A DNA stretch of 32,867 bases from positions 1 to 32,867 of the forward strand of contig JAFLSM010000013.1 in the NCBI GenBank assembly GCA_022510955.1, read 5' to 3'. This DNA comes from Ruminococcus sp. (GTDB taxonomy: Bacteria; Bacillota; Clostridia; Oscillospirales; Acutalibacteraceae). A program made the translations under genes and the position numbers. Below the pieces are notes generated by a model. It did no database searches. It was not told the origin of the DNA and saw nothing but the letters and a program-made list of their open reading frames with translations. This document shows positions 1-32,867 of the stretch, one piece after another; positions within the stretch are counted from its first letter, which is position 1; each line of letters opens with the position of its first letter.

Positions 1-156
1 TCGAAAGGCGTCAGCCTTTCTGCGGTATGGCACTCGTCTGACACAAAATCTTCTCAGAAATCTTATCTCACTTTCAATTAGTGTTTAGTATAATTAGTAT
101 TAGTAATTTTAAATAACTTTTTTCAGAAATTCTTATAATTCTTTTGAGGAATAATT

Positions 157-1074
157 ATGAAGATTATTTATATGGGCACACCCGATTTTGCTGTGCCTGC
201 ACTAAAAGCACTTAACGATTCAGAACATGAGGTTGTTGCCGTATTTACACAGCCTGATAAACCAAAGGGCAGAAAAATGATTCTTACTCCACCTGATGTA
301 AAGGTATGTGCAAATACACTTTCAATTCCTGTATTTCAGCCTGAAACCTTTAAAGACGGCAAGGCTCTTGAAATTATTAACGAATATAATCCTGATGTTA
401 TTGTTGTTGCAGCTTACGGTAAAATGCTTCCCAAGGCTGTGCTTGACGCACCAAAATACGGATGCATTAATATTCATGGTTCGCTTTTGCCGAAATACAG
501 GGGAGCTTCTCCGATTCAGCAGTCCGTGCTTAACGGCGATAAGATTACAGGCGTTACGGCAATGCAAATGGATGTAGGAATGGATACAGGAGATATTTTG
601 CATGTAAAAGAAACTGAGATTTCAGAAAATGAAACTTCAGGCGAGCTGTTTGACAGACTTGCATATCTTGGCGGTGAACTGATTATTGAAACTCTTTCGC
701 TTCTTGAACAGGGCAAGATAACCGCACAAAAGCAGGATGAAAGTCTTGCAACACACACATCAAAAATTGATAAAACCTATTGTCCTATTGATTTTTCAAG
801 GTCTGCCTCTGAGGTTCATAATCAAGTCAGAGGCCTTAATCCGTGGCCTGTTGCCACTACAAAAATTGACGGAAAAAATATCAAAATTTATTCGACAAAG
901 CTTTGCAATAAATCCGCAGAAGCGGGCACAATAATTTCAGTAAAACCGCTGATTGTTGCCTGCGGTGAAGGCTCTGTTGAAATTTGTGAGCTTCAACCCG
1001 AAGGCAAAAAGCGTATGCCTTCTCAGGCATTTTTAGCAGGTCATAAGCTGAATGTCGGAGATAAAATCGGTTAA
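157..1074 (+). CDS. fmt: Methionyl-tRNA formyltransferase
   Basis: 305 aa; MKIIYMGTPDFAVPALKAL N-terminus, INIHGSLLPKYRGASPIQ motif; RBS-like 'tgagga' upstream of ATG. Confidence 0.96.
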   Translation: MKIIYMGTPDFAVPALKALNDSEHEVVAVFTQPDKPKGRKMILTPPDVKVCANTLSIPVFQPETFKDGKALEIINEYNPDVIVVAAYGKMLPKAVLDAPKYGCINIHGSLLPKYRGASPIQQSVLNGDKITGVTAMQMDVGMDTGDILHVKETEISENETSGELFDRLAYLGGELIIETLSLLEQGKITAQKQDESLATHTSKIDKTYCPIDFSRSASEVHNQVRGLNPWPVATTKIDGKNIKIYSTKLCNKSAEAGTIISVKPLIVACGEGSVEICELQPEGKKRMPSQAFLAGHKLNVGDKIG

Positions 1075-1087
1075 AAAGGAGTAAATT

Positions 1088-1789
1088 ATGCCTATCTTTT
1101 ATGGTTTTGATTGGACATATTTGGTTTTCATTTTGCCTTGTATTATTATTTCATTGATATGTCAGGCTAATGTTAGTTCAGCCTTTTCAAAATATTCAAG
1201 AATCCCCAATTCAAGAGGAATGACAGGTTCACAGGCAGCCGAATTTGTGCTTCGTCAAAATGGTGTAACAGGTGTGCGAATTGAGCATGTATCGGGTAAT
1301 CTTTCCGATCATTTTGACCCGCGAACTAATGTAATTCGTCTTTCAGATTCAGTATACAACAGCACTTCTGTTGCTGCTGTCGGTGTTGCCGCTCATGAGG
1401 CGGGTCACGCTTGTCAACACGCAGAAAAATATCTGCCAAATCGCATTCGTTCCGCAGTATTGCCATTTGCCCGTGTAGGTTCACAGCTAAGCTGGATTTT
1501 TATTATCATTGGTTTATTATTTACAGCCAAGGCAGGTTATGCAATGCTTTACATTGGAATTATTCTGTTTTCGGCGTCAGTTTTGTTTACACTTGCAACT
1601 TTGCCTGTTGAGTTTAATGCTTCAAAAAGGGCTTTAGCTTGCATCAGAGAAACAGGACTTATGATAGGTGACGAATACAATGGTGCAAAACGCACGCTTC
1701 AAGCGGCCGCAATGACCTATGTGGCTTCTGCTCTTACGGCAGTTATGCAGCTTTTGAGGCTGTTAGTTATTGTACAAAGAAGAAAATAA
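1088..1789 (+). CDS. YugP-type membrane zinc metallopeptidase
   Basis: HEAGHACQH zinc motif followed by hydrophobic segments; RBS aaaggag; within the fmt-rsmB cluster. Confidence 0.9.
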   Translation: MPIFYGFDWTYLVFILPCIIISLICQANVSSAFSKYSRIPNSRGMTGSQAAEFVLRQNGVTGVRIEHVSGNLSDHFDPRTNVIRLSDSVYNSTSVAAVGVAAHEAGHACQHAEKYLPNRIRSAVLPFARVGSQLSWIFIIIGLLFTAKAGYAMLYIGIILFSASVLFTLATLPVEFNASKRALACIRETGLMIGDEYNGAKRTLQAAAMTYVASALTAVMQLLRLLVIVQRRK

Positions 1790-1809
1790 ATTAATTTGGA
1801 GTAATCAAG

Positions 1810-3144
1810 ATGTCAAATCCACGCAATATCGCATTAAATGTTCTGTTTAAAATTGAACAGGATGATGCCTATTCAAACATTGCGCTTAACAACGCAATCA
1901 AAGAGAATAAACTAAATCACCTTGATGCGTCCTTTGTGTCAGCGCTTGTGTACGGAGTACTTGAACATCAGATTACGCTTGATTATATTTTAAGGCAATA
2001 TTCCAAAATTCCAATAAGGAAAATTGAACTAAAAACAAAAATTATCCTTAGACTTGGAATTTTACAGCTTTTGTTTATGGATAAAGTACCCGAGAGTGCC
2101 GCAGTAAATGAAAGCGTAAACCTTGCAAAAAAACATAAATTACAAAAATCGTCAGGTTTTATTAACGGTATTCTTCGCACTATTACAAGGGCAGAGGTAA
2201 AATATACCTTGCCTGATAAGTCTGACAAAATAAGATACTACGCTATAAAATATTCGGCACCGCAGGAGCTTGTAAGCCTTTGGATAAAGTCATATGGTGG
2301 GGAAAACACAGAACAACTTTTGTTGTCCTTGGGTGGCAGGCCCAAAATGTGTGCAAGGGTTAATACACTAAAAACAAGTCGTGAAAAACTCATAGATGAG
2401 CTTTCAAAAAATAATATAAGGGCAGAGGAGGTTCCTTTTCTGCCGAACGCAATTTCTCTTGAAAATACAGGTTCAATAGAACGCTTAAGGGCTTACAAGG
2501 ACGGACTTTTTCATATTCAGGACGCATCTTCACAGCTATGTGTGGAGCTTTTGGCTCCGAAACAAAGAGAAATTATGCTTGATATCTGTTCGGCTCCCGG
2601 CGGAAAAGCAATGACTGCCGCACAGTTGATGGGAGACAGAGGAAAAATCTTTGCCTGCGATATGTATGAACACAAGTTAAAGCTTATTAATGCAAACGCA
2701 AAGCGACTTGGAATTAACTCAATAATAACAACTCTTCGTGACGGTGTAAAGGGCGACAAACCGCTTCCGCTTGCTGATAGAATTTTGTGTGATGTCCCTT
2801 GTAGCGGTCTCGGAATTCTCTCACGCAAGCCTGAAATTAGGTACAAGGATAATATAATTGACAATGATTTGCCGCAGCTGCAATATGAAATTCTCTGTAA
2901 AAGTGCAGAGAATCTTGCAAATGGCGGCAGACTTGTGTATTCTACATGCACTTTAAATCCTGAGGAAAATAATAAAAATACGGCTCGTTTTCTTAGCGAA
3001 CATCCTGATTTTTACGGAGTGAAGCTTCAGCTTCCAAGCGGCATAGAGCGAGCTATTGATGAAGAAGATTATGAAATAACATTAATGCCGCACACAGCAA
3101 ATACAGACGGTTTTTACATTGCAGTATTCGGAAAGAAGGTTTAA
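1810..3144 (+). CDS. rsmB: 16S rRNA (cytosine-967-C5)-methyltransferase
   Basis: NusB-like N-terminus, DICSAPGGKAMTAAQLM SAM motif, DVPCSGLG and YSTCTLNPEEN catalytic motifs. Confidence 0.95.
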   Translation: MSNPRNIALNVLFKIEQDDAYSNIALNNAIKENKLNHLDASFVSALVYGVLEHQITLDYILRQYSKIPIRKIELKTKIILRLGILQLLFMDKVPESAAVNESVNLAKKHKLQKSSGFINGILRTITRAEVKYTLPDKSDKIRYYAIKYSAPQELVSLWIKSYGGENTEQLLLSLGGRPKMCARVNTLKTSREKLIDELSKNNIRAEEVPFLPNAISLENTGSIERLRAYKDGLFHIQDASSQLCVELLAPKQREIMLDICSAPGGKAMTAAQLMGDRGKIFACDMYEHKLKLINANAKRLGINSIITTLRDGVKGDKPLPLADRILCDVPCSGLGILSRKPEIRYKDNIIDNDLPQLQYEILCKSAENLANGGRLVYSTCTLNPEENNKNTARFLSEHPDFYGVKLQLPSGIERAIDEEDYEITLMPHTANTDGFYIAVFGKKV

Positions 3145-3146
3145 CA

Positions 3147-4190
3147 TTGAATAATTTGATTGACATCAAGTCGATGACCCTTGATGAATTGACAGATTTT
3201 ATTGTTGATAATAAGTTTCCGAAATTTCGTGCAAAGCAGGTTTATGGTTGGCTAAATAAAAATATATCATCATTTGAAGAAATGAGTAATATTTCGTCAG
3301 ATTTACGCAATTTTCTCAAAACTAGTTGTTACATTTCTGTTGCAAGTATTGCAAAAAAGCTTGTTTCAAGTTATGATAATACTGTAAAATACCTTTTTGA
3401 ATTTAACGACGGAGAATGTGTTGAATCTGTTGTTATGAGTTATAAGCATGGATATTCAATCTGTATTTCAACACAGGTTGGCTGCAAAATGGGATGCACC
3501 TTTTGTGCCACAGGAAAAAGCGGATTTTCCAGAAGTTTAACACCGTCAGAGATGCTTAATCAAATTGAAACAGCACAAAACGATTTGAATGTCAGAATTT
3601 CAAATATTGTACTGATGGGTATGGGTGAACCGCTTGATAATTTTGACAATGTAGTAAAGTTCTTGAAACTTGTTTCAAGTGATAACGGACTTAACATAGG
3701 AATGAGACATATCACGCTTTCAACCTGCGGTCTTGTTCCGCAAATATATGATTTAGCAAATTTGCATTTGGGAATAACACTTTCTGTATCGCTTCATGCA
3801 CCGAATGACCAAATTCGTAAAAAAACAATGCCTATTGCACGAAAATACTCTATAGAAGAGCTTTTAAAAGCGTGCAGGGATTATTTTAAAATTACAGGTC
3901 GCAGAGTGACCTTTGAATACTCTATGATTAGCGGAGTAAATGACAGTGATGCAAACGCAAAGGAGCTTGCAAACAGATTAAAAGGTATGGGCTGTCATGT
4001 GAATTTAATTCCTGTGAATACAGTTGAAGACACGGGATACATAAAAAGTAATATCAAAAGACAGCAGCGTTTTATTGAGATTCTTGCCGAAAAGAACATT
4101 GCGGCAACTGTCAGACGCACCTTAGGCAGCGACATTAACGCTTCCTGCGGTCAGTTAAGACGAAATCATGCTAAAGAGGGAGGAAATTAG
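3147..4190 (+). CDS. rlmN: 23S rRNA (adenine-2503-C2)-methyltransferase, radical SAM
   Basis: CKMGCTFCATG radical-SAM motif, VLMGMGEPLDN, RRTLGSDINASCGQLR; TTG start. Confidence 0.96.
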   Translation: MNNLIDIKSMTLDELTDFIVDNKFPKFRAKQVYGWLNKNISSFEEMSNISSDLRNFLKTSCYISVASIAKKLVSSYDNTVKYLFEFNDGECVESVVMSYKHGYSICISTQVGCKMGCTFCATGKSGFSRSLTPSEMLNQIETAQNDLNVRISNIVLMGMGEPLDNFDNVVKFLKLVSSDNGLNIGMRHITLSTCGLVPQIYDLANLHLGITLSVSLHAPNDQIRKKTMPIARKYSIEELLKACRDYFKITGRRVTFEYSMISGVNDSDANAKELANRLKGMGCHVNLIPVNTVEDTGYIKSNIKRQQRFIEILAEKNIAATVRRTLGSDINASCGQLRRNHAKEGGN

Positions 4191-4191
4191 C

Positions 4192-4917
4192 TTGGAAGTT
4201 TTCAGCAAAAGCGATATCGGACTTGTAAGACAACAAAATCAGGATGACTGCCGATTTGGAGTTATTTCACCAAGTTGTGTTTGGGCAGTTGTATGTGACG
4301 GCATGGGCGGTGCAAACGGAGGAAACATTGCAAGTGCAACAGCTGTTGAATACATAGCCACCAAAATCACTGATTTATATAAGGATGATATGACTAAGGA
4401 GCAAATCGGCGAGCTTATGGCTGAGATTGTTCTTAATGCAAATTTAAAAGTTTTTGAGCTTTCAACCTCTGATCCCGAGCTTACCGGAATGGGAACAACC
4501 TGCGAATTTGTTTTTGTTAAAGATACAACAGTTCATGTTGTTCATGTCGGTGATAGCCGTACATATGCTATCAGAGGCGGCAAAATCAAACAGCTTACTG
4601 AAGATCATTCTGTTGTTCAGGAAATGGTAAGACGAGGGGAAATTACTTACGAGCAGGCAAAAAGACATCCAAACAAGAATTTCATTACAAGGGCAATCGG
4701 CATAAAGCCGTCCGTAAGACTTGATTACATAGAAGCGAATTTTATTTATGGTGATGTTCTTCTGATTTGCACAGACGGACTTTCCAACTGTGTCACAACA
4801 GGCGATATGGTTAAAATTTGTCACGAAAACCGTGGAGAAGGATTAACTCAAAAGCTTATAGAAGCTGCAAAAAGAGGCGGCGGTACTGACAACATCACTG
4901 CTACTGTGATTTATTAA
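4192..4917 (+). CDS. prpC: PP2C-family Ser/Thr protein phosphatase (PrpC/Stp)
   Basis: VRQQNQDD, VCDGMGGANGG, VGDSRTYAIR, TDGLSN motifs; ORF opens at 4168 but the TTG at 4192 follows a strong RBS (agagggagg). Confidence 0.93.
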   Translation: MEVFSKSDIGLVRQQNQDDCRFGVISPSCVWAVVCDGMGGANGGNIASATAVEYIATKITDLYKDDMTKEQIGELMAEIVLNANLKVFELSTSDPELTGMGTTCEFVFVKDTTVHVVHVGDSRTYAIRGGKIKQLTEDHSVVQEMVRRGEITYEQAKRHPNKNFITRAIGIKPSVRLDYIEANFIYGDVLLICTDGLSNCVTTGDMVKICHENRGEGLTQKLIEAAKRGGGTDNITATVIY

Positions 4918-4934
4918 GTAAGGAGTTGACCACT

Positions 4935-7118
4935 ATGGATAAATATATTGGAAAACGACTTGACGGTCGATACGAAATCCACGAGCTCATTGGTGTGGGC
5001 GGTATGGCTAATGTATATCGCTGTAATGATACTGTTGATGACCGCGAGGTTGCTATTAAAATCTTAAAGGATGAATACCTTAACAACGAGGAGTTTATTC
5101 GTCGATTTAAGAATGAATCAAAGGCTATCGCCATGCTTTCGCATCCTAATATTGTAAAGGTTTATGATGTTAGCTTCGGAGATATGATTCAGTATATAGT
5201 AATGGAATATATTGACGGAATTACTCTGAAAGAATATATTGATTTGCAGGGCGTAATTGAGTGGAAAGATGCACTGCACCTTACAACTCAAATTCTAAAG
5301 GCTTTACAGCATGCTCATGAATGTGGAATTGTTCATCGTGACATAAAGCCGCAGAATATTATGCTTTTGCAGGACGGCACAATCAAAGTTACTGATTTTG
5401 GCATTGCAAGATTTTCTGACAAGTCGACTCGTACAATGACAGATCAGGCAATCGGATCTGTTCATTATATTGCACCTGAACAAGCTCGTGGTGAGGTTAC
5501 TGACGGAAAAACAGACATCTATTCGGTTGGTGTTATGTTTTATGAAATGCTTACAGGTAAGCTTCCGTTCGATAGTGACAGTGCCGTTACAATCGCACTT
5601 ATGCAGCTGCAATCAACTCCTAAAATGCCAAGAGAGGTTAATCCTGCAATTCCTGTAGGACTTGAGCAGATTACCATGAGGGCTATGGAAAAGCAGCAAG
5701 CTGACAGATATTCCTCTGCTGCTGAGATGCTCAGTGACATTGAGCGTTTCCGCCTTAATCCGTCAATCGTATTTGACTATGGAAGGTCATTTGTTGACAA
5801 TCAGCCGACAAAATATGTCGGTTCAATAAAGTCAGGAGCTATTTCTGACGGAACAGACGATTTTATCCTTTCTCAAAAGAAAGATTCGTTGATAAAGAAT
5901 GGTTCAACCAAAGCAATCTCAAGGTTTGATTTGGAATCGGAACAGGATAATGCGAATGAAAACGATGATTTAGAATTTGAATATGCTGATGACGAAGAAG
6001 AAAAAACTTACGGTACGGCATATTATGTAGTAAAGAGTGTTCTTATTTCTGCTATTGTTTTATGTGCAATATTCTTTATTCTTGCTATGTTCAGGGGATG
6101 TAATTCGTCTCAGTCAAAAGATGTTGCAGTTCCGAATTATGTCGGAAAAACTCTTGTAGAGGCAAAGGAAAATAATGAGAATAACTTCCAATTTGAAATA
6201 AAGAGCAAATATGACGATTCTAAAGAAATTGGCGAAATTCTCGCTCAGGACCCGGCACCGGATTCAATGCTTGTTAAGACAGGCTCAACCATTACTCTCA
6301 CTGTTAATGGTACAGACACTGAAATTGCCGTTCCGTATATCAGCAATTACAGTGAAGCCGAGGCTGTTCAGATTTTGCGTGATCAAAGCCTTGTTCCGGA
6401 AGTTATATTTGTTGAAAACACAAAGACACCAAAGGGTTATACTATTGATACTTTCCCAACAGCGGGTGTAAGAACACCTATTGGTTCAACAGTTTATGTA
6501 TATATTGCAAACGGTGCCCGTTCAGAACAAGTTACACTTCCTTCAGTAGAGGGATTGCAATTCTCTGAAGCGAAGTCAATGCTTGAGGAACTTGGACTTA
6601 CTGTTGAAGTTAATTATGATGATGACAGTAAAGAAGCAAGAGATACAGTTATCGGAATGTCGCCTTTACAGTATGGTAAGGTTGAAAAAGGAACAGTCAT
6701 TTCTCTTATGGTAAGTTCCGGTAAAGGTGATGAAAACACCGTAAATATCTATGTTGATCTTCCTGCAGATGTAGGTGAAACAGTTGAGATGACGGTAATT
6801 GTTGACGGTGCCGTTGATTCAAAGAACTCAAAAACATTAATTCCGCAGTACAACAGAACAAGCACAATAGAGCTTACGGGTACAGGTGTAAAAACTGTTA
6901 TTGTTCAGCTTGACGGACAGATTTATTATGAATATTCTGTTGACTTTTCCAATTCATCTGTAACAACAGTTGCAAAACATGAATATCAATCAGCAACAAC
7001 TGCTCCGATTGTAACAGAGGAACCAACTGACAATCCAAATGAACCAACATATAATCCGTATGATCCGGATGAAACCGATCCTGCTGATGATACAGTGTCT
7101 AATGGATATGTTTTTTAA
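4935..7118 (+). CDS. prkC: PASTA-domain Ser/Thr protein kinase (PrkC/Stk1-like)
   Basis: GVGGMANVY P-loop, VAIK, HRDIKPQN, DFG, one TM segment, three PASTA repeats; RBS aaggag before ATG 4935. Confidence 0.95.
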   Translation: MDKYIGKRLDGRYEIHELIGVGGMANVYRCNDTVDDREVAIKILKDEYLNNEEFIRRFKNESKAIAMLSHPNIVKVYDVSFGDMIQYIVMEYIDGITLKEYIDLQGVIEWKDALHLTTQILKALQHAHECGIVHRDIKPQNIMLLQDGTIKVTDFGIARFSDKSTRTMTDQAIGSVHYIAPEQARGEVTDGKTDIYSVGVMFYEMLTGKLPFDSDSAVTIALMQLQSTPKMPREVNPAIPVGLEQITMRAMEKQQADRYSSAAEMLSDIERFRLNPSIVFDYGRSFVDNQPTKYVGSIKSGAISDGTDDFILSQKKDSLIKNGSTKAISRFDLESEQDNANENDDLEFEYADDEEEKTYGTAYYVVKSVLISAIVLCAIFFILAMFRGCNSSQSKDVAVPNYVGKTLVEAKENNENNFQFEIKSKYDDSKEIGEILAQDPAPDSMLVKTGSTITLTVNGTDTEIAVPYISNYSEAEAVQILRDQSLVPEVIFVENTKTPKGYTIDTFPTAGVRTPIGSTVYVYIANGARSEQVTLPSVEGLQFSEAKSMLEELGLTVEVNYDDDSKEARDTVIGMSPLQYGKVEKGTVISLMVSSGKGDENTVNIYVDLPADVGETVEMTVIVDGAVDSKNSKTLIPQYNRTSTIELTGTGVKTVIVQLDGQIYYEYSVDFSNSSVTTVAKHEYQSATTAPIVTEEPTDNPNEPTYNPYDPDETDPADDTVSNGYVF

Positions 7119-7152
7119 GCGTTTGCAGCGTAGAGGTATAAGTTAATTTGAT

Positions 7153-8046
7153 ATGGAAACTAAAAACGGAATTCTAATGAAATCTATCGGCGGATTTTAT
7201 TATGTTCGCTGTGACGGTAAAATGTATGAGTGTAAGGCAAGAGGCAGCTTTCGCAAAAGCGGAAGCTCGCCGATTGTCGGTGATAATGTTACAATCACTG
7301 TGCCTGATGACGGATTTGCCGCTATTGAGGCTATTCTTCCTCGTCGCAACAAGCTGAAGCGTCCGGCGCTTGCAAATATTGATATGCTCGTTATTGTTTG
7401 CTCAACTGTTGATCCATTGCCAAACTATACAATTATTGACAAGATGACGGCAGTTGCAGTTAACAATGAAATGACACCTGTTGTGGTTGTTTCAAAAAAT
7501 GATTTGCAAAATGGTGAAGAAATTGCCGAGATTTACCGCAACGCAGGAATTGATGTTTTTCTGTGTTCTCCTGATGAAACCGACGAAATTAATAGATTAA
7601 AGAATTTCTTAACTAATAAAATTTCTGCTTTTACAGGAAACAGCGGAGTTGGTAAGTCAACGCTCCTTAATGCTCTATTTCCACGACTCAAGCTTGAAAC
7701 TGGCGTTATTAGTCAAAAACTTGGCAGAGGTAAGCATACAACAAGAGTTGTTGAGCTTTTTGAATATGATAATTGTCTGGTCGCTGATACCCCAGGTTTT
7801 TCAACTGTTGATTTGCAGCGTTATGAGATGATTGACAAGACACAGCTTCAATATTGCTTCCCTGAGTTTAAGGAATATCTTTTTCAGTGTCAGTTTACAT
7901 CTTGTGCACATATATGCGAGAAGGGATGCAGTGTACTTGAAGCACTGAATAACGGAAAAATTGAAAAAACTCGACATCAAAGCTATGTTTCTATGTATAA
8001 CGAGGTTAAGGATATTAAGTCGTGGCAGGTGAGTACAAGGAGTTAA
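7153..8046 (+). CDS. rsgA: Ribosome small-subunit-dependent GTPase A
   Basis: GNSGVGKSTLLNAL, DTPGFS, circularly permuted GTPase order, C-terminal Cys/His zinc motif. Confidence 0.95.
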   Translation: METKNGILMKSIGGFYYVRCDGKMYECKARGSFRKSGSSPIVGDNVTITVPDDGFAAIEAILPRRNKLKRPALANIDMLVIVCSTVDPLPNYTIIDKMTAVAVNNEMTPVVVVSKNDLQNGEEIAEIYRNAGIDVFLCSPDETDEINRLKNFLTNKISAFTGNSGVGKSTLLNALFPRLKLETGVISQKLGRGKHTTRVVELFEYDNCLVADTPGFSTVDLQRYEMIDKTQLQYCFPEFKEYLFQCQFTSCAHICEKGCSVLEALNNGKIEKTRHQSYVSMYNEVKDIKSWQVSTRS

Positions 8047-8047
8047 A

Positions 8048-8674
8048 ATGCGTTGTGTAATAATTTCCGGTTCGCCGGATTGTGATGTTGCTTTTGTTAA
8101 ATCTGCAATAAAAAATGAGGATTATATTATTTGTGCAGACAAAGGATACCAATATGCTGTGCAGGCAGGAATTAAGCCTAATTTGGTAGTTGGTGATTTT
8201 GATTCATGTGATATTGAAGTCAGCGGTGATTTTGATATTATAACGCTACAGACACATAAAGATGATACCGACACAATGCACGCTATTGATGTTGCCCTTG
8301 AAAAAGGATATAAAGACTTTTTACTTCTTGGTGCAGTTGGAGGCAGATTTGACCATACATTTGCAAATATTTCTGCCTTACAGCACATTCATCAAAAGGG
8401 CGCAAACGGGTTGATTTCTTCTGAAAATGAAGTGATTCAATATCTTTCAGTAGGTAAAAAAATATTTGAAAATCTTAAAGGAATTACTTTTTCAATTTTC
8501 CCGTTTGGTTGCCCGAAAGTATGTCTGTCAATATCAGGTGCCGAATATCCTTTGAATAAAGGATGCTTAGAGAGCAGTGTTCCAATGGGAATTTCAAATA
8601 TTTTTAATAGTGATTTCGGCGTTGTCGAAATTTATGACGGAAATGCAATAATTATTCTAAATAACAACATTTAA
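8048..8674 (+). CDS. thiN: Thiamine pyrophosphokinase
   Basis: CADKGYQYAVQAGIKPNLVVGDFDS, HKDDTDTMHAIDVALEKGY, GAVGGRFDHTFAN motifs. Confidence 0.93.
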   Translation: MRCVIISGSPDCDVAFVKSAIKNEDYIICADKGYQYAVQAGIKPNLVVGDFDSCDIEVSGDFDIITLQTHKDDTDTMHAIDVALEKGYKDFLLLGAVGGRFDHTFANISALQHIHQKGANGLISSENEVIQYLSVGKKIFENLKGITFSIFPFGCPKVCLSISGAEYPLNKGCLESSVPMGISNIFNSDFGVVEIYDGNAIIILNNNI

Positions 8675-8754
8675 CGAAAGTTATCGAAAGAATATATTTT
8701 TTACATAAGCATAAAGGTTATATATAGTGTATAATTAAATATATAACCCTATAT

Positions 8755-8830
8755 GGGGGTATAGCTCAGTTGGGAGAGTGTTTGACTGGCAGTCAAAAGG
8801 TCACGGGTTCGAGCCCCGTTATCTCCACCA
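8755..8830 (+). tRNA. tRNA-Ala (anticodon GGC), CCA encoded
   Basis: Cloverleaf folds by eye: acceptor ggggGTA/tatctcc including the alanine identity pair G3:U70; anticodon stem tttga/tcaaa with loop ctGGCag; T-arm acggg-ttcgagc-cccgt; 3' ACCA. Confidence 0.95.
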
Positions 8831-8911
8831 CATTACTTTTTAGTTTTAAGTATTTGATTTTTTGGAGGATTTATAATAACAAAACTGTAATTATAATGAC
8901 ACTTATAAATC

Positions 8912-8941
8912 TTGAAAAGAATAATAATGCTATGATATAAT
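8912..8941 (+). promoter_or_regulatory. Predicted sigma-A promoter of the pseudokinase gene
   Basis: TTGAAA (8912-8917) - 18 nt - TATAAT (8936-8941) with extended -10 TGa. Confidence 0.6.
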
Positions 8942-9003
8942 TCTTTGTAGAAAAAATACTTTAGAATAAATTAGAGATAAAATAAACGGAGTTGAAGATT
9001 ATT

Positions 9004-10632
9004 ATGTCATTATGTATGGGCTGTATGCGGGATATTGGTGATAACTCAGTTTGTCCTTCCTGCGGCTTTGACAATTCAGAAAAGCAGCATGCTCCATTTT
9101 TGCCTTATGGCACTGTACTTGCCAACAGATATATTGTAGGTACAGGTATTGATACTAACGGTGAGAGTACAAGATACATTTGTCTTGACAAGCAGACAAA
9201 TGAAGTTTTGATTGTTTGTGAGTTTTTGCCTGTCGGCTTATTTACTCGTGAGGAGAACGGTACAGAGGTTAGAGTTAATTACGAGGATCGCCTTGTTTAT
9301 AACAAATTAAAGGATGATTTTGTTAATTATCACCGTATTCTTTCTGAGCTAAAAGAGCTTACTGCTCTTTTGAATGTTCATAATATTTTTGAAGAGAATA
9401 ATACTGCCTATATAATTGAAGAAAATGAGGATTTAATTCCATTTGAAGAGTATGTTGCTCGCAGTAGCGGACATCTTGAATGGGATATAGCACGACCATT
9501 GTTTATGCCGGTTATCTCTGCTCTTGAAGCACTTCATAAACGTGGCGTCGGTCACTATGCTATTGCTCCGAAAAATATGTATATCACTGCATCCGGCAAG
9601 ATTAAAATTTCTGGTCTTGCAACTGAAAGTGAGCGTAAGCGAGGCACAGCGTTAAAGTCACAGCTTTTCTCAGGTGCAGCTGCTCCTGAACAGTATGATG
9701 ATAATTTCCCGCTTGATGATATTACAGATGTTTATGGTTTCTGTGCTACATTATTCTATGCTTTGACAGGTCATCTGCCTAAGAACGCTGTTGAGCGTCG
9801 TCAGGACAGTAGATTACTTATGAGTACAAATACTGTAAAGCGTTTGCCTCCGCATGTTGTTTCTGCTTTGGCTAACGGTTTGCAGGTTGAACGCGAAAAC
9901 AGAATTACCGACTTTGATGATCTCCGTTCACAACTTTCTGTTGCTCACACAGCAAAGGCAATTCAGGAAGAAATTTCTCGAACTGCAAGTATGAATATTC
10001 CGAAAGATAAACTTAATTCAAAGAAAAAGAACGGTATGTCACATATCTCTGCAATCATCATATCTGTTGCAGTAACCGTTCTTGTGCTTACTATTGCAGG
10101 TGTATTCTGGCTTATGCAAAATCCGCTTTCAGGTGTATTTGGCGGTAATACAGAGGCAACTGTTGAATCAACCCAAAATACAGAGTGGACAGGTGCAGTT
10201 ATTCCAAACTATATTGGTATGACATACGAAGAAGCTGAAAAGGCTGCAAGTACTGATAACTCAATCACTCTTTATCGTAATTTTACTGATGAATACAGTA
10301 ATGATTATGAAGAAGGCAAGATTATGCAGCAGTCACCTGCGGCAGGTTCTCAAATTTTGCAGGATGATAATATTGTTATAAGTGTAACTGTAAGCAAGGG
10401 TGCACAGATGAGAACTCTTCCCAAGGTTGAGGGTTCAAAACTTGACGATGCTGCTGCTGACATTGCAGACCAGGGCTTGCTTGCAACTGTTGAATATGAA
10501 TACAGCAATACTGTTGCTGCTAACAGAGTTATCGGATATAAATCTAACGAAGAGGGAGATACACTTGAATATGGCTCAAGTGTAGTTCTCATTGTAAGCA
10601 AGGGAAAAGAGCCGTCAAATTCTTCGAACTGA
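9004..10632 (+). CDS. Zinc-ribbon, pseudokinase, TM, 2xPASTA membrane protein
   Basis: CMGC...CPSCG ribbon; kinase fold landmarks (ALHKRGVGHYAIAPKNMYI, AAPEQY, DVYGFCATLFYALTG) with lost catalytic residues; TM ISAIIISVAVTVLVLTIAGVFWL; two PASTA repeats. ORF opens at TTG 8992; ATG 9004 follows GGAG with better spacing. Confidence 0.85.
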   Translation: MSLCMGCMRDIGDNSVCPSCGFDNSEKQHAPFLPYGTVLANRYIVGTGIDTNGESTRYICLDKQTNEVLIVCEFLPVGLFTREENGTEVRVNYEDRLVYNKLKDDFVNYHRILSELKELTALLNVHNIFEENNTAYIIEENEDLIPFEEYVARSSGHLEWDIARPLFMPVISALEALHKRGVGHYAIAPKNMYITASGKIKISGLATESERKRGTALKSQLFSGAAAPEQYDDNFPLDDITDVYGFCATLFYALTGHLPKNAVERRQDSRLLMSTNTVKRLPPHVVSALANGLQVERENRITDFDDLRSQLSVAHTAKAIQEEISRTASMNIPKDKLNSKKKNGMSHISAIIISVAVTVLVLTIAGVFWLMQNPLSGVFGGNTEATVESTQNTEWTGAVIPNYIGMTYEEAEKAASTDNSITLYRNFTDEYSNDYEEGKIMQQSPAAGSQILQDDNIVISVTVSKGAQMRTLPKVEGSKLDDAAADIADQGLLATVEYEYSNTVAANRVIGYKSNEEGDTLEYGSSVVLIVSKGKEPSNSSN

Positions 10633-10678
10633 TAATAATTTTATGACGGAATAATATTGAAGCAAATAGATATTTATA

Positions 10679-10708
10679 AAAGAGTTGTATCATTTGATAC
10701 AGCTCTTT
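10679..10708. terminator. Likely bidirectional intrinsic terminator between convergent genes
   Basis: AAAGAGTTGTATCA-TT-TGATACAGCTCTTT inverted repeat followed by T's; A's on the left side give T's on the minus strand. Confidence 0.75.
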
Positions 10709-10804
10709 TGTTACTTTATAGGAATTTGTCCGGAAACAATCAGGCATAAATAAGTATTTTCATATGCTACTATCTGCTCGAATAGGTGCAGCCCACCGGC
10801 TGAT

Positions 10805-11035
10805 TTATTTTGTATCAACAAACCACCTGTTTTCTTCTAAAAACAAATATCGCTCTTTGCCCAGAATTCGGCAGGTATATCTGATGCCTGCACCGCCTGC
10901 TTTAAGCGATGCCGCATATCTTATGTCCGTTATTTTATCAATCGGATATTTTTTGTTGTCGTCCCAATAAATGCTCTCCGGCAAAAGATTACCGTCACAG
11001 TCGAATGTAGCAGTTACTTTTATATATTTTTTCAT
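10805..11035 (-). CDS. Small conserved-looking protein downstream of the Y-family polymerase (76 aa)
   Basis: ORF listed as 10805..11143; internal ATG at 11035 has RBS agaggtc. MKKYIKVTATFDCDGNLLPESIYWDD...AASLKAGGAGIRYTCRILGKERYLFLEENRWFVDTK. Confidence 0.8.
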   Translation of the reverse strand: MKKYIKVTATFDCDGNLLPESIYWDDNKKYPIDKITDIRYAASLKAGGAGIRYTCRILGKERYLFLEENRWFVDTK

Positions 11036-11075
11036 TATAATGACCTCTAAAATCTCTTGAATTGTTCTTGCAATA

Positions 11076-12350
11076 TTATAAGTATCCGACAGGATGAATT
11101 GTGTGTTCATCCTTTGGATTAAAGCCCGACAAAATATTGTCACTTAGCAGTACGGCAGGACGCACCGCATAATTGCCAAAGCGTTTTTTGAGTATATCAA
11201 TAGTTTTGTCGAGTTTTTCGTTGCAAATTATTTTTTCTTCATTTTTCAAAAGGCTTATTTGTCGCGGTGCATTGTCGTGTACAAAGTCTGTAGTGTTCAC
11301 ACCTATACTGCGCAGAGGACGCTGCATTTTGTAGTTGCGTTCAAATAATGCGATTGCGGCAGCTGTTACCTCTTTAGTAAGGTTTGTGTGATTTTCAAGT
11401 GTGCATTGTCGAGTAAATGTATTAAGTTCGTTATCTCGGATAGAAAGTCCGACCGTGCGTGCCATAAATCCTTGTTCCCTCATTCTTCTGCACACACTGT
11501 CACACAGCACATAAAGCACAATTTTAACATCTTCAAAGGTTTTCATATCTCTTGGTGTAGTCGTTGAATTGCCAATAGACTTGACCTCTGTGTTGTCGTT
11601 CATATGTGCGACAGGGGAGGAATCATAACCGTTTGCAAATCCGTAAATTAAATCGCCCCATTTACCAAGGTGTGAACGCAAAAGTGAAATTTGTGCATTT
11701 GCAATATCTCCAATTGTGTAAATGCCGATTTTACTGAGCTTTGATTTTGTTGCTCTGCCAACATAGAGCAAGTCCTGTGCAGGACTGTTCCATATAATAT
11801 CTTTATAGTTTTCTCTTGTTATATGTGTTACTGCATCAGGCTTTTTATAGTCGCTGCCGAATTTTGCAAAAATTTTGTTAAAGCTAACACCAATGCTCAC
11901 AGTAATGCCAAGTTCTTCTTTGACACGATTTTTTATTTCCTCGGCAATCTGAACTCCGCTTTTATCTATGTTTTGGGTTACATCAAGCCATGCTTCGTCT
12001 AGTCCGAACGGTTCAATATAATCTGTGTATTCGCTGTAAATTCGCCTTGTCATTTTAGAAAAGCGTTTGTAAAGCTCAAAGCGAGCCGGAACAGTGACAA
12101 GCTCAGGGCATTTTTGTTGTGCCTGCCAAATGGGTTCACCTGTCTTGATATTATACTTTTTAGCTATTTCATTTTTGGCAAGGATAATGCCGTGTCGGTT
12201 TTCTGCATCACCACTGACAGCTACAGGCTTGTTGCGTATTGACGGATTATGCAGACATTCAACACTTGCATAAAATCCGTTGCAGTCACTGTGAAGAATT
12301 ACACGGTCTTGCTTGTATTTTGTTTTGTCAACTGCATTAAAAATATTCAT
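11076..12350 (-). CDS. dinB: Y-family DNA polymerase (DinB/UmuC-like)
   Basis: VILHSDCNGFYASVE, FGLDEAWLDVT catalytic motif, IGVSFNKIFAKFGSDYKKPDA, little-finger region; LexA-type boxes upstream. Confidence 0.93.
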   Translation of the reverse strand: MNIFNAVDKTKYKQDRVILHSDCNGFYASVECLHNPSIRNKPVAVSGDAENRHGIILAKNEIAKKYNIKTGEPIWQAQQKCPELVTVPARFELYKRFSKMTRRIYSEYTDYIEPFGLDEAWLDVTQNIDKSGVQIAEEIKNRVKEELGITVSIGVSFNKIFAKFGSDYKKPDAVTHITRENYKDIIWNSPAQDLLYVGRATKSKLSKIGIYTIGDIANAQISLLRSHLGKWGDLIYGFANGYDSSPVAHMNDNTEVKSIGNSTTTPRDMKTFEDVKIVLYVLCDSVCRRMREQGFMARTVGLSIRDNELNTFTRQCTLENHTNLTKEVTAAAIALFERNYKMQRPLRSIGVNTTDFVHDNAPRQISLLKNEEKIICNEKLDKTIDILKKRFGNYAVRPAVLLSDNILSGFNPKDEHTIHPVGYL

Positions 12351-12360
12351 GAAATCATCT

Positions 12361-12409
12361 CGAACAAATGTTTTGATTTAATTATAGAACATTTGTTCTT
12401 GAATGTCAA
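12361..12409 (-). promoter_or_regulatory. SOS promoter of dinB: sigma-A promoter with two LexA-type boxes
   Basis: Minus strand: TTGACA (12409-12404) - 17 nt - TATAAT (12386-12381); GAACAAATGTTC fills the spacer (12398-12387); second box AAAACATTTGTTCG at 12374-12361. Confidence 0.88.
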
Positions 12410-12487
12410 ATGGAAATTAATATATTTTTCAGCGTGGTTAAATTTACTAAAACCACATCATATTGATTACAATTGTGTAACTGCCAG

Positions 12488-12516
12488 TTTACAAAGTCAA
12501 GGTGTTGTGGTAAAAT
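12488..12516 (+). promoter_or_regulatory. Predicted pyrE promoter
   Basis: TTTACA (12488-12493) - 17 nt - TAAAAT (12511-12516) with TGg extended -10. Confidence 0.55.
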
Positions 12517-12566
12517 TTAGAATGTTAAATTATGCAAACTAATATTTATTTATCGGAGGTATTAAA

Positions 12567-13247
12567 ATGGACGCTTATAAGCAGGAATTTATTGAGTTTA
12601 TGGTTGACAGTCAGGTATTAAAGTTCGGTGAATTCACATTGAAGAGTGGCAGAAAGTCACCGTTCTTTATGAATGCAGGTCTTTATGTAACAGGTGCACA
12701 GCTTGAAAAACTCGGAGAGTATTATGCAAAAGCAATTCACGATAATTATGGTGATGATTTTGATGTGTTGTTTGGACCTGCATACAAGGGTATTCCACTC
12801 AGTGTTGCAACCACAATGGCTTTTCATAGATTATATGGTAAAGAAATAAGATATTGCTCAAACAGAAAAGAGGCAAAGGACCACGGCGATGCAGGTATTT
12901 TGCTTGGCAGCCCTATTAAGGACGGCGATAAGATTGTTATTATTGAAGATGTAACAACATCAGGTAAGTCTATTGAGGAAACTTTCCCAATCATTCAGGC
13001 ACAGGGCGATGTTGAGATTGTAGGTCTTATGGTATCGTTAAACAGAATGGAAAGAGGAAAAGGCACACAAAGCGCACTTGCAGAAATTAAAGAAAAATAT
13101 GGCTTTGATGCAAATGCTATTGTTACTATGGAAGAGGTTGTAGAGCACCTTTACAACAAGGAATACAACGGCAAAGTTATAATTGATGATACAATCAAGA
13201 CTGCCATTGACGCTTATTATGAGCAGTATGGCGTGAAGAATAATTAA
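12567..13247 (+). CDS. pyrE: Orotate phosphoribosyltransferase
   Basis: FTLKSGRKSPFFMNAG, FGPAYKGIPLSV, RKEAKDHGD, VIIEDVTTSGKSI PRPP motif. Confidence 0.95.
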   Translation: MDAYKQEFIEFMVDSQVLKFGEFTLKSGRKSPFFMNAGLYVTGAQLEKLGEYYAKAIHDNYGDDFDVLFGPAYKGIPLSVATTMAFHRLYGKEIRYCSNRKEAKDHGDAGILLGSPIKDGDKIVIIEDVTTSGKSIEETFPIIQAQGDVEIVGLMVSLNRMERGKGTQSALAEIKEKYGFDANAIVTMEEVVEHLYNKEYNGKVIIDDTIKTAIDAYYEQYGVKNN

Positions 13248-13273
13248 TTGAAAAATTATAAAAGGAGTATCAT

Positions 13274-13978
13274 ATGGCTTCATCAGGTTCAGAGCATTCA
13301 GGACACAGACAGCGTGTGCGTAAAAAATTCATAGAAAATGGATTTGATGTTTTTGAGCCGCATGAGGCTTTGGAAATGTTCCTTTTCTATGCAATTCCAC
13401 GCAAGGACACAAATCCGCTTGCCCATCGTTTGCTCGACAGATATCTAACCATTGGCGGAGTGTGCGACGCACCGATTGATGAGCTTATGAACGATTTTGG
13501 ACTTTCAGAGTCGGCGGCAACATATATTAAAATGCTGCCTGAAATGTCAAGACTGTATAATGAATCAAAAATGTCAGATGATAACATTATTGATTACGAA
13601 AATCTAGGTGCGCTGTTTCAGACAAAATTTATCGGCAGAACAAGCGAAGCTGTTGCACTTATGCTTGGAGATGCAAAGGGCAAGATGATATATTTTAGTA
13701 TCATCTCAAAGGGATCGCTTAATTCATCAGATATGCCGATCAGAAAGATTGTTGATCTTTCGCTTCGACACAATGCAAAGACAGCTTTTTTAGCACATAA
13801 TCATCCAAGCGGTACAGCGTTGCCGTCACACAATGATTTGCGTACAACTCAAACAGTGCGTGAGACGCTTTTGAGTGTCGGCGTTGACCTGATTGACCAT
13901 TTTATTATTACAGACGATGATTATGTGTCTTTGCGTGACAGCGGTTTTGCAGGTAATATATTCTTTTATGATGATTAA
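13274..13978 (+). CDS. radC: RadC/JAB-domain protein
   Basis: HRQRVRKKF, HNHPSG metal-binding motif, DHFIITDDDYVSLRDSG. Confidence 0.92.
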   Translation: MASSGSEHSGHRQRVRKKFIENGFDVFEPHEALEMFLFYAIPRKDTNPLAHRLLDRYLTIGGVCDAPIDELMNDFGLSESAATYIKMLPEMSRLYNESKMSDDNIIDYENLGALFQTKFIGRTSEAVALMLGDAKGKMIYFSIISKGSLNSSDMPIRKIVDLSLRHNAKTAFLAHNHPSGTALPSHNDLRTTQTVRETLLSVGVDLIDHFIITDDDYVSLRDSGFAGNIFFYDD

Positions 13979-13992
13979 ACTATAATTATTAT

Positions 13993-14040
13993 TTGACAAA
14001 CAGGAACATCTGTTCTATAATGTATTCGAAAATATGTTCG
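13993..14040 (+). promoter_or_regulatory. SOS promoter of the 108-aa gene / uvrB: sigma-A promoter with two LexA-type boxes
   Basis: TTGACA (13993-13998) - 17 nt - TATAAT (14016-14021); GAACATCTGTTC (14004-14015) fills the spacer; second box CGAAAATATGTTCG (14027-14040). Confidence 0.9.
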
Positions 14041-14061
14041 TATACTATAAGGAATGATATA

Positions 14062-14388
14062 ATGTATAAAGGCGTAATTGTAGAACAGAGTATTACTGAT
14101 ATAACGATTTTGAGCAGTCTTGATGTGCAAAACCGCAATGTGATTGATGCTCAGAATTGGATCGAAACTACAGTTTTTGTTACAGAGGAGCAGATTAAAA
14201 AACTTTCATCACTTTTGCGTGATGGTTGGTATATGCACTTCTGGAGCGGAAGAAGTGTCAAGGTTATTTTTAGAAACAAGGTATTTGAAATAAACTATGA
14301 TGACAAATCAACATGGAACAGTGCAGTTGAGTATGGAATGTCAATCGGCATTCCATATGAACAGCTTGATTTTCCGATTGACGATTAA
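14062..14388 (+). CDS. Uncharacterised 108-aa protein, predicted SOS-regulated, upstream of uvrB
   Basis: Listed ORF opens at 13993 inside the promoter; ATG 14062 follows 'ataagga'. MYKGVIVEQSITD...RDGWYMHFWSGRSVKVIFRNKVFEINYDDKSTWNSAVEYGMSIGIPYEQLDFPIDD. Confidence 0.85.
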   Translation: MYKGVIVEQSITDITILSSLDVQNRNVIDAQNWIETTVFVTEEQIKKLSSLLRDGWYMHFWSGRSVKVIFRNKVFEINYDDKSTWNSAVEYGMSIGIPYEQLDFPIDD

Positions 14389-14397
14389 GGAGTATTT

Positions 14398-16359
14398 ATG
14401 AATAAGTTTAAGCTTCATTCAAAATACAAGCCTACAGGTGATCAACCACAGGCGATTGATAAAATTGTTGACAGCATTGAAAACGGCAACAAGGAAACAA
14501 CATTACTTGGTGTTACAGGTTCGGGTAAGACTTTTACAATGGCAAATGTTATTGAGCGTTTGCAAAGACCTACTCTTGTGCTTGCTCACAACAAAACTTT
14601 GGCTGCACAACTTTGCAGTGAGTTCAAAGAGATTTTTCCCGACAATGCCGTTGAGTATTTTGTGTCTTACTATGATTACTATCAGCCGGAGGCATATGTT
14701 GCCCAGACAGATACCTATATTGAAAAAGACAGCTCAATTAATGATGAAATCGACAAACTTCGCCACAGTGCAACTCTTGCACTGTCAGAACGCAGGGATG
14801 TCATTATAGTCGCATCGGTTTCGTGTATTTATAGCTTGGGTGACCCTATTGATTATCGTAATATGGTTATTTCACTTCGCCCAGGAATGGAGAAATCCCG
14901 TGATGACCTTGTTAGAAAGCTTGTCGAACTGCAATATGAGCGAAATGATGTAAATTTTATTCGTAACAAATTCAGAGTTCACGGTGATGTGGTTGAGATT
15001 TTTCCAGCTGCATCCGGGGACTCTATTATTCGTGTGGAGTTTTTTGGTGATGAAATTGACAGAATTTCAGAAATTAATCCGCTTACAGGTGAATTTAAGG
15101 CTCTTTTAAAGCACGCTGCAATTTATCCTGCATCACACTATATTGTGTCAAGAGATAAAATGCAGGTGGCTCTTAATGAAATTGAAACAGAGCTTCAGGA
15201 AAGACTCGAATATTTCAGAGAAAACGGCAAGTTGCTTGAGGCACAGCGAATTGAGCAGCGAACTCATTATGATATGGAAATGTTGCAGGAAATAGGTTTT
15301 TGCACGGGAATTGAGAACTATTCGAGAATTTTGTCGGGCAGAGAACCTGGTTCTGCTCCGTTTACTCTGCTTGACTATTTTCCCGATGATTTTCTGCTGT
15401 TTGTTGATGAGTCGCATGTAACGCTTCCGCAGGTACGGGGAATGTTTGCAGGTGACCACGCAAGAAAGAAAAATCTTGTTGATTACGGATTCAGACTTCC
15501 GTCTGCTTTTGATAATCGTCCTCTTAACTTTGACGAGTTTTATGAACGCATAAATCAAGCCGTGTTTGTCAGTGCAACTCCCGGTGACCTTGAACTCGAA
15601 AAATCAAAGATTGTTGCAGAGCAGATTATCAGACCGACAGGACTTTTAGACCCTGAAATTTCTGTCAGACCAACTGACGGTCAGCTTGATGACCTTGTGT
15701 CTGAAATTAATATCAGAACAGCTAAAAAGCAACGCACGCTTGTTACTACCCTTACAAAGAAGATGGCAGAGGACTTAACTAACTACCTTGAGACAATGGG
15801 TATTCGTGTTCGCTATATGCACCACGATATTGATACTGTTGAGCGTATGGAAATTGTGCGTGATTTGCGTCTTGGTGAATTTGATGTGCTTGTCGGCATA
15901 AACCTTTTACGAGAAGGACTTGATATTCCTGAGGTTTCGCTTGTTGCGGTTCTTGATGCCGATAAGGAAGGATTTTTGAGAAGCACACGCTCGCTTATTC
16001 AGATTATAGGCCGTGCTGCCCGTAACAGCGAGGGGACGGTTATTATGTATGCCGACAGTGTGACAGAATCAATGAAAACTGCAATTACAGAAACTAACCG
16101 TCGTCGTGAAATTCAGCAGGCGTATAACGCCGAGCATGGTATCACGCCAAAGACTATTGTCAAAAAGGTTAATGAAATTCTTGAAATTTCTACTCATAAA
16201 GAGTCTGAATTTAAGAATACAAAGCAGATGACAAGAGAACAAAAACGACAGCTTATTGAGAATCTTACAAAAGAAATGAAAGCGGCAGCAAAGTTGCTTG
16301 AATTTGAGCATGCTGCTTATTTGCGTGACAAAATTAAAAAGCTGCGTGGAGATAAATAG
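14398..16359 (+). CDS. uvrB: Excinuclease ABC subunit B
   Basis: [13 protein letters not shown] Walker [36 protein letters not shown]-terminal UVR motif; RBS aaggag. Confidence 0.98.
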
Positions 16360-16405
16360 ATTACAGATTTGAACTTGAATGAATAAATGATAAAGGAAGG
16401 TTGGA

Positions 16406-18391
16406 ATGGCAAGAAAGAAAGCAAGTGAATACGACAATAGTAGTATCACAACACTGAAAGGTGCTGACAGAGTACGAAAAAGACCTGCGGTTATATTTGG
16501 CTCTGACGGCTTGGACGGTTGTGAACACTCGGTATTCGAGATTCTTTCAAACTCCATAGACGAGGCGAGAGAGGGATATGGCAAGAAGATTGTTGTAACT
16601 CGCTATGCTGACGGCTCTATTGAGATTGAGGACTTTGGTCGTGGTATTCCTGTGGACTACAACGAAAAGGAACAGGAGTACAACTGGTTTTTGGTGTTCT
16701 GTGAGCTTTACGGTGGCGGCAAGTATAATAATGATGAGGGTGAAAACTATGAGTTTTCATTAGGTATGAACGGCTTGGGACTTTGTTCAACGCAGTACAG
16801 TTCCGAATATATGGATGTTGATATTCGCCGTGACGGTTACCGCTATACATTGCACTTTGAAAAAGGTGAGAATGTAGGAGGACTTAATAAAGAGCCTTAC
16901 AATAAAAAGGACACAGGTACTAAAATTCATTGGAAACCTGACCTTGAAGTATTTACTGACATTGATATTAAGCCTGAGTATTTTCTTGACATAATGAAAA
17001 GACAGGCTATTGTCAATGCAGGCGTGCAGTTTATCTTCCGCAATCAGAATGGCAGAAGCTTTGAAATTACAGAGTACAATTATGCAAACGGTGTTGTTGA
17101 TCATGTGGCTGAGATTGTAGGAGAAAATGCACTTGGTTCAATTCAGCATTGGGAAACCGAGGTTAAAACCCGCGACCGTGATGATAAGCCTGAGTATAAA
17201 TGCAAAATGGACATAGCAGTCGCATTTTCAAACAAGGTGAGTTGCACGGAGTATTATCACAATTCAAGCTGGCTTGAGCATGGCGGTGCTCCCGATAAGG
17301 CTGTAAGAAATGCTTTTGTATACCAAATTGACAATTACTTAAAGCAGAATAATAAATATAACAAAACAGAGAGTAAGATTAAGTATGAGGATGTTGAGGA
17401 TAGCCTTATATGTGTTATCTCTTCGTTTTCCAGTGTGTCCTCGTATGAAAACCAGACTAAAAAGGCAGTTACAAATAAGGGTATTCAAGATGCAATGACT
17501 GCATTTTTAAAGAGAAGTCTTGAGATTTACTTCATTGAAAATCCTATGGAGGCAGAAAAACTCGGCGAACAGATTTTGATTAATAAACGTAGCCGAGAGA
17601 ATGCCGAAAAAACAAGACTTAACATCAAGAAAAAGCTTTCGGGCAACATTGATATGACAAACCGTGTTGCAAAATTTGTTGACTGCCGAAGCCGTGACGC
17701 ATCTTTAAGAGAACTGTTTATTGTGGAGGGTGATTCTGCTCTTGGTGCTTGTAAACAGGCTCGTGACCCCGATTTTCAGGCGATTATGCCAATCAGAGGT
17801 AAAATCCTTAACTGTCTGAAAGCGGACTATAACAAGATTTTTAAGAGTGAGATTATCACTGACCTTTTAAGAGTGCTTGGCTGTGGTGTTGAGGTTAAGT
17901 CAAAGGCTAACAAGAACATAACCGAGTTCGATATGAATTCACTGCGTTGGAATAAGATTATATTCTGTACCGATGCCGATGTTGACGGATTCCATATCAG
18001 AACAATGTTGCTTACTATGGTATATCGCCTTGTACCAACATTGATTGAAGCAGGTAAGGTGTTCATTGCAGAATCTCCGCTTTATGAGATTACCTGTAAA
18101 AATGATGTTTACTTTGCGTATGATGAGCTTGAAAAGGAAAAGTTCATTGAGCAGATAGGAAATGAAAAGTTTACTATTCAGCGAAGCAAAGGTCTTGGTG
18201 AAAACGAACCTGATATGATGAATCTTACTACAATGAATCCAAAAACAAGGCGATTAATTAAGGTTATGCCAGATGATGCAAAGCAGACATCGGAAATCTT
18301 TGATGTTTTGCTTGGTGACAATTTGCAGGGCAGAAAGAATTACATTGTAGAGCATGGTAATGAATATATTGATAACCTTGATGTAAGCTGA
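16406..18391 (+). CDS. Divergent type IIA topoisomerase subunit B (ParE/GyrB-like)
   Basis: VRKRPAVIFGS, NSIDEA, DFGRGIPV GHKL motifs; TOPRIM FIVEGDSALG and CTDADVDGFHIRTMLL. Confidence 0.9.
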   Translation: MARKKASEYDNSSITTLKGADRVRKRPAVIFGSDGLDGCEHSVFEILSNSIDEAREGYGKKIVVTRYADGSIEIEDFGRGIPVDYNEKEQEYNWFLVFCELYGGGKYNNDEGENYEFSLGMNGLGLCSTQYSSEYMDVDIRRDGYRYTLHFEKGENVGGLNKEPYNKKDTGTKIHWKPDLEVFTDIDIKPEYFLDIMKRQAIVNAGVQFIFRNQNGRSFEITEYNYANGVVDHVAEIVGENALGSIQHWETEVKTRDRDDKPEYKCKMDIAVAFSNKVSCTEYYHNSSWLEHGGAPDKAVRNAFVYQIDNYLKQNNKYNKTESKIKYEDVEDSLICVISSFSSVSSYENQTKKAVTNKGIQDAMTAFLKRSLEIYFIENPMEAEKLGEQILINKRSRENAEKTRLNIKKKLSGNIDMTNRVAKFVDCRSRDASLRELFIVEGDSALGACKQARDPDFQAIMPIRGKILNCLKADYNKIFKSEIITDLLRVLGCGVEVKSKANKNITEFDMNSLRWNKIIFCTDADVDGFHIRTMLLTMVYRLVPTLIEAGKVFIAESPLYEITCKNDVYFAYDELEKEKFIEQIGNEKFTIQRSKGLGENEPDMMNLTTMNPKTRRLIKVMPDDAKQTSEIFDVLLGDNLQGRKNYIVEHGNEYIDNLDVS

Positions 18392-18424
18392 TATATATGT
18401 TTCAGAAAGGTACAGATATTTATT

Positions 18425-18661
18425 ATGAAATTTCATATAGAAGAACCTGAAATAACAGTTGCTTTTATTGTATGTTTAATTTTAATTATAGTTGGATATG
18501 TTACCGGAAATCATTATAATGGAGTAGCAACTGTTATTTTTTCTGTGTTGTTAGTAAAAAATATTAATAATCCAAATAAAAATACTTTATTATATATAAA
18601 AAGAGTTTTTTTAATTATGCTTTTAGCTATATCATTTGTTTCCATCTTATTGGGATATTAA
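18425..18661 (+). CDS. Small membrane protein of unknown function (78 aa)
   Basis: Two to three hydrophobic segments; fits between the topoisomerase genes on the same strand; RBS-like agaaagg. Confidence 0.55.
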   Translation: MKFHIEEPEITVAFIVCLILIIVGYVTGNHYNGVATVIFSVLLVKNINNPNKNTLLYIKRVFLIMLLAISFVSILLGY

Positions 18662-18700
18662 AAGCATAATAATCAATATGGTTGAAAGGCGGTGTTTTAA

Positions 18701-20941
18701 ATGCCACCAAAAAAGAAAAGTACATCAAGGAGAACTTCTAATAAGACCCATGGTGTAATTAATGGTGCCGGTGATGTTGTTGAACAGCCAATAGTTTCTA
18801 CTATCAGAGAAAATTTTATGCCATATGCAATGAGCGTTATTTTAAGCCGTGCAATTCCCGAGATTGACGGCTTTAAACCCTCGCACAGAAAACTGCTTTA
18901 TACTATGTATAAGATGGGACTTTTGAGTGGTGCAAGAACAAAATCGGCGAATATTGTCGGTGCAACAATGAAGCTTAATCCGCACGGCGACTCTGCAATT
19001 TATGATACTATGGTGCGTTTATCACGAGGCTACGAGGCGCTTTTGCATCCTTATGTTGACTCAAAGGGCAACTTTGGTAAGTTTTACAGCCGTGATATGG
19101 CTTGGGCGGCTTCAAGATATACCGAGGCAAAGCTTGCTCCTATTTGCAGTGAGTTGTTTAAGGATATAGACAAGGATACGGTTGATTTTGTTGATAACTA
19201 TGACAATACAATGAAGGAGCCTACACTTCTTCCGACAAGCTTTCCTTCTATCCTTGTCAATACAAATACAGGTATTGCCGTTGGTATGGCATCAAATATC
19301 TGCTCGTTTAACCTGAAAGAAATTTGTGAAACTACAGCGGCACTTATTCGTGACCCTGAACATGATGTTAAATCAACACTGCCTGCACCTGATTTTATTG
19401 GCGGATGTCAGATTATATATGATGAAAAGGCAATAGACCAGGTGTATGAAACAGGTAGGGGAAGTATCAAACTTCGTGGAAGATATGAGTATGATAAGTC
19501 GGCAAATTGTATTGATGTGCTGTCTATTCCAAGTACAACAACTTGTGAGGTAATTATTGAAAAAATTATCGACCTTGTAAAGCTTGGCAAAATAAAGGAG
19601 ATATCTGATATTCGTGACGAAACAGGTATTGACGGTCTTAAAATTACCATTGATTTAAAGCGTGGCGTTGACCCGGACAAGCTTATGGCAAAGCTTTATC
19701 GCTTTACAACTCTTGAAGACTCATATGCCTGCAACTTTAATGTGCTTATTGGCGGTGTGCCAATGTTGTTGGGCGTTAAGGCGCTTTTAAATGAATGGAT
19801 TGCATTCCGTATTGAGTGCGTAAAACGCAGAACATATTATGATAGACAGAAAAAAGCTGACAAACTTCACTTGCTCAAAGGTCTTGAAAAAATCCTGCTT
19901 GATATTGACAAGGCAATAAAAATTGTCAGAGAAACTGAGGAAGAGGTTGAAGTTGTACCAAACTTGATGATTGGATTTGGTATTGATAAAATTCAGGCAG
20001 AATATGTTGCTGAAATCAAGCTGCGTCACCTTAACAGAGAATATATTTTAAAGCGTACACAGGATATTACCGACCTTGAAAATGAAATTGCCGAGTTAGA
20101 TGCAATTCTTAAAAGTCAGTCAAGAATTAAGACAATTATTGTCAACGAGCTTAAGGAGATTGCCAAAAAGTACGGTCAGCCTCGAAAGAGTATTATCATA
20201 TATGATGATACTGAGCAGTATGTTGAAGAGATTGAGGAAATTCCTGACTATGCCTGCACTTTCTTCTTTACAAAAGAGGGATATTTCAAGAAGATTACTC
20301 CACAGTCTTTAAGAATGAGCGGAGCTCACAAGCTTAAGGACGGTGATGAGATTGCACAGGAAGTTGAATTTTCAAATAACTGTGATTTGCTGTTCTTTAC
20401 TGACAAGTCGCAGGTTTATAAGACAAAAGCATCGTTTTTTGCTGATACAAAAACAAGCGTGCTTGGTGATTATGTTCCTGCAAAACTTGGTATGGACGAA
20501 GGTGAAAACGCAGTATTTATGGTAGCTACAAAGGATTACAAGGGTATTCTTCTGTTTGGCTTTGAAAACGGAAAGCTTGCCAAGGTACCGCTTGAGTCCT
20601 ATGAAACTAAGACAAACCGTAAAAAGCTTACGGGTGCTTATTCTGACAAATCACCTCTTGCACAGATGATGTTTTTGCAGGAAGATAAGGAAATTGTCCT
20701 TAGAGATTCCTCAGGTAAGATTTTACTTGTGCATACAGGTGCATTGTCGCTTAAAACAACTCGTTCAACTCAGGGCGTTGCTGTAATGAAATTCCGCAAG
20801 GGACACAGGCTGTTTGAAATCAAAGAGTACGAAGAGGGAATGTTTTCAAATCCTGATTATTACCGCAGAAGTACATTGCCTGTTCTGGGTAAAGATGTTT
20901 CAACGGATGATTCAGAGGGTTCACAGCTATCTTTGATTTAA
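18701..20941 (+). CDS. Divergent type IIA topoisomerase subunit A (ParC/GyrA-like)
   Basis: NPHGDSAIYDTMVRL, RYTEAKL with the catalytic Tyr region, C-terminal beta-propeller-like repeats; RBS gaaaggcgg. Confidence 0.92.
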   Translation: MPPKKKSTSRRTSNKTHGVINGAGDVVEQPIVSTIRENFMPYAMSVILSRAIPEIDGFKPSHRKLLYTMYKMGLLSGARTKSANIVGATMKLNPHGDSAIYDTMVRLSRGYEALLHPYVDSKGNFGKFYSRDMAWAASRYTEAKLAPICSELFKDIDKDTVDFVDNYDNTMKEPTLLPTSFPSILVNTNTGIAVGMASNICSFNLKEICETTAALIRDPEHDVKSTLPAPDFIGGCQIIYDEKAIDQVYETGRGSIKLRGRYEYDKSANCIDVLSIPSTTTCEVIIEKIIDLVKLGKIKEISDIRDETGIDGLKITIDLKRGVDPDKLMAKLYRFTTLEDSYACNFNVLIGGVPMLLGVKALLNEWIAFRIECVKRRTYYDRQKKADKLHLLKGLEKILLDIDKAIKIVRETEEEVEVVPNLMIGFGIDKIQAEYVAEIKLRHLNREYILKRTQDITDLENEIAELDAILKSQSRIKTIIVNELKEIAKKYGQPRKSIIIYDDTEQYVEEIEEIPDYACTFFFTKEGYFKKITPQSLRMSGAHKLKDGDEIAQEVEFSNNCDLLFFTDKSQVYKTKASFFADTKTSVLGDYVPAKLGMDEGENAVFMVATKDYKGILLFGFENGKLAKVPLESYETKTNRKKLTGAYSDKSPLAQMMFLQEDKEIVLRDSSGKILLVHTGALSLKTTRSTQGVAVMKFRKGHRLFEIKEYEEGMFSNPDYYRRSTLPVLGKDVSTDDSEGSQLSLI

Positions 20942-21045
20942 AATTTGTCAATTTTTTTCAAAATTCTATTGCAAATTTGATTTTAATATGTTAAACTAAA
21001 TTAGTTATTAAATGTATATTACTATTTTATGAAAGGAAGATATAT

Positions 21046-21297
21046 ATGGGAGCTTTAGGTATTACACTTGGCATAGTGCTTGCACTTGTTGCTATTGCAA
21101 TTATTATTGTAATTATTCTTCAGGAAGGTAACCAGCAGGGTATCGGTGTTGTTTCAGGTGCCGCTGATTCATATTTCTCAAAGAATAAGGCTCGTTCAAT
21201 CGACGCAAAGCTTGCTCGTTGGACAAAGTATTTCATTGCAATATTTGTTGCATTTGTACTTGCACTTAATGTACTTGCACACTTCAATCTTCTGTAA
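21046..21297 (+). CDS. secG: Preprotein translocase subunit SecG
   Basis: 83 aa, two TM segments, LQEGNQQGIGVVSGAADSYFSKNKARSIDAKLARWTK. Confidence 0.9.
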   Translation: MGALGITLGIVLALVAIAIIIVIILQEGNQQGIGVVSGAADSYFSKNKARSIDAKLARWTKYFIAIFVAFVLALNVLAHFNLL

Positions 21298-21325
21298 GTA
21301 TAATTTAAAATTTCACAGCATAATA

Positions 21326-21364
21326 ATAGACCATTGGAGCTTATCCAATGGTCTATTTTGTTTT
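21326..21364 (+). terminator. Intrinsic terminator after secG
   Basis: 13-bp perfect stem ATAGACCATTGGA-gctta-TCCAATGGTCTAT followed by tttgtttt. Confidence 0.92.
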
Positions 21365-21433
21365 ATAAAAAATGCTTGTACATATTGGATGAGATGCAAT
21401 GTCGTATTGCTTTATTTGTTGGGAGTTGTTATT

Positions 21434-21694
21434 ATGTCTTGGTGGAAAATTTGCCTTATTTTGTTCTGTGTATTTATTGCTTTCTCAATTATTCATTACA
21501 AGGGTAAAAATAAGCGACCCTTTAAAAGGTCGCTTATATCGATGATTTGCGGAGTGGCAACATTGTTTGCTGTAAATCTTGCAGGCAGTTTTACAGGTGT
21601 TGTTTTGCCTGTCAGTTTTTTGTCGCTTATGGTGTCCCTAATCGGCGGAATACCCGGAGTAACATTGATGTTGGCACTTTCTCTTTTTTTCTGA
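21434..21694 (+). CDS. bofA: Pro-sigma-K processing inhibitor BofA family protein
   Basis: 86 aa; VNLAGSFTGVVLPVSFLSLMVSLIGGIPGVTLMLAL matches the BofA family; ATG 21434 with RBS gggagttgtt, inside the longer listed ORF. Confidence 0.8.
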   Translation: MSWWKICLILFCVFIAFSIIHYKGKNKRPFKRSLISMICGVATLFAVNLAGSFTGVVLPVSFLSLMVSLIGGIPGVTLMLALSLFF

Positions 21695-21786
21695 TATTTA
21701 TAAGTCTAAGATGTTTAGCAAAAATGACACTGTCCTTGGCTTATAAGAGTGCATATTGGGGAAACTTGTGAAGAGTTGTATAAAAT

Positions 21787-22389
21787 TTAAAAAATACCGT
21801 AAATCTCTTCAAGAGCGGCTCCAACACTGTCTTTATCCTTTGTTACAAGTGCAAGCATTACGCTATATACAGTTGATGGATATTCATAAAAATTGTTTTT
21901 CATCATCTGTGCCTGCTCATAGCTTGGAGCATAAAGTGTGAATTTTAAAAGGTCTGTACTGCCGCCTGAAATTGTAAAGACAACATTATAACCATTATCA
22001 ATTTTATTGATTTCAACTTTGTTTTCACGCTCAATTTTCTTTTGTGCCAGAAGTTTGGTAGCACATCTGTATGCCTTTTCTTTTACAGTGTAGGCTAGGT
22101 TGGTTTCAAGCTGATTTGCAATCATTTTACCTTTGTCAGTAAGCACAAATCCGCTTTCTCCAATGCTGTTCTGCTGTTCTTCAAGACTGCCGTTTAATAC
22201 AAGTTCATCAAATGCAGAACTTGCCTCAAAGTAGTTTGCCAGACTCTCATTAAGAATTGAATTAATTACAATTTCTTTATCTATATTTTCTTTAACAGAA
22301 TTAAAAAGATAACAAATTAAAATTTTGATTTCGTTTTTACTTCTTAAACCGCCGGGAAGTATGCCCTCATCAAATGTATCAAAAGCCAT
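21787..22389 (-). CDS. DUF4364 family protein
   Basis: ~200 aa, winged-helix-like N-terminus (GGLRSKNEIKILICYLF...LTDKGK); ATG at 22389 follows aaaggtg (listed ORF opens at 22398). Confidence 0.75.
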   Translation of the reverse strand: MAFDTFDEGILPGGLRSKNEIKILICYLFNSVKENIDKEIVINSILNESLANYFEASSAFDELVLNGSLEEQQNSIGESGFVLTDKGKMIANQLETNLAYTVKEKAYRCATKLLAQKKIERENKVEINKIDNGYNVVFTISGGSTDLLKFTLYAPSYEQAQMMKNNFYEYPSTVYSVMLALVTKDKDSVGAALEEIYGIF

Positions 22390-22574
22390 AAAAATCACCT
22401 TTTGTAAATAATATAATAATTATAGCATATAATATTTAAAATATGTGTATTTTAAAGAAAATAAATTGACTATTAAATTGTGTTATGATAAAATTATGCT
22501 AACAGTTTATACTGTTGTAGGCAGATACATTTATTATATGCAGTTGTTATATTGCAAAAAAGGGGGGACTGGCA

Positions 22575-23009
22575 ATGCAGGAATATATGCCCTTTATTTG
22601 GATAGGATTTGCTGTGCTTATGGCTGTGTGTGAGGCACTTACTGCCCAACTTGTTTCAATTTGGTTTGTAATTGGTGCAGGATGTGCGGCTATTACCACA
22701 ATTTTTACACCTTCAATTCCTATTCAGTCTGCTGTGTTTTTGATTGTATCTTTAATAGCTTTAATTGTTACAAGACCTATTGTTAACAGACTAAAAAAGA
22801 ATAAATCAAGAATCAACACTAATGCAGAAAGACTTATTGGTCGTATCGGTGATGTGTTATCTGACATTACTGACGCTGAAACTATTGGTCAGGTTAAGGT
22901 GTCAGGTGAGGTTTGGAGTGCAAAATCAAGCGATGCACCGATTACAAAAGGTGAAAAGATTAAGGTGCTTTCTATTGAAGGCGTTAAGTTAATCGTTGAA
23001 AAAGTGTAA
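22575..23009 (+). CDS. NfeD-like membrane protein
   Basis: N-terminal TM helices, C-terminal OB-fold-like LIGRIGDVLSDI...GQVKVSGEVWSAKS; adjacent to an SPFH gene; RBS ggggg. Confidence 0.87.
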   Translation: MQEYMPFIWIGFAVLMAVCEALTAQLVSIWFVIGAGCAAITTIFTPSIPIQSAVFLIVSLIALIVTRPIVNRLKKNKSRINTNAERLIGRIGDVLSDITDAETIGQVKVSGEVWSAKSSDAPITKGEKIKVLSIEGVKLIVEKV

Positions 23010-23021
23010 AGGAGAAAAATA

Positions 23022-23936
23022 ATGGACGCATTAACCGGATTAGTTATTATAGGAATTATTGTTTTTATTTTGTTGCTTGTTATTATCAGCAATATAAAAA
23101 TTGTTCCGCAGGCTCATGCTTATGTTATTGAGCGATTAGGAACATACTACGCAACTTGGGAAACAGGTTTGCATATAAAAATCCCATTCATTGATAGAAT
23201 TTCGAAAAAAGTTTCATTAAAAGAGCAGGTTGTTGACTTCCCTCCACAGCCTGTTATCACTCGTGATAATGTTACAATGCAGATTGATACAGTTGTTTAT
23301 TTTGAGATTACAGATCCAAAGCTTTACTGCTATGGTGTTGAGCGTCCTTTGAGCGCTATTGAAAATCTTACTGCAACAACTCTTCGTAATATCATCGGTG
23401 ATTTGGAACTTGATAATACACTTACATCTCGTGATACTATCAATGACAAGATCAGAATTATCCTTGATGAAGCAACTGATGCATGGGGAATTAAGGTGCT
23501 CAGAGTTGAGCTTAAAAACATTTTGCCGCCTCGTGAGATTCAGGATGCAATGGAAAAGCAGATGAAGGCTGAGCGTGAACGCCGTGCTAAGATTTTGGAT
23601 GCAGAAGGTGAAAAGAGCAGTCAGATTCTTGTTGCAGAAGGTCTTAAGGAGTCTGCAATTTTGAAGGCTGAGGCTGTTAAGGCTCAGAAAATTAAAGAGG
23701 CCGAAGGTGAAGCAGAGGCTATTTTGAGAGTACAAAAGGCTAATGCCGATGCTTTAAAGATGCTTAATGAGGCTGCTCCTACTGACAGAATTATTCAGTT
23801 AAAGTCACTTGAAGCATTTGCAAAGGCAGCTGATGGTAAGGCTACAAAGATTATTATTCCTTCTGATATTCAGGAACTTGCAGGAAATGTGACTGCAATT
23901 AAGGAACTTTGGAAAGATGACTCTCCAAAGATGTAA
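23022..23936 (+). CDS. SPFH/Band-7 stomatin-like protein (QmcA type)
   Basis: IVPQAHAYVIERLGTYYATWETGLHIKIPFIDRI, VVYFEITDP, AEGEKSSQILVAEG coiled region. Confidence 0.94.
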   Translation: MDALTGLVIIGIIVFILLLVIISNIKIVPQAHAYVIERLGTYYATWETGLHIKIPFIDRISKKVSLKEQVVDFPPQPVITRDNVTMQIDTVVYFEITDPKLYCYGVERPLSAIENLTATTLRNIIGDLELDNTLTSRDTINDKIRIILDEATDAWGIKVLRVELKNILPPREIQDAMEKQMKAERERRAKILDAEGEKSSQILVAEGLKESAILKAEAVKAQKIKEAEGEAEAILRVQKANADALKMLNEAAPTDRIIQLKSLEAFAKAADGKATKIIIPSDIQELAGNVTAIKELWKDDSPKM

Positions 23937-24006
23937 ATTAAGGCAATACTGCAAATAATATTGTTAGTATTACATCATAAGAGTTTACAAGAGAATAGAA
24001 ATTTAA

Positions 24007-24040
24007 CCGTAGGCACAGAAATGTGCCTGCGGATATTTTA
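24007..24040 (+). terminator. Probable intrinsic terminator after the SPFH gene
   Basis: CCGTAGGCACA-gaaa-TGTGCCTGCGG (11 bp, one G:T) followed by atatttta; T-tract weak. Confidence 0.7.
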
Positions 24041-24107
24041 TATTAATGAATAAATTTGGTATTGCGTTTGCAGTTAAATCGCAGTAAATATTATGTGATG
24101 TAGGGGT

Positions 24108-25607
24108 ATGGAAATGTTGTTGCTTAATTTAACATGGTATTTTATTGTATTTTCTTTTTTGGGTTGGTTTTCTGACGGAATTAGAACACTCTTTACTGAA
24201 CGCAAGTTTCATAATCGTGGTTTTTTGGCTTCTCCGTTTTGTCCTGCGTATGGAGGATGTACGGTAATAATGTATTTGGCGCTTAATCCGCTCAAAGGAA
24301 ACAAGCTTGTTCTATTTGCTACAAGCACCGTTATTATGTCTGTAATGTTCATAATAATCGGATTTGTTATCAAAAAGATAATGGGATTTAAGCCGTGGGA
24401 TTTTTCGGATAATAAATTTAATATCGGTAGCTATATGACAATCCCATATGCTTTTTTGCTTGGAATTACAGGAACAATTCTTGTAGGCTTACTTATCCCT
24501 GTATTGGATACGCTTTTAATCCACATACCATTTAAAATTAGCGTAACACTTGTTTTATGCATTTTTGTATTTTTACTGATTGATGCAATTTTTTCTTTTA
24601 TTACAATCATAAGGTTAAGAAGAAAAATCAGAGCTCTCCATGAGGATGCTGCACTGCTTGAAAAAGGTGTGTCACAGGAGAAAATTGATGAGGTTCGTGA
24701 GAACTATAACAAGCTGTTTACACAGAATGTTTTGCGTAAGCGCTTAGCTTCAGCATTTCCAGAACTGAAAAAGAGGGTATATGTTCAGGAAATTGCAGAA
24801 AAACTTGAGGAAGTCAAAATTGACAATATGAAAGAATACACAACTGTGTATACGAATAAGGAAGAGAAGCCGTTTGCGTTTGGATTGTGCTTTACAAAAC
24901 TGTTTTATCTTTTTATGATAGGCTCGTTTGTAGGTACTATTCTTGAAACAATATGGGCTTTGATTGCAGAGGGACACTTTGAGTTCAGAGTTGGTATGAT
25001 CTACGGTCCGTTCATTCCGGTGTACGGCGGGGGAGCATGTTTTCTGACTGTTGTACTCTATAAGCTCTACAAGCTGAATGATACTTTGATTTATGCTATC
25101 AGTGCGGTTGTTGGTGCAGGATTTGAATACCTTTGCTCATGGCTACAGGAAACATTTTTAGGTACCGTATCATGGGATTACAGCAATACACCTTTTAATC
25201 TTAACGGAAGAACAAACCTTATGTATGCTCTTATCTGGGGATTTCTGGGACTTGTATGGGTTAGATATTTATATCCGTTTGCGGCAAAGTTTATTGAAAA
25301 AATTCCAAAGCGTGCGGGGTCAATTTTAACCACATTTCTTATAATATTTATGATTTTTAACTCTGTAATGTCTGTTGCAGCTGTATGGCGTTGGGGTCAG
25401 CGTGATGACGGAGTAAAGGCACAAAGCAGCTTTGAGTTATATCTCGATAAGCATTTCGATGATGAAAAGATGAAAATGCTTTTTCCTCATATGCAGTATA
25501 CCAAAGATGATGAAGAAATTTATAACTCAGACTCGGTTGCAAAGTCTGTGTCTACCCCTGACAACTTAACAACAGCAAATAAATATTATACCATGACACA
25601 AAAATGA
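24108..25607 (+). CDS. Putative ABC-transporter permease with tandem duplicated domain
   Basis: Two similar membrane modules: SFLGWFSDGIRTLFTERKFHNRGFLASPFCPAYGG and SFVGTILETIWALIAEGHFEFRVGMIYGPFIPVYGG. Confidence 0.8.
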   Translation: MEMLLLNLTWYFIVFSFLGWFSDGIRTLFTERKFHNRGFLASPFCPAYGGCTVIMYLALNPLKGNKLVLFATSTVIMSVMFIIIGFVIKKIMGFKPWDFSDNKFNIGSYMTIPYAFLLGITGTILVGLLIPVLDTLLIHIPFKISVTLVLCIFVFLLIDAIFSFITIIRLRRKIRALHEDAALLEKGVSQEKIDEVRENYNKLFTQNVLRKRLASAFPELKKRVYVQEIAEKLEEVKIDNMKEYTTVYTNKEEKPFAFGLCFTKLFYLFMIGSFVGTILETIWALIAEGHFEFRVGMIYGPFIPVYGGGACFLTVVLYKLYKLNDTLIYAISAVVGAGFEYLCSWLQETFLGTVSWDYSNTPFNLNGRTNLMYALIWGFLGLVWVRYLYPFAAKFIEKIPKRAGSILTTFLIIFMIFNSVMSVAAVWRWGQRDDGVKAQSSFELYLDKHFDDEKMKMLFPHMQYTKDDEEIYNSDSVAKSVSTPDNLTTANKYYTMTQK

Positions 25608-25623
25608 TAATTAATTTTATTAT

Positions 25624-25650
25624 GCCAAGCAAAATTAAGCTTGGCTTTTT
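25624..25650 (+). terminator. Intrinsic terminator
   Basis: GCCAAGC-aaaattaa-GCTTGGC followed by TTTTT. Confidence 0.85.
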
Positions 25651-25689
25651 GTGTTTTACTTTATAAAATAAAATAATTGTCGCTTTCTA

Positions 25690-25718
25690 TTGAAATTTGT
25701 GCTTATTTTTAATATAAT
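25690..25718 (+). promoter_or_regulatory. Predicted promoter of the purine operon
   Basis: TTGAAA (25690-25695) - 17 nt - TATAAT (25713-25718), about 75 nt upstream of purE. Confidence 0.65.
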
Positions 25719-25793
25719 ATAAAAGATAATAGATATCATATAATTTTTAAACAATGGTAATTATTTACTTTTGTTTAGGTTAGGAGAATAGTT

Positions 25794-26291
25794 ATGAAAA
25801 AAGTTGCAATCATAATGGGTTCGGACAGCGATTTTCCTGTTGTGTCAAAAGCTGTCAAAAAGCTTAAGGAATTTGGCGTTGAATATGAGGTGCATGTGAT
25901 GAGTGCACACAGAACACCTGATGCCGCTATTGAGTTTTCGGCAAATGCAAAAAAGAACGGATTTGGCGTGATTATTGCTGCCGCAGGTATGGCGGCTCAC
26001 CTTGCAGGTGTATTGGCTGCAAAGACAACATTGCCTGTAATTGGTATTCCTTGCAAGTCGGCACAGCTTGATGGCATGGACGCACTTTTGGCTACTGTTA
26101 TGATGCCAACAGGAATCCCTGTTGCTACTGTTGCAGTTGACGGTGCAGCTAACGCTGCTATTCTGGCAGTTCAAATGCTTGCACTTTCTGATGATACACT
26201 TGCAGAAAAACTTGAAGCAATGAAAGCAGATATGGAAAAAGGTGTTGCCGAAAAAGACAAGGCAATGCAGATTAAGGTGGAAGAGCTTTGA
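25794..26291 (+). CDS. purE: N5-carboxyaminoimidazole ribonucleotide mutase
   Basis: [31 protein letters not shown] motifs; RBS aggaga. Confidence 0.97.
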
Positions 26292-27736
26292 TTAAAAAAT
26301 ATGTAAATATAGACGAACAGCTTGATAAAATTCACGAAGAATGCGGTGTGTTTGGTTTCTATCGCAATGATGATGATCTTGACAGCGTTGCGATTGCTCA
26401 TGACGCTTTGTATGGACTTCAACACAGAGGTCAGCAGAGTGCGGGCATTACCGTTAATATTGATGGCGAATTTACTACTGTTAAAGAAATTGGTATGGTG
26501 TCAGAGGTGTTTGTTCCGAAGGCACTCGAAAGATTAAAAAATGGCAAAATTGCAATAGGTCATGTTCGTTACACTTCAAACGAAAGTCTTGATCGAGCAT
26601 CCAATCAGCCTCTTGTACTTCGTTACAAAGAGGGTTCTATCGGTATTGCAAGCAATGGATCAATTACAAACTTTCCTGAAATTCGTCAGGAGCTTGAGCG
26701 TGGCGGTGCAATATTCCAGTCTAACTCAAATGCAGAGCTTATGGCTTATGTTATTGCGAGTGAAAGAATTTTAACCGACAATCTTGAGGATGCAGTTTTA
26801 AGGTCAATGGATAAACTGAAAGGTGCGTATTCAACGGTTATATGTGCACCAACCCGTCTTATCGGTTTCAGAGATATGTACGGATTCAGACCGCTTTGCA
26901 TCGGCAAATTAAAGAACAGCTATATTATCACTTCTGAAAGCTGTGTTATTGATAGCTTAGGTGGTGAGTTTGTCCGTGATGTTGAGCCGGGCGAGATGGT
27001 TGTTATTGATGAGGACGGCTTCCACAGCTACAAATCAAGATTAAAAGCTGTCAAGACCTCATTTTGCTTGTTTGAGTATGTTTATGTTGCCCGTCCTGAC
27101 AGCGTGATTAATGGCGTGAGTGTTCACAGTGCACGCTTTAAAGCAGGTGAGCTTTTGTACAGCGAGTATCCGATTGAAGCTGATATGGTGTGCGGTGTTC
27201 CTGACTCAGGTCTTATTGCGGCTGAGGGATATGCAAAAGCTTCAGGTATTCCTTACGGAATGGGTTTTGTAAAGAATAAATATATCGGCAGAACTGTTGG
27301 AACAGGCAAAAATAAGAAACAGCGTTTACTGCAAACAAGACTGACTGCGCTCAGTTCAAATGTAAGAGGTAAGCGAGTTATCGTTATTGATGATTCAATA
27401 GTCAGAGGTGAAACATCACAGCATATCGTAAGACTTTTGAAGGATGCAGGAGCTACCGAGGTTCATATGCTGATTTGTTCACCGCCTTTCAAATGCCCAT
27501 GCTATTTTGGTATGGATTTGCACGATAAGGACATCTTTGTTGCCAATCGTATGACTGTTGAGGAGCTAAAAGAAAATATTGGTGCAGATACCTTGGGATA
27601 TTTGAGCATTGACAGTCTGCATAAAATTGCAGATGGCTCAAACATCGGACTTTGTGACGGTTGTTTTAGCGGTGATTATAACGCTGAGATTCCAAGAACA
27701 ATTTTTATTGATAAATATGCAAAAAAAATAAAGTAA
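26288..27736 (+). CDS. purF: Amidophosphoribosyltransferase
   Basis: EECGVFGFY nucleophile Cys, GLQHRGQQSAGI, VIVIDDSIVRGET PRPP motif, Cys residues consistent with Fe-S ligands; TTG start overlapping the purE stop. Confidence 0.96.
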   Translation: MIKKYVNIDEQLDKIHEECGVFGFYRNDDDLDSVAIAHDALYGLQHRGQQSAGITVNIDGEFTTVKEIGMVSEVFVPKALERLKNGKIAIGHVRYTSNESLDRASNQPLVLRYKEGSIGIASNGSITNFPEIRQELERGGAIFQSNSNAELMAYVIASERILTDNLEDAVLRSMDKLKGAYSTVICAPTRLIGFRDMYGFRPLCIGKLKNSYIITSESCVIDSLGGEFVRDVEPGEMVVIDEDGFHSYKSRLKAVKTSFCLFEYVYVARPDSVINGVSVHSARFKAGELLYSEYPIEADMVCGVPDSGLIAAEGYAKASGIPYGMGFVKNKYIGRTVGTGKNKKQRLLQTRLTALSSNVRGKRVIVIDDSIVRGETSQHIVRLLKDAGATEVHMLICSPPFKCPCYFGMDLHDKDIFVANRMTVEELKENIGADTLGYLSIDSLHKIADGSNIGLCDGCFSGDYNAEIPRTIFIDKYAKKIK

Positions 27737-27827
27737 CCGCTGACTGAAAAAATCTGACATAGTAATATGCTCATGCGATTTAATCAGTGATTATTTAACA
27801 AATAAAATTAATTATGGAGTGATTTTG

Positions 27828-28865
27828 ATGAACAACAGCTTTTCAGAAAGTTATAAGGCAGCAGGTGTTGATGTTACAGCAGGCTACAAATCTGTTGAAC
27901 TTATGAAAAAACATGTTGCACGCACAAAAATTGACGGTGTAGTTTCAGGCATCGGTGGTTTTGGCGGATTGTTTGCACCTGACTTTAAGGGAATGGAGGA
28001 GCCTGTTCTTGTAAGCGGTACAGACGGTGTCGGTACAAAAATCAAGCTTGCTTTCATTCTTGACAAACACGACACAATCGGTATCGACTCGGTTGCTATG
28101 TGTGTTAATGATGTTATCTGCTGCGGTGCAAAGCCAATTTTCTTTCTTGACTACATTGCTATTGGCAAGAACTATCCTGAAAAGGTTGCAGAAATCGTTT
28201 CAGGTATTGCAGAGGGCTGTGTTCAGTCAGGCTGTGCTCTTATAGGCGGTGAAACTGCCGAGCATCCGGGACTTATGCCTGTTGATGAATATGACGTTGC
28301 AGGCTTCTGTGTTGGTATTGCTGACAAGCCAAAGATGATTGATGGTTCAAAGTTAAAGGCCGGCGATGTTCTTATCGGCCTTCGTTCATCAGGTGTTCAT
28401 TCAAACGGTTTTTCACTTGTAAGAAAGATTTTTGATATTAATGAGAACAATATTAATGATACTTATCCTGAACTTGACAAACCGCTTGGTGAAACACTCC
28501 TTACTCCTACAAAGATATATGTAAAGCCTGTGATTGCTCTTATGGAGGAAGTTGAGGTTAAGGCTGTTTCTCACATTACAGGCGGAGGTTTCTATGAGAA
28601 CATTCCGAGAATGCTTAAAGACGGTCTTTCAGCAAAGATTAATAAGGATGATGTTCCTGTTCTTCCAATCTTTAAGCTTATGCAGAGAATCGGCAATATT
28701 TCCGAGCATGATATGTACAACACATTTAATATGGGTGTTGGTATGATGATTGCTGTTTCAAAGGAAGAGGCAGACAAGGCTGTTGAAGTACTCAAGGCTA
28801 ACGGGGAAGATGCAGTAATTCTCGGCGAAGTAATCGAGGGCGACGAAGGAGTAGTGTTTGCTTAA
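27828..28865 (+). CDS. purM: Phosphoribosylformylglycinamidine cyclo-ligase
   Basis: [36 protein letters not shown] motifs; ATG 27828 with ggag upstream (listed ORF opens at GTG 27819). Confidence 0.97.
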
Positions 28866-29491
28866 TGAAAAATATAGTTGTTCTCGTTTCAGGCGGAGGA
28901 ACTAATCTTCAGGTTCTTATAGATGCTCAGAAAAGCGGTGTGATTAAGAACGGAAAAATTGTTTGCGTTATTTCTTCAAACCCTAATGCCTATGCACTTG
29001 AAAGAGCCAGAAAAAATAATATAAAAACCCGTACGCTTGTCAGAAAAGATTATCCCGATTCTGTTGAATACAGCAAGGATATTTTAAAAGCGATACAGGA
29101 AGAAAAAGCTGACCTTGTGGTTTATGCAGGCTTTATGACAATAATTGATGAATTGGTAGTAAAAGCCATGCCAAACAAAATGATTAATATTCATCCGTCA
29201 CTAATCCCTTCGTTTTGCGGAAAAGGTTATTATGGACTGCATGTACACGAAGAGGTGCTAAAAAGAGGCGTTAAAGTGACAGGCGCAACTGCACATTTTG
29301 TTAATGAGGTTTGCGACGGTGGTCCTATTATCATTCAAAAGGCTGTTGAAGTACAGAATGGTGATACACCGGAGATTTTGCAAAAGCGTGTTATGGAACA
29401 GGCTGAATGGAAGATCTTGCCTAAGGCTGTTTCACTCTTTTGTGAAGATAAGATTATTGTAAAAGACAACAAAACTGAAATTCTTGATTAA
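28865..29491 (+). CDS. purN: Phosphoribosylglycinamide formyltransferase
   Basis: VLVSGGGTNLQ, INIHPSLIPSFCGKGYYG; start overlaps the purM stop (TAATG). Confidence 0.95.
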   Translation: MKNIVVLVSGGGTNLQVLIDAQKSGVIKNGKIVCVISSNPNAYALERARKNNIKTRTLVRKDYPDSVEYSKDILKAIQEEKADLVVYAGFMTIIDELVVKAMPNKMINIHPSLIPSFCGKGYYGLHVHEEVLKRGVKVTGATAHFVNEVCDGGPIIIQKAVEVQNGDTPEILQKRVMEQAEWKILPKAVSLFCEDKIIVKDNKTEILD

Positions 29492-29503
29492 CGGAGGTAC
29501 ATT

Positions 29504-30220
29504 ATGAATCCAATTTCTCTTGAAAAGGATATTGCGTCAACAACATATCCAGGTCGTGGTATTGTAATTGGCAGAAGCGCAGACGGTACAAAGGCTGTTA
29601 TTGCTTATTTTATTATGGGAAGAAGTGAAAACAGCAGAAACCGTGTGTTTATTGAAACAGAGGATGGCATCAGAACACAGGCTTTTGATCCTTCAAAACT
29701 TGTTGATCCGTCACTCATCATATATGCTCCTGTTCGTCAGCTTGGCAATAACACTATTGTTACAAACGGCGACCAGACAGACACAGTATATGACCTTATG
29801 AAAGAGGGACAGACTTTTGAGCAAAGCCTTCGTACTCGTGAATTTGAGCCTGACGGTCCTAACTATACTCCGAGAATTTCAGGTATTGTTGAGTGTGCGG
29901 ACGGAAAAATGAATTATTCTATGTCAATCCTTAAGAGTGCAGACGGCAATCCTGACTGCTGTGAGAGATATACTTTCTCTTATGACAAGCCTATTGCAGG
30001 TCTTGGAAGATTTATCCACACTTATATGGGTGACGGCAATCCTTTGCCAAGCTTTGAGGGTGAACCTACTCTTGTAGAAATCGGTGATGACAGTATTGAT
30101 GCATTTGCTGACAAGATTTGGAACGCACTTGATGCAGACAATAAGGTTTCACTTTATGTTCGCTATATTGATATTGCAACAGGTAATTCAGAGTCAAAGA
30201 TTATTAATAAAAATCAGTAA
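29504..30220 (+). CDS. PurO-like (archaeal-type) IMP cyclohydrolase
   Basis: 238 aa; YPGRGIVIGRSADGTKAVIAYFIMGRSENSRNRVF N-terminus typical of the IMP_cyclohyd family; in the purine operon next to an AICARFT gene lacking its own cyclohydrolase domain. Confidence 0.8.
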   Translation: MNPISLEKDIASTTYPGRGIVIGRSADGTKAVIAYFIMGRSENSRNRVFIETEDGIRTQAFDPSKLVDPSLIIYAPVRQLGNNTIVTNGDQTDTVYDLMKEGQTFEQSLRTREFEPDGPNYTPRISGIVECADGKMNYSMSILKSADGNPDCCERYTFSYDKPIAGLGRFIHTYMGDGNPLPSFEGEPTLVEIGDDSIDAFADKIWNALDADNKVSLYVRYIDIATGNSESKIINKNQ

Positions 30221-30266
30221 TTTTTATAATTGATAATACTACTAATTTAAAGTTGGAGGAATTAGT

Positions 30267-31445
30267 ATGAACGAATTAGAACTTAAGTATGGCTGTAACC
30301 CAAATCAAAAGCCTTCAAAAATCTTTATGCAGGATAACAAGGATTTGCCTATTGAGGTTTTGAACGGTAAGCCGGGTTACATCAATTTTCTTGATGCTTT
30401 CAATTCTTGGCAGCTTGTTAGAGAATTAAAGGCGGCAACCGGACTTCCTGCTGCTGCGTCATTCAAGCATGTAAGCCCTGCCGGTGCTGCTGTTGCAACA
30501 GAGCTTTCCGATACTTTAAAAAAGATTTATTTTGTTGATGATTTGGAGCTTTCTCCGATTGCATCCGCTTATGCTGCTGCAAGAGGTGCTGACAGAATGT
30601 CATCTTACGGCGACTGGGTTGCACTTTCTGATACTTGTGATGTTCAGACTGCAAAGCTTTTGCAGAGAGAGGTATCTGACGGAATTATTGCACCGGACTA
30701 TACTCCGGAGGCTCTTGAGGTGCTTAAAACAAAGAGAAAAGGCACATATAATGTTGTTAAGATTGACCCTAACTATGTTCCTGCTCCTGTTGAACATAAA
30801 GATGTTTTTGGCATAACCTTTGAGCAGGGCAGAAACGAGCTTAAGATTGACGAAGCTATGCTTATGCAGAATATAGTTACAGACAATAAGGAGTTTACAG
30901 AGGAGGCAAAGCGTGATCTTTTGATTGCTCTTATCACTCTTAAATATACTCAGTCAAACTCTGTTTGCTATGCAAAGGATGGACAGGCTATCGGTGTTGG
31001 TGCAGGTCAGCAGTCAAGAATCCATTGTACTCGTCTTGCAGGTAATAAGGCAGACATTTGGTTCTTAAGACAGCATCCAAAGGTAATGAACCTTCCATTT
31101 GTTGATAATATCAGAAGACCTGACAGAGATAACACTATTGATGTTTATATTTCTGATGATTACGAGGATGTTCTTGCTGACGGCACTTGGGAGCAGTTCT
31201 TCAAGACAAAGCCTGAGCCTCTTACAAGGGAAGAGAAAAAGGCTTGGCTTGAGAAGTTTGAGGGTGTATCCTTGGGTTCTGATGCGTTCTTCCCATTTGG
31301 AGATAATATTGAAAGAGCAAAGCGTTCAGGTGTTCAGTTTGTTGCACAGCCTGGCGGTTCAATCCGTGATGACAATGTTATTGACACTTGCAACAAGTAT
31401 AATATGATAATGTCATTTACAGGCATTAGACTTTTCCATCACTAA
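30267..31445 (+). CDS. Stand-alone AICAR formyltransferase (PurH C-terminal half only)
   Basis: AASFKHVSPAGAA (KH catalytic motif), SNSVCYAKDGQAIGVGAGQQSRIHCTRLAG, AQPGGSIRDDNVIDTCNKYNMIMSFTGIRLFHH; 392 aa with no MGS-like IMPCH domain. Confidence 0.92.
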   Translation: MNELELKYGCNPNQKPSKIFMQDNKDLPIEVLNGKPGYINFLDAFNSWQLVRELKAATGLPAAASFKHVSPAGAAVATELSDTLKKIYFVDDLELSPIASAYAAARGADRMSSYGDWVALSDTCDVQTAKLLQREVSDGIIAPDYTPEALEVLKTKRKGTYNVVKIDPNYVPAPVEHKDVFGITFEQGRNELKIDEAMLMQNIVTDNKEFTEEAKRDLLIALITLKYTQSNSVCYAKDGQAIGVGAGQQSRIHCTRLAGNKADIWFLRQHPKVMNLPFVDNIRRPDRDNTIDVYISDDYEDVLADGTWEQFFKTKPEPLTREEKKAWLEKFEGVSLGSDAFFPFGDNIERAKRSGVQFVAQPGGSIRDDNVIDTCNKYNMIMSFTGIRLFHH

Positions 31446-31458
31446 TCAGAGGTGCAAG

Positions 31459-32724
31459 ATGAAGATTTTGATGATTGGCTCAGGTGGCCGTGAACACGCA
31501 CTTATTAAAAAATTGCAGACAAGTCCAAAGTGCGATAAGCTTTTTTGTGCACCGGGCAACGGCGGTATCTCAAGAGATGCCGAGGTTGTAAATATTGGTG
31601 TTATGGATAAAGAGAATATGGTTAAATTTGCAAGGGACAATGATATTGACCTTGTATTTGTTGCCCCCGATGACCCGCTTGCAGATGGTATGGTTGATGC
31701 TATGCAGCAGGCAGGAATCCGTGCTTTTGGTCCAAATGCAAATGCCGCAATTATTGAGGCATCAAAGGTATTCTCTAAAAACCTTATGAAAAAGTACAAC
31801 ATTCCTACAGCAAAATACGAGGTGTTTGATAACGCTGAAAAGGCTGTTGAGTATGTTAAGTCAGAAAATGTTGCTCCTGTTGTTGTTAAGGCAGATGGTC
31901 TTGCACTTGGTAAGGGCGTTATTATTGCTCAGACAGTTGATGAAGCTGTTACAGCAATTAAAGAAATTATGGAGGACAAAAAGTTTGGCGACTCCGGCAA
32001 CAATATTGTTATTGAAGAATTTTTGACAGGACCTGAAGTTTCTGTACTTGCATTTACTGACGGCAAAACAGTAAAGCCTATGGTAAGCTCAAAAGACCAT
32101 AAGCGTGCATATGACAATGATGAGGGTCTTAATACAGGCGGTATGGGAACAGTCAGTCCTAATCCGTATTATACAGATGAAATTGCAAATGAATGTATGG
32201 AAACAATCTTTAAGCCTACTATTGCTGCAATGAATGCAGAGGGCAGACCGTTTAAGGGTTGTTTGTACTTTGGTTTGATGATTACTCCAAATGGTCCTAA
32301 GGTTATTGAATACAACGCTCGTTTTGGTGACCCTGAGGCACAGGTTGTTCTTCCAAGACTAAAAACAGACCTTGTTGATATTTGTGAGGCTGTTATTGAT
32401 GAAAAGCTTGATGAGCTTGACATTGAGTGGTACGACGGTGCGGCTGCTTGTGTTGTTATGGCAAGCGGTGGTTATCCGCTGTCTTACAAGAAGGGCATTG
32501 AAATGTTCGGTCTTGATGAAAACGGTGGTGTCGACGGTGCTATTGTGTATCACGCAGGTACAAAGTATGAGAATGGCAAGTTCTTTACTAACGGTGGTAG
32601 AGTATTGGGTGTAACTGCAAAAGCTGACACGCTTGATGAAGCCTTGAATAAGGCATATGCCGCTGTAGATAAAATCAACTTTGAGGGTGCACATTTCCGT
32701 CACGATATCGGCAAAACAAAATAA
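31459..32724 (+). CDS. purD: Phosphoribosylamine-glycine ligase
   Basis: MKILMIGSGGREHALIKKL, KADGLALGKGVIIA, LNTGGMGTVSPNPYY, EYNARFGDPEAQVVLPRL. Confidence 0.97.
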   Translation: MKILMIGSGGREHALIKKLQTSPKCDKLFCAPGNGGISRDAEVVNIGVMDKENMVKFARDNDIDLVFVAPDDPLADGMVDAMQQAGIRAFGPNANAAIIEASKVFSKNLMKKYNIPTAKYEVFDNAEKAVEYVKSENVAPVVVKADGLALGKGVIIAQTVDEAVTAIKEIMEDKKFGDSGNNIVIEEFLTGPEVSVLAFTDGKTVKPMVSSKDHKRAYDNDEGLNTGGMGTVSPNPYYTDEIANECMETIFKPTIAAMNAEGRPFKGCLYFGLMITPNGPKVIEYNARFGDPEAQVVLPRLKTDLVDICEAVIDEKLDELDIEWYDGAAACVVMASGGYPLSYKKGIEMFGLDENGGVDGAIVYHAGTKYENGKFFTNGGRVLGVTAKADTLDEALNKAYAAVDKINFEGAHFRHDIGKTK

Positions 32725-32735
32725 TGATATAAATT

Positions 32736-32770
32736 AAGAGCAGGCGTTTTGCCTGCTCTTTTTTGTTTTT
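32736..32770 (+). terminator. Intrinsic terminator at the end of the purine operon
   Basis: AAGAGCAGGC-gtttt-GCCTGCTCTT followed by ttttgtttttt. Confidence 0.92.
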
Positions 32771-32867
32771 TATAACGCTTCACAAGTTGTTTTAAATATA
32801 TAACCTTTATGACCCGAAGATTTACTTCAGTTATTTGGTAAACCTCATAATTCACAATTTAAAATTT

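Follow-up and report, generated by a model that had tools for sequence, protein, structure and literature searches.

uvrB is an established member of the LexA/SOS regulon in Firmicutes (PMC3998124). The gut SOS meta-regulon study listed uvrB (COG0556) together with three new COG candidates; the family described below was not among them, and the main-text passages made no mention of a small gene before uvrB (PMC3998124). The locus analyzed here, in a 32,867-nucleotide stretch of DNA (the window) from Ruminococcus sp., a gut member of the Clostridia, shared with the Firmicutes regulon the GAAC-N4-GTTC-type boxes overlapping a sigma-A promoter, the target genes uvrB and dinB, and a lexA gene in the genome. 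However, the product of the first gene of its uvrB operon, here called gene X, belonged to an unnamed family; the standard SOS-uvrB operon is known, and the new part is this first gene. Since SOS operons are well mapped, a first cistron of an unnamed family that is under selection before uvrB is a concrete and testable gap. In Escherichia coli, DinI is a small, acidic, LexA-controlled, and SOS-induced modulator. X is also small and acidic and is predicted to be a LexA-controlled accessory protein; this likeness concerns the way of working and not the sequence, and the two differ in family, fusions, and operon partner. XRE-family regulators in genomes G009 and G161, and probably G022, carried a C-terminal domain homologous to X, whereas X had no helix-turn-helix domain.

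The features of the locus are shown in Table 1. In the promoter, the -35 hexamer TTGACA at 13993–13998 was separated by a spacer of 17 nt from the -10 hexamer TATAAT at 14016–14021, and within the 12.1–16.6 kb region only the promoters of X-uvrB and dinB matched at 12 of 12 positions. When all 14-mers on the plus strand of the window were scored against CGAACATATGTTCG, the box at 14027–14040 was the sole sequence to reach 13 of 14. The genome encoded lexA (TIGR00498, 214 bits, above the cut-off), which had one weaker LexA box in front, so that boxes were found at X-uvrB, at dinB, and in weaker form at lexA; the promoter was also kept in relatives. Given the 12/12 promoter, the LexA boxes, the same design at dinB, and the presence of lexA, the claim of the preliminary description that X opens a uvrB operon under SOS control was therefore well founded in the sequence, and the order promoter-X-uvrB occurred again in a second species, at the homologous locus L003. 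X is very probably SOS-induced together with UvrB.

Table 1. Positions of gene X, its operon partner, and the neighboring SOS features in the window.
Feature	Position	Strand	Remark
dinB (translesion polymerase IV)	11076..12350	-	Divergent SOS gene, same two-box promoter design
dinB LexA box	12361..12374	-	Downstream of dinB -10 box
dinB LexA box	12386..12399	-	Within dinB promoter spacer
radC	13274..13978	+	Upstream of SOS promoter; same neighbor in relatives with and without X
Sigma-A-type promoter TTGACA-N17-TATAAT	13993..14021	+	12/12 match
LexA box 1 (GGAACATCTGTTCT)	14003..14016	+	Inside promoter spacer, touches -10 box
LexA box 2 (CGAAAATATGTTCG)	14027..14040	+	Covers expected transcription start
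AAGGA ribosome-binding site of X	14049..14053	+	8 nt upstream of ATG
Gene X	14062..14388	+	108 aa, uncharacterized alpha/beta domain protein
Gap GGAGTATTT, 9 nt, with uvrB ribosome-binding site	14389..14397	+	Same GGAGTATTT before uvrB in X-less G001
uvrB	14398..16359	+	Second gene of two-gene operon

The open reading frame that had been placed between the LexA-box promoter and uvrB, with a 9-nt gap, was confirmed at 14062–14388 with the uvrB ATG at 14398. A longer in-frame start of X at TTG 13993 was rejected because it coincided with the first letters of the -35 box, and the ATG at 14062 was therefore taken as the correct start codon. Comparison of X with its homologue in L003 gave a dN/dS of 0.276/1.35, or approximately 0.2, indicating a protein-coding gene under purifying selection. 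In the same comparison, the dN/dS of uvrB was 0.04, and the identity was 63% for X and 91% for uvrB; purifying selection on X is much looser than on UvrB. The predicted X protein was acidic, with a computed pI of 4.6.

In L003, the gene order was radC-X-uvrB with its own SOS promoter in front and a gap of 39 nt between X and uvrB. The genome of L003 is apparently that of genus member G982, since the contig and coordinates agreed. Four of the 161 genus genomes contained the family; in G000 and G982 it stood before uvrB, and G009 and G022 carried it within an open frame of 206 amino acids. X was therefore found before uvrB in 2/161 genomes and was missing there from the other 159. Among the 30 loci with the most window-like uvrB, an SOS-type promoter preceded uvrB in four, namely G000, which had X, and G001, G916, and G960, which did not; G982 was a fifth genome with such a promoter, additional to these four, and the other closest relatives that were read had none. 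In G916, there was a single recognizable LexA box before uvrB. The closest relative, G001, with a uvrB 96% identical to that of the window, retained the two boxes as well as the GGAGTATTT preceding uvrB, with approximately 30 nt at the place that X has in the window. The finding that G001, G916, and G960 run uvrB from an SOS-type promoter without X showed that X is optional, an addition to the repair machinery rather than one of its standard components. In the uvrB tree, G000 and G001 were sisters, and G982 stood elsewhere in the clade; there were therefore at least two gains or losses of X, the tree being compatible with either. Most other members of the genus, among them G002, G006, and G024, had no LexA box before uvrB, and in several of them radC extended almost into uvrB. 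The absence of the box from most genus members suggested that SOS control of uvrB itself was gained or lost inside one genus.

Searches of Pfam, NCBIfam, PHROGs, PADLOC, and PDB sequences with X and up to 29 homologues gave matches at chance level only, and the X family is unnamed by any profile library searched. A profile search of 398 genomes from the phylum found the family in 7, and a search of 338 genomes from the class of the Patescibacterium L004 found it in at most 24, this being an upper figure since the weakest matches lay inside unrelated genes, such as those for leucyl-tRNA synthetase (L075) and an ATP synthase subunit (L074). Further members were found on Streptomyces and Nocardia plasmids, and the distribution of the family is sporadic. 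The nearest relatives outside the genus were Patescibacterial. In the family tree, the window gene and L003 were nested among four Patescibacterial genes, with moderate support (83–92) at the deciding forks; this nesting suggested transfer and points to a movement of X between phyla. Most homologues in other phyla either stood alone or were joined to an XRE helix-turn-helix domain or a membrane segment, and they were distant from repair genes. The XRE fusions were found in G009 and G161: in the 206-aa frame of G009, the X domain made up the C-terminal portion of an XRE-type regulator, and probably likewise in G022. In L055 and L066, the X domain was joined to hydrophobic (membrane) segments. 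One homologue, in Patescibacterium G675, adjoined a gene with a NADAR domain (L053:868-1383, minus strand).

In an alignment of 29 rows, Ser10 was invariant, and Gly4, Trp33, Trp56-Tyr57, Lys73, Phe75, and Gly96 were near-invariant; an apparently frameshifted copy (L008/L044) was excluded from a later alignment. The invariant-looking stretches noticed in the single sequence were borne out: WYMHFW and EQLDF were common to the close relatives, and the positions named above were conserved across the 29 homologues. The conserved positions were mainly Trp, Phe, Gly, and hydrophobic residues without an obvious catalytic set. Glu9 lay beside the invariant Ser10, and Asp/His59 and Lys73 were conserved; these four positions could form part of an active site.

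An AlphaFold model of X, made from three sequences, was predicted with a pLDDT of 89.7 and a pTM of 0.77 and had the order beta-alpha-beta-beta-alpha-beta-beta-beta-alpha in a small, compact alpha/beta domain. A model of the homologue from L004 reached a lower pLDDT of 74 and had most of the same elements. A Foldseek search with the X model against the PDB and viral models gave no match at E ≤ 0.001, and the query-normalized TM-scores among the PDB matches listed were 0.32 or lower. The model contained neither a helix-turn-helix nor another DNA-binding motif, which, together with the acidic pI, makes it less likely that X itself binds DNA. Several identities were rejected. The match to the winged-helix family PF15977 (HTH_46) reached 12.3 bits, short of the required 29.3, and the model lacked a helix-turn-helix. 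A weak profile match (E 0.29) of the C-terminal half of X to the phi29 late activator p4 (PDB 2fio) was judged a chance match, as hhalign against six p4 proteins gave a probability of 0.5%. A known phage-defence family was likewise not found among the PADLOC profiles, which had no match for X; a relative, L103, matched PDC-M04B with an E-value of only 2.9e-4.

Outside the genus, a homologue of the same subfamily in Patescibacterium G847 (L078) stood directly behind a LexA-family gene on the same strand, at a distance of approximately 70 nt, and this LexA-family gene encoded LexA DNA-binding and S24 peptidase domains. In Patescibacterium G637 (L089), an X homologue was located two genes from uvrB. 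The preliminary description had tied its interpretation to homologues near SOS boxes or repair genes, and such cases occurred: the SOS promoter of L003, L078 behind its LexA-family gene, and L089 near uvrB. In 333 kb around Patescibacterial X homologues, there were five uvrB, dinB, or lexA genes, two of which neighbored each other, versus one in 400 kb of control sequence, a weak uvrB-like helicase match having been set aside; this enrichment is suggestive and not significant. lexA was present in 17 of 22 X-bearing and 20 of 38 X-lacking genomes (p = 0.10, not significant), and 5 of the 22 X-bearing Patescibacteria had no LexA match. The weak linkage to SOS genes and the X bearers that lack LexA indicated that the family is not tied to SOS in general, the tie being made locally. 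In Patescibacterium G842, one protein, the only one of its kind that was read, combined LexA (DNA-binding and S24 peptidase domains) with an N6/N4 DNA methylase domain (L113:701-2227, minus strand). Such fusions may be common in these genomes, as many other LexA matches lay in frames of similar size (approximately 460–535 aa).

The most economical function for X would be that of an accessory binding, sensor, or regulatory domain recruited to the damage response, co-made with UvrB and dispensable for it. X is probably an SOS-controlled, optional, non-enzymatic binding module (sensor or adaptor) outside the core of excision repair; the binding-module part of this reading draws on the domain fusions and the types of conserved residues only. 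LexA bound to the two boxes flanking the -10 element would keep the X-uvrB promoter off, and cleavage of LexA upon DNA damage would allow a single transcript to yield both X and UvrB. X would represent a stand-alone form of a mobile and unclassified alpha/beta domain of approximately 110–130 amino acids, most likely acting by binding a partner. In other bacteria, the same domain would work alone, at the C-terminus of XRE-type repressors, or tethered to the membrane; in this lineage, it may have been put under LexA, so that its action would be confined to periods of DNA damage and would consist in the optional modulation of a partner. The earlier term "DNA-damage-response factor" thus held for regulation, through the SOS promoter, and not beyond it.

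The other proposal of the preliminary description, a nucleotide-excision-repair accessory, was not supported. A dedicated accessory would bind UvrB or the UvrA-UvrB complex and be produced alongside UvrB in stoichiometric amounts; such a role would accord with the SOS-promoter operon of X and uvrB in two species of the genus and with the position of L089. However, three close relatives (G001, G916, and G960) had an SOS-controlled uvrB without X, X was missing before uvrB in nearly all genomes of the genus, and it has diverged faster than uvrB. Linkage to uvr genes was not conserved: X stood before uvrB in 2/161 genus genomes, and among the neighborhoods that were read one other homologue was near uvrB, the majority of homologues being away from repair genes. 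We consider this explanation quite unlikely. The 9-nt gap, in which the stop codon of X is immediately followed by the ribosome site of uvrB, would also fit a leader cistron that sets the translation of uvrB by coupling and whose product is irrelevant, but the purifying selection on the X protein, the homologues far from uvrB, and the 39-nt gap in L003 make such a role highly improbable.

Alternatively, X may be a passenger that came to lie after the SOS promoter and is unrelated to repair, such as a gene for immunity or anti-defence or another mobile-island gene, for which SOS timing would matter because damage also induces mobile elements. The sporadic distribution, the nesting of the two gut genes among Patescibacterial ones, the plasmid homologues in Streptomyces and Nocardia, the homologue adjoining the NADAR gene, and the location of several homologues just behind a tRNA-like sequence or in variable islands are all consistent with a passenger. 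Nevertheless, there was no convincing match to a PADLOC or PHROG family, and no detectable relative of X was encoded in phage records or viral contigs, and we regard the passenger explanation as doubtful. In a more far-reaching reading, X may found an unrecognized domain family of damage- or stress-responsive modulators in Patescibacteria, Clostridia, and Actinobacteria that came under LexA control at least twice, at the SOS uvrB promoter in gut Clostridia and at a LexA-family gene in Patescibacteria; this is a tentative proposal that we consider unlikely.

The same promoter is followed by X in some close relatives and not in others, which offers a natural comparison for the contribution of X to the damage response. 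As the family occurs in many small-genome Patescibacteria and in the C-terminal halves of XRE regulators, one structure or one binding partner would annotate many genes. Elsewhere in the window, two PASTA-domain proteins were encoded close to each other at 4926–7118 and 8992–10632. The serine/threonine kinase domain was complete in one of them; the other had only a weak kinase match (E 3.7e-10) and is perhaps a divergent or inactive kinase.
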